Made by a program: the position numbers and the translations under genes
In this document: piece after piece, positions 1-64,000 of the stretch
Layout of the letters: the number at the start of each line of letters is the position of its first letter
Position numbering within the stretch: position 1 is the stretch's first letter
Source: Halostagnicola larsenii XH-48
GTDB lineage: Archaea > Halobacteriota > Halobacteria > Halobacteriales > Natrialbaceae
Assembly (NCBI RefSeq): GCF_000517625.1
Contig: NZ_CP007056.1
Location: forward strand, 248,001 to 312,000
Direction of reading: 5' to 3'
Length of the DNA: 64,000 bases
Notes under the pieces: generated by a model
What the model was told of the DNA's origin: nothing
Database searches by the model: none
What the model saw: only the letters and a program-made list of their open reading frames with translations

Positions 1-1037
1 GGTACCCCGTACGGCATCGGTATCACGCCCATATCCTCCCCGAGCGCGTCTTCGACACCGTTGATGTTGATCGAGTATGGCCAGTTTCTGAGCGCGACCG
101 CATCGCCGTCGGTAAACGGCCGCATCGAAGGTGACAATCCCCACTGGAACGCTTCCGTGGACGTGATTTCACCGGCGAACTCGTCGAGCGTATCGGGGGC
201 GTCCGTTCCGTGAATAAACGTCCGTGCCATCCGGAGCGAGTCTAAGACGGGTTCTTCGTCGACCGTAACCGGCCGATCCCCGATCTCTCCGTAGAGATTT
301 TCCTCCGGATTTCCGAAGTACGCCCCGCCCCACGAACTCAGAAACTCATTGAACACGCAACACGACAGCTGAATCTCGGGCGCTGCTTGCCAGTTGTATC
401 CGTACGTGACGTCGGATTGCTCGAACACGTCCTTGAGCTCATGCGAGAACTGTTCCCACGACATCGGATCCGACCGGTACTGTTCCCAGTCGTAGCCAGC
501 ATCAGAAACGAGATCCTTCCGGTATTGAATGGTCGGAAAGTCGGGGTACAACGGAACGCCGTAGAGCTCCGAGTCCGGGCCCGTTGCAGTCTCGACGCTT
601 TGGCCGAAGTAGTCGTTGTGGACCGTATCGAGGACGCCGTCGGGTAACTCCGCCTCGAGGTTCTGGAGTTGGCCGCGGGCGATAAATGGCAGCGTCCACC
701 CGCTATCGAACGCCATGAGGTCGGGTTTTTCCTGCCGGGCCGAAAGCCACTGGGAGTACTGATTTTGCATTTCATCGGTCGTCTCCCCGCCGCTGATGAA
801 CTCGAGTTCGATATCCTCTGAGAGTCCAGCGTCGTACAGCGCCTGCGTAATCTCCTCGCTGTTGTTCTGCCATTCGTTCGTGGCGGTCAGTTGCAGCGCC
901 GAATCGCCGCCACCACCGCCGTAACAACCAGCAACGGTAGCAGCTATCCCCACTGTGCCGACGGTTTTGACGAATCGTCGTCGACGGAGCGAACGAGTAC
1001 CGTTGCTGGACGCTTGCTGTCGATGGTTGCTAACCAT
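1..1037 (-). CDS. Sugar ABC transporter substrate-binding lipoprotein (partial)
   Basis: This is the extracellular solute-binding component of an ABC importer; the C-terminus lies beyond the window edge, so about 345 residues are visible. The N-terminus has a Tat motif in a run of arginines (LRRRRFVK), a short hydrophobic stretch and a lipobox ending in AGC, followed by a glycine linker, so the protein is probably exported folded and lipid-anchored. The body matches family 1 (sugar-type) binding proteins in general character. A TATA-like box near 1062 predicts transcription starting at about 1036, which favours the ATG at 1037 as a leaderless start; an ATG at 1043 is the alternative. The importer ATPase lies 125 bp upstream on the same strand, and the permease genes are presumably beyond position 1. 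The sugar-type assignment rests on the fold and on the glycosidase neighbours; the actual substrate is unknown. Confidence 0.85.
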   Translation of the reverse strand, partial: MVSNHRQQASSNGTRSLRRRRFVKTVGTVGIAATVAGCYGGGGGDSALQLTATNEWQNNSEEITQALYDAGLSEDIELEFISGGETTDEMQNQYSQWLSARQEKPDLMAFDSGWTLPFIARGQLQNLEAELPDGVLDTVHNDYFGQSVETATGPDSELYGVPLYPDFPTIQYRKDLVSDAGYDWEQYRSDPMSWEQFSHELKDVFEQSDVTYGYNWQAAPEIQLSCCVFNEFLSSWGGAYFGNPEENLYGEIGDRPVTVDEEPVLDSLRMARTFIHGTDAPDTLDEFAGEITSTEAFQWGLSPSMRPFTDGDAVALRNWPYSININGVEDALGEDMGVIPMPYGV

Positions 1038-1058
1038 ACTCATGCCATCTGGAAGTAG

Positions 1059-1065
1059 CTATAAA
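1059..1065 (-). promoter_or_regulatory. TATA-like box for the sugar-binding protein gene
   Basis: On the minus strand this reads TTTATAG. Its centre is about 26 bases before the ATG at 1037, the usual spacing for a leaderless haloarchaeal transcript. The binding-protein gene could therefore be transcribed separately from the ATPase gene upstream. Confidence 0.5.
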
Positions 1066-1162
1066 TGTGTTTTCATTATGCAACAATCTCTGTGCTGAAA
1101 ACACGGTACGCCAGGGTCTCCGCGTCAGAACGCGTTCGGTTGCAACGACGCTTGCTCGAAGC

Positions 1163-2296
1163 TTACGACATCGATGGCGATTCCCGTTCTAGCCCGTGAA
1201 CGAGAGCCGCTCCGGAGTCGCCGTCGAAGAGATGAACGCTCGACTGATCGAACGTCACCGTAATGGTCTCGTTTTCAGCAATCTCCGTATCCGGATCAAC
1301 GCTCATCAGTAAAGACTCTTGGTCGATATCCGCTGGCTCCGTCTCGGAGTGGCCCTCAGGGAGGAGATAGACGAACATCTTCTCGCCGATCGGTTCGATT
1401 ACGTCGACAGACGCACGCAGCGAGCCGACCGTTTGGGAACGACGGTGGCTCTCGACGGGATAGATATCCTCCGGCCGAACGCCGAGGGTGATGGCGTTCG
1501 AATCTTCAATTCCAGTCGCGGTGACGGTCACGTGAGTCGATTCGAATCGGTCGTCCTCGAGCGATCCGTCGATAAAATTCATCGACGGAGAGCCGATAAA
1601 CCCGGCGACGAAGACGTTTTTCGGCCGTTCGTAGCACGTCAGCGGTGGGTCGATCTGCTGGAGTCGACCCTCGTTGATGATCGCGACCCGATCGGACATC
1701 GTCATCGCCTCCTCTTGGTCGTGAGTGACGTAAATCGCCGTCACGTCCAGTTTCCGTTGAATGCGCTGGAGTTCCGTCCGCATGTGTACGCGAAGCTTCG
1801 CATCGAGGTTTGCGAGGGGTTCGTCCATGAGGAACACCTCCGGATTTCGGACGATGGCCCGTCCAATCGCGACGCGCTGGCGCTGGCCACCGGAGAGTTC
1901 ACTCGGCATCCGCTCTAACATTCCATCTAGTTTTAAGGTGTCTACTGCCTCGCTAACGCGTTGGTCGATGACCTCCTCATCCGCACCTTGTATTCGTAAC
2001 CCGTAACTCATGTTCTCGAATACGTCCATGTGCGGAAAGAGCGCGATATTTTGAAAGACCATCGCGAGGTTCCGATCCTTCGGCGGCAGGTTCGTGACGT
2101 CCTCGCCGTCGATGTAGATCCGTCCCTCCGATTGTTTCGTGAGGCCGCCGACCATCTCGAGCGTCGTCGATTTCCCACAGCCGGAGGGGCCGACCAGAGA
2201 GATGAACTCGCCGTCTTCGATGTCGATGTTTATCTCATCGACTGCGATGACATCGCTATACCGTTTGGTTACGTCGTCTAGCCGGACTGAACCCAT
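1163..2296 (-). CDS. Sugar ABC transporter ATP-binding protein (MalK/UgpC type)
   Basis: This is the nucleotide-binding subunit that powers carbohydrate import. It shows a Walker A (GPSGCGKST), a Q-loop region (MVFQNIALFPHM), the signature LSGGQRQRV, a Walker B followed by the D-loop (FLMDEPLANLDAKLR) and the switch histidine in THDQEEAM. The C-terminal third, with GVRPEDI and a later strand-rich segment, is the TOBE-type regulatory domain typical of the MalK/UgpC class. The start at MGSVRLDDVTKRY (2296) was chosen because the family begins there; 44 further in-frame codons upstream look unlike coding sequence. At 377 residues it has normal family length. It is divergent from the GH3 glycosidase gene across about 200 bp, and lies upstream of the binding-protein gene. 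It may also energise other sugar permeases, as MalK-type ATPases sometimes do; that is inference. Confidence 0.93.
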   Translation of the reverse strand: MGSVRLDDVTKRYSDVIAVDEINIDIEDGEFISLVGPSGCGKSTTLEMVGGLTKQSEGRIYIDGEDVTNLPPKDRNLAMVFQNIALFPHMDVFENMSYGLRIQGADEEVIDQRVSEAVDTLKLDGMLERMPSELSGGQRQRVAIGRAIVRNPEVFLMDEPLANLDAKLRVHMRTELQRIQRKLDVTAIYVTHDQEEAMTMSDRVAIINEGRLQQIDPPLTCYERPKNVFVAGFIGSPSMNFIDGSLEDDRFESTHVTVTATGIEDSNAITLGVRPEDIYPVESHRRSQTVGSLRASVDVIEPIGEKMFVYLLPEGHSETEPADIDQESLLMSVDPDTEIAENETITVTFDQSSVHLFDGDSGAALVHGLERESPSMS

Positions 2297-2455
2297 GCGT
2301 GCAATATCGAAACAAACATACATAAAGATTCGTCCAAGAGTGGTTTGGCCGTTCGGTGCGAGACGACAAGGATTGCGCGTATTCGAACGCTCATCGCCAT
2401 AACAGGCGACTATTCCTCTTCGTTTCATTCTTATTATGGAGAATTTAGCAGATAA

Positions 2456-2463
2456 CTTTTTAG
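2456..2463 (+). promoter_or_regulatory. TATA-like box for the GH3 gene
   Basis: CTTTTTAG lies in an AT-rich stretch between the divergent ATPase and GH3 genes. It predicts a transcription start near 2486, downstream of the first ATG (2476) and 14 bases before the second (2500). The short divergent region of about 200 bp probably holds control sites for both transcripts, but I see no clear palindrome in it. Confidence 0.4.
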
Positions 2464-2499
2464 TAGTATTCAGTTATGCTATTGGTGGAGACATCACCA

Positions 2500-5445
2500 A
2501 TGGTTAGTCAAATGCGGCGAGAGTTACTCCTGAGTGTCGGAGCGGGAACAGGATTGTCAGTACTTGGCGGTGCCGGAACGGCGGGCGCAGACGATAGTGA
2601 ACGACCCGATTCGGACGACGAATCTGCGTCGTTCGACGGTCGGGTAGCCCACCTTCTCGGGGAGTTATCCGTCGACGAAAAAGCGTCACTACTTCACCAG
2701 TATCAGCCCCCGATCCCCCGCGAGGATCTCGACTCGTTTCGGACCGGGACAGAAGCGCTCCACGGCGTCGCCTGGCTCGGCGAAGCGACCGTGTTCCCGC
2801 AAGCGATCGGTCTCGCAAGCACGTGGAATCCGAAGCTAATCAAGCGAGTCGGCGACGCCGTCGGTGACGAAGTTCGTGGCAAACACGACGCGAGTAACGG
2901 CGGCGTCGGTCTCAACGTCTGGTCGCCGACGGTTGATCCGCTTCGCGACCCTCGATGGGGACGGAACGAAGAAGGGTACTCGGAGGACCCGCTCTTGAAC
3001 GACGAAATCGCGACGGCGTATCTCGACGGACTCACAGGCGACGATCCGGACTTCCTCAAGACTGCGCCGATCCTCAAACACTTCATCGGATACAACAACG
3101 AGACGGAGCGGACGACGACGAACGCGCAAGTGCCGCCCAGATTGCTCCACGACTACTACCTTCCGTTCTTCCGGCGACCGATCGAATCGGGCGGTGCAGT
3201 TGGTGTGATGGCGTCGTACAACGTCCTCAACGGGCGACCGATGACGGCCTCCCCGCTCCTGAACCGGGTTCGCGAGTGGGCACCCGATGGGAGAGCGGTA
3301 CTGAACGTCAGCGACGCGTGGGCACCCGTGAACCTGACCGGCGCACAGGAGTACTTCGAATCGGAAACCCGCGCTCGAGCGGCGGCACTGATCGCTGGTC
3401 TCGATAGTTTCACGGAGTACGGATCCGATAGCACGGCGACCGTCGAGGCGATACTGGCGGCGCTCGAGGAGGGGCATCTGAGCGAGGACGACCTCAATGA
3501 AGCGGTCGGCCACGTGCTGACAGTCCGGTCTCGACTCGGTGAATTGACGTCGACTGAAACGGAGCCCTACGCCGACAAGACCGCGGCGGTCATCGGCCGG
3601 CCCGAACACCGAGAGCTGGCGCGCAAAGCGGCTCGAGAGCAGGCCGTCCTCCTCAAAAACGAGGGGAGAGAGCCCGTCCTCCCGATAGGTGACGAAGAGC
3701 GCGTCGCCGTTCTCGGTCCGCTCTCCGATCGAGTGTTCGAAGATTGGTACAGCGGAACGGCACCGTATCGGATCACCCCGAGAGAGGGACTGCGCGATCA
3801 ACTCGGAGCCGAGCGGATCTCGACCGCCGTTGGGGCCGACAAAATCGCGCTAGTCGAACAGTCCACCGGCGAGTACGTCACCGCCGGCGTCGGAAAAGGC
3901 GGCGGGGTGCTGGGACTCGGCGAGACAGACGCCCCCAGCGTACAAGAGTTCGAAGTTGTCCAGTGGACTGACAGCGTCCGGACGCTCCAGGCGATGGCGA
4001 ACGATCGGTACGTGACCGTCGAGGACGAACAGCTCGTCAACGCCGCCGAGCGGCCGTTCGGGTGGGAGAACGTCCAGGAAGGGTTCGAATTCGTCGAGGT
4101 CGACGACGATACGATCGCCCTGCGACATCCAGCGAGCGACCGCTACGTGGCGCTCGAGGACGGGTCGCTTCTGGTAAGCGCCGAGCAGGAATCCGCGGCC
4201 GCTCGCTTCGAAATCGACGTGCGCGAGGACGGCATCGAAACCGCGCTCGAGGCCGTAGCCGAGGCCGACGTTGCAGTTATCACCGTCGGCACGCACCCCC
4301 TGATCGGCGGCCGAGAAACCCAGGACCGCGACGACCTCGCGCTCGCTCCGGCACAGCGCAAACTCGTCGAGCGGGTCGCCGACGCTCACCCGCGTTCCGC
4401 GGTCGTCCTCGAGACCAGTTATCCCGTGTCGATGCAGGGATGGCATCACCGGGTTCCGTCCATCCTGTGGACGAGTCACGCCGGCCAGGAAACCGGTCGG
4501 GCGCTGGCCGACGTCCTGGTCGGCGAGTGCGCACCGGGGGGTCGGCTCACACAGACGTGGCCGCGGTCGGTCGACCAGTTGCCGGATCTCTTCGAGTACA
4601 ATATCGCCGAAACGGAAATGACGTACCGGTACGGCCAGGCGGACCCGCTGTACGCGTTCGGACACGGACTGTCCTACAGTTCCTTCGAGTACGGCCGACT
4701 CCGCATTTCTCCGCGCGGGATGCTCCGGGCCGGCGACGAAGCGACGATCAGCGTCGAGGTGACCAACACCGGATCGATGGCCGCCGACGAAGTCGTGCAG
4801 GTCTATACGAGCCAACGCCGGTCCCGAACGAAGCAGCCGGATCTGGTTCTTCGCGGGTTCGAACGCGTCCACCTCGAGCCGGGCGAGCGTACACGCGTCG
4901 AGGTCAGTATCGACCACGAGGCGTTTTCGATCTGGGACGTGACCAGCCGGCAACAGGTCGTCGAGCGGTCGACCCAAGCAGTCCTCGTCGGCTCCGCATC
5001 CGACGACATTCGCCGTTGGGGGCGCCTTCGCGTCGATGGGGAACGAATTCGGTCTCGAGACCTCTCCGAGAAAACGCGACTGGTCGACGCCGACGACTGG
5101 TCGTGGGACGACATCGAACTGCTCGATCGGTCGAAAGCGGATGGGACGGTCGTCGGCATGTCCGACGGGTCGTGGGTCTCGTTCGCCACCGTCGACTTAC
5201 GAGAGCGGCCCAGCGAGGCGACGGTTTCGGTTGCCAGCGCGGATAGCGACGGGACGACGATTGAACTCCGGTCGGGATCGCCCTCCGGACGAGTGCTCGG
5301 GCGAACCGAAGCGCCGTCAACCGGCGGCGTTTATGACTACCAGGACGTCACGATGTCACTGGACAGAGCGGTCGGACACAACCGAGAACTCTACGTCGTC
5401 ACCCGCGGTGGGAGCGTTCGCATCGATACGATTCACCTCGAGTGA
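2500..5445 (+). CDS. Secreted GH3 glycosidase with fascin-like insert and C-terminal CBM-like domain
   Basis: This is a glycoside hydrolase family 3 enzyme, probably a beta-glucosidase or beta-xylosidase releasing terminal sugars outside the cell. An N-terminal Tat signal (MRRELLLSVGAG) is followed by an acidic linker. The (beta/alpha)8 domain covers roughly residues 45-370 and contains the family landmarks ALHGVAW, RDPRWGRNEEGYSEDP, ILKHFIGYN and the nucleophile Asp about residue 272 in LNVSDAW. The second alpha/beta domain is interrupted at about residues 450-560 by a strand-rich fascin-like segment (GEYVTAG, NDRYVTVED, SDRYVALED). A fibronectin-III-like domain (VVQVYTSQ) and a CBM6-like jelly roll (ending VRIDTIHLE) follow. 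The ATG at 2500 fits the TATA-like box; an ATG at 2476 would add eight residues. Linkage specificity cannot be read from sequence. Confidence 0.93.
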   Translation: MVSQMRRELLLSVGAGTGLSVLGGAGTAGADDSERPDSDDESASFDGRVAHLLGELSVDEKASLLHQYQPPIPREDLDSFRTGTEALHGVAWLGEATVFPQAIGLASTWNPKLIKRVGDAVGDEVRGKHDASNGGVGLNVWSPTVDPLRDPRWGRNEEGYSEDPLLNDEIATAYLDGLTGDDPDFLKTAPILKHFIGYNNETERTTTNAQVPPRLLHDYYLPFFRRPIESGGAVGVMASYNVLNGRPMTASPLLNRVREWAPDGRAVLNVSDAWAPVNLTGAQEYFESETRARAAALIAGLDSFTEYGSDSTATVEAILAALEEGHLSEDDLNEAVGHVLTVRSRLGELTSTETEPYADKTAAVIGRPEHRELARKAAREQAVLLKNEGREPVLPIGDEERVAVLGPLSDRVFEDWYSGTAPYRITPREGLRDQLGAERISTAVGADKIALVEQSTGEYVTAGVGKGGGVLGLGETDAPSVQEFEVVQWTDSVRTLQAMANDRYVTVEDEQLVNAAERPFGWENVQEGFEFVEVDDDTIALRHPASDRYVALEDGSLLVSAEQESAAARFEIDVREDGIETALEAVAEADVAVITVGTHPLIGGRETQDRDDLALAPAQRKLVERVADAHPRSAVVLETSYPVSMQGWHHRVPSILWTSHAGQETGRALADVLVGECAPGGRLTQTWPRSVDQLPDLFEYNIAETEMTYRYGQADPLYAFGHGLSYSSFEYGRLRISPRGMLRAGDEATISVEVTNTGSMAADEVVQVYTSQRRSRTKQPDLVLRGFERVHLEPGERTRVEVSIDHEAFSIWDVTSRQQVVERSTQAVLVGSASDDIRRWGRLRVDGERIRSRDLSEKTRLVDADDWSWDDIELLDRSKADGTVVGMSDGSWVSFATVDLRERPSEATVSVASADSDGTTIELRSGSPSGRVLGRTEAPSTGGVYDYQDVTMSLDRAVGHNRELYVVTRGGSVRIDTIHLE

Positions 5446-5550
5446 GGTTACGTTGACAGCGACGGCGACGTCACCTGCGGTCGACAAGCCAGAGAGGACC
5501 TCGAGGGCGAGCGGCGGACGTGTCCCCCGGTACTTTCAAGTAATCACTCC

Positions 5551-6687
5551 GTGGAACTATTCGACGTGACTTGTCGACTCATACAGATCGGGACGGGGAA
5601 TCAGGGCGAAGCCTGGTGTCGAAAATTCCTCCCGCCGAACGTCGAAGACGGCACCGTCGAGGTCGTCGCAGCCGTCGATGTCGACGAACGCGCGCTGGCG
5701 AACGCCGTCGATGCGCTATCAATCCAGGAGGAGCGGTGCTACACGGACGCCGAGACGGCAATGCGTGAATGCGATGCGGATGCCGTCGCACTGGTCGTCC
5801 CGCCGAAATTTCGCCCGGAGCTCGTTTCGCTCGCCGTCGAGTACGACCTCGATATCCTCGCGGAGAAACCGATCGCCGATTCCATGGCGGACACGCTCGC
5901 CATCGTCGAATTAGTCGAAGCGACGGGAACGAAGATGGGGATCACGATGACCCATCGGTTCAGACAGGACGTGTCGTCGCTTCGACGACAACTCCAATCG
6001 GGTGAGCACGGCCCTGCTGACTACCTGTACGGCAGATACGCCGTCAACGCAAGATCTCGAGGAAGCTGGGCCGGCGAGCGATTGTACGATCTCGAGAAGC
6101 ATCCGATGCTCGTCGACGGCGCTGTCCACCACCTGGATTTGCTTGCGGATATGGCCGGCGACCGTGTCGAAACCGTGTTCTGTCACTCGTGGAACCCGCC
6201 CTATTCGGATTTCGCCGGCGATCCGAACGCGATCGTGCAGGTGGTTATGGAAAACGGTTCGACGGTCGTCTACGAAGGACTCAATACCGCCGCCACGACG
6301 TTCAATGGGTGGTGGTCAGAGCACATCCGAGCGAACTGTCGAGACGCGTCGCTGGTCCTCAACGATGGCGGCCTGTGGCGGTTCCCGTACGATCGATCGG
6401 CGGAAGGGTGTCTCGGTCACACTGGCACCACCGACGGAATCCGGGTCGATCTCGAGCGCGGCGCGAAGTGGGGGAACACCCGGCTTATCGAACGATTCGC
6501 GGAGTGGTGTAATGGCGGAGAACCGATGGAAACGACCGCACGCGCCAGCCTCCAGACGATGGCGCTCGTCTTCGCCGCGATCGAGAGCGCCGAAACGGGC
6601 GAGTCGATCGATGTCCAGGAGTTCCTGACCGGACAGATCGAGTTGCACTCTGCAGACTCGTTCGATCGCTCGAGCGATGCGGACTAA
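5551..6687 (+). CDS. Gfo/Idh/MocA family oxidoreductase
   Basis: This is a cytosolic NAD(P)-dependent sugar or polyol dehydrogenase of the Gfo/Idh/MocA family. The Rossmann motif IGTGNQGEAW is at the N-terminus, the conserved EKP motif lies in ILAEKPIADS about residue 110, and the C-terminal alpha/beta domain includes the conserved VHHLDLLADMAG helix, where the catalytic His usually sits. Its length of 378 residues is normal and no export signal is present. The reported start is a GTG at 5551; a second GTG at 5566 (giving MTCRLIQIGTG) would put the nucleotide-binding motif closer to the N-terminus and is equally plausible. It follows the GH3 gene by about 105 bp and precedes the GH31 gene by 78 bp, so it is probably co-transcribed and acts on a sugar released by these enzymes. 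Which sugar is oxidised is unknown. Confidence 0.9.
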   Translation: MELFDVTCRLIQIGTGNQGEAWCRKFLPPNVEDGTVEVVAAVDVDERALANAVDALSIQEERCYTDAETAMRECDADAVALVVPPKFRPELVSLAVEYDLDILAEKPIADSMADTLAIVELVEATGTKMGITMTHRFRQDVSSLRRQLQSGEHGPADYLYGRYAVNARSRGSWAGERLYDLEKHPMLVDGAVHHLDLLADMAGDRVETVFCHSWNPPYSDFAGDPNAIVQVVMENGSTVVYEGLNTAATTFNGWWSEHIRANCRDASLVLNDGGLWRFPYDRSAEGCLGHTGTTDGIRVDLERGAKWGNTRLIERFAEWCNGGEPMETTARASLQTMALVFAAIESAETGESIDVQEFLTGQIELHSADSFDRSSDAD

Positions 6688-6765
6688 CACGATGTGGCGC
6701 GTTCCGGGTCTTTCTTCGAGTCGAGCGAGAGAAACAGTAAAGGTGTGGGCCGATAACGCATACCT

Positions 6766-9246
6766 ATGAAGTACGGAGCGATGCGAACTGATTCGTCGGG
6801 CCTGTTCGTCGAAACGGACGATGGCGTAGTACTCCGCCTCCAGGTCGTCGACAGTCGGATAGTCAGAGTCGCCGTCGGCGACGAACCGATTACCAGCCCG
6901 GAAACCAACAGTCCGATGATCGTCGAGCAATCGTCGTCGGACGTCGAGTGGTCGGTTACCGAAAACGAGACGATGGTAACGCTCGAGACGGCTACTCTCC
7001 GGATCGAGCTCTCGAAAGCCACCTGTGCGCTCACCTGGCGTGACGCCGACGGTACGCTCCTCGTCCGCGAACCCGCCGAAGGTGGGAAAGAACGCGCTCC
7101 GTACGATGTCGGTGAGAACGCCGGAGAAAATGCCGCGAGTCCCCGCGAAACCCTCGAGCGGGAGGGGTACTCGACGAAACTCACGCTCGAGTTTGACGAC
7201 GACGAGGCAATCTACGGACTCGGGCAACACGACGACGGCATCGCGAACTATCGGGGTACCGACCAATACCTCTACCAGCACAACACGAAGGTCTCGATGC
7301 CGGTTATCGCCTCCACGCGGGGGTACGGGATCCTCTTCGACACCTACTCGCTGTCGACGTTTCACGACGACCGCCACGGGAGTTACTTCTGGTCCGAATG
7401 CGTCGACGAACTCGATTTTTACTTCGTGTACGGGCCGGAACTCGACGCGGTCGTCTCCGGGTTTCGCCAGTTAACCGGGCGAGCGACGATGCTACCGAAG
7501 TGGTCCTACGGGTACGTCCAATCGAAAGAGCGCTACGAGACGCAAGCGGAATTGCTCGAGATCGTCGACGAATACCGCGACCGGGAGATTCCGCTCGACT
7601 GCATCGTACAGGACTGGCAGTACTGGCCAGATTCCACCGACGACGATCCGGATTTCGAGGCGTGGGGTGGTCCCGGCGGCGACTGGGGGAGATGGGGGCA
7701 GAAGTCGTTTGAGCCGTCCCGGTTTCCCGATCCCGACGCGTTGACCGAACGGCTCCACGACAGAAACGTCCGTCTCATGATCTCTATCTGGCCGAATATG
7801 ATCGTCGGCGAGGATTTCGAGGAGATGGCCGACAACGGCCACCTGCTCGACGATCACGAGCTTTCGGCACCCGATAACGAGGTCAACTACTACGACGCCT
7901 TTTCGACGGACGCCAGAGAGCGCTATTGGAAGCAAGCGGAGAGTGGCCTGTTCTCCCACGGCGTCGACGCCTGGTGGGCCGACTCCACGGAACCGTACAA
8001 TCCCGACTGGGGGCTCGAGCACTCCCTCGAGCCCGAGCAGCGACTCGAAGCGATCACGAGCGACTACAAACGCGTGTTCGACCCGGGCTACATTAACGCC
8101 TACTCCCTCTATCACGCCCGCGGGATTTACGAGGGCCAACGCGAAACGACGGACGAAAAGCGCGTGTTGAATCTGACGCGAAGCGGCTATCCGGGCCAAC
8201 AACGCTACGGCGCGGTCACGTGGTCCGGCGACGTCGAGGCGACTTGGGAGCGGTTCAGGAAACAGATCGCCGACGGGCTCCAGTTTACCGCCACCGGAAA
8301 CCCGAAGTGGACGCTGGATATCGGGGGGTTCTTCGTCGCGGACAACACTGCCGAGGAGTTCTACGCTAACGGAGATTTCGATGCGGGCCACGAGGATTGC
8401 GGCTATCGAGAGCTGTACACGCGATGGTTCCAGTTCGGTGCCTTCCTCCCGCTCTTTCGGTCACACGGCACCGACACGCCGCGTGAAGTGTGGCGGTTCG
8501 GCGAACCGGGGGACAGGATCTACGACACGCTCGTCCGATTCGACGAGTTGCGATACCGTCTGCTTCCGTATATCTACTCGCTGGCTGGCTGGGAAACCCA
8601 CAACGACTACACGATGTTCAGACACCTCGCCTTTGACTTTCGCGGCGACGATCGCGTCCACGATATCGCCGACCAGTTCATGTTCGGGCCGGCGCTTTTG
8701 GTCTGTCCCGTCACCGAACCGATGTACTACGGGCCCGAATCGACGCCACTCGAGGGGCGGGCGAAAGCCCGCGAGGTGTATCTCCCGGCCGGGACCGACT
8801 GGTACGATTTCTGGACGGGCGAACGGTACGACGGCGGCCAGACGATCCTCGCAGACGCCCCGATCGAAAAACTTCCGCTGTTCGTTCGTGCGGGGAGTCT
8901 CCTCCCGATGGGCCCGGTCGTCCAGCACACCGCCGACCGGATCGATGCGCCGTGGGAACTGCGAATCTATCCCGGCCGCGACGGGTCGTTCGCACTCTAC
9001 GAGGATGCCGGAGACGGCTACGAGTACGAGGACGGCGAGTACGCGATCACACCGCTGCGATGGGACGACACTGCACGGGAACTCACGATCGACGACCGCG
9101 CAGGAACGTTTGCGGAGCTCGTCGAGACTCGAGACATACAGCCGGTGGTCGTCAGTTCGGGGGTCGGAACCGGTTCCGATTCTGACGAGATTGGATCGGC
9201 TGTTACCTACACCGGCGATAGAATCACCGTCTCCACCGATCAGTAA
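6766..9246 (+). CDS. GH31 family glycosidase (alpha-xylosidase or alpha-glucosidase)
   Basis: This is a retaining alpha-glycosidase of family GH31, 826 residues, with no signal peptide, so probably intracellular. The N-terminal beta-sandwich (about 1-240) ends with the GLGQHDDG and NYRGTDQYLY segments. The catalytic barrel has the nucleophile Asp406 in WWADSTEPYN and the acid/base Asp489 in TWSGDVEATW, followed by LDIGGFF, GAFLPLFRSHGTD and the C-terminal sheets (LPAGTDWYDFWTG). The STEP context at the nucleophile resembles the GH31 branch containing bacterial alpha-xylosidases more than the DMNEP motif of classical alpha-glucosidases; that is suggestive only. It sits 78 bp after the dehydrogenase gene. 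An intracellular alpha-glycosidase beside an importer fits hydrolysis of imported oligosaccharides. Confidence 0.93.
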   Translation: MKYGAMRTDSSGLFVETDDGVVLRLQVVDSRIVRVAVGDEPITSPETNSPMIVEQSSSDVEWSVTENETMVTLETATLRIELSKATCALTWRDADGTLLVREPAEGGKERAPYDVGENAGENAASPRETLEREGYSTKLTLEFDDDEAIYGLGQHDDGIANYRGTDQYLYQHNTKVSMPVIASTRGYGILFDTYSLSTFHDDRHGSYFWSECVDELDFYFVYGPELDAVVSGFRQLTGRATMLPKWSYGYVQSKERYETQAELLEIVDEYRDREIPLDCIVQDWQYWPDSTDDDPDFEAWGGPGGDWGRWGQKSFEPSRFPDPDALTERLHDRNVRLMISIWPNMIVGEDFEEMADNGHLLDDHELSAPDNEVNYYDAFSTDARERYWKQAESGLFSHGVDAWWADSTEPYNPDWGLEHSLEPEQRLEAITSDYKRVFDPGYINAYSLYHARGIYEGQRETTDEKRVLNLTRSGYPGQQRYGAVTWSGDVEATWERFRKQIADGLQFTATGNPKWTLDIGGFFVADNTAEEFYANGDFDAGHEDCGYRELYTRWFQFGAFLPLFRSHGTDTPREVWRFGEPGDRIYDTLVRFDELRYRLLPYIYSLAGWETHNDYTMFRHLAFDFRGDDRVHDIADQFMFGPALLVCPVTEPMYYGPESTPLEGRAKAREVYLPAGTDWYDFWTGERYDGGQTILADAPIEKLPLFVRAGSLLPMGPVVQHTADRIDAPWELRIYPGRDGSFALYEDAGDGYEYEDGEYAITPLRWDDTARELTIDDRAGTFAELVETRDIQPVVVSSGVGTGSDSDEIGSAVTYTGDRITVSTDQ

Positions 9247-10002
9247 CGAATAGTCGTTACAGCTCGAACGGAGAGCTAAAGCCAGCGTGGTGGGGCTCGT
9301 CGGATACGTTTCTGCATCTCGTCGGATAGGGTTCTGCGGGTTCGAAGCCATCGATCCGATCGATTCGGCGCTCGAAACTGCCTGGACCGGTACGGTTCGT
9401 TCGGGGTAGATAGCGTGATATCGATTCTATGGGCGCCCTGGCGGCGCAGGGGGAAGCACCGATCTTGTTCTGGACCGGAGAATATCGTTCTGTTTCTCTC
9501 GAGAACCGGTCGATAGTCAGTACTTGATAGATAGTTGATACGCGTCTTCAGATACTGGAACAACACACGGAACGAATCGACGAATTCTGCCCTGTATGGT
9601 GATGGTAAGTACAAATTTCCATTAGGAACGTATTTGAGACACATTCATTATAGGAGAGCGATATTTATGACTGGGAGTGATTCGATAGCTAATAAGAGAA
9701 TCCAGCTGTTTTCTATATGTAATTGTCGTTCTGTAAATGAGAATAAGCCTATAGTTCAGTAAGAGTACGTCTATCTACAGTTACTGCCACCACAAACTTC
9801 GGCCGACTGATAAAGTCGGAACTACTGATCATTGTTGAGAGGAGACTATTCGATAGACTATCAACATCCATACTGAGTATCATATTTGGAAATATGTAAG
9901 CTTAATCTCAAATACATACGTTTATATCATATTGTGTGATGGTCACTCGCATAGTGGGACGGACGGACCACCAGAGTCTGCTCTCGTCTTCCACCGATCA
10001 CT
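9247..10002 (+). other. Non-coding gap with TATA-like box for the GH2 gene
   Basis: No convincing gene is seen in these 756 bp. The first 250 bp are GC-rich; the rest becomes AT-rich. TTTATATCA at 9921-9929 is a good TATA-like box and would start transcription near 9951, leaving a leader of about 50 bases before the GH2 start. An open frame on the minus strand (9276-9644) has neither acidic composition nor recognisable motifs. Confidence 0.45.
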
Positions 10003-13000
10003 ATGAGCACTGACAGAAATCGACCGGAAGAGCGATCGGGCGAAGCGCACCTTTCGACATCTCGACGGACGTTCCTGGCCGCAAGCGGCATTGCAGCGCT
10101 CGGCGCGGGAAGCGTTGGGAATGTCAACGCACTCGAGACGAACGACGAGTCCGGACCGGGCCGGATTCGAGATCTCTCCGCGTATCTTGCGGATCCGCGA
10201 GTCTTCGAAGAGAACCGCGAACCGACCCACACGCCGACGACGATTCCCTACGAATCGGTTTCTCAGGCGATGGACTCGGACGTGCCCTTCACCGAACTCG
10301 AGGAGCGATTCGACGGCTCGCCGTACTTCGAACGACTCGACGGGACGTGGAACTTCGCGTTCTTCGAGCGGCCGTCAGCCCTCCCGAATTCGTTCGAGAC
10401 GTTCGACGATTGGGACGACATTTCGGTCCCGCGCCCGTGGCAAACCGAAGGGTACGACGAGCGCGTCTACACGAATTGGCAGCCGACGTGGACCGGGTAC
10501 GACTCCGCGCTCGAGTGGGACCTGTATCCCGACGACGACGGGATGGTCGACGTTCCCGGAGTCGGCGACGACGGACCGAACCCGGTCGGCGTCTACAATC
10601 GAACGGTTTCGGTTCCGGAGAACTGGAACGGACGGGAGATATTTCTGTATTTCGAGGGCGTCAAACAGGCGTACTTCGTCTGGGTCGACGGCGAGTACGT
10701 CGGATTTCAGCAGGGATCGATGACACCGGGTGAGTTCGATATCACGGATGTCGTTGAGCCCGGCGGCGACCACGACCTGACCGTCCAGATCTACCGCTGG
10801 AGCGACGGCGAGGCTATGGAGTGTGTCGACATGCACAAGTACGCCGGCATCTACCGTAGCGCGTACCTGTTTTCGACGCCGCCGGTTCACATCCGCGATT
10901 TCGCGGTCCGAACGGAGCTCGACGACGACTACGAGGACGCGACGCTTCGGGTCGATTCCGAACTCGTGGCGTATACGAACGCGGATGCCGAGAACACTGC
11001 GAATGCTGAGGAATCTGTGGGCATCGATGAGTCTGCGGATACGGGGGAGTCTGTAGATACCCAGGCGTACACGATCCGAGCAACCCTCTACGAACCCGAC
11101 GGACGGTCGAAAACCGGCCATTGGGAGACGTCGACCGCAGTCACCGACGGCGGTGGCGTCGCCACACTCGAGGCCGAGGTGACGGACCCGGCGAAGTGGT
11201 CGGCCGAGGATCCGACCCTCTACACGCTGGTTCTCGAGCTGCTTCCGGCGGCCGAGAACGGCGACGCAGAGCCAAGCGAAGTGTTGCTCGAAAAAGTCGG
11301 GTTCAGATCCTACGAAGCCGAACGCGGGCCCGGCGGGCACGTTACGGTCAACGGCGAACCGGTCAACGTCCGCGGAATCAACCGCCACGAGACGGATCCG
11401 GACACTGGTCGAACGGTCCCGCTCGAGACGATGCGCGAGGATTTCGAACTCCTCAAGCAGTTCAACCTAAACGCCGTTCGAACCTCCCACTACCCGAACG
11501 ACCCGACGTTTTACCGATTAGCGGATGAGTACGGAATCTACGTCCAAGACGAGGTCAACTGCGAAACTCACTGGTGGGAGGGAGTGCTGTCGGAGACGAC
11601 GGCGTACCACGATCAGGCCGTCGCGCGCTTCCGGCGCATGATCCTGCGCGATCGCAGTCACGCGTCGGTGTTCTCGTGGTCGACGGGCAACGAAGCCGGC
11701 ACCGGCGCCGAACACCTGAATATGGCCGCGCTGGCGCTCGGTGGAGACGACCCGACGATCCCTGCCGACACGGAATCGACGACACGGCTGTCCGGCGAAG
11801 CCGTCGAATCGTTCGACGCGGACGGAATCGAGGCGCTCGCACCCGACCGACTCATGTCCAATCAGCCGAACCACGGCGGGTGGGACGTCGAGTATAGCGA
11901 CATGCTCGGGCCGCGTTACATTGACGCGGAGACGCTCGCAAAGCTAGGTGCGGGGGAGGACGTCAGCGACAGTCCCCGATTCGGCGATCTCTCAAGCGGC
12001 GACGGTTCGCCCGGCGACGGCGAGCGGTCGGTCGTCATGGGCGAGTACAATCACGCGATGGGCAACAGCCTCGGCCTCATCGACGAGATGTGGAACGACT
12101 ACATTCAGCCGCCGGTTCGACGGGTTCGAGACCGCGTCGGCGATGCAGATGGCGTGCTCGTCGGCTCGCCGACAGTCGTGGCGGGAATGGACGACGGTGG
12201 TGCGCTCAGACTCGATGGGAACGGAGAGTATATCGACATCCCATCGATTGAACAGATGGATCGACGGTCAGGGGTTACCATCGAGGCCGTAGTCGGTGAC
12301 GTGGGGGACATCGGTGACGACGACCGAATGCCGGTCATCTCGCTCGGAAGACGGGGTGAGATCGTTGTCAGCGGCGACGGCACGGTCGAGTTCACCGTGG
12401 GACACAGTTCGGCAACCGGATCGATCGCCAGCGGTGAAGCCGGTCTTCACACGCTGACGGGCGTGTGCTCGGACGACCAGCTCAGGCTCTACGTGGACGG
12501 TGAACAGATCGATACCGCCGACCGGAAGCGTCGACGATTCGGACGAAGTGATAGCTCTATGCGCGTCGGCTCCGACGGGCGCAGCGATCGATTCCTGCGC
12601 GGGACCGTCGAACGGGTCGCCGTCCACGAAGGTACGCTCTCTGAGGATGAAGTGGGAGCCGAAGAACCAATGGACGACACCGTTCTGTGGTACGATTTCG
12701 AGGACCTTCTTCGGGACAAGAGCTTACAGGGCGGGTTCATCTGGGACTGGGTCAACCAGGACCTGAACGACGAAACCGACGACGGCGAACCGTTCCAGTT
12801 CTACCACCTCGAGGGACCCGCCGGCGCGTTCTGTCTGAACGGAACGATCTGGTCGGACCGCCGTCCACAACCCGAGATGTGGCAGCTTAAGCAGTGCCAC
12901 CAGCCGGTAAAAGTCGAGCCACGAAAGCTCTCGGAAGGCGAACTGTACGTGACGAATCACCACCAGTTCACGAGCCTGGATGCCTTCGAGGTTACGTGGA

Positions 13001-14304
13001 CGCTCTCGACTGCCGACACGACAGTTCGTGAGGGGACGCTCACTCTCGAGACGCCCCCATCTTCGACCGAAATCGTCTCGATCGACGGTCTCGAGCACCT
13101 AATCTGGCCTATTCCGGGGATCGAATACTGGTTGGATATCTCGGTTACAGTCCCCGAGCGCACTAGCTGGAGCGACGAAGGTCACGAGATCGCGTTCGCT
13201 CAGTTCGAAATTCCGATCGACATCCCCGATCTGATTTCGAATAGGGCCACCGATCTCGACAAACCAGATAGACCGAACGAAGCGAACAGTCAAAATAGCG
13301 TTGACAGGCAGCGTGGACCTAGCAGACCCAACAAACCAAAGAGATCCAACAGGTTGCCAAATAGCTCCAACAGATTGCCACCGGTCAATGCCGAAGAAAC
13401 AAACGACGGAATCGCGATCATCGGGAAGGAATTCGAATACACCATCGACGACGCGCTCGGAACGTTCACCTCGATGCGGTACGACGGCACGGAACTCATA
13501 ACGCGGGGGCCGTTGCTCAACTTCTGGCGCGCCCCGATCATGAACGAACTTCAGGACTGGGGTCCACACCCGGCACCCAACTGGTACGACCTCGGCCTCG
13601 ACGACATCCAGTACGAGGTCGACGACATCACGATGATGGAAGAGAGACACACGCCCGTCCTCGAGGTCGACGGGCGCGCGCTGGGTGCGGTCGACGGTGC
13701 ACCCGCTGGCTTCGAGACGACCTATCGCTATCACGTGTTCGGGACCGGCGCGGTACGGGTAGACGTCGAGGCATCCCCGACCGACCGCCTCGTCGAAGAC
13801 GCCGGCGAGTGGCTGCCGAAAATCGGCCTGCAACTCGAGGTCCCACGGGAGTTCGATCGGCTCGAGTGGTACGGACGCGGCCCCGAGGAGACTTACCCGG
13901 ATCGAAAGAGCGGCGTTCGAGTCGGCCACTACGAAGGATCGGTAGACGACCAGTACGTTCCGTACCTGCCGCCACAGGACAACGGCAACAAGGCCGACAC
14001 CCGCTGGGCGGCCCTCTCCGACGGCACTACCGGACTGGCCGCAGCCGGCTCCTCACCGCTGAACGTCAGCGTAGCGCAGTACGAGAACCTCGCCGAAGCC
14101 GACTATCAGTACGAACTGCGAGAGCGCGATTCGATCGGCTTCAACCTCGATCACGCGGTGACCGGCGTCGGCGGCACGCCCGTTCCGACGCCCGAAGCGT
14201 ACAGAGTCGAACCCGAGGAGACCGAATTCTCGGTCACGGTGTGTCCGTTCGGGGAACACCGCGATCTGAGTCAGGTCCGCAAACGGGACCTTTCCGGAAA
14301 CTAA
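10003..14304 (+). CDS. Secreted GH2 beta-galactosidase-like enzyme with LamG domain inserted in the barrel
   Basis: This 1433-residue GH2 enzyme has the LacZ layout and is exported by Tat (SRRTFLAASG near residue 24). The sugar-binding jelly roll begins at YFERLDGTWNFAFFE and includes RPWQTEGYD and YTNWQPTW. The barrel contains the acid/base Glu564 in STGNEAG and the nucleophile Glu681 in MGEYNHAMGN. In LacZ the barrel runs on directly to LQGGFIWDW, but here about 180 residues (roughly 708-888) intervene. They look like a LamG/concanavalin-like domain (GALRLDGNGEYIDIP, LRLYVDGEQID, RGTVERVAVHEGTLSEDE). A basic Asn/Pro-rich linker with the repeat NRLP precedes the C-terminal Bgal_small domain (DALGTFTSMRYDG, EWYGRGPEETYPDR). 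E. coli LacZ is about 1024 residues. The substrate is probably a beta-galactoside within a polymer, but other GH2 activities are possible. Confidence 0.93.
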   Translation: MSTDRNRPEERSGEAHLSTSRRTFLAASGIAALGAGSVGNVNALETNDESGPGRIRDLSAYLADPRVFEENREPTHTPTTIPYESVSQAMDSDVPFTELEERFDGSPYFERLDGTWNFAFFERPSALPNSFETFDDWDDISVPRPWQTEGYDERVYTNWQPTWTGYDSALEWDLYPDDDGMVDVPGVGDDGPNPVGVYNRTVSVPENWNGREIFLYFEGVKQAYFVWVDGEYVGFQQGSMTPGEFDITDVVEPGGDHDLTVQIYRWSDGEAMECVDMHKYAGIYRSAYLFSTPPVHIRDFAVRTELDDDYEDATLRVDSELVAYTNADAENTANAEESVGIDESADTGESVDTQAYTIRATLYEPDGRSKTGHWETSTAVTDGGGVATLEAEVTDPAKWSAEDPTLYTLVLELLPAAENGDAEPSEVLLEKVGFRSYEAERGPGGHVTVNGEPVNVRGINRHETDPDTGRTVPLETMREDFELLKQFNLNAVRTSHYPNDPTFYRLADEYGIYVQDEVNCETHWWEGVLSETTAYHDQAVARFRRMILRDRSHASVFSWSTGNEAGTGAEHLNMAALALGGDDPTIPADTESTTRLSGEAVESFDADGIEALAPDRLMSNQPNHGGWDVEYSDMLGPRYIDAETLAKLGAGEDVSDSPRFGDLSSGDGSPGDGERSVVMGEYNHAMGNSLGLIDEMWNDYIQPPVRRVRDRVGDADGVLVGSPTVVAGMDDGGALRLDGNGEYIDIPSIEQMDRRSGVTIEAVVGDVGDIGDDDRMPVISLGRRGEIVVSGDGTVEFTVGHSSATGSIASGEAGLHTLTGVCSDDQLRLYVDGEQIDTADRKRRRFGRSDSSMRVGSDGRSDRFLRGTVERVAVHEGTLSEDEVGAEEPMDDTVLWYDFEDLLRDKSLQGGFIWDWVNQDLNDETDDGEPFQFYHLEGPAGAFCLNGTIWSDRRPQPEMWQLKQCHQPVKVEPRKLSEGELYVTNHHQFTSLDAFEVTWTLSTADTTVREGTLTLETPPSSTEIVSIDGLEHLIWPIPGIEYWLDISVTVPERTSWSDEGHEIAFAQFEIPIDIPDLISNRATDLDKPDRPNEANSQNSVDRQRGPSRPNKPKRSNRLPNSSNRLPPVNAEETNDGIAIIGKEFEYTIDDALGTFTSMRYDGTELITRGPLLNFWRAPIMNELQDWGPHPAPNWYDLGLDDIQYEVDDITMMEERHTPVLEVDGRALGAVDGAPAGFETTYRYHVFGTGAVRVDVEASPTDRLVEDAGEWLPKIGLQLEVPREFDRLEWYGRGPEETYPDRKSGVRVGHYEGSVDDQYVPYLPPQDNGNKADTRWAALSDGTTGLAAAGSSPLNVSVAQYENLAEADYQYELRERDSIGFNLDHAVTGVGGTPVPTPEAYRVEPEETEFSVTVCPFGEHRDLSQVRKRDLSGN

Positions 14305-14722
14305 CTCGCCGCCGTTCTCGGCGGTTCGATTTCGAGACGGTGAGGGTTCATCGAAAAGCCCACCGTTACGCCCGGCGGCGCTGTCCCGTTCTCGCTCGAG
14401 CCGTTCTGTGGCGCATCTCGGTCAACTGATCTCGGGTTGCACTCCGCTTCGTCGGTTCCCAAACGTGATGAGTCCGAGCTATCGGAATGAAAAGGCCAGC
14501 AGTGAGGACACGACCTCGCCCAACAATCGATTTCTTACTCACGTTCAGCCGTCGCTGACAGTCGTCCCGAGAAAATAGATATTAAATGGAGTAAACGAGC
14601 GTTACGTTCGGACGCGACAGTCCTACGAAAGGAGATCACCGGCAACAATGGATTGAGCCGAGGAATTCGAGGGAACAGCCGCTGACGTTATGCAAGCTGT
14701 CGATGACACACGACGAGTAGAC
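14305..14722 (+). other. Intergenic region between GH2 and cupredoxin-dehydrogenase genes
   Basis: I see no supported gene here. A TATA-like GATATTAAATGG lies at about 14577-14588, which would leave a leader of roughly 110 bases if the next gene starts at 14723. An ATG at 14690, in frame with that gene, is less likely because it adds residues unlike a Tat leader. Confidence 0.35.
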
Positions 14723-16816
14723 ATGAGCAAACAGACTGACGAACGAACGAACTCCGGTCCCGAATCTACACCCTCGAGCGACCCTGACTGGTGGCCGACG
14801 ACGCGACGGCGGCTGTTACAGGCGACCGCAGTCGCGGGCGGCCTCGCCGCAATCGGTGATCCCGCGCTCGCACAGGACACCGAAACGTTCGAACTCGGCG
14901 GCGAGACGAGCGGCTGGCAAGGTGTGGCTCCAGAAGACATCGAGGGCGAAACCAACCCAACGCTCGAGCTCGAGGAAGGAACGACGTACGAAATAACGTG
15001 GGAGAACCTCGACGGGCAGGCACACAACATCGTCATCGTCGACGACAGCGGCGAGGATCTCGAGCGGACCGAACTCATGAGCGAACAGGGCGAAACGCAG
15101 ACGCTCGAGTTCGAAGCCTCGGGCGAGATGGCCGAATACTACTGTGAGCCCCACGCGGCGACGATGCGCGGCGAGATTTCGATCGGCGATGAAACCGACG
15201 ACGGGACCGAGGATGAGGTGGACGGTGCATCGACTGCGTTCTTCGAGCCGGGTGCCGAAATCGGGCTTCAGACGCTCGCAGAGGGGATGACGGCCCCTAC
15301 CGACTTTGCCGTCGCCGAGGGAGAAGACGATCGCTACTACATCGCGGACCAACCGGGTCAGATCTGGGTCGTCGACGGCGACGAACGGCAGGACGAGCCG
15401 TTCTTGGACATCAGTGACCGACTCGTCGAACTCGGAACGTTCGAGGGGTCGTACGCGGATCCGGAGCAGGCCTACGACGAGCGCGGACTGTTGGGAATCG
15501 AGTTCCACCCATCGTTCGTCGAGAACGGTCGCTTTTTCGTCCACTACAGCGCGCCGCCGAACGACGAAACGCCGGAGGGATGGAGTCACGTCGAAGTCGT
15601 CTCCGAGTTCCGAGCCGAACCCGGTTCGGATCAGGCCGATCCGGACACGGAACGCGTCTTGATGGAGTTTCAGAAGCCACAGTACAACCACGACGCCGGA
15701 CCGATGGCCTTCGGACCGGACGGCTACCTCTACGTCCCGATGGGTGACGGTGGCGGTGCGAACGACGATATGGAAGGACACGTGGAGGACTGGTACGACG
15801 AGAACGCCGGTGGCAATGGCCAGGACGTGAGCGAGAATTTACTCGGCGGTATTCACCGGATCGACGTCGATCACGAGTGCGATGACGTGCCCTACGCCGT
15901 CCCGGAGGACAACCCACTGGTCGGCGTGGACGACACCCTTCCCGAGTACTATGCCTGGGGACTTCGCAACCCGTTCGGCATCTCGTTCGACAGCGAGGGC
16001 CGACTGTTCGTCTCCGACGCGGGACAGAACCTCTACGAGGAAGCGAACATTATCGAGGCCGGCGGCAACTACGGCTGGAACGTCAAGGAAGGGACCCACT
16101 GTTTCAGCACCGAGAGTCCGAGCGACCCGCCCGATGAGTGCCCGGACACCGCCCCCGACGAATCGCCATACGACGGTCAGGAGCTACAGGATCCGATCGT
16201 CGAGTACCCCCACGTTTACGAGGGCGAATCGGTTGGAATCACGATCATTGGAGGCTGTGTCTACGAAAGCGACCAGATCCCGGAACTGGACGGGCAGTAC
16301 ATCTTCGGCGACTGGACCTCCGACCCAGCTCGAGAGGCGCCAGCGGGAAGACTCCTCGCGGCCGCCGAACCCGAGGACGACGAGGAGACGAGCAATGGTG
16401 AGACGGACGACACGTCCGGCGACGATGACGACCAGGAAGACGAAGTGGTTCCTCGAGACGAACTCTGGGACATGACGGAACTCCAGGTCACGGGAACCGA
16501 GGGTGGCACGTTCCCCTACTTCGTTCGGCAGTTCGGCTGCGATTCCGACGGCAACGTCTACGTCCTCGCGAACCGCGAGGGCGTTCCGGAAGGCGATACT
16601 GGTGTCGTGATGGAGTTCGTTCCACCGGGTGAGGGCGACGAACTCTCGGTCCCGGAGGACGGCGATGACGACCAGAACGTCACAGACGAGCAAGAATCAA
16701 CGAACGAATCGACCGAAGATACACAAGACGAACTTATCGAGGAAAACGAAAGCGACGAGAACAGTTCGGTCGATAACGCCACGATCGAAAACTCGAGCGA
16801 GAACTCGAGCGAATAG
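14723..16816 (+). CDS. Blue-copper domain fused to a GDH/YliI-type sugar dehydrogenase
   Basis: This is a secreted fusion likely to oxidise sugars and pass electrons to copper. A Tat signal (TTRRRLLQATAVAGG) leads into a cupredoxin domain at about residues 55-155; its predicted type-1 copper ligands are His in GQAHNIVI and Cys, His and Met in YYCEPHAATMRGE. The rest is a six-bladed propeller of the soluble glucose / aldose sugar dehydrogenase (YliI) family: RGLLGIEFHP, YNHDAGPMAFGPDGYLYVPMGDGGG, AWGLRNPFGISFD, DAGQNLYEE and GGNYGWN are typical of it. Such enzymes use PQQ. The C-terminus is a very acidic Asn/Ser/Glu tail with no obvious anchor. Position between GH2 and GH97 genes suggests it acts on sugars liberated outside the cell. 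Substrate and electron acceptor are inferred. Confidence 0.88.
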   Translation: MSKQTDERTNSGPESTPSSDPDWWPTTRRRLLQATAVAGGLAAIGDPALAQDTETFELGGETSGWQGVAPEDIEGETNPTLELEEGTTYEITWENLDGQAHNIVIVDDSGEDLERTELMSEQGETQTLEFEASGEMAEYYCEPHAATMRGEISIGDETDDGTEDEVDGASTAFFEPGAEIGLQTLAEGMTAPTDFAVAEGEDDRYYIADQPGQIWVVDGDERQDEPFLDISDRLVELGTFEGSYADPEQAYDERGLLGIEFHPSFVENGRFFVHYSAPPNDETPEGWSHVEVVSEFRAEPGSDQADPDTERVLMEFQKPQYNHDAGPMAFGPDGYLYVPMGDGGGANDDMEGHVEDWYDENAGGNGQDVSENLLGGIHRIDVDHECDDVPYAVPEDNPLVGVDDTLPEYYAWGLRNPFGISFDSEGRLFVSDAGQNLYEEANIIEAGGNYGWNVKEGTHCFSTESPSDPPDECPDTAPDESPYDGQELQDPIVEYPHVYEGESVGITIIGGCVYESDQIPELDGQYIFGDWTSDPAREAPAGRLLAAAEPEDDEETSNGETDDTSGDDDDQEDEVVPRDELWDMTELQVTGTEGGTFPYFVRQFGCDSDGNVYVLANREGVPEGDTGVVMEFVPPGEGDELSVPEDGDDDQNVTDEQESTNESTEDTQDELIEENESDENSSVDNATIENSSENSSE

Positions 16817-16922
16817 CGATCGACCGGGTAGTTCACCCGGTTTCGACTGTTTTCTCGTATCTCAGGAGGTCGGTGAGTCCGGTCGAGTAATCGACATCGG
16901 CTAGTACGCTAGTCCATTCCCG

Positions 16923-17270
16923 TCATTTTTCGCCGAACCCGAGCGTCGTGACCAGTCCTCGAAAATCCGACGACTGTCCCTGCCGTTGAACGGGAACTTC
17001 GACGCGGTATCGAGATCGGGCGTGGAGTTGAGGTAAACAGAAACACGCTCTCTGGACGGAAACGTCGACAACCGGCCCAGTTGTAGCGTGAACACTCTCG
17101 AGGATCGGTTCCAGTTGGTATGTCGTTGCGTCCGAAGTTTCGTTGTCGCATTGGACATTGATTGTCAGTATTGTGACGAGGAATTTTGGATACGTGGCCT
17201 GCTTTTGATGGGTATGACTGATCGTTACTAACGCGAAACCGTCGGTCGGGGAGCGACAGGAGTTGCTCAT
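16923..17270 (-). CDS. Hypothetical strand-rich protein (doubtful)
   Basis: I do not recognise this 115-residue frame. In its favour, the codons resemble neighbouring genes and the predicted protein alternates polar and hydrophobic residues (FLVTILTINVQ, GPVVDVSVQ, YRVEVPVQR) as in a small beta-sandwich. Against it, the protein is not acidic, has no signal peptide, and other frames are also open here. The surrounding 630 bp between the dehydrogenase and GH97 genes otherwise hold only the GH97 promoter. It may be a real small protein, a decayed gene, or chance. Confidence 0.25.
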   Translation of the reverse strand: MSNSCRSPTDGFALVTISHTHQKQATYPKFLVTILTINVQCDNETSDATTYQLEPILESVHATTGPVVDVSVQRACFCLPQLHARSRYRVEVPVQRQGQSSDFRGLVTTLGFGEK

Positions 17271-17420
17271 CCCGATTTGAATTACCCTTCGAGACCACGA
17301 GGCTCAGCGAACCGTAACATCCAGATCTTCCCGACAGGACCCACTCCCCTCTTCGGGATCTCCGGTTGTTATATACAGATTGGATAGTCTTACATAAGAT
17401 ATACTACTATAATAGTTAAC

Positions 17421-17431
17421 TTTATCATTAT
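17421..17431 (+). promoter_or_regulatory. TATA-like box for the GH97 gene
   Basis: CTTTATCATTA lies in a strongly AT-rich stretch and is centred about 26 bases before the second of two adjacent ATG codons (17449 and 17452). A leaderless transcript beginning at 17452 is therefore likely. Confidence 0.5.
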
Positions 17432-17451
17432 TAATCTTCACAGGACAGATG

Positions 17452-20400
17452 ATGTCTGAGAACCACAAACATGATTTTCCGGTAAACGTGAATCGGCGAG
17501 GGTTTGTCGGAGGAATCACATCGCTGTTAGCAGCGTCAGCGTTCTCGGTATCTGTGCCAGAGGCGGTCGCTGCACAGGTAACGGACGGGGATGATGCGGC
17601 CAGACAGACAGTTACCTCACCTGATGGCACTGTCGAGGTGACGGTCGACGTCGTGGATGGGGCGCCAACCTACAGCGTCGCCTACAACGGGACTACCGTC
17701 ATTAACGATGCTGGGCTGGGCTTTGAATTCCAGAACCAGTCCAGCTTCGGCGACGGTGTCACTGTCACCGGCAGCGAGCGATCGGCGGTTGACGAGACGT
17801 GGACGCCAGTCTGGGACCAGTACGACGAGATCCGAGAGCACTACAAGGAATTGCGCCTCGGCTTGGCCGAGAAGACGGACGGCCGTGCACTAACGATAGA
17901 GGTTCGGGTGTTCAACGACGGTGTCGGGTTCCGCTACGTTTTTCCAGAGGAGGGGAACTTCGGCAATTTCGTCGTCACATCTGAACAAACCGAGTTTGCC
18001 TTCGCAGATGATTATACATCCTGGTGGATCCCAAACGATTTCAATAGCTACGAATACATATATAATGAGACGTATTTGAGCGAGATCGGCAGTCAGAGCG
18101 ATTTCGGCGGTGCGCACACGCCGATCACGATGCGAGCCGACGATGACATATACCTAAGCATTCACGAGGCGGACCTCGTCGACTACGGGGCGATGGCCGT
18201 CGAGCCCTCCCAAGAAGGAGAGACGACCTTCGAATCTACGCTGGCACCCCTGCCCGACGGGACGAAGGTGTCGGCGTCGGCACCACACCGAACACCCTGG
18301 CGAACGATCCAACTGGGCGAGCGTCCGGGTGACCTCATCGAGTCGAATCTCATTGTCAACCTCAACGAGGACTACGACTCCGACGAGTTCCCGCAGGGCG
18401 TCGACTGGATCGAGCCCCAGAAGTTCATCGGCGTCTGGTGGTTGATGATCACCGGCCGCGCCGACTGGGAGTTTACAGGGATGCGTTCAGGCAATCACGG
18501 CGCTCAAACCGGACGTGTCAAGCAGTATATGGACTTCGCCAGCGAGCACGATATCCCGAGCGTGCTCGTTGAAGGGTGGAACCAGGGCTGGTCGAGTTAC
18601 CCCGACGGCGGCGGTGACGCGTTCGACTACACCGAGTCCTATCCGGACTTCGACCTCCAGACAGTCACCGACTACGGGCCGAGCCTCGATCCGCCGACCC
18701 AGATGACGATGCACAACGAGACGGCAGGGGGATTCAGGAACTACGAGTCCCAGATCGATGACGCATTCGACCTGTACGACGACCTGGGAATCTCCTCGAT
18801 TAAGAACGGCTACGTCAACGACGATGGGAACCTAGCCGGAGAGGGCCACAACCACCACAATCAGGTGCTGGTCAACCACCACCACCTCGTCGCACGGACG
18901 GCGGCGGCGAACCGACAGATGCTCGACATACACGAGCCGGTTCATCCGACCGGCCGTCGTCGGGCCTACCCGAACCTGATGACCAGCGAGGGCGTGTACG
19001 GCCAGGAGTACGACTCCTTCGGCCACGTCCCGCCCTCACACCATGTAACCTTCCCGTTCACCCGCATGCTCGGCGGCCCCGTCGAGTACACGCCGGGGAT
19101 CTTCGACATGGACTCGGGTTCGGGCGGCATCGAGACGACGCGGGCCAAGCAGCTCGCGATGTACCCGACGTACTTCAGCGGGCTGCAGATGGCCGCCGAC
19201 TTGCCGAGTTCCTACCTCGCCGAACAGCCGGCGACGCTCGGCGTCGGCGATGTCGCACAGGCTGAGTGGGCCGAGATCGAGGGGGTCTCGACGGCCGCTA
19301 GCTGGGCCAACGCGCAGGGCGAGCAGTACGTCGAGGTCGACCCCAACAGCGTCGCCGCCGGTTCGACGATCACGTGGACCCTCGAGGACGTCGACGCCGG
19401 CGAGTACGACCTCCACCTGCGGTACGCTAGCGACGAAGAAGACAACGCAGTTCCCGCCGACGAACCCCGGACAGCGACCGTCATGGTCGATGGAGCGCCC
19501 GCAGCGGCGGTCACGTTCCCACCCACCGACTACTGGGATGTCTGGAACGACGTCTCGACGACCATCACCCTAAACGGGGACACCGAAACCGTCGGCGTGG
19601 CACTGACAGCGGATGACACCGGCGGGTTCAACCTCGATTCCGTCGCGCTTACGGAAGCCGACGAACCGATGCCCGAGCCGGAAACCGCACCGATTCGGGG
19701 ACCGACCGTCGACGAGTTCCAGTTTATCGAGGACGTCCCGGCCGCGGGCTGGGACGATACGCGCGTCCTCGAGTCGGCCATCGGCGAGTACATGGTTACG
19801 GCGCGGAAGAAAGACGACGAGTGGTACGTCGGCGCGATGACCGACGAGAACGGTCGCGCTATCGACGTGTCGCTCGAGTTCCTCGACGAAGCCCCTGGCA
19901 AGCGGAAAGGCCACGAAAAGGGGAACGGCCATCATAAGCCGAACAGTAACGGCCGCGGAAGGGGACACACCAAAGGGAAGTACGTCGCCGAAATCTACTC
20001 AGATGGGATCGAGGCGAGCTATGACGCCAACCTCGAGCCGGTTCGCATCGACAGAGCGATAGTTGACGCCGACACGACGCTTCTGGCATCGATGGTAGAG
20101 TCGGGTGGGACCGCCGTCCGACTGTACCCGGCCTCGTGGGAGGAAGTCTCCGAGTTGCCGGCCTACGAGCGACCTACACAGGACGTCAGCGTCGACATCG
20201 CGGACGAAGTGTTCATCCGAGAACCGTTCGTCGAAGCGACGGGATCGAACCAGAGCGACTATATCGGCGGGCGAACCGTCGAACTGGTCGTCGACGGAGA
20301 GACGGTCCGCACAGTGAACGCCCGCTTCCCGCCGAACTCTAGCGATGAGACATACGAGTTCTCTTACAGCATCGACCAGTCTGGAACCTACGATGTCGCG

Positions 20401-21150
20401 GTGCAGACGACCGACGGCGAGACGGTCGCCGCGAAGACGGTAACGGTCACGCCGCCGGAGACCATCGCTACTATCGACGACCCCGAGAGCGACGACTACG
20501 GTCCCGGGACGTACACGTATCCAACCGCCGACGCGTACCAGTCGGGTGCGTTTGACCTCCGGTCTGTCTCCGTCGCACAGACCCCGAGTCTCGTCCAGTT
20601 CGAGTTCGAGGTGGAGAACCTCTACGACGTATGGGGCGGTCGCTTCTCGCCGCACTTGTTCGCCCTGTGGGTTCGCGACCCCAGCGCGGGCGGTGGCACG
20701 ACCGAAAGTCTCGACGATCTGGGCGCGAACGTCTCCTTCGAGCAGCCCTGGCACTACCGCCTCCACGTTGGCGGGTGGTCCATGGCTGCCGTCGACGCCG
20801 GCGGTTCGACGCTGACCGACGATAATGGAAGCACCATCGACCCCCAGTCTACCGTCGACTTTGACGCCGACACGGTCACGCTGACGATCGACCGCGCCGC
20901 CTTCGGCGGGACCGACCCCGCCGACCTAGAGGTTGTCGCAGGTGTCGGTTCGGCAGAGTACAGTGCCTTCCGCCCGGTACAGGAGACGGCCAGTGGCCAC
21001 CGCTTCGGCGGTGCGAAAGCCGGTGCAGTCGATACTGCACCGCTGCTCATCGACGTGACTACGCCCACGAACGTCTCCCAGAAGACGGTGCTCGGCTACT
21101 CCGCCGAGGAACAGGCAACGCTGCCGTTCGTGTCCATCGACCAAGGATAG
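17452..21150 (+). CDS. Secreted GH97 alpha-glucosidase (SusB type) with CBM and DOMON-like modules
   Basis: This is a family GH97 enzyme of about 1232 residues, exported by Tat (NRRGFVGGITSLL). The N-terminal beta-sandwich leads to a barrel with FIGVWWLM, VLVEGWNQGW, SIKNGYVND, LDIHEPVHPTGRRRAYPN and TSEGVYGQEYD. The KxGYV motif in place of the KVDF-type motif, with Glu residues in EGW, HEP and QEY, matches the inverting SusB alpha-glucosidase branch rather than the retaining alpha-galactosidases. A CBM6/35-like jelly roll (about 620-740) is inserted before the GH97 C-terminal sheet (WYVGAMTDENGR). That sheet is itself interrupted by a basic Gly/Lys/His-rich loop at about 810-845. The last 230 residues resemble the DOMON-like C-terminal domain of glucodextranase (FALWVRDPS, WHYRLHVGGW). 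Alpha-glucan side chains are the likely target. Confidence 0.92.
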   Translation: MSENHKHDFPVNVNRRGFVGGITSLLAASAFSVSVPEAVAAQVTDGDDAARQTVTSPDGTVEVTVDVVDGAPTYSVAYNGTTVINDAGLGFEFQNQSSFGDGVTVTGSERSAVDETWTPVWDQYDEIREHYKELRLGLAEKTDGRALTIEVRVFNDGVGFRYVFPEEGNFGNFVVTSEQTEFAFADDYTSWWIPNDFNSYEYIYNETYLSEIGSQSDFGGAHTPITMRADDDIYLSIHEADLVDYGAMAVEPSQEGETTFESTLAPLPDGTKVSASAPHRTPWRTIQLGERPGDLIESNLIVNLNEDYDSDEFPQGVDWIEPQKFIGVWWLMITGRADWEFTGMRSGNHGAQTGRVKQYMDFASEHDIPSVLVEGWNQGWSSYPDGGGDAFDYTESYPDFDLQTVTDYGPSLDPPTQMTMHNETAGGFRNYESQIDDAFDLYDDLGISSIKNGYVNDDGNLAGEGHNHHNQVLVNHHHLVARTAAANRQMLDIHEPVHPTGRRRAYPNLMTSEGVYGQEYDSFGHVPPSHHVTFPFTRMLGGPVEYTPGIFDMDSGSGGIETTRAKQLAMYPTYFSGLQMAADLPSSYLAEQPATLGVGDVAQAEWAEIEGVSTAASWANAQGEQYVEVDPNSVAAGSTITWTLEDVDAGEYDLHLRYASDEEDNAVPADEPRTATVMVDGAPAAAVTFPPTDYWDVWNDVSTTITLNGDTETVGVALTADDTGGFNLDSVALTEADEPMPEPETAPIRGPTVDEFQFIEDVPAAGWDDTRVLESAIGEYMVTARKKDDEWYVGAMTDENGRAIDVSLEFLDEAPGKRKGHEKGNGHHKPNSNGRGRGHTKGKYVAEIYSDGIEASYDANLEPVRIDRAIVDADTTLLASMVESGGTAVRLYPASWEEVSELPAYERPTQDVSVDIADEVFIREPFVEATGSNQSDYIGGRTVELVVDGETVRTVNARFPPNSSDETYEFSYSIDQSGTYDVAVQTTDGETVAAKTVTVTPPETIATIDDPESDDYGPGTYTYPTADAYQSGAFDLRSVSVAQTPSLVQFEFEVENLYDVWGGRFSPHLFALWVRDPSAGGGTTESLDDLGANVSFEQPWHYRLHVGGWSMAAVDAGGSTLTDDNGSTIDPQSTVDFDADTVTLTIDRAAFGGTDPADLEVVAGVGSAEYSAFRPVQETASGHRFGGAKAGAVDTAPLLIDVTTPTNVSQKTVLGYSAEEQATLPFVSIDQG

Positions 21151-21710
21151 TCTGGCCCATCTTTCCCTCCTCGAGTGCCGTCGACGATGACCCACCCCCC
21201 ACAGGACGATCTCGTGCCGTTCGAAAAATGGATTGGTGGTTATCTAGTCGAGAACACGCAGAAAACACTCACGTAAGTGCACTCATAAAAGAGGGCGAAA
21301 CAACAAAACACAAGATTCCTATGACTGACGTGTGTCTGACTACACGTCGAAGACGCATTCCCTGCCCCAGCGAACCAGACCACAGTGATACCCCGAACGA
21401 ACCGTGGTTACCTCCGGGCGTCACGCGGATTCGAACGTAACGGTATCACCCAGAGTCAGGGTGGGGCAGAAGGACGCAAACGAAAGGAATACAAGACCCA
21501 ACAGAAGACAGATACCGGAGTAGAGCGACGAGATAACGTCCCGAATCCGAACCCACCCAAACCGTGAGTTCCGAGGAAGTAGTATCCCGCTCCGGTAAGG
21601 GATAATGGCTGTTCGCCACGAACGAGGAACTCCCGGTCGGTCGAACGACGACAGTCTGCGGTCCCCTGGGGCCGCTGTACGAACACGACACCCACACGTC
21701 ACGTAAACAC
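21151..21710 (+). other. Intergenic region without a supported gene
   Basis: These 560 bp separate the carbohydrate locus from unrelated membrane genes. Short open frames occur on both strands but none shows halophile composition or a motif. A segment near 21425-21440 (minus strand GTTCGAATCC) resembles a tRNA T-loop, but no stem pairs around it. Confidence 0.3.
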
Positions 21711-22271
21711 ATGCTCACACCGGTATCACTCTTTACACTCGAAGTGCCCCTCTTCGCTGTATTTGGCGGGCTCGAAGCCATCGTCGAATCGGCGACGGGG
21801 TGGTTCGGAATGGTTATTATCTTCGTCTACTCGTTTTTGATCGCGTTCGCGCTCCCGGGACCGAGCGAAGTCGTTCTGGTCGCACCGATCGATCTCGGCC
21901 TCCCGTCGTGGGCGCGTCTTTCGAGTATTATGCTCGTAAGCGCGACGGGAAAGGCTGCTGGCAGCGTCCTCGCGTTCCATATCGGTCAGGAAGTCGCGAG
22001 TTCGGGGCCGATCACCAGATGGCTGCGAAACTCCCGGTGGAACATACTCGAGTGGTCGGAGAAACGATCCGTTCAGCTCGCACAGCAGTACGGATACGCC
22101 GGTCTCGCCATGGCGCTTTCGGTCCCCTTTTTCCCGGATACGATTTCGATCTACGCGTTTGCCGTCCTCGAGCGTAACTACACGAGGTTCGCGATTGCGA
22201 CGTTTCTTGGAAGCCTGGGACGGCTGCTCGTCACGGCTGGCTTCTTCGGCGGGCTTTCGATAGTGCTCTGA
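21711..22271 (+). CDS. VTT/DedA-family (SNARE-associated) membrane protein
   Basis: This 186-residue integral membrane protein has about five hydrophobic segments and the look of the VTT/DedA family: an early PGPSEVVLVAP re-entrant-like segment, a Gly-rich middle helix (LVSATGKAAGSVLAFHIG) and a Pro-containing segment (GLAMALSVPFFPDTISIYAFAV) in the position of the conserved family motif. DedA-type proteins support membrane homeostasis and lipid-carrier recycling. The gene stands alone between the GH97 gene and a convergent membrane-protein gene 88 bp away. The exact substrate cannot be inferred. Confidence 0.8.
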   Translation: MLTPVSLFTLEVPLFAVFGGLEAIVESATGWFGMVIIFVYSFLIAFALPGPSEVVLVAPIDLGLPSWARLSSIMLVSATGKAAGSVLAFHIGQEVASSGPITRWLRNSRWNILEWSEKRSVQLAQQYGYAGLAMALSVPFFPDTISIYAFAVLERNYTRFAIATFLGSLGRLLVTAGFFGGLSIVL

Positions 22272-22359
22272 GCGGAAGACTCGCCAAAACGATCGTTCGC
22301 GGTTACGAGCGGGTACCGATCACTGAACATCGCTCAGTCGAGGCCGAAACACCCCGTGA

Positions 22360-23646
22360 TCAGCCGTTAGACCAATTCTCGAGTCGGGTCGCGAGTCGTT
22401 CTGACACGCCGACAAGGTAGACTGTCCCCCAGATCGCGACGACGACGGCTCCAAGGCCATCGAAGAGGAGATCACTCATCGTATCGTTGATCCCGTGTTG
22501 TGCGAGGACGGGCTCGAGGCCGAGAGCGAGCGCGCTCCGGTCGACGAGGAACTCGAGCAGTTCCCAGACGACGCCCATCGCGAGGACGAACACGATTGTG
22601 AGGGTGAACATGGCCCACGTGGGAAGATGAATCCGCCTCGCGTGCAGGTGAATCGCCCTGAGAATCGTATACCCTGCCGCCGCAACGACCGTCGCAGAGA
22701 GGGTATGGGTGAGCGTATCCCAGGATGGAATAAGATCGTACAATCCGGCGGACCCGAGCGCGTGGAGAAACACGGCACTGGTCATCCACAGCGCCAGTCC
22801 GGGCTCGATCGGAATGCCGTAGTCGCGTTCGAGGGCCGCAGGGACGAACGTAATCGCGAGGGCGACGGCGGCGTTGACAAGAAACGGTAGCTGTCGGGTC
22901 CAGAGGCCGTAGGCGAAAATACCGACGAGCACGACTTGCATCACGCCGACGATCTGACGCTGTCGGACGGGTGAAACGTTCAGTCGATTACTGATGACAG
23001 CTGATTCGACCGGCGTTTCGTTCTCGAATCTGGACGGGACCGACATGCTCGAGGCGGGCCGTCCGGGACCTCGACGAAAATAGAGGTAGAAGACGATTCC
23101 GGCGAGAATTCCCGAGACGGTGACGTGGATAAACTCGACCATGATCGTCGTATTGATCGCGTTTTGAGAGCGGCCGTCGAGTACGAACGACGTGTCAAAG
23201 AACAGGTCTGCCACCCAGCGCAAAACGGTCAAGAGGGCTGCTAGCGCGAGCGTGAACAACACGGTGAGGACGACGGCGAACCACGGGACCAGCCGAAGGG
23301 TCGTAAACCGCTGAAGTTCGACCATCAGTAAGAGCCCCAGAATTGCGAGGGCGAAACTCGGGAAGAACGACGTAACCAGCGAGTGCGGAACGAACGTTCC
23401 GGTGAACACGGGCAGGCAGATCAGCGCGAGGAAGTACCACGGCGGCATGACTCTCGGATCGCGGAGCGAAATAGCCGGCCCAACGACGATGACGATCGCG
23501 GCCAGACCAAAAAGCGCCGCCTCGTACCGTCCGAGCGGGATCCCGACGACGACGCTTCCAACGAGAAACACAATGAATATCCACGCCAGCACGGTATTGG
23601 ATTTCGATTCGACGAAAAGCGAAGCGAGGCGATTCGTTCCATCCAT
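22360..23646 (-). CDS. Polytopic membrane protein with YjdF/DUF2238-like C-terminal half
   Basis: This 428-residue protein has about ten to twelve hydrophobic segments and no export signal. The C-terminal half carries WDTLTHTLSA, GVVWELLEF and DTMSDLLFDGLGA, a pattern of conserved acidic and His residues within membrane helices that matches the YjdF (DUF2238) family as I know it. The N-terminal half is an additional set of six or so helices without a recognised family. Function is unknown. It is convergent with the VTT gene and is followed upstream by a gap of about 260 bp with no supported gene. Confidence 0.72.
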   Translation of the reverse strand: MDGTNRLASLFVESKSNTVLAWIFIVFLVGSVVVGIPLGRYEAALFGLAAIVIVVGPAISLRDPRVMPPWYFLALICLPVFTGTFVPHSLVTSFFPSFALAILGLLLMVELQRFTTLRLVPWFAVVLTVLFTLALAALLTVLRWVADLFFDTSFVLDGRSQNAINTTIMVEFIHVTVSGILAGIVFYLYFRRGPGRPASSMSVPSRFENETPVESAVISNRLNVSPVRQRQIVGVMQVVLVGIFAYGLWTRQLPFLVNAAVALAITFVPAALERDYGIPIEPGLALWMTSAVFLHALGSAGLYDLIPSWDTLTHTLSATVVAAAGYTILRAIHLHARRIHLPTWAMFTLTIVFVLAMGVVWELLEFLVDRSALALGLEPVLAQHGINDTMSDLLFDGLGAVVVAIWGTVYLVGVSERLATRLENWSNG

Positions 23647-23905
23647 GGGTCACTCTGCTAGGTATTGTCGACGCCAGACGATACGATCCCAAAGTAGCCT
23701 CGAGAACGTTCTCGAACAACGCATCAGTTCTTGTTCAAGGGAGGGATTTCGTTCGTTGTCTAACAATCAATTGACTATCGACGCGCGTATAAAGGTACCC
23801 AATAATTTCATAAACCGCTCGGAACGAGCAGATGAACGAGTATGAAAGACTTGCTATCCAACCAAATTGTTCGATACGGGTGCATGTGGTTCTCGCTCTG
23901 TGACG

Positions 23906-24688
23906 TTACGCGTTTATCCAGAATATGATCGTGAACAGCGTGCTAATGAGTACGATGACTCCCCCTAAGGCGAGTTGATTGTGGCCACCCTGCTTTGCTT
24001 CTTGCACCAGTTCCGCCTTCGATCTATCTGAGAGGATAAACTGACCCGACTCTGTTGGTTCGTCGATTACGCCGGTCTGTTCGCCCCAATCGCTCTGTAC
24101 CTCACGGGCCGTTCCTACCACATAAACGTCCTCGCCCGGTTCGATCACTCCCTCCGAGTAGCGTCGACGATCTCCGATGCTCACCGGCCCGTGATGGTGC
24201 CGCGTGCCTTCGTCGATATTCGGTTCGTTCTCAATGTATTGTTGAATCCGCACCGGCGGCTCGTCATCGCTATCGACCTTTGTTTGTGTCTGCTCTATAT
24301 CCAACCCACCATCATCAGGGAGTTCGACTCGAACCTCTCCAGTTTCATCCCCAACGGATATCGGCACCCCTAGTTCTTCTTCGTGAATAGTGATCCAGCC
24401 TTTACCATCCTCACCACTTTTCCATTCCTCAACCGTAACGTGAACTGCCAGTGCGTTTTTCTTCTCGATAGGTGATTCTATTACATCCGTATCCTCGGTC
24501 AAATAGGCAGTCCCCTTAACTCCGACCGTCCCAGATTGAAGTCCACTAATCGGTGTTGTATCAATGTCATCAAGACGGTCGCTCTTAGCCCATTTCTCAC
24601 GGCCTTTGTATATCATATAACAGCCGTAGCCAGCAATAGACAAGCCAATAAATGCTCCTACGAGCTTGAGGATCAGGTCTTGAATCAT
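23906..24688 (-). CDS. GIDE/BAM-domain membrane protein without RING finger
   Basis: This 260-residue protein has a TM segment at about residues 5-27, a soluble strand-rich middle, and a second TM segment at about 237-257. The middle resembles the GIDE (BAM) domain of mitochondrial MUL1/MULAN-type ligases: SGTVGVKGTAYL, a SPIEKKNALAVHVTVE segment, PISVGDETGEVRVELPDDG and EGVIEPGEDVYVVGTA. Unlike the eukaryotic proteins there is no C-terminal RING finger and no Cys pairs. Archaeal homologues of this domain are known but uncharacterised. The gene is less GC-rich than its neighbours, and the 274 bp upstream are strongly AT-rich, so it may have been acquired. Ligase activity should not be assumed. 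Confidence 0.72.
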   Translation of the reverse strand: MIQDLILKLVGAFIGLSIAGYGCYMIYKGREKWAKSDRLDDIDTTPISGLQSGTVGVKGTAYLTEDTDVIESPIEKKNALAVHVTVEEWKSGEDGKGWITIHEEELGVPISVGDETGEVRVELPDDGGLDIEQTQTKVDSDDEPPVRIQQYIENEPNIDEGTRHHHGPVSIGDRRRYSEGVIEPGEDVYVVGTAREVQSDWGEQTGVIDEPTESGQFILSDRSKAELVQEAKQGGHNQLALGGVIVLISTLFTIIFWINA

Positions 24689-24962
24689 TAGTTGAATATA
24701 ATATTAATCTACAAATTAATGTTGTGAACTGAGAGAACGCCTTTGAATTCCTCAATGCAGGCCAGTAAAAACGGTATCGTTGATAGCAACCATGCCCAGA
24801 GATCCTATTGGTACAACCACCGTCACATAGAACTCAAGTAATTTAATCAACTTCGAGCCAACGTTTCTGTTAAATAAAATATTTTATATGATCTGTCCGT
24901 TGTATCGTACTCTGAATCGGACGACAAACCTTCACGACCAGTCATACTCGAGACTCAGCCAA

Positions 24963-26066
24963 TTAGGTCACGGGAACCCTGTTTCGTAACTGACGAACGA
25001 TCGAGAGCGGAACCCGACGGGGTGACGTGTCGCCGATCTCGGAAATCACGAGACAGACGAGAAACGCGCCGAGGAACGTCGCGGGGGTAAAGACGAGGTG
25101 CCACAGAACCGTCTCACCGAGCGAGAGTTCGTCGCGAAACTGCACGAGGACGAACAGGACTGCGGGATGGACGACGTAAATCCCGACAGCGTACCGTCTC
25201 CCTAGGGCCGGTAATACGGTTCCCCGCCCGAGGCGAGGGGTCGCCAGGAGAAAGCAAAATAGCGAAACCGTTACTAAAATCGTTCCGATCGTGTAACTCG
25301 GGGCGTAGATCCCCTCGGCAACCGTCTGATCCTGAAGCACGTATCCGAACGCATATCGCTCTACGACGTGGAAAACACCGAAAAAGACTGTTGCACTGAG
25401 GTAAACCAATCGTCGATCGGCCGATGGACGCCACTCACTCGTGGCGATGACGTACCCCAGCGCGGTGTAAAAGAACCCGAAGAACAGCGGATCTCTCGTC
25501 TGGATCGGTATTTCGCCGAATATGGCATATTCTACGCCCAGTAGTCCGACGATGTGGAACCCGAATGCGACCGGTAGCAGGTAGGTCGTCTTCTCGAGTT
25601 TGATGAAGAGATAAATGAAGACGTACGAGTACGCGAGCGCCGGCAGAAACCACAGAATTTCGGAGACGGCGGTTCCGTAATACAGGAGTTCGACGGGCGC
25701 GACGTACTCCATGCCTTTGTCGAATACGGCGGCGAGGACGTTCTGATTTGCTCTCGCAGCTTCGATACCCATATTTAACAGGAATACCGGAGTCGTAAGG
25801 AGGAGTCCGAACACGTAGATCGAACTGACCGAAGTCAATCGGTCGACGAGATACCCGGTCGGGTTACTCGTGGCAGTTTTCGTGGCGAAGAAGTACCCGG
25901 CAGCGACGAAAAAGAACGGCACTGCAAAGCGTGCTGTCGACTCGAGAACGAAGTTGAATCCGTTGGCAGTCGCGCCCAGTCCCTCGAACGGGTCCGTGTG
26001 GATGATGACGACGAACACCATCGCGAGGATCCGAACCGTATCGATGCTATCGATTCGCTCTGCCAT
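24963..26066 (-). CDS. Membrane acyltransferase, family 3
   Basis: This 367-residue protein is an acyltransferase-3 (OafA/NodX-type) enzyme that moves acyl groups onto extracellular sugars, lipids or glycoconjugates. It begins with the family signature: a short N-terminus, then IDTVRILAMVFVVIIHTDPF with the conserved Arg and catalytic His, followed by RFAVPFFFVAAGYFF. About ten TM segments follow, and a late AVGIYVVHPAVLFVLVQF helix fits the family's C-terminal region. It has no partner genes nearby that would reveal the acceptor. Membrane location and acyl transfer are well supported; the substrate is unknown. Confidence 0.88.
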   Translation of the reverse strand: MAERIDSIDTVRILAMVFVVIIHTDPFEGLGATANGFNFVLESTARFAVPFFFVAAGYFFATKTATSNPTGYLVDRLTSVSSIYVFGLLLTTPVFLLNMGIEAARANQNVLAAVFDKGMEYVAPVELLYYGTAVSEILWFLPALAYSYVFIYLFIKLEKTTYLLPVAFGFHIVGLLGVEYAIFGEIPIQTRDPLFFGFFYTALGYVIATSEWRPSADRRLVYLSATVFFGVFHVVERYAFGYVLQDQTVAEGIYAPSYTIGTILVTVSLFCFLLATPRLGRGTVLPALGRRYAVGIYVVHPAVLFVLVQFRDELSLGETVLWHLVFTPATFLGAFLVCLVISEIGDTSPRRVPLSIVRQLRNRVPVT

Positions 26067-26773
26067 TACAACCCTCGTGTCGTTTTTGTTCGCGGGGTGG
26101 TCGACTCGAGCGGGACGGTCGTCAACGCGGACAACGTTCGTCGAGAATCGGCAGTCCTCGAGCGATGGTGGACAGTCACGGCTCCGAAAAACGGACTCGA
26201 ACGGCCACTCGGAAGAGCAGCGCCGGATAGCTCGGTCAGTTGCATTGGAGAAATCACGACGATTAGAGCCGCCAGCGACTCACTGGATTCGGTGATCCGT
26301 TCTGCAGCTGCGGACCTTCGATAGGGCGCCAGCAGGTATCCGCGGCGTCAATAGTCGAACGTGCGGCCGCACCGAACTGGCAGTCAAACCACGGCAATCT
26401 AGCGGTTAAGGTTGGAAGAGTCGCGTTTGAACGGAGCTGTTCGAACCCCGCTCGAGTACACGCTGATCCCGAATATGATGAATTTTCTAGGATAACGGAA
26501 CCGACAGTCAATTGATCCGGACTGATACCGACCATACTGGTTCGAATAACGGGTAGCGACTGAATAAGCGCCGTTCACCGTTCAGACGCTATCGGTCGGT
26601 TTACCCGAATTAACCGTAATTAAACACTGTTAAACGAGCGGAATGTATGTATAGAATCACTTTCTAGGTAGCCGTGACGGTTCGAGGAGGACACACGAAC
26701 ATATCGACAGAAGCAGTGACACACGAAAGTAGGTCAGTAATCAGTGGAGCGGCTTCCTCGCCAGCCTCGAACG
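26067..26773 (+). other. Intergenic region without a supported gene
   Basis: These 707 bp between two minus-strand genes contain several short open frames, none with acidic composition, a motif, or a sensible start. Base composition in the first 350 bp is similar to coding DNA, so a decayed gene is possible, but I cannot reconstruct one. The region is AT-richer toward 26530-26680. Confidence 0.3.
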
Positions 26774-27763
26774 TCACGTCGTCTGGACGCCAAGGAACGG
26801 GAACGGATCGGCGGCGGTGAAGTGGCTGGACACGTCGTCCGAGAAGACCTCGGACTGGTCCGGTCCAAGTTGGAGAGTCCGGGCGTCAGCATCGGACGAA
26901 AAGTCGATGTTGTCCAGTTCGACCCAGAACACGTTCGGCGTGAGCGCGGACTCGAAGTAGTAAATCCCGTCCTTGTGATCTACGACCGTTCGCCAGCGCG
27001 TAGAGGAGATATGCGGTGCATTCGGGGTGGTAATACCGTGGGGCACCGATACGTTGCGGATCACACTGAACACGTTGGCGGTCGCTTCGCGGCAGTCCTC
27101 GACCTGCGGAATGGCGTCGGTGTAGAAACTCGCCCGAACAAAGCGGTCGGCGGGCCGGTTCGTGCCCGGAAGCATTACCGTGCCGCCGATCTGCTCCCAG
27201 TACTCGGCCAGTGCGCGTTGCTTGTCAAAGGTCGGCGAATTCGTCATGATCTGGTACTCGCGGTCGTGATGAATCACCAGGTCGCCGTCGACGTACTCCA
27301 GAATAGCGCTGTCTCCGGTGGCATCCGACAGGGAGAGATGCAGCGTCGCCAATCGGTCTTCCCCCGGAACAGTCTCGGAGACCACCACGAAGTCTTCGTC
27401 ACGAACATGCTCGACGGCTTCAGCCACCGTGGCGAAATTGTCGAGCATGTACTGGGCCCACAGCGAGATCGACATGGCGGGTTCCTCGCCATCCCAATCC
27501 GGATACTCCGACTCCGACAGCCACAGTAGATTCGCTGCCAGACCTGCTTCGTTCATCCCGTCAGTAGTCGCGATATCGTACGCGGTGGCGACGATACTCC
27601 CGTATTCGGCAGTCCAGTGCATCGACTCGGAATCGGCCTCGCCGGTCCGTTCGACGCCTCGAGGCAGCGCCCAGATGTTAGTCCCGATATCTACTTTCCA
27701 GTCCATAGAACGCGCCGTGAGGATTCGTCCTTCGGGTCCGAGATATACCAGTCTGGTACACAT
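26774..27763 (-). CDS. Linear amide C-N hydrolase (choloylglycine hydrolase / penicillin V acylase family)
   Basis: This 329-residue Ntn hydrolase cleaves a linear amide. The protein begins MCTR, so removal of Met exposes Cys2 as the catalytic nucleophile without a propeptide. Family residues are visible: Arg18 and Asp21 in ARSMDWK, Asn71 and Asn78 in GMNEAGLAANLLWL, Asn in IMTNSPTF near 172 and Arg in STRWRTV near 255. Known members hydrolyse conjugated bile salts, penicillin V or N-acyl homoserine lactones; bile salts are unlikely in a halophile, so acyl-amide signals, N-acyl amino acids or lipid amides are more plausible. No signal peptide is seen, so it is probably cytosolic. The gene is solitary, with large gaps on either side. 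Confidence 0.9.
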   Translation of the reverse strand: MCTRLVYLGPEGRILTARSMDWKVDIGTNIWALPRGVERTGEADSESMHWTAEYGSIVATAYDIATTDGMNEAGLAANLLWLSESEYPDWDGEEPAMSISLWAQYMLDNFATVAEAVEHVRDEDFVVVSETVPGEDRLATLHLSLSDATGDSAILEYVDGDLVIHHDREYQIMTNSPTFDKQRALAEYWEQIGGTVMLPGTNRPADRFVRASFYTDAIPQVEDCREATANVFSVIRNVSVPHGITTPNAPHISSTRWRTVVDHKDGIYYFESALTPNVFWVELDNIDFSSDADARTLQLGPDQSEVFSDDVSSHFTAADPFPFLGVQTT

Positions 27764-28142
27764 CTACGGTCGACCTCCAACGAAACTGAGCGATACTGCG
27801 GTGCTGAGCGACATAGCAGGAGTACCACACCGTAGAGCCACATAAGCACATAGCGCACCAGTCACAACGCATGACTCTTTTCCCTATCTGGAACCGGCCG
27901 GGAGTCCAACTGTTCGGGTTAAGTTCTTTGGCTTCGCTTCGTTCACCGGTCAACCCGTCCCAATCGTGAACTACCCCACCTACTCGCGCCGACGCACTCG
28001 CTGAGGGCGGGGCTCCTGTTTCCACGATATCGTCTCGCGAACGCGCCTTGAAGGGTTTGTAATCGAAACTACGAACAGAAATTTCCGATGGAGAAATTCA
28101 AAACATCTATCATTATCCGCGTGAAGCGTATGGGTACGACGA
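27764..28142 (+). other. Divergent intergenic region
   Basis: These 379 bp separate the divergent amide hydrolase and PAP2 genes. I see no gene. Moderately AT-rich stretches near 28060-28120 could hold the PAP2 promoter, but no TATA-like box stands at the expected spacing from the ATG at 28143. Confidence 0.3.
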
Positions 28143-28994
28143 ATGGCACTCCTGAATATAACCCTCCTGACCTGTATCGCCGTTCTAACTGGCCTGTTAA
28201 TAACTTGCGTGCTGTGCCTCGAGTCACAGCAACTCTCGCAAGCACGTGTCGAGTTAGGTCAGCGACTTCGAAACGTTGCCCCGTACCTCGGCGCTGCGGC
28301 GTTGTTCTTTCTCGCAAAGCGCGGCACACACAAACAGAGTGTAGAACTCTCTAAGTCTATCGGCTTGGACATCACTGACGGGCTGTACGCCGTCGAGGGT
28401 GATTTTGTCCCGGTTCTTCAAGACGTCATCCCCGATGCCACGATCGAATTCTTCACGGTGATGTACATGTTCGGCTTCCCGTACCTCCTCGTCACCGCGC
28501 CGATTCTGTACTTCCTCTCTACCTCCCAGCGACACCTCAAAGAGCTACTCGTCGCGTACCTGCTCAACTACGTCATCGGAGCCATCTGTTACACGCTGTT
28601 CATCGCGTACGGCCCTCGAAACCACCTCTCGAGCGTTGACGGCCTGATGTACGAGTTCTATCCACAGACGCAGGATCTCACGGCAGCGGTGTCGGCAAAC
28701 ACGGACGTGTTCCCGTCACTGCACACGTCGCTGGCAGTGGTCGTATTGGTCTTCGCCTGGCGGTCCCGCAAAGAGTACCCCCGATGGTTCCCGCTCGCGG
28801 CGTTCGTCGTCACCAGCGTTGTCATCTCGACGATGTACCTCGGCATTCACTGGGCGCTCGATATCGTTGCAGGTGCCGTGCTCGGTGTTGGCAGCGTCTA
28901 CATAGCAGAGTGGATCGTCAAGCGAACTGAAAGAGAGAGCGGACAGGCACCGAATCCCGGCGAGGATGGAATTCCATCCGACGTGAGCGACTGA
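28143..28994 (+). CDS. PAP2-family membrane phosphatase
   Basis: This 283-residue integral membrane protein is in the PAP2 superfamily, which dephosphorylates lipid phosphates or related substrates. The late PSLHTSLAVVV segment holds the second catalytic motif (SxxH) and GIHWALDIVAGAVLG the third (H with D four residues later); the first motif is not clear, with only AKRGTHKQ in a position that could correspond. The topology of about six helices and an FIAYGPRNHLSS loop resembles the inositol-phosphorylceramide synthase-like subgroup. The C-terminus is a short acidic tail. It lies about 110 bp upstream of a convergent AIM24-family gene. Lipid phosphatase or phosphotransferase is the best call. 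Confidence 0.85.
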   Translation: MALLNITLLTCIAVLTGLLITCVLCLESQQLSQARVELGQRLRNVAPYLGAAALFFLAKRGTHKQSVELSKSIGLDITDGLYAVEGDFVPVLQDVIPDATIEFFTVMYMFGFPYLLVTAPILYFLSTSQRHLKELLVAYLLNYVIGAICYTLFIAYGPRNHLSSVDGLMYEFYPQTQDLTAAVSANTDVFPSLHTSLAVVVLVFAWRSRKEYPRWFPLAAFVVTSVVISTMYLGIHWALDIVAGAVLGVGSVYIAEWIVKRTERESGQAPNPGEDGIPSDVSD

Positions 28995-29103
28995 TCGAAG
29001 ACCAGTGACAGCCGGATTTCCGTCGTGATAACCACCGACCGATGAGAGAACTCTGCGAAAGGAGTTACAATACGAACACGCGTTCGAAACCTCCTCGTGC
29101 CGA

Positions 29104-29784
29104 TCAGGAACTATCGCCGTTGGCAAGCCGCGGCCCGAGTACGGTCACGAAGGCATCGAGGTCCCGCGTTTGATACCAGGCCGTTCCCGGACCGGTGAAC
29201 TCGAAGACGAGCCCTTCACCGCTCAGAAGCGACGACTTCAGGCCGCCGACTCGACGGGTCTGGAACTCGATACTGTCGTCCCAGGCGATTACGTGTTCGT
29301 TGTCCAGCGTGTAGGACTCGCCGGCCTCGAGATCCAACCGTTCGAGACCGCCGTAGGCGTCGATGAATACGGTACCGGTACCCTTCAACGCAAGTGGCGT
29401 CAATCCGGCGCCGCTCAGAATCGATTTGATACCCGCGATTTCCGAATCGATGTCGATGTCAGGACTCGAGGCGAGAAATGCCCCATCGGTCGTGTACAGC
29501 GTTTCGTCCTCGAGGTCGTGGCTCATCACGTCGCCCGGAGTCGGCGGTGCAAGCGTCACCTGACCAGGGCCGTCCTCCGCCGTAAAGACGTTCGCAACCA
29601 TCGATTCCCCGCCCAGAAGGGACTTCGCAGAGCGAAGAATCCCGTCACGGCTGCTGGTCGTTTCGACCGAAACAGTCGATGAATGACCGACCATGGCCCC
29701 GGGCTCCGCGACGAGCGATTCCCCGGTCTCGAGTTGGACTGTGAGATGCGTATACGACGGGCGGTGGCTGAACGTGGCGTCCAT
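29104..29784 (-). CDS. AIM24/TIGR00266 family protein
   Basis: This 226-residue soluble protein belongs to the AIM24/TIGR00266 family, which folds as a tubby-like or TRAP-like beta barrel and has no assigned biochemical role. Family features are ESLVAEPGAMVGHSS near the N-terminus, the Gly-rich SLLGGESMVANVFTA segment, VFIDAYGGLERLDLEAGE and the C-terminal GEGLVFEFTGPGTAWYQTRD. Length is normal and no signal peptide is seen. It is convergent with the PAP2 gene and precedes the FNT transporter by about 220 bp. Note that the last gene in the window encodes a LURP-one protein, another tubby-like fold, but the two are far apart. Confidence 0.88.
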   Translation of the reverse strand: MDATFSHRPSYTHLTVQLETGESLVAEPGAMVGHSSTVSVETTSSRDGILRSAKSLLGGESMVANVFTAEDGPGQVTLAPPTPGDVMSHDLEDETLYTTDGAFLASSPDIDIDSEIAGIKSILSGAGLTPLALKGTGTVFIDAYGGLERLDLEAGESYTLDNEHVIAWDDSIEFQTRRVGGLKSSLLSGEGLVFEFTGPGTAWYQTRDLDAFVTVLGPRLANGDSS

Positions 29785-30005
29785 ACCGACTCGAGGGTGC
29801 TAGTAGTACTTTTCAGTTATGGAGATTCACGGAGCATTCCTGCGTCTTCAGGCTCGAGAGGATGTCGAGTGATCGTTCAGTCATATTTCCGTGTCCACGC
29901 CGATTCAAAACGAATCACCGAAATCCGTTCGGTTCGGTGAACGGGGATTCATCGATTCGAACAGTTCGGTTCACAGGCGTACGCAGCGTGTACAAGCCAG
30001 ATCGG

Positions 30006-30998
30006 TCAGGGGTCGGTCTCGTCCGGGTTAGATTTCCCAAAGAGCATCTCCCGTGGCGAGAGTTGGTAATTCTGTTCCTGATAATTGCGTTCGACGGTCT
30101 GGAAGTAGTTAACGACGGTCACGAGCAATACGCCGCCGATGGTGTTTCCAAGGAGAACCGGGAGAACGAAGTCCGTCGCACCTGTAAGAAGCGCCAGTTC
30201 ACCGTGGAAGACCAAAAACATGGCTTCCGTTGCGGACACCACGACGTGAAAGAGGTTTCCGAGCGGAATTGCCAGAAACGCGATGTAAACCATCACGAGT
30301 CGGGAAATCGTATCCTGTGAAGCGTAATCGAGCCAGACGACGCCAGCGACGATCAGGCCAGCGAAGGCCCCTTTGAAAAACAGCGACCACCGACCCGTTT
30401 CGACACCGGTATGGGACATCTCGATTGCGGTTGTCATGACATCCTGGGAAAACACGCCGGTCTCTGCGAGGATAAGAGCGCCGAAACTGCCGCCCAGTAG
30501 GTTTCCGATCAACACGATTGACCAGATGCTCAAGAGCGCTGGAATACTCGCCAACCGCTCGAGGACGAGTGCGACCGGCGGGAGCGTGTTTTCGGTGTAC
30601 AGCTGATAATCTCCGAGAATGATATAGATGAACCCGAGCGGATACAAAAGCGCGCCGACGATCGGCGCGTTTCCGTAGCCGCCGGCCGCTTCGGTCACCG
30701 ACGCATAAAGCATGAACGTCACCGTAATCGCGAACCCGGCGGCTAACGCGCTGAAAAACAACTCTCGAGTTCCGGTGGATATCTCCTCGTCAGCTGCAGC
30801 GACGATACGGTGGAATATTTCGTCCGACGAGAACCGATCGCGTACGACGGCACCCGCTGCCGGCGCACCGCTTCGAGATTGTTCGACGACTTCGCGAACC
30901 GACTCGTCCCGCGGTGGTCCCTCAGCCTGCGACTCTCCTCTCTCCTCGGACGAATCGTTTCGTGTCGATTCGTTCGAGATCGGCTTACTCGAGTTCAT
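30006..30998 (-). CDS. Formate/nitrite transporter (FNT) family channel
   Basis: This 330-residue protein has six hydrophobic segments after a hydrophilic, Ser/Glu-rich N-terminal tail of about 80 residues. It fits the FocA/NirC (FNT) family, pentameric channels for small monovalent anions: LFFSALAAGFAITVTF opens the first helix, NLLGGSFGA and LLGNTIGGVLLVTVVNY are in the positions of the conserved Asn-Gly half-helix motifs, and GNLFHVVVSATEAMF holds a His comparable to the channel His. The start at 30998 is supported by a TATA-like box centred near 31025, giving a leaderless message; 30 upstream in-frame codons are rejected. It is divergent from the pst operon across about 250 bp. The anion is unknown. 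Confidence 0.85.
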   Translation of the reverse strand: MNSSKPISNESTRNDSSEERGESQAEGPPRDESVREVVEQSRSGAPAAGAVVRDRFSSDEIFHRIVAAADEEISTGTRELFFSALAAGFAITVTFMLYASVTEAAGGYGNAPIVGALLYPLGFIYIILGDYQLYTENTLPPVALVLERLASIPALLSIWSIVLIGNLLGGSFGALILAETGVFSQDVMTTAIEMSHTGVETGRWSLFFKGAFAGLIVAGVVWLDYASQDTISRLVMVYIAFLAIPLGNLFHVVVSATEAMFLVFHGELALLTGATDFVLPVLLGNTIGGVLLVTVVNYFQTVERNYQEQNYQLSPREMLFGKSNPDETDP

Positions 30999-31021
30999 GC
31001 TGGCGAATTCGAGAACGGTCG

Positions 31022-31029
31022 AATAAAAG
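31022..31029 (-). promoter_or_regulatory. TATA-like box for the FNT gene
   Basis: On the minus strand this reads CTTTTATT. It is centred 27 bases before the ATG at 30998 and so decides that start over the longer open frame. Confidence 0.5.
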
Positions 31030-31189
31030 TATCGCCATCGTCCGGTCTTGTTGGCAGGTACCGTATGCTCACCGATAACAACCAGCAAATCTCTGTAGCC
31101 AGTTCGGCCGTGAGTATCTCTATATCAGTATGTATCTATCTATACCCGTACCAATCCCTAATACCAGCAACAGTTGTCACGGAGAGATA

Positions 31190-31205
31190 GGTATCCGGCT
31201 ATACC
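31190..31205. promoter_or_regulatory. Inverted repeat upstream of the first pst operon
   Basis: GGTAT-N6-ATACC is a perfect 5-bp-arm palindrome lying just upstream of the TATA-like boxes of pstS. The position, about 45-60 bases before the predicted transcription start, suits a regulator such as one responding to phosphate. The half-site ATACC also begins the CCCTACTAT element described under findings. Confidence 0.35.
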
Positions 31206-31220
31206 CCTACTATAAACCTT

Positions 31221-31229
31221 TTTTATAAG
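31221..31229 (+). promoter_or_regulatory. TATA-like box for the first pstS
   Basis: TTTTATAAG is centred 25 bases before the ATG at 31250, predicting a leaderless message. A second TATA-like box (TATAAA, 31211-31216) lies 10 bases upstream and would give an 11-base leader, so two starts are possible. Confidence 0.5.
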
Positions 31230-31249
31230 CTCTTGTCTCGAATCAGGTG

Positions 31250-32359
31250 ATGTCACGGGATGCGGAGCGTCAGGCGGACTGGGTATCACGACGAAAATAC
31301 CTGCTTGCATCTGCTGGTGTGGGAGCTGCTGGACTCGCCGGATGTCTCGGGAGCGGGAGTTCCGATTCCGGATCTTCGGACACGCTGAGCGCCGAAGGAT
31401 CCTCGACGGTGTACCCCATTTCGAACACGGGTAGTTCCTACTGGAACTCCAACTCGCCACCGGACGACGGCGAGTACTGGGGGTCTAGTGATGAGTCGAC
31501 GGTCCCAGGGTGGGATCAGATCGAGACTGACAAAAACATTGCCGACTACTTCGCAGGACTGTACGGCTTCGAGGCGACCGGCGAACGGTCGAATCCACCG
31601 TTCAGCACGCAGGTCGCACTGAGCCACTCCGGAACTGGCTGTGAGGCCGTCCGCGACGGCCTCGTCGATATCGGCAACTCCTCGGGACCGATCACCGCAG
31701 AGCTCGATATCAGCGAAGACGAACGAGACGAAAACTACGTCGACCACGTCGTCGGTCGCGACGGTCAGCCCGTCTTCGTCAGTCAGGAAATTTACGATAG
31801 CGGCGTCGAACAGCTCACCGGCGAAGAGATTCGGGGTATCTACCAGGGGGATATCTCCAACTGGAGCGAGGTCGGCGGCCCCGATCGAGAAATCTACGCG
31901 GTCGGTCGTGCCGAGGGATCGGGAACCGACACCACCTTCCGATTGAATATGCTCGGCGACGCTAAGGCGGAGATGGAAGTTGATACTCGCCTCGGGCAGA
32001 ACCAGCAGGTCCAGCAGACCCTGCAGGATAACGACAACGCGATTGGCTACATGGCACTGGCGTTCTCAGGGTCGGGCATTCAGGCAGTCGCCATCGACTT
32101 TGATGGAACTGTCTACGAGCCAGATCCCGACGCCGAGAATACAATCTTCGACGCCGAGTATCCGCTGAACCGCGACCTTCACATGTACACTCGTATCAAC
32201 GACGACACGCCCGACGGGACGGACAAGCGTGAAGCCGCGTTCCTCAATATGTTCCTGACCGACTTCGGCCAACAAGTGTTCGTCGAAGACGAGAACTACA
32301 TTACGTTGCCGACCGCCGATCTGGAAGCTGAGAGGGAAAAGCTCCCCGATCAGGAGTAG
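31250..32359 (+). CDS. pstS: Phosphate-binding lipoprotein PstS (first copy)
   Basis: This is the extracellular phosphate receptor of the Pst importer. A Tat signal (SRRKYLLASAGVG) and lipobox (LAGC) indicate a membrane-anchored lipoprotein, followed by a Gly/Ser linker. Phosphate-site segments are LSAEGSSTVYPIS near the N-terminus, RDGLVDIGNSSGPIT and VGRAEGSGTDTTF, as in PstS proteins. ATG 31250 is chosen over the preceding GTG at 31247 because it fits the leaderless promoter. It heads the run pstS-pstC-pstA-pstB-phoU-abrB/phoU, with 55 bp to pstC. Expression is probably induced by low phosphate. Confidence 0.95.
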   Translation: MSRDAERQADWVSRRKYLLASAGVGAAGLAGCLGSGSSDSGSSDTLSAEGSSTVYPISNTGSSYWNSNSPPDDGEYWGSSDESTVPGWDQIETDKNIADYFAGLYGFEATGERSNPPFSTQVALSHSGTGCEAVRDGLVDIGNSSGPITAELDISEDERDENYVDHVVGRDGQPVFVSQEIYDSGVEQLTGEEIRGIYQGDISNWSEVGGPDREIYAVGRAEGSGTDTTFRLNMLGDAKAEMEVDTRLGQNQQVQQTLQDNDNAIGYMALAFSGSGIQAVAIDFDGTVYEPDPDAENTIFDAEYPLNRDLHMYTRINDDTPDGTDKREAAFLNMFLTDFGQQVFVEDENYITLPTADLEAEREKLPDQE

Positions 32360-32414
32360 GCTGGCCAACCGTTCTGGCACGATTCACGGAAACATACACA
32401 AATATTATGACACT

Positions 32415-33551
32415 ATGAGTTCACAAACTGGTTTCGGGATTCGGAGTTGGAGGAAACACGTCGAGCAGCGGCTTCGCCAGACTCGAGAATTCGTCAACGA
32501 GACGGAGTCGGCCGCGCTCGCGACAGTCATCCTGTCGATTGGGTCGCTTCTGGCCGCATTCGGGGGCTTTCTGCTGGCGTCATCGTGGACGGCTATTCCC
32601 TTTGCCATGTTTCTCGTTTCGACTGGCTACGGTTGGGTCAGATACCAGGCCTTAATCGCACGGACCGTCACGTTCGCCATGACCAGCGTGACCATCGTCA
32701 CATTGGGACTGATCGTTGTATTCATCTTTTACGAGGCGATTCCGGTGTTCCAGTACGAGAGCGCGACCGTATTCGGCGTCTCTGTGCCTGGACTGGGGAT
32801 GTTCATCCAGACGCGGTGGGACGCGGTCACTGATCCCGTTCGCTACTCGCTGCTGCCGATGATCCACGGAACCGTGATGGTGACGGCCATTGCGACCCTC
32901 GTGGCGGCCCCGCTGGGAGTGGCAGCGGCGCTGTTCATCGCAGAGATTGCGCCGCCGACCGTTCGAGAACTCGTCAAACCCGGTATCGAGATACTAGCGG
33001 GCATTCCCTCGATCGTCTACGGTTTCATCGGCTTTACGGTAATTAACCCGTGGGCGAGCACCGAGTTCGCACTCAACGGCGGGTCGACGTATCTGTTCGT
33101 TGGGTTAGTTGTCGGACTGATGGCGCTACCGACGGTCGTCTCCGTCGCCGAAGACGCCCTGACAAGCGTTCCTAACTCGATGAAGGACGGCTCGCTCGCT
33201 CTCGGCGCAACTGACTGGCAGTCGATGACGTCAATTACGATTCCTGCGGCGTTTTCGGGTGTCTCGGCGGCCGTACTGCTCGGTATCGGCCGCGCCATCG
33301 GTGAGACGATGGCCGCGACGGTAATGCTCGCAGGAACCCAGGCAATTCCCGATCCGGTAACCAACGTCTTCTACGGCTATGAGACGCTAACGTCGCTGAT
33401 CGCTCGAGGCTACGGCCCTTCCACCGGCGTCCACGAAAGTGCACTCTTCGCCGCGGGCATCGTCCTGTTTGTGACCGTACTGTGTCTCAGTATCTTCTCA
33501 CAGTACATTGAAATGCGCATGCGCAAGCGCCTCGGAGGGGCCGAGTCATGA
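32415..33551 (+). CDS. pstC: Phosphate ABC permease PstC (first copy)
   Basis: This is one of two membrane permeases of the phosphate importer, 378 residues. About eight hydrophobic segments are visible, with the ABC-permease EAA loop represented by EDALTSVPNSMKDGSLALGATDWQS and the ensuing IGRAIGETMAATVMLAG. The first 60 residues form a soluble N-terminus and an added pair of helices, somewhat longer than bacterial PstC. The stop overlaps the pstA start by four bases (ATGA), showing translational coupling. Together with PstA it forms the channel driven by PstB. Confidence 0.95.
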   Translation: MSSQTGFGIRSWRKHVEQRLRQTREFVNETESAALATVILSIGSLLAAFGGFLLASSWTAIPFAMFLVSTGYGWVRYQALIARTVTFAMTSVTIVTLGLIVVFIFYEAIPVFQYESATVFGVSVPGLGMFIQTRWDAVTDPVRYSLLPMIHGTVMVTAIATLVAAPLGVAAALFIAEIAPPTVRELVKPGIEILAGIPSIVYGFIGFTVINPWASTEFALNGGSTYLFVGLVVGLMALPTVVSVAEDALTSVPNSMKDGSLALGATDWQSMTSITIPAAFSGVSAAVLLGIGRAIGETMAATVMLAGTQAIPDPVTNVFYGYETLTSLIARGYGPSTGVHESALFAAGIVLFVTVLCLSIFSQYIEMRMRKRLGGAES

Positions 33552-35116
33552 GCCGTGCGACCAAAACCGCACTCGTCCGGGAAGGCCGCAGCACCTATCA
33601 GGGTGCCGTCGCCGCTACGGTCGGTCTCTCCGGAGTAGCGTTTGTCGTCGGACTACTCACATTGGCAGATATCCTCGAAATCACCGCCCCCGTCGCAGGT
33701 GTCCAGCTATCGACAGCGCTGGGAATAGCGCTGCTTTCGCTCGGGATCGGAGTCATCGGCTTCGGTCTCGCCTCGCGTCTGGACTACGTTGATACCGGAC
33801 CCCAATCCAGCGCAGGTATTGTCGCCGCGGTCGCGTTCACTGGCGTCTGGTTCGCGATCGGCGCACTCGTCGCTGGCGCGGCTGGCCTCGGAACGGTCGG
33901 TTGGATGGCCGTCGGACTGGTCGCCGGGGCGGTCGCATTTGCTGTGACCGCGTTCCCCCGTGAAGATATCGGCTCGACGCTGCCGGCTGGAAGCGTGGCC
34001 GTCCTCGGCGGAGTAGCGCTCGCAACCGGCATCATCGGTCCCGGTTGGGAGTGGGTACTCGTCAGCTACAACGCGACCCTGTTCGGTGACACCACTGTCC
34101 CAGTCGTCGTGATATTCGCATCGCTTCTAACCGGCTGGTCGGCCGCCAAAGCCTACGGAGGATTTGGTTCCCGCGGGCGCAACATCGGCGCGTATGTCTT
34201 GATCTATTTGGTCGTCCTATCGATCCTCTCAGTCCTGGTTGGACTCGTTGGATTCGTCGTGGTCAAAGGGCTACCCGGCCTGTTCCACGGGTTCTCTGTC
34301 GGTGGCGGACAAGTGATCAGTTGGCCGTTCCTGACTAACGGCGCTTCGTTGATAGTCGACGTTGCAGGTGTGTTTCCCGCACTGGTCGGCACGATCTGGC
34401 TGGTCATCGGCGCCGTTCTTTTCGCAGTTCCGACCGGTGTCGGCGCTGCGGTCTTCCTCAGCGAGTATGCTGAGCAGGGTCGGTTCACTGGTGCCGTTGA
34501 AATAGCGACCAACGGTCTCTGGAGCACGCCCAGCATCGTCTTCGGACTCTTCGGCGCTGCCTTCCTCATTCCACGCTTTGGCAACCAGAAATCGCTGATC
34601 GCGGGCATGCTGACGCTCGGATTCATGCTACTGCCGTTAGTGCTGATCACGAGCCGCGAGGCGATTCTGGCAGTCCCCGACGAGTATCGCGACGCCAGTG
34701 CAGCGCTGGGCGTTTCGAAATGGAAAACGATCCGCAGCGTCGTCCTCCCCGCGGCGATCCCGGGAATTACGACGGGCGTTATCCTGGGGATCGGCCGCAT
34801 CGCCGGGGAAACGGCACCCATCCTGCTGACGACCGGCGGAGGCGTCTTACCGGGTAAGTCAGCCGCTCCAAGCGTTCTGGGCGGTTTCCAGCTAAGCTTC
34901 TCGCCCCCCTTCGTCAGCAATCCCTCGCTGCTCGAGGCGACAAGTGCGCTGCCCTACCAGTTGTATGCACTCATCACGGCGGGTCTCAGCGGGAACATCG
35001 AGGACCCCACGCAGTTCGCGTGGGGACTGGCACTGACGCTACTGCTCGTCGTGTTGGTGTTCTATGCGATCGGCATCGCGACGCGGTACTACTTCAGAAA
35101 GAAACTCCACCAATGA
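33548..35116 (+). CDS. pstA: Phosphate ABC permease PstA (first copy), N-terminally extended
   Basis: This second permease is 522 residues, against about 300 for typical PstA and 300 for the second copy in this window. The C-terminal 300 residues are the standard domain, with [24 protein letters not shown] as the EAA loop and [15 protein letters not shown] following. The N-terminal 220 residues contain about six additional TM segments (for example [31 protein letters not shown]) with no recognised function. Overlaps with pstC and pstB are four bases each, so the stoichiometry is tightly coupled. The extension may be a lineage trait of haloarchaea. Confidence 0.94.
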
Positions 35117-36033
35117 GTCAAACAGATCCTGCAAACGCGACTGACGTGACCAGCCGTACAGACGAACAGACAGTATCGACGACCGACGGCGAAACCGTCG
35201 AGGAAACGCAACCGGAGTGGACCAACTATGATGCCGACGGTGAAACGAAACTCGCAGTCGAAAATCTGGACGTCCACTACGGCGACGACCACGCACTGAA
35301 GGATGTCTCGATAGATATCCCCGAACAGAGCGTCACAGCACTTATCGGACCCTCCGGTTGTGGCAAGTCGACGTTCCTACGGTGTCTCAACCGGATGAAC
35401 GACCGCATCCGTAGCGCCAGCATCAACGGGACGGTCGAACTCGACGGCGAGGACATCTACCAGGACGGAGTCGATCTCGTCGAGTTACGCAAGCGCGTGG
35501 GTATGGTATTCCAGAGCCCGAACCCCTTCCCGAAATCGATCCGAGCGAACGTCTCCTACGGGCCGCGAAAACACGGTGACATCGAGACGGGATTACTCGC
35601 GCAACTGACCGGTCGCGCCGACCCCGAGAGAGAAGAGGAACTCGTCAGGCTCTCTCTCGAGCGAGCCGCGCTGTGGGAGGAGGTCAGCGATCGACTGGAA
35701 GACAACGCACTGGGTCTGTCAGGTGGCCAGCAACAGCGGCTCTGTATCGCCCGGTGTCTGGCAGTTGATCCCGAAGTTATTCTGATGGACGAGCCGGCCT
35801 CAGCGCTAGATCCGATCGCTACCTCGAAGATAGAGGACCTTATCGAGGATCTCGCACAAGACTATACGGTCGTTGTCGTCACCCATAGCATGCAACAGGC
35901 GGCCCGGGTCTCCGATCAGACGGCAGTCTTCCTAACCGGTGGCGAACTCGTCGAGTACGACGACACCGAGAAGATTTTCGAGAGTCCCGAAAGCCAGCGC
36001 GTTGAGGACTATATCAGCGGTAAATTCGGGTGA
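35113..36033 (+). CDS. pstB: Phosphate ABC ATPase PstB (first copy)
   Basis: This is the ATPase of the importer, 306 residues. The start at 35113 (MSQTDPAN) overlaps the pstA stop; an acidic Thr/Glu-rich N-terminal tail of about 45 residues precedes the domain. Motifs are Walker [20 protein letters not shown], the PstB-specific Q-loop [12 protein letters not shown], signature LSGGQQQRL, Walker [21 protein letters not shown] and the switch His in [15 protein letters not shown]. The C-terminal phrase [10 protein letters not shown] is the normal PstB end. A PhoU gene follows after five bases. Confidence 0.97.
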
Positions 36034-36038
36034 TACGC

Positions 36039-36707
36039 ATGGCCCGCGAGGAATACCGCGAATCGCTCACCGAGTTGCGTGCCAACGTCGAATCGATGGC
36101 CGAGACAGTACTGACCCAGCTCCGGCAAGCGCTGGTCGCGCTTGAAGACAGCAACGAGGCGTTGGCTCGCGAGGTGATCGATGGCGATGAAACCGTCAAC
36201 GAACGGTACCTCGACCTCGAGGGCGACTGTATAGACTTACTCGCCCTCGAACAGCCCGTCGCCTCTGACCTGCGATTCGTCGCCGCTTCATTCAAGATCC
36301 TCACCGACCTCGAACGGATCGGTGACCTGGCGACGAACCTCGCTAACTACGCGCTGGCCGATGTCTCGGAGGGGTTCTCCGGAGTCGATAGCTACGGGAT
36401 CGGCGAAGAAGTTCGCGACCAAGTGCAAGCGGCAATCGGCGCCTACGTCACGGACGACGCAGACGTCTGTCGGACGATTGCCAGCCGTGACGACGAAATC
36501 GATGCGCTGTGTCAGCGTGCCAGCGAGGCGGTCGTGCGCGAACTGATCGCACGCGAGTCCGATACGTGGAGCGTCGAGCAGGTATTGGACGATGTCTCGC
36601 GGGTACTGCTGACGATCCGCGACCTTGAGCGAATCGGTGACCACGCCGTCAATATCGCTGCACGTACTCACTACATGGTCGAGAACGATCCAGCATTGAT
36701 CTACTGA
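36039..36707 (+). CDS. phoU: Phosphate signalling protein PhoU
   Basis: This 222-residue all-helical protein is PhoU, the partner that links the Pst importer to signalling and limits phosphate uptake. Both three-helix repeats are seen, each with the metal-binding style Glu/Asp motif: DLERIGDLATNLANYA at about 90 and DLERIGDHAVNIAART near the C-terminus. ATG 36039 is chosen; a GTG at 36030 overlapping pstB would add three residues. In haloarchaea lacking a typical PhoR, PhoU probably acts on the importer or on the AbrB-PhoU protein encoded 43 bp downstream; that is inference. Confidence 0.95.
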   Translation: MAREEYRESLTELRANVESMAETVLTQLRQALVALEDSNEALAREVIDGDETVNERYLDLEGDCIDLLALEQPVASDLRFVAASFKILTDLERIGDLATNLANYALADVSEGFSGVDSYGIGEEVRDQVQAAIGAYVTDDADVCRTIASRDDEIDALCQRASEAVVRELIARESDTWSVEQVLDDVSRVLLTIRDLERIGDHAVNIAARTHYMVENDPALIY

Positions 36708-36750
36708 GACTCATGATCCAACTCGTGTTGGCGAGGATATGACGTAACCT

Positions 36751-37785
36751 ATGGAAACGAGAAAGCTACAGGAGGTCGGCGGTGGTACCTACACCGTCTC
36801 GATTCCCAAGGAGTGGGCGACCGACAACCGGCTGGAGGCTGGCATGGAGCTACGGCTGTACTCGCACCTCGACGGATCGATCGTTGTCCGTTCTTCGGCA
36901 GAGGATGTCGAACAACTGGCCGGGGCAACCGTCGAAGTTGACGGTGACGACCCCGAGAGGATCCAACGAGCGATCCGGACGGCCCACGCTGATGGCTTCG
37001 AGACCGTCACACTAACGCCGAGAACGTCGTTCACCGACGCTGGACGCCGAGGGGCACGGTCGGCAGTGCGCAACTTAGTTGGGATGGATATTCTCTCCGA
37101 GTCCAAAACGGAAATCACGGTAAAGCACCTGCTTGACTCCTCGAACGTCTCGATTCACCAGGCGCTCGTTCAACTCCAGTACGTCGCGCTGTCCCTACAC
37201 GGAGACGCGACAGCCGCGTTTGTCGACGCGGACGATGACGCTCACGCCCACATCGATAAGCGCGCAAACAGAGCTGCCCGCTTCGCCCGGATGATCACTA
37301 GGCACTTCTCGCGGTCGCTAGTGTCGCTCGACGAACTCGACCGGCTTAACGTTTCGCGGACAGATCTGTTCGACTACTACACGACCGCCCGCCGACTCGA
37401 CGCCGTCGTCGACCGGGCAGTTCGGACCGCTCGTATCGGTGAGAAACTCCCAGAACCACTCTCTGAAGAGGTCGCCGCGGACGTACGTTCGGCTTCCGAG
37501 AACGCCAGAAGTTCCGTTGACGACGCGGTGACCGCGGTCCTCGAGGAGCGAGACTGTGTCAGAACGGCCCACGAGGCAATAGAACATCGCGACGAGGCCG
37601 TCGCGGCAGTCGAGACGCTCGAACAGACGCTGTTCGACGGCTCGCGCGTGGAGTCGGTTCCCACGGCAGTCGCGCTGACCAGCGCACTCGACCACCTCCG
37701 CAGAACTGCCAACCACGGTCGCGCCGTCGCCACGATCGCCGTTCGGGCCGCAGTACGTACTGAAAATCTTGACAGCCGGACCTGA
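36751..37785 (+). CDS. AbrB-domain PhoU-like transcriptional regulator (first copy)
   Basis: This 344-residue protein joins an N-terminal SpoVT/AbrB swapped-hairpin DNA-binding domain (about residues 1-48, METRKLQEVGGGTYTVSIPKEW) to a PhoU-like helical region with two repeats (about 95-200 and 200-335; FDYYTTARRLDAVVDRAVRTARIG is one, ALDHLRRTANHGRAVATIA the other). It ends the first pst operon. Such proteins are annotated in archaea as phosphate uptake regulators, suggesting direct control of pst transcription by phosphate status. It is homologous to the protein encoded at 57615-58610. Confidence 0.9.
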   Translation: METRKLQEVGGGTYTVSIPKEWATDNRLEAGMELRLYSHLDGSIVVRSSAEDVEQLAGATVEVDGDDPERIQRAIRTAHADGFETVTLTPRTSFTDAGRRGARSAVRNLVGMDILSESKTEITVKHLLDSSNVSIHQALVQLQYVALSLHGDATAAFVDADDDAHAHIDKRANRAARFARMITRHFSRSLVSLDELDRLNVSRTDLFDYYTTARRLDAVVDRAVRTARIGEKLPEPLSEEVAADVRSASENARSSVDDAVTAVLEERDCVRTAHEAIEHRDEAVAAVETLEQTLFDGSRVESVPTAVALTSALDHLRRTANHGRAVATIAVRAAVRTENLDSRT

Positions 37786-37865
37786 TGCACCAAATTCTAA
37801 TCCCGGGTTTTCGGTCTCCTTCTGTCGTTGGTTTCTTCGTTCCGCTGTCGTCGGCCGAAACGTCG

Positions 37866-38816
37866 CTACTCGATGGTGGGTCGGTACTCCTCGACGACGG
37901 TCTCAACGTCCCTCCACGCGATTGGTGGCTCCATCTCATCCAGCGCATCGTCGAGATTTGCCACCCGGTCGTCGAAGCGCTCGTGCCACCCAGACTCGGC
38001 ACGATCGACGAATCGCTCGCCCAACGCATCGTGACGCGCCTCGAGGTCCTCGAGGCGCTGGCCGACGCCCGAAGGTGGGTTGGACCCCTCGTTCGCGGCC
38101 CACTCTCGGAGTGTTGCTAGTTCTGCTTGCAGATCCGTTAGCATTAGCGCGGTAACACGGTGTTGGATCGTCGCTTGTATCCACACGACCGCAGCATCTT
38201 CCTCGAGTTCAGTACTATCGCCGGATAGCTCAGTGGCAACGTCCTCGAGTTTGTCCAGCGATTGCTCGAGCGCCTCGATATCGTCGATAAGTTCTTCGGT
38301 CCGGCGATCAGCGTCTTCGAGCCACTCCCCGAAGTTTTCTAGTTCGAACTGGAGTTCATCGGCGGCGCGTTGAACTTCATTGGCCGTCACTGTAACCCGT
38401 CGTATTTCCCGGGCGAGGTCGTAAAGATTCCCGTCGTTCTTGTGGGCGATGATCGTCTGGATGCGGTCGCCGAGATCAGCCGTCCGGTCTTCGACCATGT
38501 CAAGGCGCGCCCCAAAGCGATTGAGTCGCATCGCGACGATATCCAGCTCCGATACGGGCGCAGCGATGCCGCTGACATCTTCCAGTGAAGCGGCTGCCAG
38601 TTCCGTGCGCGTCTCCGCCGTTGTTACTACTTTCGAAGCGTTCGCAAGTGCGTCGTCGACGGCTGTCCGACGAATAACGCCGTCATCAGCAACGATAGCG
38701 AGCGTCTCACGTATCGTGTCCGACTCTGCTGACTCATCGTCGACGACTGTGATCGCCGTCTCCAGCGGGAGTCCGTCGAGGCCCGCTTGAGGCTCACTAA
38801 TCTCGTGTCTGTTCAT
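37866..38816 (-). CDS. Coiled-coil protein, halo transducer-like
   Basis: This 316-residue acidic protein has no signal or TM segment. An N-terminal helix-turn-helix-like part (ETLAIVADDGVIRRTAVDDAL, about 35-60) precedes long heptad-rich helices (about 90-215, ALEQSLDKLEDVATELS) and a C-terminal helical part. It resembles proteins annotated as halo transducer proteins in haloarchaea, whose actual role is not established; it lacks the conserved methyl-accepting hairpin tip I would expect of a chemoreceptor. It is convergent with the AbrB-PhoU gene with 80 bp between, and similar genes may travel with pst loci. A regulatory or scaffold role in phosphate sensing is only a guess. Confidence 0.65.
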   Translation of the reverse strand: MNRHEISEPQAGLDGLPLETAITVVDDESAESDTIRETLAIVADDGVIRRTAVDDALANASKVVTTAETRTELAAASLEDVSGIAAPVSELDIVAMRLNRFGARLDMVEDRTADLGDRIQTIIAHKNDGNLYDLAREIRRVTVTANEVQRAADELQFELENFGEWLEDADRRTEELIDDIEALEQSLDKLEDVATELSGDSTELEEDAAVVWIQATIQHRVTALMLTDLQAELATLREWAANEGSNPPSGVGQRLEDLEARHDALGERFVDRAESGWHERFDDRVANLDDALDEMEPPIAWRDVETVVEEYRPTIE

Positions 38817-38927
38817 GGTCGATTATTACGGCCGATAACCCGTTAGTCGTTCGGTCTACCTCGGGGCAGGCTACTGCGACCCATAATACCGGCGACGTCT
38901 GCGACGGTATCACTACGTGCTAGTACG

Positions 38928-39182
38928 GTGCAAACGATCGAAGCCGATTCGCGAGCGGTGGTCAGACTGGCTCTGTCGGAGAACACGGAACGGGCGAACG
39001 AAACGTGCGCGGAGACGTTCGAGTCGATCACGCAACTGGATCAGATCCTGTACGAGCGAGGAGGTTCCAACGCGTACCTGTACGGACGCGTCCTCCAGCG
39101 ACTCGAGCAGACGGCCCGGATCGGATCGACCATCGCCGAGGTACTCACGGAAGCGTCGTTCGAAAGCGAAAGTAGGTCTTGA
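38928..39182 (+). CDS. Short PhoU-like helical protein or remnant
   Basis: This 84-residue frame starts with GTG directly after an in-frame stop and is wholly helical. Its end (YLYGRVLQRLEQTARIGSTIAEVL) resembles the last repeat of the AbrB-PhoU proteins in this window, where the equivalent is ALDHLRRTANHGRAVATIA. It could be a small stand-alone PhoU-like protein or the leftover C-terminus of a decayed paralogue; the lack of any AbrB domain and the decayed DNA that follows favour the latter. Confidence 0.45.
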   Translation: MQTIEADSRAVVRLALSENTERANETCAETFESITQLDQILYERGGSNAYLYGRVLQRLEQTARIGSTIAEVLTEASFESESRS

Positions 39183-39232
39183 ATTTGAACGACCGAAATG
39201 CACAAGTCACATAGTAATCATTAGTTAAGCGT

Positions 39233-39289
39233 ATGACCTTCTACGACCGGGAGCAGGAACTCGAGGCCCTCGGCCTGCACCGCTCGTAG
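39233..39289 (+). pseudogene. N-terminal fragment of an archaeal ATPase
   Basis: An ATG is followed by 17 codons reading FYDREQELEALGL and then a stop. That opening is the conserved start of archaeal AAA-type ATPases (pfam01637 style), in which a Walker A follows some 20 residues later; here nothing downstream continues it. An AT-rich promoter-like stretch precedes it. It is best read as the remaining head of a deleted gene. Confidence 0.45.
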
Positions 39290-39495
39290 AGCACGTGAGT
39301 TGTTACATCGCCATACGTCGAAAGTACGCGGCGTAATGCAGCACCCGATTGCAGTGAGCCGTCAAGCGGTACGATCCCCATTACAGGAAAACACTTCGAG
39401 AGTACAAGACGGTCGTCGAATTGGGCGATCACACATGAGAACGCGCGAAGCAAATCAGACTGAGTCAATCCTGCAGTTCCATACGAACGGATCGA

Positions 39496-39951
39496 CTAGT
39501 AATCGGAAAAGAACCCGAACTCCTCCCCGCTACGGTGGATATAATCGGTCTCGAGTACGTCGCTGACGGTTCGTCCAAGCTCGTCCAACTCCTCTTCGAT
39601 ACCCTGAATATCTCCCCGATCGAACATCTCATCATACGGTGCCGGCAGATCCGCAGGGACTGGTGGTGATTGATACCCGACGTCTTCTGCGGCCACGTTC
39701 CAGTAAAAATCGTATTCGTCGATCAAGCCCAACTCGCGCACTAACTCGAACTCATCCAGCGTCATGTACGTTTGGTCCCGCCATTCGTCGAACCCGGTTT
39801 CCCAGGCACCGTCTCGGAGGAACGTCGCCAACGCTTCACGAGGCGTACTATCGCCTACCCGCTCGTCCGGTTCGACGACGGCGTCGTAGTCTCCTGGGTC
39901 CTGTGGGCTGTCGAGCGTAGGTGGCTCAGGAATTTCGACATCGAGTGACAT
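39496..39951 (-). CDS. Acidic hypothetical haloarchaeal protein
   Basis: I do not recognise a family. The 151-residue protein is highly acidic, rich in Asp, Glu, Pro and aromatic residues, with no signal, TM segment or Cys. Codon usage and composition fit a genuine haloarchaeal gene. Visible motifs are a helix with DGAWETGFDEWRD, a DEFELVRELGLIDEYDFYW stretch and an amphipathic helix near the end. It is solitary among decayed DNA, so no context hint is available. Confidence 0.6.
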   Translation of the reverse strand: MSLDVEIPEPPTLDSPQDPGDYDAVVEPDERVGDSTPREALATFLRDGAWETGFDEWRDQTYMTLDEFELVRELGLIDEYDFYWNVAAEDVGYQSPPVPADLPAPYDEMFDRGDIQGIEEELDELGRTVSDVLETDYIHRSGEEFGFFSDY

Positions 39952-39989
39952 GCTGTATCGTTAGTTTGACAGCGGTTTGATGGTTTCTA

Positions 39990-40154
39990 TCACGTCGCTG
40001 CTCTATCCAAATCGCCGATGTATTCCGTCTCGAGGTCCGAATCATGGAGTCGGTCGCGCTTTTCGTGGAGTAATCACCTTTCTCGAGGGATCAATAGTTT
40101 GCCGTTGAACTCCCGCTTCGGCGCAGCGATTTCGTCGTTCGTCAGTTCATTCAC
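39990..40154 (-). pseudogene. Possible small ORF split by an in-frame stop
   Basis: On the minus strand a GTG at 40154 opens 26 codons (containing LTNDEIAAPKREFNGKLL), then TGA at 40076-40074, then 27 more codons in the same frame (containing HEKRDRLHDSDLETEY) to a second stop. Codons look haloarchaeal on both sides of the stop, which suggests a decayed gene or two minor peptides. I recognise no family. The rest of the 365-bp gap (39952-40316) shows nothing else. Confidence 0.2.
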
Positions 40155-40316
40155 GTCGACTGAAAGCGCTCTATGACGTAGAGGGGTCTCCTCTCTCCTG
40201 TTCGAACGAATACCAACACGTGTTTTTGCCGAGGCCGAGAAGTTTCGCAGTTTTCGTACACTCTTCTTCCGTATCGTACCTCCTTTATCGTGTTCAATGG
40301 TGTGTGAGAACGTGAA

Positions 40317-41306
40317 ATGCCTACTATACCACTCGAAGAGCGACGCGCTACAGAACTCGATTCGGATGCCCAGGCAGTGTTGGACACGCTAGTGGAAGTG
40401 GACGCACCAGATATCACCCACTTGTCTCCTGAACAGGCCCGAGCGCTGCTCGGCGACTTCTTCACGCCGGACGTCGAACCCGAACCGATCGCTACAGTGG
40501 ACGAGCGCAAAATTCGGGCGGACGCGCGTGACATCCGGGTGCGGATCTACGATCCGGGCCCGGGCCGAAACCTCCCTGCAGTCGTCTACTTCCACGGCGG
40601 TGGCTGGGTCGTCGGCAACTTGGATACGCACGATACGGTCGCCCGCGCGCTGGCGAGCGAGGGCGAGTGCGTCGTTGTCTCCGTCGATTACCGAAAGGGG
40701 CCGGAGCATCCGTTTCCCGGTGCCGTCGAGGATGCTTACCTTGCGACGAAGTGGGTGGCAGATCGCGCGGACGAGATCGGGGCCGGTCGGGGACTTGCCG
40801 TCGCCGGCGAAAGCGCAGGCGGGACGCTCGCAACCGTCGTCGCGCAGATGGCTATCGAAAAGGATATCGGCTCCCCGCAAATCGACCATCAGCTGTTGTT
40901 CTACCCAGTGACAAATCACTCGTATACTACCCGATCCTACGAGGAAAACTCGGAGAACTACTTCCTGACAGCTCGAGGGATGGTGTGGTTCTGGAACCAC
41001 TATCTTCGTGACGACACTGACGGAGCTAACCCACGCGCGTCGCCGCTTCGGGCTCCCCGACGAGTCCTCGCCGAGTTGCCCCCAGTGACGCTGTTCACCA
41101 GCGGATACGATCCCCTCCGCGACGAACAGTTCGCCTACGGCGAGGCGCTCGAGGATGCGGGCGTTTCCGTCGAGCACGTTCATTATGAGGACATGATTCA
41201 CGACTTCGTTAACATGAGTCAACTCTCGGAACCGTTCTCCGATATCGAAGCAGCAAACGATGCACACGAACGCGCTGGCGAAGCGCTCCGGACGGTCTTC
41301 GAATGA
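40317..41306 (+). CDS. Alpha/beta hydrolase of the hormone-sensitive lipase family
   Basis: This 329-residue cytosolic esterase or lipase has an N-terminal cap of helices (about 1-75), the oxyanion-hole motif VVYFHGGGWVVG, the nucleophile elbow GESAGG (about residue 163), the acidic residue in SGYDPLRDE (about 263) and the His in MIHDFVNM (about 293). This places it in the HSL (alpha/beta hydrolase fold-3) family, whose archaeal members act on short to medium acyl esters. No signal peptide. The start at MPTIPLEERRA has normal family length. A TetR gene, convergent with it, lies about 135 bp downstream. Substrate is unknown. Confidence 0.92.
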   Translation: MPTIPLEERRATELDSDAQAVLDTLVEVDAPDITHLSPEQARALLGDFFTPDVEPEPIATVDERKIRADARDIRVRIYDPGPGRNLPAVVYFHGGGWVVGNLDTHDTVARALASEGECVVVSVDYRKGPEHPFPGAVEDAYLATKWVADRADEIGAGRGLAVAGESAGGTLATVVAQMAIEKDIGSPQIDHQLLFYPVTNHSYTTRSYEENSENYFLTARGMVWFWNHYLRDDTDGANPRASPLRAPRRVLAELPPVTLFTSGYDPLRDEQFAYGEALEDAGVSVEHVHYEDMIHDFVNMSQLSEPFSDIEAANDAHERAGEALRTVFE

Positions 41307-41441
41307 TGACCAGCGCCGCTCACCGAGAAGGCCCGAAACGGGTATCAACTGCTGAACATCGAGACTACGGTGATAGCGCTCCAAACCAGTATCAGACGGT
41401 AGTTAGACGAATACGACGCAAGCTAGTCCTGCTACCGTTTG

Positions 41442-42128
41442 TTACCCTTCAACGGTGAGACCTCTCGCGAGTGTCGAGATTAACGCCTCCTGTACCTGTC
41501 CGTAGTAGCCTTGCTCAACGCCCTCAAACTGACCCTCGTATTGCTCGTACTCGTCCCGGTGTAGTACCAAGAGCCCGATCGAAGATCCCATAAGTCCTAG
41601 CACGATGAATGGATCCATTTCCGCGAGCGGTCCGTCACTCCGGCTCTGGATGCCTTCGAGAAGGGGGATGAACTCCGCCATTTCCGCCTGAACGAGCTCC
41701 TCGAGTTGCTTCTCAGACCCGCTCCCGATGATTTCTTGGTAGTTACCCTGTATGACCGTTTGTTGGATGAACGGGTTTCCTTCGCCGAACTCAGCGTAGC
41801 ACCAGAATAATCGCTCCAGCGCTTCCTGCGGTTCGTCTACACCCGCGAGCTCTGAACGCACGTTCTCCATGTACTCCTCAAATTCGCGCTGGAGAATTTC
41901 GATGTAGAGGTCCGATTTTGCGTCGAAAAACTGGTAAAACGTTGGCTTCGCAATTCCAACGGGATCTGTAACGTCCTTCACAGTCGTTTTCTTCGGCCCG
42001 TACGTGAGCAGGAGCTCTCGGCCGCTCTCGACGAGTTGTTCTCTGATTTGTTCTCGTTTCTCATCGCTGAAACCGGGCATACCAGTATATTCTCCCGGGA
42101 CCTCATAACCAGATTGGTTATCGGTCAT
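41442..42128 (-). CDS. TetR-family transcriptional regulator
   Basis: This 228-residue repressor has an N-terminal TetR helix-turn-helix at about residues 25-70, ending in the family phrase KPTFYQFFDAKSDLYIEIL, with TTVKDVTDPVGIAKPTFY as the recognition region. The C-terminal ligand-binding region is helical and acidic. It is divergent from an ABC transporter pair, 48 bp apart, and a palindrome overlapping its start codon probably serves as operator for both directions. The most likely role is repression of the exporter until a hydrophobic ligand binds. Confidence 0.9.
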   Translation of the reverse strand: MTDNQSGYEVPGEYTGMPGFSDEKREQIREQLVESGRELLLTYGPKKTTVKDVTDPVGIAKPTFYQFFDAKSDLYIEILQREFEEYMENVRSELAGVDEPQEALERLFWCYAEFGEGNPFIQQTVIQGNYQEIIGSGSEKQLEELVQAEMAEFIPLLEGIQSRSDGPLAEMDPFIVLGLMGSSIGLLVLHRDEYEQYEGQFEGVEQGYYGQVQEALISTLARGLTVEG

Positions 42129-42140
42129 GACTCTATGACC
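42123..42140. promoter_or_regulatory. Probable TetR operator between regulator and ABC exporter
   Basis: GGTCAT-N6-ATGACC is a perfect 18-bp inverted repeat that overlaps the TetR start codon and lies immediately upstream of the TATA-like TATTTAGT (42149-42156) of the ABC ATPase gene. A second, looser pair, CTCTAT and ATAGAG, spans 42131-42163. The placement would let one protein block both promoters. Confidence 0.5.
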
Positions 42141-42176
42141 GAAAAACGTATTTAGTTATAGAGTTGATGAACGGCT

Positions 42177-43094
42177 ATGGGCGCACTAGAAGTGAACGAT
42201 TTGACGAAGGACTACGGGAGCGTTCTCGGAGTCGACTCGCTGTCGTTCTCCGTCGAAGACGGCGAAATATTCGGGTTCCTCGGTCCGAACGGAGCCGGAA
42301 AGACGACGCTGATTAGGACGCTGCTCGGCTTGATCTCCCCGACATCGGGTACTGCGACGGTCCTCGGGGCAGACGTACGCAATGAAGATGCGCTGATTGA
42401 GGCGAAACAACGGATCGGGTACCTGCCGGCGCACCTCGGGTTCAATGAGGAGGTGACCGGCCAGCGCGTCCTCAACTATCACGCTTCCGTCAAAGGGGAT
42501 CGACGTCGTTCGGAACTGCTCGATGTCTTTACGCCGCCGGTTGAACGCCCGATCCGCGAGTACTCGACCGGCAACAAGCGGATGCTCGGAATCGTACAGG
42601 CATTCATGCACGATCCCGACCTCGTCATTATGGACGAACCGACCTCGGGATTGGATCCGCTCAAACAGGAGGAGTTCAACGAGTTCATTCGCGGCGAACG
42701 CGAGCGCGGGACGACCATCTTCTTCTCCTCGCACGTATTGAGCGAGGTTCGGCGCGTCTGTGACCGCGTCGGCATTCTCCGTGAGGGGCGACTCGTCGGA
42801 CTCGAAGACATCGATACGCTCCTCGATCAGGGCGGTAAACGCGTCCACGTCCGTACCGCCGACGGCGAACGGGTGGACTTCAGTGGTCTCGACGGCGCTT
42901 TCGACGTGACCACCGTCGGTGAGGAGATCCAGTTCATCTACGCCGGCAACTACAACCCGCTGTTTCAGGCGCTCGCGCGACACGATGTCCACGAGGTCGA
43001 AATCCGCGAGCCGCCGCTCGAAGATATCTTCATGCACTTCTACGGAACCGACGGTTCCGAAGCGAATCCGCCGATGGAGGGTACCAATGTTTGA
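42177..43094 (+). CDS. ABC transporter ATP-binding protein (exporter type)
   Basis: This 305-residue ATPase is of the ABC-2/NatA-like drug or antibiotic exporter class. Motifs are Walker A GPNGAGKTT, Q-loop IGYLPAHLG, signature YSTGNKRMLG (a relaxed signature common in the class), Walker B VIMDEPTSGLDPL and the switch His in FFSSHVLSEVRR. The C-terminal 80 residues form the extra accessory domain usual in these proteins. ATG 42177 lies about 25 bases after a TATA-like box, so the message is probably leaderless. It overlaps the permease gene by eight bases. With the TetR neighbour it looks like an inducible efflux or lipid-handling unit. Confidence 0.94.
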   Translation: MGALEVNDLTKDYGSVLGVDSLSFSVEDGEIFGFLGPNGAGKTTLIRTLLGLISPTSGTATVLGADVRNEDALIEAKQRIGYLPAHLGFNEEVTGQRVLNYHASVKGDRRRSELLDVFTPPVERPIREYSTGNKRMLGIVQAFMHDPDLVIMDEPTSGLDPLKQEEFNEFIRGERERGTTIFFSSHVLSEVRRVCDRVGILREGRLVGLEDIDTLLDQGGKRVHVRTADGERVDFSGLDGAFDVTTVGEEIQFIYAGNYNPLFQALARHDVHEVEIREPPLEDIFMHFYGTDGSEANPPMEGTNV

Positions 43095-43872
43095 AACCGC
43101 GCGGTACGAGGCGAGCCGCCGACTCCGCGGGACAGCCGCATTAGCGGGCGGGATCGCTGTTCTCGTGGCATTTTTCGTCTGGTACTTCTCGGTGCTTGAC
43201 GTCGAAGGGCTGACGCAGGCGATGGAATCGCTGCCACCCGCGATGCTCGAGGCGTTCGGCATCGAGACGATTGCGACGATCGAGGGCTTTCTCGCGGCGG
43301 AAGTCTACAATTTCGTCTGGGTGCTCGGGCTCGGGTTGTACTTCGCGTATGCGGCGGGCGGTTTGATTGCTGGCGATGTCGAGCATGATCGGATGGATCT
43401 GTTGGTGTCGTTCCCCGTCTCTCGGTCGTGGTTACTGATCGAGAAGTTCAGCGCGTTGCTCGTTCCGATCATTGCGGTCAACATCGTTGTCGCTGCCGTC
43501 GTCTACGGGGGTGCAGCCGCTATCGGTGAGTCCATCGATTTGGCCCACCTGGTGCTCGTGCACGCGCTCTCGATCCCGTACCTGTTGACCTGCGCAGCGA
43601 TTGGGACCGTCTTCTCGGTGATCTTCGACCGAGCAGATGTCGCAAAACGCGCCGCGATCGGGCTCGTCTTCGCGCTATTCCTCATCAAGTCGGTCACCGC
43701 GAACGCCGAGGGGTATGAGTGGATTCAGAACGTCAGTCCGATGAACTACTACGAACCGACGCCAATCCTCATCGACGGCACGTATCAGCTTGCGGATGTC
43801 GGAGTACTCCTCGTGGTCTTTACCGTTCTGTTGATCGGCAGTCAGGTGGTGTTCCAGCGACGAGACATCTAA
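43087..43872 (+). CDS. ABC-2 type permease partner
   Basis: This 261-residue membrane protein has about six TM segments: an early RRLRGTAALAGGIAVLVAFFVWYF, a large loop, then VLGLGLYFAYAAGGLIAGDVEHDRMDLLVSFPVSR, with the GDVEHDRMDLLVS motif typical of ABC-2 permeases. The start at 43087 overlaps the ATPase stop by eight bases, indicating coupled translation and complex formation. The substrate is unknown; the last helix ends in QRRDI with no extension. Confidence 0.88.
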   Translation: MFETARYEASRRLRGTAALAGGIAVLVAFFVWYFSVLDVEGLTQAMESLPPAMLEAFGIETIATIEGFLAAEVYNFVWVLGLGLYFAYAAGGLIAGDVEHDRMDLLVSFPVSRSWLLIEKFSALLVPIIAVNIVVAAVVYGGAAAIGESIDLAHLVLVHALSIPYLLTCAAIGTVFSVIFDRADVAKRAAIGLVFALFLIKSVTANAEGYEWIQNVSPMNYYEPTPILIDGTYQLADVGVLLVVFTVLLIGSQVVFQRRDI

Positions 43873-44035
43873 GATGATCAGTTAGCTTCGTCCAATCTCA
43901 ACTAGTCGATAGACAGCCGTGTTTTCTTCGAATCACTCGGCTTCCAGAAACTCGACGAAGAGTCTCGAGTTCGAGAGAGTCCCTGAGAGTCGACCGGACA
44001 CTTAGGAGTCGCCACGTCGTGAGGGTAGATACCGT

Positions 44036-45187
44036 ATGACAGATGCCGACGCGATACCCGTGACCGTCGTCAGCGGCTACCTCGGCGCGGGCAAAACGAC
44101 GCTGCTCAATCACGTGCTTTCGAACCCGGGAGACCGACGGGTAGCAGTGATCGTCAACGATATGGGTGAGGTAAACATCGACGCGGAACTGATCGCGCGT
44201 GCAAACGACGAGGAGGGAATCGTCGACCTCTCGAACGGCTGTATCTGCTGTCAGTTGCAGGGGGATCTCCTTGAGGAGGCGGCGCGGCTGGCCGAGAGCC
44301 GCGCGTTCGACCACCTGCTGGTCGAGTCCTCGGGGATCAGCGAACCGATCCCCGTCGCGCAGGTGTTCACCGAGGGTACGGACGAGAGCGACGGAGATCC
44401 GACGGACCTGTTCCGACTGGACACGATGGTAACCGTGCTCGATACGTACGGCTTCTGGAAAGAGTTCGACGCCGGAGAGCGATTGCCCGGGGCCGCAGAA
44501 CCCGACGATGACCGCCCGCTGAGCGAGGTTCTCGTGGAGGGAATCGAGTTCTGCGACGTCCTGTTGTACAACAAGGTCGACATGGTTCCCGACGACGTAC
44601 TCGGGGAGATCGAGGCGGTCGTCACCCGGCTCCAGCCGCGGGCGAAGCAGATCCGGACGACCTACGCCGAGGTGGATCCGGACGTCGTCCTCGATACCGG
44701 CCGCTTCGACTTCGAGGCGGCGCGGCGCGCACAGGGGTGGAAACGTCACCTGCGTGGCGACGGACACGATCATGGTGACGGCGAGGGGGACGATCACGAC
44801 GAGGGCGGGGGGCACGATCACGGTGGCGAGGATCTGACGAGCGCCGCCGAGCGCCACGGCGTCTCGTCGTTCGTCTTCCGGTCGATTCGGCCGTTCCACC
44901 CCGAACGACTCGCGACGTGGCTCGAGGACTGGGACGGAGCGATCGTCCGGGCGAAAGGCGTCTGTCACGTCGCGGGCCGCGAGGAGGTGATCGGCGTCAG
45001 TCAGGCCGGTCCATCGGTCAGGGCCGGCCCGATCGGCGAGTGGCGCAAAGACGACGAGCGTCGCACCCAACTGGTGTTCATCGGTCGAGAGATGAACGAG
45101 GGGCGGATCCGCGAGGAACTCGAGGCGTGTACGGTCGACGACGACGAACCCGCTTACGAGCCGACGACCGATCCGTTTCCGCTGTAG
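44036..45187 (+). CDS. CobW/COG0523 family GTP-dependent metallochaperone
   Basis: This 383-residue G3E GTPase has the P-loop GYLGAGKTTLLNH (residues 14-26), switch and guanine motifs ending NKVD (about 182), and the metal-binding CICC (residues 69-72) in the usual position. A His/Asp/Gly-rich loop at about 238-265 (GHDHGDG, GHDHGG) probably binds more metal. The C-terminal CobW_C domain (PFHPERLATWLEDWDG, RTQLVFIGREMN) is complete. Such proteins deliver zinc or another divalent metal to client enzymes, often under zinc limitation. It is followed after 14 bp by a small Cys-containing gene on the opposite strand, and a zinc alcohol dehydrogenase is encoded nearby; a zinc-related cluster is plausible but not proven. 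Confidence 0.93.
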   Translation: MTDADAIPVTVVSGYLGAGKTTLLNHVLSNPGDRRVAVIVNDMGEVNIDAELIARANDEEGIVDLSNGCICCQLQGDLLEEAARLAESRAFDHLLVESSGISEPIPVAQVFTEGTDESDGDPTDLFRLDTMVTVLDTYGFWKEFDAGERLPGAAEPDDDRPLSEVLVEGIEFCDVLLYNKVDMVPDDVLGEIEAVVTRLQPRAKQIRTTYAEVDPDVVLDTGRFDFEAARRAQGWKRHLRGDGHDHGDGEGDDHDEGGGHDHGGEDLTSAAERHGVSSFVFRSIRPFHPERLATWLEDWDGAIVRAKGVCHVAGREEVIGVSQAGPSVRAGPIGEWRKDDERRTQLVFIGREMNEGRIREELEACTVDDDEPAYEPTTDPFPL

Positions 45188-45201
45188 TCACGACGCGCGG
45201 T

Positions 45202-45360
45202 CTACGATTCGAGGTCCTCGCGAAGCTCGTCCCAGGATTCGTGGAAACCGTGGGTCGACCGATCCGCCGTCCGGTCGGTGAGAGCGTCCTGATAGACGTC
45301 GTCGTACTCGAGCAGCCGGGTCCAGCCGTCGTGGCCGACGTAGCTGCAATACTGGCACAT
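45202..45360 (-). CDS. Small CxxC protein (52 residues)
   Basis: This short gene starts MCQYCSYVGHDGW and runs to a stop at 45202. Cys2 and Cys5, and later His residues in THGFHESW, could form a zinc site. The rest is acidic with codons typical of the region, which argues for coding. It is convergent with the CobW gene and divergent from the small zinc-finger gene at 45516, about 155 bp apart. No family is recognised; it may be a metal-binding accessory or a client of the chaperone. Confidence 0.5.
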   Translation of the reverse strand: MCQYCSYVGHDGWTRLLEYDDVYQDALTDRTADRSTHGFHESWDELREDLES

Positions 45361-45515
45361 GTCCTCGAGTACGTCGGTCGAAGCTATACCCGTTTTGGCG
45401 ACCGATCCGCGTCGGTCTTCACGACCGGTCGAGTGTGCCGGGCAGTACCGAGCTCCGTGGGCGGACGAGGTTGGAGACGAAAGAGTGACAACGGTTCAAC
45501 GGAGGTACCGTCTAC

Positions 45516-45677
45516 ATGAATCGAAAGAGCGGTTACGTTCGCAACGCGACCGAAACGATCGAACGGGCCTGCGAGCACTGCGAGTGGCACGCGGTCGGAG
45601 ACACCCACCCGGAGCTGGCCAAGCGGTATCAGGACCACCTCCGCGACGATCACCCCTCCGTGTGGCTGCGAAAATAA
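45516..45677 (+). CDS. Small C2H2-type zinc-finger protein (53 residues)
   Basis: This short gene encodes a protein with CEHCEWHAVGDTH in the middle and YQDHLRDDH near the end, a spacing of Cys-x2-Cys then His pairs that fits a compact zinc finger such as those abundant in haloarchaea. The N-terminus is basic (MNRKSGYVRN), which could aid nucleic-acid contact. It has a good ATG and haloarchaeal codon bias. It is convergent with the alcohol dehydrogenase gene, 55 bp away. Function is unknown; the neighbouring CobW gene suggests a zinc link. Confidence 0.65.
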   Translation: MNRKSGYVRNATETIERACEHCEWHAVGDTHPELAKRYQDHLRDDHPSVWLRK

Positions 45678-45732
45678 ATTCGAGAGTCGCTTGCGGACCG
45701 TGACTTCGATTCGGTCCGACTGGGCGAGACGG

Positions 45733-46899
45733 CTACGGCTCGAGCAGGACTTTGATGACGCCCTCCTCGCGCTCGTCGAACTTCTCGTACATCTCCGGCG
45801 CGCGCTCTAAGTCGACGCGTTGGGAGACGACCCAGCTGGGGTCGGCCCGGCCCTCGATGATCATATCCCGCAGTTCTCGGTTGTACTGCTTGACGTTACA
45901 CTGCCCGGTGCCCAGCTTTAGCCCCTTCTCGAATAGCTTGCCGAAGTCGATACCGAGCCGACCCTGCGCCGCCATCTCGTCTGGCGCGCCGGGATCCGAA
46001 GGAACGTACAGTCCCGGAATGCCGAGTTGCCCGGTCGGGCGAACCGTCTGGATGAGTTGGTTGAGCACGACCGCAGGATTCTCGCGGGCCGGGTCGTACG
46101 CCTCGTCGCCCGGATCCGTTTCGGGGTCGATCGCCTGATACCCCACCGCGTCGACGCCCTTGTCGACGCCGCCGCCGTGGACATCTTTGATCTGTTCGAC
46201 GGGATCGCTCTCCTCGAAGTTGATCGCGCGGGCGTCGCAGTGGTCTTCTGCCATCTCGAGGCGGCTCTCGACCCGGTCGACGACATATATCTCCGACGCA
46301 CCCTGGATCTTGGCGCTGTAGGCGGCCATCAGACCGACCGGGCCGGCCCCGAAAATCGCGATCGATTCGCCTGGCTCTAGGTTCGCGAGTCGCGTTCCGT
46401 GCCATCCAGTCGGGAAGATGTCGGCCAGAAGCGCGAAGGAATCCTCGTGTACGTCTCCCTCGGGGAGTTTGAGCGCGTTGAAGTCCGCGAACGGCACGCG
46501 CAGTTTCTCGGCCTGTCCGCCCTTGTACGGCCCCATCGCGACGTACCCGTACGCGCCGCCGGCGAAGCCTGGGTTGACGTTGGTGCAAAAGCCGGTGTAA
46601 CCGTTCTCACAGTTCCGGCAGAACCCGCAGGCGACGTTGAACGGCATCACGACCCTGTCGCCGACCTCGAGCGACGTGACGGCGTCGCCGACCTCGCTTA
46701 CGGTTCCCATGTTCTCGTGTCCGAAGACGATCCCGGGGTCGGCCGCGGTTCGGCCCTCGTACATGTGGAGATCCGAACCGCAGATCGCCGTGGTCGTTAT
46801 GTCGACGAGCACGTCGTTTTCGTGTTCAATCTCCGGTTCATCGACCGCTTCGACGGCTACGTCGTGCGGTCCCTGATAGACGACGGCGTCCATTGACAT
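45733..46899 (-). CDS. Zinc-dependent alcohol dehydrogenase (formaldehyde dehydrogenase-like)
   Basis: This 388-residue medium-chain dehydrogenase has the catalytic-zinc ligands Cys in TTTAICGSDLHMYEG and His-Glu in VFGHENMG. The structural-zinc motif is reduced to CGFCRNCENGYTGFC, with all four Cys present. The Rossmann motif is FGAGPVGLMAAYSAKIQGA and a long loop follows (GVDAVGYQAIDPETD), as in glutathione-independent formaldehyde dehydrogenases. ATG 46899 was chosen because the family starts MDAVVYQG; upstream in-frame codons do not look coding. It probably oxidises an aldehyde or alcohol with NAD(P). A neighbouring CobW-type chaperone could help load its zinc. Confidence 0.93.
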   Translation of the reverse strand: MSMDAVVYQGPHDVAVEAVDEPEIEHENDVLVDITTTAICGSDLHMYEGRTAADPGIVFGHENMGTVSEVGDAVTSLEVGDRVVMPFNVACGFCRNCENGYTGFCTNVNPGFAGGAYGYVAMGPYKGGQAEKLRVPFADFNALKLPEGDVHEDSFALLADIFPTGWHGTRLANLEPGESIAIFGAGPVGLMAAYSAKIQGASEIYVVDRVESRLEMAEDHCDARAINFEESDPVEQIKDVHGGGVDKGVDAVGYQAIDPETDPGDEAYDPARENPAVVLNQLIQTVRPTGQLGIPGLYVPSDPGAPDEMAAQGRLGIDFGKLFEKGLKLGTGQCNVKQYNRELRDMIIEGRADPSWVVSQRVDLERAPEMYEKFDEREEGVIKVLLEP

Positions 46900-47088
46900 G
46901 TGGTATCGAACCTCGATGGACGGACCACGAACACCATTGTAAAGCTTCGCGTGACCGGCGACGGCGCTGTTCAGAGTAACCTGTTGCCGCTCGAGGATTT
47001 CGACGGATTGTAATTTCTGAGGGTGCTGTACCTCGTTGAGACGTAGCTTCGGGCAGTTCACATACACCAGCACCCGATCGCGCTTCGA

Positions 47089-48099
47089 CTATTGCCCGTT
47101 GTCGAGTCTGCTCCAGCTATCGGAAACGATTCCGAGGGTCGCCTTCAATCCGCCGAGGATAATAGGGCCGAAGAACAGACCCATGATCCCGAATGCGTAC
47201 GCACCGCCAAGGATGCCGAGGAGAATAACGGCGGGATTGAGGTCTGCGTACCGGTCGACTGCGAAAGGACGAAGATAGTCGTCAGTGAGTCCGACAACGA
47301 TGACACAATAGACGAACAACGCGGTGGCGAACAACGGCTCGCTTGAAACGAACAGATAGACGACAGCGCCGCCCCAGATGGGAATCGCGCCGACGAGCGG
47401 AACCATCGCGAAAACCATCATGACGACCGTCCAAAACGTTGCGTTGGGAATACCGGTTGCAAAGAATCCAACTCCAGCAACGCCACCCTGCACGACGGCG
47501 ACGAAGACGTGCCCGAAGAGAACGGCCCACATCATGTCGCCGATTTCGTCGTGGAGGTCACGCTGGATGTCTACTGGAAGTGGAACCGTTCGATAGAGCC
47601 AGTCGACCAGTTTGTCGCCGTCTTTGAGTAGGTAATACACAAGAAAGAGACCCAGCGCGATCCCGATCACGAAATGGGTGATCGAGTTGAACACTTCGGC
47701 TGACTGCTCGAAGACCACCGCTTGTATCCTCTGTCCTGAACCGGAGAGTTCTCCCACGATATCGATATTTTGCCCAGTGTACTCCTGGATGAGAGATTCG
47801 ATCTCCGCTATTTGAACGGATTCTATTTCGACATTTCGGAGAATACGCGTCGCGTCACCCATGATGGATGCAACGACCAAGACGAACGGAGTGACAAATC
47901 CAACGACGGCGAGAGTCACGAGAGAAAGTGCGGCGATCATCGACGACGTGTATTCTTCGAGACGGATCTGGATTGGATAGAGTGTGTACGCGAGGAGTAC
48001 CGCACCAAGGACGTACTGGAGAAATGGCTCGACGAGCAAAATTGCCAACACGAGAAGAGCGCCGACGAGGGCAAGAACAAATCCTTTATTGAGGTTCAT
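47089..48099 (-). CDS. AI-2E family transporter (PerM type)
   Basis: This 336-residue membrane protein has about eight hydrophobic segments and belongs to the AI-2E/PerM family. Helices include FVLALVGALLVLAILLVEPFLQ at the N-terminus, IALGLFLVYYLLKDGD in the middle, and a C-terminal GGAYAFGIMGLFFGPIILGGLKA, which matches the family's conserved last motif. A soluble segment lies at about 85-155. Members export small molecules or Na+/H+ in different organisms, so a precise role cannot be given. The gene is divergent from the second pst operon across 164 bp. Confidence 0.9.
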   Translation of the reverse strand: MNLNKGFVLALVGALLVLAILLVEPFLQYVLGAVLLAYTLYPIQIRLEEYTSSMIAALSLVTLAVVGFVTPFVLVVASIMGDATRILRNVEIESVQIAEIESLIQEYTGQNIDIVGELSGSGQRIQAVVFEQSAEVFNSITHFVIGIALGLFLVYYLLKDGDKLVDWLYRTVPLPVDIQRDLHDEIGDMMWAVLFGHVFVAVVQGGVAGVGFFATGIPNATFWTVVMMVFAMVPLVGAIPIWGGAVVYLFVSSEPLFATALFVYCVIVVGLTDDYLRPFAVDRYADLNPAVILLGILGGAYAFGIMGLFFGPIILGGLKATLGIVSDSWSRLDNGQ

Positions 48100-48223
48100 A
48101 CTCTCGAATCATCGATCCGTACATAAACCCTCTCAGATTCTCGTTCAGCATAGGAACAATTATGAATGTCGGAATCCGGAACACGGAGTTGGTCCCCGAA
48201 CTAAATACCAATATATAGTTATC

Positions 48224-48241
48224 ATAGTAGGGTACTTATTT
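48224..48241 (+). promoter_or_regulatory. Promoter of the second pst operon
   Basis: ACTTATTT (48234-48241) is a TATA-like box centred 26 bases before the ATG at 48264, so the message is probably leaderless. Just upstream AGTA-GGG-TACT (48226-48236) is a small palindrome; its left part on the minus strand reads CCCTACTAT, a 9-mer also present upstream of the first pst operon. Confidence 0.4.
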
Positions 48242-48263
48242 GGCTACTGGTGATGCTTCAGTG

Positions 48264-49235
48264 ATGTCGAAAGACACCACTGGGCCGTCGGTTGGAATCA
48301 ACCGGCGGAAATTTTTGGCCGGCGCAAGTCTCGCGGGCGTGACGGGACTGTCCGGTTGTATTGGAACGTTTGCTGGCGCGGCAAAGGAGGTGAGAATTGC
48401 TGGAAGTTCGACCGTGTTCCCGATCACCTCGGTGATATCGTCATCGTTTTCCGAGGATCGAAACGACGTGACCGTCTCGATCAGTATGACGGGAACAGGG
48501 GGCGGCTTCTCGAACTTCTTTTGCCCCAACATGACGGACATCAACAATGCAAGCCGAGAAATAGCCGATGCCGACATAGAACAGTGCGCAGAAAACAGTG
48601 TTGAACCAGTCGAATTTACAATCGCAACTGATGCGTTGACGGTAGTCACCCATCCTGAAGCGGATTGGGTGGACTGCGTAACCGTCGAGGAACTGCGTGA
48701 ACTCTGGCGCGAAGGGGGTGCCCAGCGCTGGAGCGACGTTCGTGATGAGTGGCCCGACGAAGAGATCGAGTTTTTCGGCTCCGCGACGACCTCAGGAACA
48801 CATGAGTACTTCGTCGAGGCGATCATCGGCGAAGAGGAGACTCACCGAACGGACTACCGCGGCACCGAGCGCGACCGTTCTATCGTACAGGGTGTCCGAG
48901 GGAGCCAGTACTCCATCGGTTACTTCGGATTCGCCTACTACGACGAAAACCCCGACCAGATCAAGGCCCTCGGAATCGACGACGGCGACGGGTGCGTCGA
49001 GCCGTCACTCGAGGCGGCGATGGACGGCGAGTATACGCCGCTGTCGCGAAACCTGTACATCTACGTCGCCAAAGAATCGCTCGAGCGCCCCGAAGTTCAG
49101 GACTTCGTCCGATACTACCTCGAGCGCTCGTCGACAGATCTCGTCAACGAGGTCGGGTACGTCCCGGTCACCGAAGACGTCCGCGACGAGAACCTCGAGA
49201 AACTCGACAGAAATATCGAGGAGGTGACGGCCTGA
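48264..49235 (+). CDS. pstS: Phosphate-binding lipoprotein PstS (second copy)
   Basis: This is the substrate receptor of a second phosphate importer, 323 residues, with Tat signal [13 protein letters not shown] and a lipobox ending in SGC. Phosphate-site segments are [26 protein letters not shown] and [13 protein letters not shown]. It is clearly diverged from the first copy, which has a different N-terminal loop. The start at 48264 fits a leaderless promoter; TTG at 48240 and GTG at 48261 are in frame but less likely. Its stop overlaps the pstC start by one base (TGATG). Such duplicate systems may differ in affinity or in the phosphorus species bound. Confidence 0.93.
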
Positions 49236-50152
49236 TGAGCGCACCGGATATCACACACGACAACGCTCGCTCCGTTCGCGGAGTCGCGTTCAAGTACGTC
49301 TTTGCAGTGTGTGCGTTCCTCTCGATTCTGACGACCGTTGCGATCGTCCTGACGCTTTTATACGATGCCGTCGACTTCTTCGCGGTCGTTTCGCCACTCG
49401 AGTTCTTCTCGGGAACGGAATGGACACCCTCGAACGATCTTTACGGCGTCTGGCCGCTGATCTCCGGAACGGTTACGATTACGATCGGCTCGGCGTTGAT
49501 CGCCCTCCCGATCGGACTTCTAACGGCAATCTATCTGAGCGAATACGCCTCGGATCGACGGCGGGCGTACCTCAAACCCGCACTCGAGGTGCTTGCGGGC
49601 GTTCCGACGGTCGTCTACGGATACTTCGCACTAGTATACATCACGCCCGTGTTCGATCGGTTCCTCCCGATCGGGACGTTCAACGCGCTCTCGGCCTCGA
49701 TCATGGTCGGCATCATGATCATTCCGATGGTCTCCTCGATCAGCGAGGACGCGATGAGTTCGGTACCCGATTCGTTGCGCCAAGCGAGTTACGGCCTCGG
49801 CGCGACGAAGTTCACCGTTTCAACGTCGGTCGTCGTTCCGGCGGCGCTTTCGGGGATCCTCTCCTCGTACATTCTGGCGCTCTCTCGAGCCATCGGCGAG
49901 ACGATGATCGTGGCGGTCGCTGCAGGGCAGACCCCACGTATGGCCGAACTGACCGACCCCGCCGGAATGTTCCTCGAGTCGGTGCAGACGATGACCGCCG
50001 CGATGGTGCAGATCGGAGCCAGCGACGTCGTCGGCCAGTCGACTCAGTACAAGAGCCTCTTCGCGGTGGGGCTGACGCTGTTCGTGATCACGTTCGCAAT
50101 GAATCTATTCAGCGAGTGGGTATCCTCGCGCTACAGGGAGGTGTATCGCTGA
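49235..50152 (+). CDS. pstC: Phosphate ABC permease PstC (second copy)
   Basis: This 305-residue permease has six TM segments, with EAA loop [24 protein letters not shown] and [18 protein letters not shown] after it. It is close to the usual bacterial length, unlike the first copy. It overlaps pstS and pstA by one base each (TGATG at both junctions). Confidence 0.95.
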
Positions 50153-51051
50153 TGTCGACCGATACCGACCAGACCGCCACCGGCGGATCTAGCTTCGGTC
50201 GCGTAAGCCGAACCAAAGACGTCGCGTTCCGCTGGCTCACACTCGGAGCGGCACTGTTCGGCATCCTCGCACTCGCAGTGTTGCTGGCCAACGTCGTCGT
50301 CGATGCCGTTGGCTGGTTAAACTGGGGCTTTCTCACCGGGATGCCGAGCTTCAGTAACCCGTATCAGGCGGGATTCTTCCCCGCGATCGTCGGCTCGATC
50401 GCGCTAATGGCGCTGATCGCACTGATCACGTTCCCACTCGGCGTCGGCGCGGCGATCTACCTCGAGGAGTATGCAAGCGACGGCTACCTCACGCGGTTCA
50501 TCCAACTCAATATCGCCAACCTCGCGGGCGTCCCGTCGGTCGTCTATGGACTGCTGGGACTCGGCCTGTTCGTGGGCCTGTTGAACATCGGATTCGGGAC
50601 GTTGCTCGTTGCTGGCTTTACGGTCGGATTGCTCATCCTGCCGATCATCATTATTTCGGCTCAGGAAGCGATCCGTTCCGTGCCCGACTCCCAACGACAG
50701 GCCAGCTACGGGATGGGGGCGACGAAGTGGCAGACGATCCGCAACGTCGTCTTGCCACGAGCGATGCCCGGCATCCTCACGGGAACGATCCTCGCGCTCG
50801 GCCGCGCGATCGGCGAGACCGCACCGCTGATCATGATCGGTGCGCCGACGGCAGTCTTCGGCGTTCCGAACAGCCTCCTCAGTAAGATCAGTGCAATGCC
50901 CATGCAGATCTACACCTGGGCGGACCAACCCGAAATGGAGTTCCAGTACGGCGTCGTCGCGGCTGGCGTGGTGACGCTGCTGGTCATCCTCCTGTCGATC
51001 AACTCAATTGCGATTCTCATTCGGAACCGGTACCAACAGAGGGATTCCTAA
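50152..51051 (+). CDS. pstA: Phosphate ABC permease PstA (second copy)
   Basis: This 299-residue permease has a short hydrophilic N-terminus ([12 protein letters not shown]) and six TM segments. The EAA loop is [25 protein letters not shown], followed by [17 protein letters not shown]. Length is standard, lacking the extra six helices of the first PstA. It overlaps pstB by one base (TAATG). Confidence 0.95.
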
Positions 51052-51929
51052 TGCCACAAGATTCAGCCACTTCCACGGAAAACGAACCGCTCAACGGTCA
51101 GCAAGCCACACCGACGCCGGGCACCGACGGCCTCGGCGACGGATCGAACGTATCGAACGAGGCCACCGGCACCGACCGAGTACTCCTCGAGGCACGCGAC
51201 CTCGATGTCTACTACGGCGATGATCAAGCGCTCAACGGGATCAACCTGCCAATTCCGGAAAAGAAGGTGACGGCGCTCATCGGCCCCTCGGGCTGTGGAA
51301 AGTCGACGTTCCTGCGATCGATCAACCGCATGAACGACCTGATCGATATCTGCCGCGTCGACGGCGAGTTCGAGTTCGGCGGCAAGAACGTCTATGATGA
51401 CGATGTCGATCCGGTTGCACTCCGTCGCAAAATTGGGATGGTATTCCAGAAGCCGAATCCGTTTCCCAAGTCGATCTACGACAACGTCGCCTACGGCCTG
51501 CGGGTGCAGGGTGAGGACGACGGCAACCTAGACGACCAGGTCCAACAGGCCTTAGAACGCGCCGCGCTGTGGGACGAAGTAAAGGATCAACTTGATTCCT
51601 CGGGGCTCGACCTCTCGGGCGGACAACAACAGCGACTGTGCATCGCACGCGCGATTGCCCCGGACCCGGAGGTTATTTTGATGGACGAGCCGGCAAGCGC
51701 ACTCGACCCGGTTGCAACCTCGAAAATCGAAGATCTGATTACCGACCTCTCCGAGCAGTACACGGTCGTCATCGTCACCCACAACATGCAACAGGCCGCG
51801 CGCATCTCCGATCGCACGGCCGTCTTCCTCACGGGCGGCAATCTCGTTGAGTTCGACGAAACCTCGAAGATCTTCGAGAACCCCGAAAGCGACCGCGTCG
51901 AAGATTACATCACCGGCAAGTTCGGGTAG
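51051..51929 (+). CDS. pstB: Phosphate ABC ATPase PstB (second copy)
   Basis: This 292-residue ATPase has an acidic/Thr-rich N-terminal tail of about 45 residues, Walker [21 protein letters not shown]-loop [15 protein letters not shown], signature [16 protein letters not shown], Walker [15 protein letters not shown] and switch His in [15 protein letters not shown], ending [10 protein letters not shown]. It is close to the first PstB over the core. No phoU follows this operon; a UspA gene starts 95 bp later, so signalling may use PhoU proteins encoded elsewhere. Confidence 0.97.
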
Positions 51930-52024
51930 CCGTTCCGTATCAAGCAGGAAACCGGGGCGGGAACTTCTCGAGCGTGAGGAACTCTCGCCGTTCTTTATAC
52001 ATCTATCTCGAGAACAGACAGACG

Positions 52025-52477
52025 ATGTACGACCGATTGTTACTGCCGACCGACATGAGCCCCGGTGTCGACCGAGCAATCGAGCACGCGATCGATGCTG
52101 CCGAACGGTACGACGCCGAACTGCACGTCCTGTATGTCGTGGACGCCGACGCGTACAGTTCCTATCCGGACGACGAGTACGTCCACGAGTTCGAAGGCCT
52201 CGAGCACGCGCTCGAGCAGGCCGGTCGCGACGCAGTCGAGTCGATCATCGAACGGGCGTCCGATGCCGGACTCGAGACGGTAAGCGAGATCCGACACGGC
52301 GTTCCGCACGAGGAAATCCTCGAGTACGCCGACGAAGTCGAAACCGGGCTCACGGTCGTCGGAACGAAAAACCGGTCCGGAGATTATCGACGACTGCTCG
52401 GCAGCGTGGCCGAGCGCGTTGCTCGACTATCGGACCAACCCGTTACGGTCGTGAAGACGCCCGTCGACGGGGAGTGA
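52025..52477 (+). CDS. Universal stress protein (UspA family)
   Basis: This 150-residue protein has the UspA fold: first strand YDRLLLPTDMSPG, the ATP-binding LTVVGTKNRSGDYRRLLGSVAERVAR near the C-terminus (G-2x-G-9x-G(S/T) pattern largely kept), and a final PVTVVKTPV strand. The start at 52025 is supported by a TATA-like TCTTTATAC centred about 28 bases upstream, so a longer in-frame start at 51974 is rejected. It follows the second pst operon by 95 bp but has its own promoter. It probably binds ATP and responds to stress. Confidence 0.92.
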   Translation: MYDRLLLPTDMSPGVDRAIEHAIDAAERYDAELHVLYVVDADAYSSYPDDEYVHEFEGLEHALEQAGRDAVESIIERASDAGLETVSEIRHGVPHEEILEYADEVETGLTVVGTKNRSGDYRRLLGSVAERVARLSDQPVTVVKTPVDGE

Positions 52478-52622
52478 TTGTCGCTCCGAACACAGCACGG
52501 TGAGGCTCTCGAGACAGCGAAACCTTCTGCGCGGTCTGACCCAAACGGCAATAGGCGCCGTACTCGAGCGATTTTTCGGATCCCAACACGCTTAATAGTC
52601 AATATACCTGATGATTTTTTCG

Positions 52623-53273
52623 ATGCCCTCCACAACCAATATCGACCGACCAGAGGAGGCGCTCGCTGTCGCAAACCGGTACCATAGACGCGAACGCACT
52701 CTGACTGTGGTTGTCGCCGTCGTCGCCGTGTCACTGTACCTTGGCGTGTACTATGTGACGTCACTACTACCCGCGGTCGTTACAGCAGTTGTCTTGCTCG
52801 TCACCGTACGGGCTCCGCTCCTCCAGCCACGCGGAACGTATCGACTCAAGTCTGATGATGACCCGGAAGCGGTCGTCGACGCGTTCACTGGTCCGACGCC
52901 ACCAGTACTCGCATTTAACTGGGGAATCGCAGACGAGATTACCACTCGAGAAGAAGAGGTCACGTACCATGTATCGTACCTCTTGGGCCTGCGATCCGCT
53001 GAAATGGACGTTCAGAGAGAGATAGATCATACTCAAAACGGCCGTCACCGTGTCACGTTGGAGATTACAGCGAACGACAAACCGTGGGCGACATACACGG
53101 CAACGATCAGTCAGAAAGACGGCGAGACGAGCATCGATGTGGAGTACATATCGAACCAGCGCTTCGGGCTACAGCACGTCCCGAACCAGTTCTTCGGGGA
53201 ACGATACCGCGAGGATGCGCTCACGGCGCAGGGATACACGGTTCTCGAGCGTGAGTCGCACTTCGGAATTTGA
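52623..53273 (+). CDS. Hypothetical membrane protein, haloarchaeal
   Basis: This 216-residue protein has two close hydrophobic segments at about residues 27-63 (TVVVAVVAVSLYLGVYYV, LLPAVVTAVVLLVTVRA) and a soluble C-terminal domain rich in strands (TYTATISQKDGETSIDVEYIS). No family is recognised. The ATG at 52623 lies about 28 bases after a TATA-like CTTAATAG, so it is favoured over the ATG at 52611. It is solitary, with no context to suggest a role. Confidence 0.7.
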   Translation: MPSTTNIDRPEEALAVANRYHRRERTLTVVVAVVAVSLYLGVYYVTSLLPAVVTAVVLLVTVRAPLLQPRGTYRLKSDDDPEAVVDAFTGPTPPVLAFNWGIADEITTREEEVTYHVSYLLGLRSAEMDVQREIDHTQNGRHRVTLEITANDKPWATYTATISQKDGETSIDVEYISNQRFGLQHVPNQFFGERYREDALTAQGYTVLERESHFGI

Positions 53274-53566
53274 ATAACACAGTTGATGGCGTTACGCTCG
53301 TCACCGGAGGTATCGTTCTTCCCGAGAACGACAGGCCTGATACCTTCAGCACTCAGTACGGATCAAGCAGGTTCTGCTCCGAACGGTTGACGAACCGCAC
53401 TGGCACAGCTACAAGGGTTGAGAAGGCCAGCCACAACATCTGTAACTTGATACTACCACAAATTGCATTCAATGACAGATAATACATAAATGTAACTGTG
53501 TGATTTATGTTTCAACGTTCGAACCAGAATGAATATTCTCACTACCACCGAAGCGTGAGGCGTATC

Positions 53567-54079
53567 ATGGTTGAGAGACGAACCAACAGATCACAGCGAA
53601 CTGAATCGGAGACAAACGAATCGGCATACTCTCGCCGTCAGGCAATCCGCGTCGGTACTGGGGTAGCGACAGCGGCGGTCGGTATTGCGGCGTTCGGTGG
53701 ACAGGCCGCTGCACACTTTCCGACTGACCTCGAGATCGCGGTCCGGCCGAACTGTGACATCGCACGAATCGATTTGGAAAATCGTACCCTGATTCCAGTC
53801 GCGGTCTTCCAGACCGACGAGTTCGATCCGGTGAACGAACCGGTTCAGTACCGGTTTGGCGAACCGGATACTGTTAGTGATGGTGAGGGGGCTCGACCGG
53901 TCGACGACGGATTCTCTGTTGATTTGAACGGAGACGGTCGGACGGACCTGCTGATGTTCTTCCCAACCGCCGAAACTGACCTCGATGGCGACGACTCGGA
54001 GGCACGTCTCGAGTGGGAGCGCACCGAAGACGGCCGGCATGGACTCGCCGGAACAGCGTCGGTTACGATCATTGAATAA
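53567..54079 (+). CDS. Small Tat-exported protein with Ca-binding-like motif
   Basis: This 170-residue protein has a Tat signal (YSRRQAIRVGTGVATAAVG, about residue 22) cut near AAAHFP. The mature part is strand-rich and acidic, with VDLNGDGRTDLLMFF at about 125-140, an Asp-rich loop of the type seen in dockerin or integrin-like calcium sites. A start at 53567 is preferred to the upstream ATG at 53507, which would add 20 residues before the Tat motif. I recognise no family. It is probably an extracellular or wall-facing protein. Confidence 0.7.
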   Translation: MVERRTNRSQRTESETNESAYSRRQAIRVGTGVATAAVGIAAFGGQAAAHFPTDLEIAVRPNCDIARIDLENRTLIPVAVFQTDEFDPVNEPVQYRFGEPDTVSDGEGARPVDDGFSVDLNGDGRTDLLMFFPTAETDLDGDDSEARLEWERTEDGRHGLAGTASVTIIE

Positions 54080-54099
54080 TAAAATACGCGATAAGTACA

Positions 54100-54440
54100 G
54101 GGAGGAAAATGTGCACTCACCGCGAGCGAACGAAGTGAGTGAGCGGGCCGACGACCGACCCGAAAGACGCGGCGTTATGCGGGTGGACGAGCGGTGAAGC
54201 CGCGAGTCGAGGAGTGTGGAGTGCTTTTCATCAACGCTAACCTGGAGCTTCGCTCCTGTGAGGTCGACGGCGTGCGCACGACTCCGCGATTTGTGGCATC
54301 ACGAAACGGCGAAGCCGTTTCGAACGACTTCGTGCCGACTGCCCGGGGAACCGTTGGACACTCGCTGCCCAAAAGAGCGAAACGCGCTTTTTTGAGGATT
54401 TTGCCGAGAAACTGAGCGTCAGCGAGGGAGCACAGAGCAA
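54100..54440. repeat. Hairpin-rich, possibly dispersed haloarchaeal repeat
   Basis: This 340-bp gap contains a string of short-loop palindromes: GCGAGCGAACGAAGTGAGTG near 54122, GGAGC-TTC-GCTCC at 54244-54256, CGAAACGGC-GAA-GCCGTTTCG at 54302-54322 and an imperfect hairpin ending in six T at about 54371-54393. The repeated GAA/TTC loops and the mix of GAGC and AGCG blocks look like a family of intergenic repeats I have seen in haloarchaeal genomes. The last hairpin could act as a terminator. Confidence 0.5.
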
Positions 54441-54510
54441 AAGGTTGATCGGCATAGTTACGTCCAATATTGATAAAACATTTACTGGTTCTCCAGAGAC
54501 TGGAATTTGT

Positions 54511-54681
54511 ATGGTACACTGCCCTGAATGTGAACACGAGATAGCCGAGGAATCGGATGTCGAGTTCAAAGATTTGGACGCAGAGATGGCGGGTCTCATT
54601 CGGTCTTCCAAACGGTTCTACGTCGTCGCCTGCAACAATTGTGGAGTAGCAATCGGTAGCGGTGTCGCCGGTGGCAGCTGA
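54511..54681 (+). CDS. Small zinc-ribbon protein (56 residues)
   Basis: This short acidic protein begins MVHCPECEHE and ends with CNNCGVAIG, giving two CxxC knuckles about 35 residues apart, a zinc ribbon. The middle is a helix (EFKDLDAEMAGLIRSS). The ATG at 54511 was preferred to an in-frame ATG at 54445 because the family motif begins there. Such proteins are common and mostly uncharacterised in haloarchaea. It lies between the hairpin repeats and the aldo-keto reductase gene. Confidence 0.75.
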   Translation: MVHCPECEHEIAEESDVEFKDLDAEMAGLIRSSKRFYVVACNNCGVAIGSGVAGGS

Positions 54682-54754
54682 GTGTAACTACCAAAACCAC
54701 AGATAGTGAGTAGATCGGGACGAATTTTCCGTATCAGCCCTCATCGTTTTTGTG

Positions 54755-54772
54755 ATTGGCGGGCTTGCCAAT
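54755..54772. promoter_or_regulatory. Palindrome at the aldo-keto reductase promoter
   Basis: ATTGGC-N6-GCCAAT is a perfect 18-bp inverted repeat lying between a TATA-like GTTTTTGTG (54746-54754) and the ATG at 54777, so it would cover the transcription start of a nearly leaderless message. That is a classic repressor position. No regulator gene is adjacent. Confidence 0.5.
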
Positions 54773-54776
54773 ACAC

Positions 54777-55643
54777 ATGGCCCCTGTGAGCAACAACGAA
54801 AGCGGTGTTTTCGATATCGGTGGCGACCTGTCAGTCAATCGGCTGGGGTTCGGGGCGATGCGGATTACCGGCGAGGATATTATCGGTCCCCCAGACGACC
54901 AGCAGAAGGCGATGGATGTCGTCCGTAGAGCCGCCGAACTCGAGGTCGATTTCTTCGATACCGCAGATTCCTACGGCCCTGGGGTCAGCGAGCGACTGCT
55001 CGGTGAGGCACTTGGCGACGATGGCGACGTAGTCATCGCTTCGAAGGCCGGACTGCTCCGACACCGCAACGGAGACTGGCTCCCACACGGGGATCCGGAC
55101 TACCTGAAAAACCAGGTTCTCTGTAGCCTCGACAGACTCCAGACCGAGACCATCGACCTATACCAGTACCATCGCCCGGATCCCGATACCGACTTCGAGG
55201 CGTCCGTACACGCCTTCGCCGAGATGAAAGACGCCGGCCAAATCGACCACGTCGGCCTCTCGAACGTTTCTACCGAACAACTGGAAACTGCGATGGATAT
55301 CGTCGATATTGCGACGGTCCAGAACCGATACAACGTCGGCAACCGGGACGACGAGGACGTCCTACAGGCGTGCGAGGAGTACGGAATCGGGTTTATTCCC
55401 TGGGGGCCGATGTACACGGTCGGCGAAGACGACGTTAGTGGCGGGTTAGAAGACGTCGCCGACAATCACGACGCAACTCCCCGACAGGTTGCACTCGCGT
55501 GGCTTCTCCACCATTCGGACGTGACGCTCCCCATCCCCGGAACCTCGAGTCCCGAGCACCTCGAGTCGAACGTCGCCGCGTCACAGATAGCGCTGACCGA
55601 CGATGATCTGGCCACGTTGAACGGTATCGATCCACAGAACTGA
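54777..55643 (+). CDS. Aldo/keto reductase
   Basis: This 288-residue NADPH-dependent oxidoreductase reduces carbonyls in the cytosol. The (beta/alpha)8 barrel begins VNRLGFGAMRITG; the catalytic tetrad is visible as Asp and Tyr in FFDTADSYGPG, Lys in VIASKAGLL and His in YQYHRPDPD. Later motifs are GLSNVSTEQL, VQNRYNV and the coenzyme loop PIPGTSSPEHLESN. The start at 54777 fits the promoter; an upstream TTG at 54756 lies within the palindrome. The gene is followed by an aldehyde oxidoreductase homologue, so aldehyde metabolism is a possible theme. Confidence 0.93.
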   Translation: MAPVSNNESGVFDIGGDLSVNRLGFGAMRITGEDIIGPPDDQQKAMDVVRRAAELEVDFFDTADSYGPGVSERLLGEALGDDGDVVIASKAGLLRHRNGDWLPHGDPDYLKNQVLCSLDRLQTETIDLYQYHRPDPDTDFEASVHAFAEMKDAGQIDHVGLSNVSTEQLETAMDIVDIATVQNRYNVGNRDDEDVLQACEEYGIGFIPWGPMYTVGEDDVSGGLEDVADNHDATPRQVALAWLLHHSDVTLPIPGTSSPEHLESNVAASQIALTDDDLATLNGIDPQN

Positions 55644-55785
55644 TCGAGAGGTTCTCTGTGCTCTCGGAACGAGGAAAGGTAACCGCGGTCATCGGTGTTA
55701 GAGGCGCAGTAGCGTCCGACTCTGCGTACCATATTCGACATGACCAAGCCTTACTTATGTGCGTCACTACTGCCCACGTACATCT

Positions 55786-57558
55786 ATGGAACGCCAGTCG
55801 GGCATCGTTCGCGTCGACCTCTCCGCACGGTCGGTGACAAGCGAGCCAGTTCCCGACTCGTGGCGCAGGAAATACGTCGGTGGCAAAGGACTGGGCGCAC
55901 GCTACCTTTTCGACGAACTCGAGGCGGGAACCGACCCGTTGAGCGAGAGAAACGTCCTGCTGTTTCTGATCGGCCCGCTCACCGGCTACCTGCCGAGCGA
56001 GCAGCGCTACGTCGTGGTGACGAAATCGCCTCAGACGGGGACCTTCCTCGACTCCTACGCCGGTGGGTCGATAGCCGGACGACTGGCCGGATCGCTCGGC
56101 GATCACGCGGGGATTCTCGTAACCGGCCGCGCGTCCGAACCGGTCACGCTCTCGGTGACGGGCGGCGACGTCACGATCGAATCCAGCTCGGAGCTGTGGG
56201 GACTCGACGCCGCCGAAGTCGACGAGCGATTTCCCGACGCGGCGACCGCTTGTATCGGACCCGCCGGCGAACACGGCGTGACCTACGCCACGATCGCCTC
56301 GGACGGCGGCGACCACCACGCGGGTCGGGGTGGTGCCGGCGCCGTGATGGGCACAAAACGACTCAAAGCGATCGTCGCTCGCGATGGCCCGCCAGAACTT
56401 ACCGATCGGCTTCGAGTGCTCCGAGCAAAGTACGAACGGGCATACGCGGAAAACGAAACCGGGCGGTGGCAAGCAACGAGCGAAACGCTCGAGACGGTCG
56501 ACTTCGCGAACGAGGTCGGCGTCCTCCCAACGCACGGCTGGCAGGCGAGCCGATTCGACGGTGCGGACGAGATCGGTATCTCGGCAGCGCGGGCGGCCGC
56601 CCACGAACGCGAACGGGCCGACGACGCCGTTCCGGGCGGCTTTCGCGTCGACGGCGACGAGGGCGAGAGCGTTCCCCGCGGATCGACGCCGATTTCGCTC
56701 GGCGCGGGACTCGGCATCGACGACTTCGACGCCGTCGCGACGCTGGGATGGATCTGCGATCGACTCGCACTCGACGTTATCTCGAGTGGGAACGCCGTCG
56801 CGTGGGCAATTCGGGCGAGTAAGGAGGGACACATCGATCGAGACCTCGAGTTCGGCGACGATGCGGCTGCTCGGGACCTCATCGAAGAAATCGCAACGCG
56901 GTCGACGGAACTGGGAGCGGTGCTCGCCGACGGCGTGGAAGCGGCCGCCGACGAGTACGGTGGCGACGATTTGATCCCGACGGTCAAAGGAATGGATCTT
57001 CCGTCGTACGATCCGCGCGGCGCGACGGCGATGGCACTCGCATACGCGACGAGCGATCGCGGTGCGTGTCACCGACGCGCCCGGCCAGTCGAAGCCGAAG
57101 CGCTCGCCCCGAGAGTCTGGACCACCGACGAACGCGTCGATGCGGTTGTCACCGAACAGAACAGACGCGCAGTGCTCTGGAGTCTCGTCGCCGACGACTT
57201 CCTCGGAGACTCGCTCGCCGAAGACCTCGGGGTCGAATGGCTCGAGGCGGTCGGCCGCGAGTACGAACGCGAAGAGCTCGCGCGAGTCGGCAAGCGGATC
57301 TGGACCCTCGTTCGACTGTTCAACGTTCGTGAGGGGTTCGACCGCGCCGACGACGAACTGCCCGCGGTGGTGACCGAACCACCCGAATCCGGACGACACG
57401 ACGATTACGCGGTCGATCCGGCCGAGTTCGAGGCGATGCTCGAGTCGTACTACGAGTATCGGGGGTGGGATCAGGAAGGGCGACCAACCGAATCGATGGT
57501 TCGACGGCTCGGTATTGACGGGGATCTCGAAGACGTTGCGGTTTCAGGTCCTGAGTGA
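55786..57558 (+). CDS. Aldehyde ferredoxin oxidoreductase family protein lacking cluster cysteines
   Basis: This 590-residue protein is a homologue of tungstopterin aldehyde ferredoxin oxidoreductases. The N-terminal cofactor domain is intact in outline: KYVGGKGLGARYLFDEL, GPLTGYLPSEQRYVVVTKSP, DSYAGGSIAGRL and HHAGRGGAGAVMGTKRLKAI. C-terminal landmarks LGWICDRLALD and YDPRGATAMALAYATSDRGACH are also present. However, the CxxCxxxC motif and fourth Cys that bind the [4Fe-4S] cluster are absent. The protein has only three Cys (156, 324 and 428), and the sequence after TSDRGACH reads AVLWSLVADDF where a Cys is expected. The ATG at 55786 fits a TATA-like box near 55755. Either electron transfer differs from the known enzymes or the protein is inactive. 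Confidence 0.85.
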   Translation: MERQSGIVRVDLSARSVTSEPVPDSWRRKYVGGKGLGARYLFDELEAGTDPLSERNVLLFLIGPLTGYLPSEQRYVVVTKSPQTGTFLDSYAGGSIAGRLAGSLGDHAGILVTGRASEPVTLSVTGGDVTIESSSELWGLDAAEVDERFPDAATACIGPAGEHGVTYATIASDGGDHHAGRGGAGAVMGTKRLKAIVARDGPPELTDRLRVLRAKYERAYAENETGRWQATSETLETVDFANEVGVLPTHGWQASRFDGADEIGISAARAAAHERERADDAVPGGFRVDGDEGESVPRGSTPISLGAGLGIDDFDAVATLGWICDRLALDVISSGNAVAWAIRASKEGHIDRDLEFGDDAAARDLIEEIATRSTELGAVLADGVEAAADEYGGDDLIPTVKGMDLPSYDPRGATAMALAYATSDRGACHRRARPVEAEALAPRVWTTDERVDAVVTEQNRRAVLWSLVADDFLGDSLAEDLGVEWLEAVGREYEREELARVGKRIWTLVRLFNVREGFDRADDELPAVVTEPPESGRHDDYAVDPAEFEAMLESYYEYRGWDQEGRPTESMVRRLGIDGDLEDVAVSGPE

Positions 57559-57614
57559 GCGGATCGGACCGGCGACGACGGATCAGTTCCTGAAAATTTC
57601 GATGGCGAGGATCC

Positions 57615-58610
57615 CTAGGGTTTCGGGGAGGCTTTCTGCAGCGACGTTTCGGCGATGTTCCCGCCGTAGTCGGCACAGCGAGAGAGCGAATCGAGGATCA
57701 ACCCGACGGACTGGGCTCGGACCGGATCCACGTCGCGGAGCATGTCGTCGATCTGCCGGTTGTGCTCGTCTATCTCGAGGACAGATTCGAGCGCGTCATG
57801 ACCGAGCGTGGTTGCTTTCGATCCGTCGTCGGTCAACAGCGCGTCCATCGATTTTTCGATGATATCGGCGGCGTCCCGATAGAGTTCGAGAAAGCCATCC
57901 GCAACCTGCTCGGGAAGGTCCTCGAGTTTGAGCGCGAGTTCGCTGATTTTGACCGCGTGGTCGGCGATCCGCTCGAGCTGGCGGGAACTCGAGTGGTAAT
58001 CGAAACAGTCCTCGCGCGGGACGCCCAGTTCCTCGGCCGCTCGGGGCGAACGCAACGTCGCGCGAAATATTCGCGAGACGGCGAGCCAGAGTCGGTCGAT
58101 GTCGTCGTCGCGATCGATCACGTCGCGTGCGATATCGTCGTCGTTCTCGACGAGCGCCGTCACCGCGTCTTTGAGCATCGACGTGGCGATCAACCGCATG
58201 CGAGTAACCGCGTCGAGAATCGACAGTTCGGATGAATCGAGTAGATCCTGTACGACGACCTGATCCGTCTGTTCTTGCACGACTTCGACCCCGATCAGTC
58301 CTTGAATCGCGCTCCGAATCGCTCGTCGCTGTTCCGTCGAAATCTGACTCGACTCGAGTCTGATAATGTCGAACCCGCTAACGTACATCGTCAACACCGC
58401 TCGAACGAGTCGTTCGCCCTCGAGAGTCGAAATCTCGAGTGAGCCCTCCTGATGATCGCCATCAGTCTGCGGTGTGACGATCAGGGTATCGTCTTGGGAG
58501 TAAATTTCGACGGTCGTCCCGCTGCTGACGCCGTTTTCGGTCGCCCAGGTTTTTGGAAGCGAAACAGTGTAGGTCGATCCACCGGTCACCTGAATCTTCC
58601 GCGTTTCCAT
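57615..58610 (-). CDS. AbrB-domain PhoU-like transcriptional regulator (second copy)
   Basis: This 331-residue protein has the same order as the one at 36751: an N-terminal SpoVT/AbrB domain (METRKIQVTGGSTYTVSLPKTW) then a long PhoU-like helical part with two repeats (SSSRQLERIADHAVKISELAL and LDSLSRCADYGGNIAETSL). A TATA-like ATATAAATA on the opposite strand (58634-58642) is 27 bases before the ATG, so the message is leaderless and independent of the pst operons. A general phosphate-responsive role is inferred from homology. It is convergent with the aldehyde oxidoreductase gene. Confidence 0.9.
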   Translation of the reverse strand: METRKIQVTGGSTYTVSLPKTWATENGVSSGTTVEIYSQDDTLIVTPQTDGDHQEGSLEISTLEGERLVRAVLTMYVSGFDIIRLESSQISTEQRRAIRSAIQGLIGVEVVQEQTDQVVVQDLLDSSELSILDAVTRMRLIATSMLKDAVTALVENDDDIARDVIDRDDDIDRLWLAVSRIFRATLRSPRAAEELGVPREDCFDYHSSSRQLERIADHAVKISELALKLEDLPEQVADGFLELYRDAADIIEKSMDALLTDDGSKATTLGHDALESVLEIDEHNRQIDDMLRDVDPVRAQSVGLILDSLSRCADYGGNIAETSLQKASPKP

Positions 58611-58919
58611 ATGATTCGTCGTTGACGGATGGAATATAAATAAGTATTCATCTATAGAAATTGGAAAAGCTATTCTAAGAGCGTGTACGCGACTATTTTT
58701 CCGTTTTAGAATATAGTATATGGGACCGATTCAATGAGTGACATTGTTATATATAGAGATATTTAGTTCGGTGTCCAGTATATGGCCTTCTGTTGGACTC
58801 GTCTCATTTGATTCGACACGCCAGACGACACAGCCGTATGGAGAGGTCGTGAGCCAACGGCGGAGCTATGGATCGCTCCTAGAAAGGAAATTGTAGCGCA
58901 TCGGCGTAGCTTTTCTTGG
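58611..58919 (+). other. AT-rich intergenic region
   Basis: These 309 bp contain the PhoU-like regulator's promoter at the left end and strongly AT-rich DNA (TATATATAG near 58749). I see no gene. Confidence 0.35.
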
Positions 58920-59165
58920 ATGAATCCCGATACCCCAACTCACGGCTCATTCCAGGCCAACGGTGCCGGAACGGTCTCAGCGAACCGCGTTACCGAGAGC
59001 ACCCACTCGGAGTTCCAGGCTGAATCCGATCACACGTACACCTGTCCACTGTGTACGTTCATCGACGACTCACAGCAAACCGTTTACGAACACCTGTTGA
59101 GTAGCCACCGAAAACGGGCGATCAGCACCGCACTCTTTGAAAGCCACGTCGATCCACAACCCTGA
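58920..59165 (+). CDS. C2H2-like zinc-finger protein (81 residues)
   Basis: The C-terminal half has YTCPLCTFIDDSQQTVYEHLLSSHRKRA, a C-x2-C...H-x4-H arrangement close to a C2H2 finger. The N-terminus is hydrophilic and Thr/Ser-rich. Start and length are plausible. Proteins of this shape are frequent in haloarchaea and may bind DNA or RNA; I cannot assign a specific role. It lies just outside the left end of the putative mobile element at 59259. Confidence 0.7.
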   Translation: MNPDTPTHGSFQANGAGTVSANRVTESTHSEFQAESDHTYTCPLCTFIDDSQQTVYEHLLSSHRKRAISTALFESHVDPQP

Positions 59166-59490
59166 TCGACGCGTTCATCCCTCGAGTCGCCGTGACGCGG
59201 CCGTCGTGAACTGAAAACTTCCACGGAAACGACGCCCCGTTGCAGGTTACTGGTCCTGGGCTCTGTTAAAATCATTAGCACATGATAGGTTTGCACCCTG
59301 TACGGGAAGTACAGGTTAAGTAGGTAACGAGGCAGCAATCAACTCCACAGATAGCTATCAAGAGCAGCGTGCTGAATATTGAGGATACGTTCCGCACAGA
59401 GGCTCCGTTTGTTTCACGTCAACGACGAGGGACCAACTGCTCAGTAGACCTACGTACTGCGCACATACGATATCGATATCTCGGAGTTTC

Positions 59491-60252
59491 CTATTTTGAT
59501 AGAGTTTGACGGATACGTTCTACTATTGTTTCCTCATCGGTCATTTCAACTGTTTCTTTCCCGCCATCTCCCATCTTTTCTCTCGTGTCTCCACCATCGT
59601 CTTCCTCATCTTCGAACATTTCACCAGTCTCCTCATCGCCTTCTCCGAACGTCCCGCCTACTTCATCGCCATCTTCTTCGACCATCTCAGCTGTCTCCTC
59701 ACTACCCTCTTCGACCATCTCGCCTGCCTCTGCACCACCTTCTTCGATCATCTCAGCTGTCTCCTCACCACCTTCTTCGAGCATCTCGCTCGCCTCTTCA
59801 CCACTTTCTTCGACCATCTCACCGATCTGTTTACTTCCCTCTTCGATCTGATCGCTGAGTCCCTCGCTGGTCTCTCTAATTCGATTGGCGACGTTCCCCG
59901 TCGTTTCCTCCGTCTTTTCTGCTACTTTTTGACCACCCTTCTGGACTTGATCAGCCGCGCCGTGGGTCATCTCTCCCGTATAATTTTTGACCGTATTAGT
60001 GACTCCATGACTCTGTTTTGAGGAGCCGTCGTCCTCAGAACGGATCTTTTCTCTTGCTGGACCTAACCAATCTCGGAGCACGTAACCAAGGCCGATGAGA
60101 GTGACTACATCAATTAGACGGGGACGAGATCTCCCCTCCTCAGTAGTCATTCTCTCCTCATCGCTGGTCGCTATTTCCTCCTCGCTTGTCGTTTTCTCTT
60201 CGTGTCTGGTCGTCCCCCCGTGTGCGGTCGTCATGTCTGGCTTATTTGACAT
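59491..60252 (-). CDS. Membrane-anchored 11-residue-repeat (LEA-like) protein
   Basis: This 253-residue acidic protein has a hydrophilic N-terminus, one short hydrophobic segment (LIDVVTLIGLGYVLRDWLG, about 46-64) and then about thirteen tandem 11-residue units from residue 93 to 235, for example QKGGQKVAEKT, RETSEGLSDQI, EEGGEETAEMI and EEGSEETAEMV. The hendecad period is that of group-3 LEA proteins and right-handed coiled coils, so an extended amphipathic helix lying on a membrane or protecting one under desiccation is conceivable. Early units are mixed-charge and later ones very acidic. ATG 60252 is chosen; the codon before it is TTG. It sits inside the putative mobile element and has no clear homologue known to me. 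Confidence 0.7.
   Translation of the reverse strand: MSNKPDMTTAHGGTTRHEEKTTSEEEIATSDEERMTTEEGRSRPRLIDVVTLIGLGYVLRDWLGPAREKIRSEDDGSSKQSHGVTNTVKNYTGEMTHGAADQVQKGGQKVAEKTEETTGNVANRIRETSEGLSDQIEEGSKQIGEMVEESGEEASEMLEEGGEETAEMIEEGGAEAGEMVEEGSEETAEMVEEDGDEVGGTFGEGDEETGEMFEDEEDDGGDTREKMGDGGKETVEMTDEETIVERIRQTLSK
59548..59976 (-). repeat. Tandem 33-bp coding repeats
   Basis: These are the DNA units of the 11-residue repeats above, about thirteen copies. Central copies are similar at DNA level (recurrent TTCGACCATCTC and TCTCCTC words on the plus strand), which suggests recent slippage; outer copies have diverged. Confidence 0.7.
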
Positions 60253-60846
60253 CAATTAATATCATTGACCCCTATAGACAGTATACTTCGGCCAGCATCA
60301 GCAAGTCGGAAAAATGGCGGCTAGACCGCTATTACCTAAACAATATGTGGAGGATAATAGAAAGTATGGGATACATACTAGAGAAACAAACACGTATGTT
60401 CACTTGTAAGGGACTGTCCAATCTGAACGGGATCGACGTACCGCTGGTTGGCCAATTGGTGAGCAGTACACGCTATGCACTGTGCATTCACTCTTCCACA
60501 CTGATCGCCTCTCAGATCGTGTCACATTCGCGCCCTATATTCAGCACGACTCTGTCAACATCCCCTTCATCAGATAGATGTGATCGCGTTAGATTCGCAT
60601 CTGTAGTGTTCATGTGTCTCACGCTAAGATACGTCTGAATAATCGGAATTCAACAGAGCCTGGTCCCGAGTACGTTTGATTTCTGCGGATACCTCCGCTG
60701 CGTATGAATTCCCTTCGCATACGTCACGTAGTAGCGATAGAACCCAACCGATACGTCCGGTTCAGAACCATCCGTACTACTCAATAGAACAACTAGAAGC
60801 GGCTATGTGCCGTTCAGTCGTTGTCTCGAGTACCCAGGTCCCAACC
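60253..60846 (+). other. AT-rich gap containing the right end of the mobile element
   Basis: No gene is supported. The region to 60660 belongs to the putative element and has no halophile-like frame; the 186 bp beyond it lead to the DUF7511-like gene. A frame open from 60186 lacks acidic character and is rejected. Confidence 0.35.
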
Positions 60847-61074
60847 ATGAACGAACCCTCGAGCGAGTACGACACGGCTAGTGTTCGAGAACGATTGCAG
60901 CGGGCCGCTCGATACTCGACCCGCTCGATCGAACTCGACGCAATCGTCGTCCGATACGAAACGCAGTCCGATCGGTGTACGATAACGCCGCGAGAGTGCG
61001 CCGACGACAATCGGCTTACCACGTGGCTCTCAGCGGATGTCGACGCGTTCGTCGATCTCGAGGACGCGCGGTGA
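60847..61074 (+). CDS. DUF7511-like small protein (75 residues)
   Basis: This short protein has the core ELDAIVVRYETQSDRCTI followed by TPRECADDNRLTTWLSADVDAFVDLEDAR, a pattern of a small strand-strand-helix domain I associate with the haloarchaeal DUF7511 family. The start at 60847 is chosen because the upstream frame is not coding-like. Function unknown. Confidence 0.65.
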   Translation: MNEPSSEYDTASVRERLQRAARYSTRSIELDAIVVRYETQSDRCTITPRECADDNRLTTWLSADVDAFVDLEDAR

Positions 61075-61376
61075 TTCCGATCAGCACGGATTCGACGGCC
61101 CAGTTTTGACCGGTGGTCTCGAGAACGAATCGATAGTGCTCGAGAGAGCAGCGATTCTGCCACCGTGACAGCTACAACTCGAGAATGCCCTCAAAAACTC
61201 GGATAGAGGTGTAATTCATTCAATCGGGCCTGTAAAACAGCGGACATACTGGTGTCGAGGCCGGTTGAAACACACCGATCTGGGACGCCAGCTTCGGCGT
61301 ACAAGCCAGTTCACGAGAACAAGTCCGGCTATCGTAAACACTATGGCCCATTTAGGATTACATAGTAATACAAACC
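61075..61376 (+). other. Intergenic region with promoter of the monooxygenase gene
   Basis: No gene is seen in these 302 bp. A TATA-like TTTAGGATT (61351-61359) centred about 23-25 bases before the ATG at 61377 would give a leaderless or near-leaderless message. Confidence 0.35.
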
Positions 61377-62609
61377 ATGGCCAACAACGAGAACGACAAA
61401 CCAGTGCTGATCGCGGGGGCCGGGCCGGTCGGGATGAGCGCCGCGCTGGCACTGCACGCACGGGGAATCGACACCGCAATTCTCGAGGCCGAGTCGGCTG
61501 ATCGGGACAGAGACGGGAGTCGCGCCATCTACGTCCACGGGAGCACCCTTCGAACGCTCGAGCGCGTCCACCCCGGGCTGGGAACCGATCTGGTCGACGA
61601 AGGGCTCGTCTGGCCGACCCGTCGCACGCTCTATCGCGGCAAGGAAGTCTTCAATCGGACGTACGACTCGCCCGGCGGCAGCGGCGACATCCCTCACTTC
61701 ACCAGCGTTCCGCAGGTCGTCACCGAGGCGTACATGCACGACGCCCTCGAGGAGGTGGGCGTCGACATCCACTGGGATTCGGCGGTCGAAACCGTCGAGT
61801 CGTCGGCCGACGGCGTTCGCGTCGAGACGGCCGACGGCAGCGAGTGGCGGACCGAGTACCTCATCGGAGCCGACGGCGGCGGCTCGACCGTCCGCAACGA
61901 AATCGGCGCGAACTTCGAGGGTGACCAGTCCGAGAACGCCTTCCTCATCGCCGATATCGAAGAGGAGGGCGGCCACGCCGAAGCCGACCTCGAGCGGTTG
62001 TTCCACTACGACGCGCCCGAAACCGACGGCCGGAACGTCCTGCTCGTCCCCTTTACCGGCGGCTGGCGACTCGACATCCAGTGTCTCGAGGGCGACGATC
62101 CGGAGGAACTCAAAAGCGACGAGCGGATGAAAGAATTCATCCGCGACGTGATGGGCGAGGAGTACGTGGACAACCTCAAGTGGGTCTCGACGTACTACTT
62201 CCTGCAAGTGATGGCCGACACCTTCGTCGACGACCACCGCCGGGTGCTCCTGGCCGGCGAAGCCGCCCACCTGCTGGCCCCGTTCGGCGCCCGCGGCATG
62301 AACTCGGGGATCGCCGACGCCGACGAAGCGGCCTCGGCCATCGCCGTCGCCCTCGGCGCGCGCACCGACGCAGTCGCTCGCGATGAAATCGAACTCTACG
62401 CGGCACGACGCGAGACAGCCGCCGAGTACAACCTCAACGCCGCAGGACAGGCCCTCGAATACCTGCAGGGAGAAGATCCGGTGACGGTCCTTCGCAAGGA
62501 GGCGGCCGCGTCGCTGGCGGATCATTTCGAAGCGGCGGGCGAGTGGCTCGACGACGCTCCCTACGGCCCGCACGGCTCGCCGCCGATCGTCTCGACCGGC
62601 AACTACTGA
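61377..62609 (+). CDS. FAD-dependent aromatic monooxygenase (PheA/TfdB type)
   Basis: This 410-residue flavoprotein hydroxylates or oxygenates an aromatic or polyketide-like substrate using NAD(P)H. The dinucleotide motif is LIAGAGPVGMSAALALHARG, the DG motif is YLIGADGGGSTVRNE, and the second FAD contact is VLLAGEAAHLLAPFGARGMNSGIADA; in that last motif the usual GD is GE. No signal or TM segment, and normal length. The start is ATG 61377. It stands alone, with no other aromatic-degradation genes in the window, so the substrate is open. Confidence 0.9.
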   Translation: MANNENDKPVLIAGAGPVGMSAALALHARGIDTAILEAESADRDRDGSRAIYVHGSTLRTLERVHPGLGTDLVDEGLVWPTRRTLYRGKEVFNRTYDSPGGSGDIPHFTSVPQVVTEAYMHDALEEVGVDIHWDSAVETVESSADGVRVETADGSEWRTEYLIGADGGGSTVRNEIGANFEGDQSENAFLIADIEEEGGHAEADLERLFHYDAPETDGRNVLLVPFTGGWRLDIQCLEGDDPEELKSDERMKEFIRDVMGEEYVDNLKWVSTYYFLQVMADTFVDDHRRVLLAGEAAHLLAPFGARGMNSGIADADEAASAIAVALGARTDAVARDEIELYAARRETAAEYNLNAAGQALEYLQGEDPVTVLRKEAAASLADHFEAAGEWLDDAPYGPHGSPPIVSTGNY

Positions 62610-62831
62610 TTCCGCTCTGGTAGACGGCTATCCGGCCTGTCCGAGGAATGTAGTTGGACCCCTCGAGGGAACGATCGTCTAGTCCTGGGAGACAGCGACG
62701 GTAGCTCACAGTATCGGTTGTGTCGAAGTTGTTGGTTTTCATGGATAACCGGTGTTTGTTTGGATCGTACAAAAAGCGAAGACAGTGATGGGAACTTTTA
62801 TGCCGATTTGTTCTCGCGTTTTACGCGAACG

Positions 62832-63404
62832 ATGGGAAATCGTCCAAATCGTCGATCCTTTCTCACGCTAACCGGTGTCAGTGCAACGGCTGCTATCGCT
62901 GGCTGTTCCGACCTCAACTCCATCTCTCAGGATGGATCAGATGGAGACGACGGGTCGAATGGACCGCTTACGATCCGGGTCCAACCCGACCAGGAGAAAC
63001 TCCAGTCGCTACAGGAGGACCTGCAGGCCGAAGTCGAAGCGGGTGAGACCGAGCAAGCCGAAGCACAGGAGAAACTCGAGGCGCGGCAGACAGAACTAAC
63101 TGAAGAGGCGGCGACCGCGTACGAACAAGCGGCATCGAACGACGATTCGATCTCCGTCGAAGACGCCGAAGCGGAGTACGGTCTCCTTCGCGTCAGCGCA
63201 CCTGCGGATTCGCTGGTCGAAGACCTCCAGAACGGAGAAATTGGGGGAATACTTCCAGCGGCCTATTACGATCAGTACCTCGCCCAACAAGAACGACAGG
63301 AACAACAACAAGAGCTCCAAGAGGAGGTTATGGAGCAACAAGAAAGCGAGAACGAAACGAACGAGTCGAGCGAAACCGGAACAGAAAACGAATCGTCCGA
63401 GTAA
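62832..63404 (+). CDS. Tat lipoprotein of unknown function
   Basis: This 190-residue protein has a Tat motif (NRRSFLTLTGVSA) and lipobox (IAGC), so it is exported and lipid-anchored. The mature part is highly acidic, with a coiled-coil segment at about 55-95 (EKLQSLQEDLQAEVEAGET), a small folded centre (YGLLRVSAPADSLVEDL) and a Gln/Glu-rich tail at the C-terminus. No family is recognised. A TATA-like CTTTTATG near 62798 supports the start at 62832. Confidence 0.75.
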   Translation: MGNRPNRRSFLTLTGVSATAAIAGCSDLNSISQDGSDGDDGSNGPLTIRVQPDQEKLQSLQEDLQAEVEAGETEQAEAQEKLEARQTELTEEAATAYEQAASNDDSISVEDAEAEYGLLRVSAPADSLVEDLQNGEIGGILPAAYYDQYLAQQERQEQQQELQEEVMEQQESENETNESSETGTENESSE

Positions 63405-63681
63405 GCGGTCATACGGATACGTGAGGAAGGGGTACTGTGGAGGGAGTTTTTTGGATCCGATCCGACATGGATCGGTCGATCGATTGTGCGAGGGAGATCG
63501 ATCACAGTGTTGATTTTCCCCTCGAGAGGGATCCACACAAATATCGATACCTGGGATGAGACCTAGAATTTAGGCGAGTCTGTCGTATTCGTCACGCCTG
63601 AACGAGTGGCGCTCGAGAAAATATCTGTCGCTAAAATCAGTTCAACTAGTTTTAGGGTCTGGGATTCAAATCCTGTGACAG

Positions 63682-64000
63682 ATGGCCCCCGCAAAGCAGT
63701 ACGATATCAGTGGAATCGAACTCACGGGCGACCGGTACTCGGTCGAACAGAACCTCATCCGGAAGAAATACAAAGCGTTTGACGACGCTGGAAACACCGT
63801 TCTTCGAGGGAAACAGAAAATGTTCAAACTGAAAGAGGAGTTTCCCTTCATCGACGGTCAGGGAAACGATGTTTTCACCGTCAAGGCTGCCGGAATCATC
63901 GATGTCGCGGGCGATTACCTCCTCTCGGATGCACAGACGGACGAAGACATCGTTATTCTCGATAACGATTTCTCCATCTTTCAGGACACGTGGACGATAC
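63682..64000 (+). CDS. LURP-one-related protein (partial)
   Basis: This gene runs off the window after 106 residues. The visible part matches LURP-one (tubby-like) proteins: YDISGIELTGDRYSVEQNLIRKKYKAFDD, FKLKEEFPFIDGQG and VKAAGIIDVAGDYLL, with the alternating strands of a beta barrel. Members bind membranes or lipids in some organisms; the archaeal role is unknown. GTTTTAGGG near 63653 as TATA-like box fits a leaderless start at 63682. Confidence 0.85.
   Translation, partial: MAPAKQYDISGIELTGDRYSVEQNLIRKKYKAFDDAGNTVLRGKQKMFKLKEEFPFIDGQGNDVFTVKAAGIIDVAGDYLLSDAQTDEDIVILDNDFSIFQDTWTI

Follow-up and report, generated by a model that had tools for sequence, protein, structure and literature searches.

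How does a 1402-bp stretch that is bounded like an insertion sequence (IS), and whose only gene is not a transposase gene, come to stand at positions 59259–60660, and what could move it? We analysed the window, i.e. the whole stretch of 64,000 nucleotides (G000:C2:248001-312000; the genome comprises five contigs and 4.13 Mb), together with related loci in this genome and in relatives. The reading that we favour, with a probability of about 0.83, is that of a non-autonomous element with haloarchaeal IS5-type ends, one passenger gene and no transposase, which would be moved in trans and would belong to a family with exchangeable interiors.

Boundaries and related copies of the element

The left terminal inverted repeat, GGCTCTGTTAAAATC (59259–59273, plus strand), and the right one, GGCTCTGTTGAATTC when read inward (60646–60660, minus strand), are complementary at 13 of 15 positions, with the tip GGCTCTGTT. 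The target-site duplication directly abuts them, its left copy TGGTCCTG (59251–59258) matching the right copy TGGTCCCG (60661–60668) at 7 of 8 positions. Between the ends we found no transposase (59259–60660) and a single gene (59491–60252, minus strand; 253 codons from ATG) with a 33-nt/11-residue repeat, referred to below as the hendecad gene. An earlier note on this DNA had read by eye a transposase-less unit with one unrelated gene and near-duplicate flanks, and in boundaries and content its description holds.

A generic 13/15 inverted repeat with a 7/8 duplication, spaced by up to 3 kb, is expected by chance about 0.1 times per 64 kb, so that repeat and duplication by themselves are suggestive at most; with both ends at no more than two mismatches from GGCTCTGTTGAAATC, the expectation is about 7e-8. 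The end motif GGCTCTGTTGAAATCNTNAG has 21 matches in the whole genome at up to three mismatches, compared with 2 for the reversed control, and homology of the end repeats across the genome extends over ~60–70 bp. The right end segment (60591–60660, minus strand) is 83–86% identical to four other sites in this genome. The left end segment (59259–59314, plus strand) is related to left ends elsewhere in the genome as far as the box AGTACAG, inward of which the DNA is unrelated in each of these elements. Both segments are of a type, here called A, that is common in this genome.

Indeed, as the earlier note had suggested looking for, several end pairs in this genome have matching 8-bp flanks: C5:93597-94837 (1241 bp; GGATCAAC, 8/8), C2:380267-381504 (1238 bp; AGAAGCTC, 8/8), C1:1268203-1268798 (596 bp) and C3:319987-320732 (746 bp), both 7/8, and further short pairs at 6/8. 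Of 147 inward end pairs, 35 have flanks that agree at 7 or 8 positions, where shuffling of the flanks leads one to expect 0.76; the 147 pairs come from loci of this genome and of relatives, some of them repeated, and deduplication leaves 30 elements. In G001, a genome of the same genus, the genes that flank the element (for a C2H2-type protein and a DUF7511 protein) are adjacent, with a short spacer and no element. The empty site that the earlier note had called for is therefore seen at the level of gene order, where the junction is too diverged for the exact target to be read.

Could an ordinary chromosomal gene simply lie between accidental inverted repeats? The figure of ~0.1 generic repeats of such quality per 64 kb leaves room for it, but the ends are genomic repeats with ~60–70 bp of homology, the site is empty in G001, and the hendecad gene occurs at different loci in other genera; we regard chance as a negligible explanation.

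Some further loci were noted alongside. G000:C3:186111-191297 (L165:6111-11297) may be a 5.2-kb element of the same type, with flanks GAATTTCC and GGATTTCC (7/8) and several genes resembling HTH regulators. Two identical 386-bp elements (G000:C1:887782-888167 and G000:C1:910065-910450) have near-identical surroundings, which suggests segmental duplication. Close to the window element, on the minus strand (57615–58610), lies a gene whose product combines an N-terminus of the MazE/AbrB type with PhoU domains.

Assignment of the ends to IS5

The earlier note had assigned the ends to the IS6 family. Both the tip GGCTCTGTT and a duplication of 8 bp agree with what has been published for IS6 (PMC7986276), and the likeness consists of an IS26/IS6100-type tip (GG..CTGTT) with an 8-bp duplication (7/8 in the window element); it cannot separate the two families, since IS5 relatives also make 8-bp duplications. 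The cognate transposases can. The copy C2:380267-381504 encodes a 273-residue transposase with Pfam DDE_Tnp_1, which scores 219.6 bits (cut-off 140) against NCBIfam NF033579, 'IS5 family transposase', and relatives contain many elements with GGCTCTGTTGAAATC tips, an IS5 transposase and 8/8 duplications. IS6 loci of the relatives (L191–L220, from a search with NF033587) have tips GGCACTGTCTAGTT, GGTCGTGTTTAGTT or GGCGGTGTTCAGAT and measure ~697–760 bp where both ends and the duplication were found; full IS6 elements with the termini of the window element, which the earlier note had named as support, thus did not turn up among them. Because haloarchaeal IS6 tips differ, and the transposases between GGCTCTGTTGAAATC tips are of the IS5 family, the IS6 reading fails and the IS5 reading holds. 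The window element shares its ends with elements that carry IS5 transposases rather than IS6 transposases, and at 1402 bp without transposase it differs from a simple IS6 element of ~700–890 bp with an IS6 transposase. A transposase-less IS6 element is thus hardly credible. The other part of the earlier claim, a mobile cargo unit, is borne out by the copies in the genome, the copies at other loci and the gene-order empty site.

Past its first 13 bases, the right end of the window element is still homologous to that of two copies with a transposase, at ~6 standard deviations above shuffled sequences. Homology of the left end to IS5-transposase elements beyond the tip is weak, and no transposase-bearing element with exactly this left end was found in this genome or in the relatives' loci. 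As no transposase, and hence no IS5 transposase of its own, lies between the ends, the window element is an IS5 derivative and not an IS. Its 8-bp duplication presumably places it with the ISH1-like subgroup of IS5.

We propose that an IS5 transposase supplied from another locus of the genome would bind both ends of the window element, move it and insert it with an 8-bp duplication. The obvious candidate for this enzyme would be the one encoded by the intact copy G000:C2:380267-381504.

Constant ends and variable interiors

In transposase-bearing copies the constant part stops just past the transposase stop codon, at CTAACGAYCAGTACAG: mean identity among five copies is 88% over the 55 nt upstream and 33% downstream. 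Among 30 distinct junctions on the 3' side of the cognate transposase gene we count 29 mutually unrelated groups of passenger DNA, each of which starts from CTAACGAYCAGTACAG. A left end together with a right-end candidate is present in 24 of the 30, and these are flanked by perfect 8-bp duplications in 12 cases and by 7/8 and 6/8 matches in one case each, the rest appearing random. Transposase-less copies have a left end of ~50 nt that closes in AGTACAG, after which the cargo begins. In the window element the corresponding box, AGTACAGG (59308–59315, plus strand), is also where the sequence common to hendecad copies in other genera starts. On the right, 21 independent sites have a conserved [CT]GNT[CA] immediately inside the core CGCA[CT][GC]TGTAG, and further inward information is near zero; the junction in the window element, CGTTAGATT followed by CGCATCTGTAG (60587–60606, plus strand), fits the consensus [CT]GNT[CA]A[GA]T[TA] then CGCA[CT][GC]TGTAG. 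Related boxes, on the left and at the conserved right positions, thus bound the variable region on both edges. Enrichment of AGTACAGG over permuted octamers is weak (50 against a mean of 27.5, with 5 of 60 permutations reaching at least 50), hence the case for the box rests on the alignments that stop at it. In some copies the left box (window 59297–59315; L036 near 2901) can form a small hairpin, CCTGTAC-N5-GTACAGG, which may have a protein-binding or structural role.

The passengers are diverse. A transposase-less element of 1300 bp in Natrialba aegyptia (NZ_AOIP01000040, L097:671-1970), flanked by GTTTGTAA (8/8), carries a PALP/threonine-synthase-like gene, and perfect duplications also flank several other members of the family that lack a transposase and carry different genes; a scan of the genome collection with the strict right-end pattern returned a single locus, in Natrialba aegyptia. 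Pfam identifies other passengers as saccharopine-dehydrogenase-like, CNNM, PBP-like, HNH-associated repeat, redoxin, DUF4870, DUF5518 and RDD proteins, and translations read by eye add several lipoproteins and one acetyltransferase-like protein. The 3.8-kb element L166:4149-7917 (G016:C1:1064149-1067917; ATAAAGCT, 8/8) contains an IS5 transposase, a PHO4 phosphate transporter, a universal-stress-like ORF and an IS1595 transposase. Nested insertion sequences occur in some long intervals (IS1595 in L166; IS66-like, by eye, in L170). Passengers are often transcribed inward from the right end, convergent with the transposase, and lipoproteins and small membrane proteins seem over-represented.

In the mechanism that we propose, the family would keep its ends, and the transposase where present, unchanged, and different genes would take the place of the interior at the box AGTACAG. 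A cargo-free copy, with the end of the transposase gene fused to CAGT-CGCA, was not found in 125 family genomes, and the 25 matches of this search show the sequence of the left box, as CAGTACAG or with slight variation; simple excision is thus not supported. More tentatively, this haloarchaeal IS5 lineage might serve as a gene-capture platform, in which a constant right end and a constant left end, the latter with or without the transposase, enclose a cassette from CGNTMAGTACAG to CGNTMAGTW-CGCA that is swapped by recombination at or near the boxes, making single host genes mobile and spreading them among haloarchaea. We hold this to be possible, with the odds somewhat against it. Such cassette spread would be roughly like that of integrons, which use other enzymes.

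Gene exchange is common among haloarchaea, and little is known of what carries single genes between them. A family of small IS elements with a different gene in almost every examined copy would, if true, be a direct vehicle of this kind, and the fixed box at its junctions offers a way to test how genes are captured. Many orphan lipoproteins and small membrane proteins that are annotated as 'hypothetical' and lie dispersed with no synteny would also find an explanation in it, and annotators would have reason to suspect genes of this sort of being IS passengers.

Relation to known mobile units

Mobile insertion cassettes (MICs) are known from the Bacillus cereus group, where they belong to the IS231/IS4 family. 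Like them, the window element has IS ends and a passenger gene without a transposase, and mobilisation is expected in trans; in form, as far as its sequence tells, it is a MIC of IS5 type. The present family differs in its IS5-type ends, its 8-bp duplications, its haloarchaeal hosts and its many passengers at a common junction box. MICs (PMC3129680) and transporter IS (tIS; PMC3129680, PMC7986276), the latter being IS with a transposase and a passenger gene, are known kinds of unit. The transposase-bearing relatives, such as L078, L240 and L244, fit the tIS, which the window element with its passenger alone does not, and the present family differs from the tIS in having a different passenger in nearly every examined copy. 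Compared with MICs and tIS in the open-access literature, this passenger diversity at one junction is unusual.

Haloarchaeal IS5 elements with 8-bp duplications share the tips, the duplication and the cognate transposase family NF033579; unlike the window element, classical copies have ~0.9–1.15 kb and no passenger, and more distant IS5 copies that we saw measure 919 and 940 bp. The MITEs of Haloquadratum, including the ISH2-type HqIRS32, are likewise transposase-free and rely on a transposase that acts in trans. An ORF is present in HqIRS32, yet these MITEs reach ~520 bp at most, and four of their five families have no coding sequence (PMC3119063). The interiors of the present family, by contrast, consist of unrelated genes, and the window element itself, at 1402 bp with an ORF, is neither short nor non-coding.

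Probable horizontal spread of the hendecad gene

The hendecad gene occurs in nine other genomes or plasmids, including other genera, in different contexts and at different loci. The copies in G055 and on a Natronosalvus plasmid are one and the same; together with a second ORF, this copy occupies an element of 2226 bp that has both ends and a duplication matching at 7/8. Those in G005 and Halomontanus retain one perfect right tip. In G050, of another genus, an IS5 transposase (NF033579, 238.5 bits) comes after a perfect left tip, and the hendecad cargo lies directly downstream of this transposase. Between this genome and the others dS of the hendecad gene is 0.18–0.48, far below that of the PhoU-domain gene neighbouring the element (0.90–1.44 against the seven tested), which indicates that the hendecad gene has probably moved horizontally; as PhoU-domain genes have paralogues, the comparison is approximate. 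Beside the hendecad gene in L030 and L032, CTCAGTACAGG boxes recur a few hundred bases apart, like cassettes joined in a row.

Alternatively, transfer on plasmids or by viruses, along with ordinary recombination, could account for most of the gene's spread, with IS5-type ends added locally and contributing little. Three copies are on megaplasmids, the outer end type varies between copies, and no convincing end was found within the fetched DNA of four (G049, G027, G045 and Natrinema DC36), so that other means of persistence or spread may also be at work for this gene. However, at least five of ten copies keep one or both IS5-type ends and one stands behind an IS5 transposase, so that we consider this alternative unlikely.

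The window copy appears to have a layered history. Inside its type-A ends lies a perfect inverted repeat, CGTGCTGAATAT (59368–59379, plus strand; right copy 60537–60548, minus strand), which resembles the subterminal TGCTGAATA of the type-B ends found on the G055 copy and related copies. These inner repeats are probably relics of older ends, and the simplest reading would be that an older type-B cargo was later re-bounded by type-A ends. Could the unit then be a decayed, now immobile single-gene remnant of a larger IS5 element with transposase and passenger? The inner relics at 59368 and 60537, the one mismatch in the element's duplication and the arrangement in G050 would agree with this. Both outer ends are intact, however, and of another type than the relics, which argues that the unit was bounded afresh, and perfect duplications flank several siblings that have no transposase and carry different genes. 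We thus judge a remnant rather improbable and prefer a non-autonomous element moved in trans; the two differ mainly in the present ability to move.

The passenger protein

The hendecad protein (253 residues) is strongly acidic, with 72 acidic and 25 basic residues. A single hydrophobic stretch at 46–64, LIDVVTLIGLGYVLRDWLG, is followed by acidic 11-residue repeats of the type EEGGEETxEMV, whose hydrophobic spectral peak lies at a period of 3.67. The best Pfam resemblances, apolipoprotein-like and YtxH-like, are all below cut-off; NCBIfam matches to T4SS and ZorA are far below cut-off, reflect low-complexity helices and were rejected. The most likely product is, from these features, a membrane-anchored amphipathic-helix protein, for which a protective or membrane-binding role may be envisaged. 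The reading frame is kept open in ten copies, with altered C-termini in three, and dN/dS over the whole gene, between the window copy and the others, is 0.22–0.69, consistent with weak to moderate selection keeping the protein.
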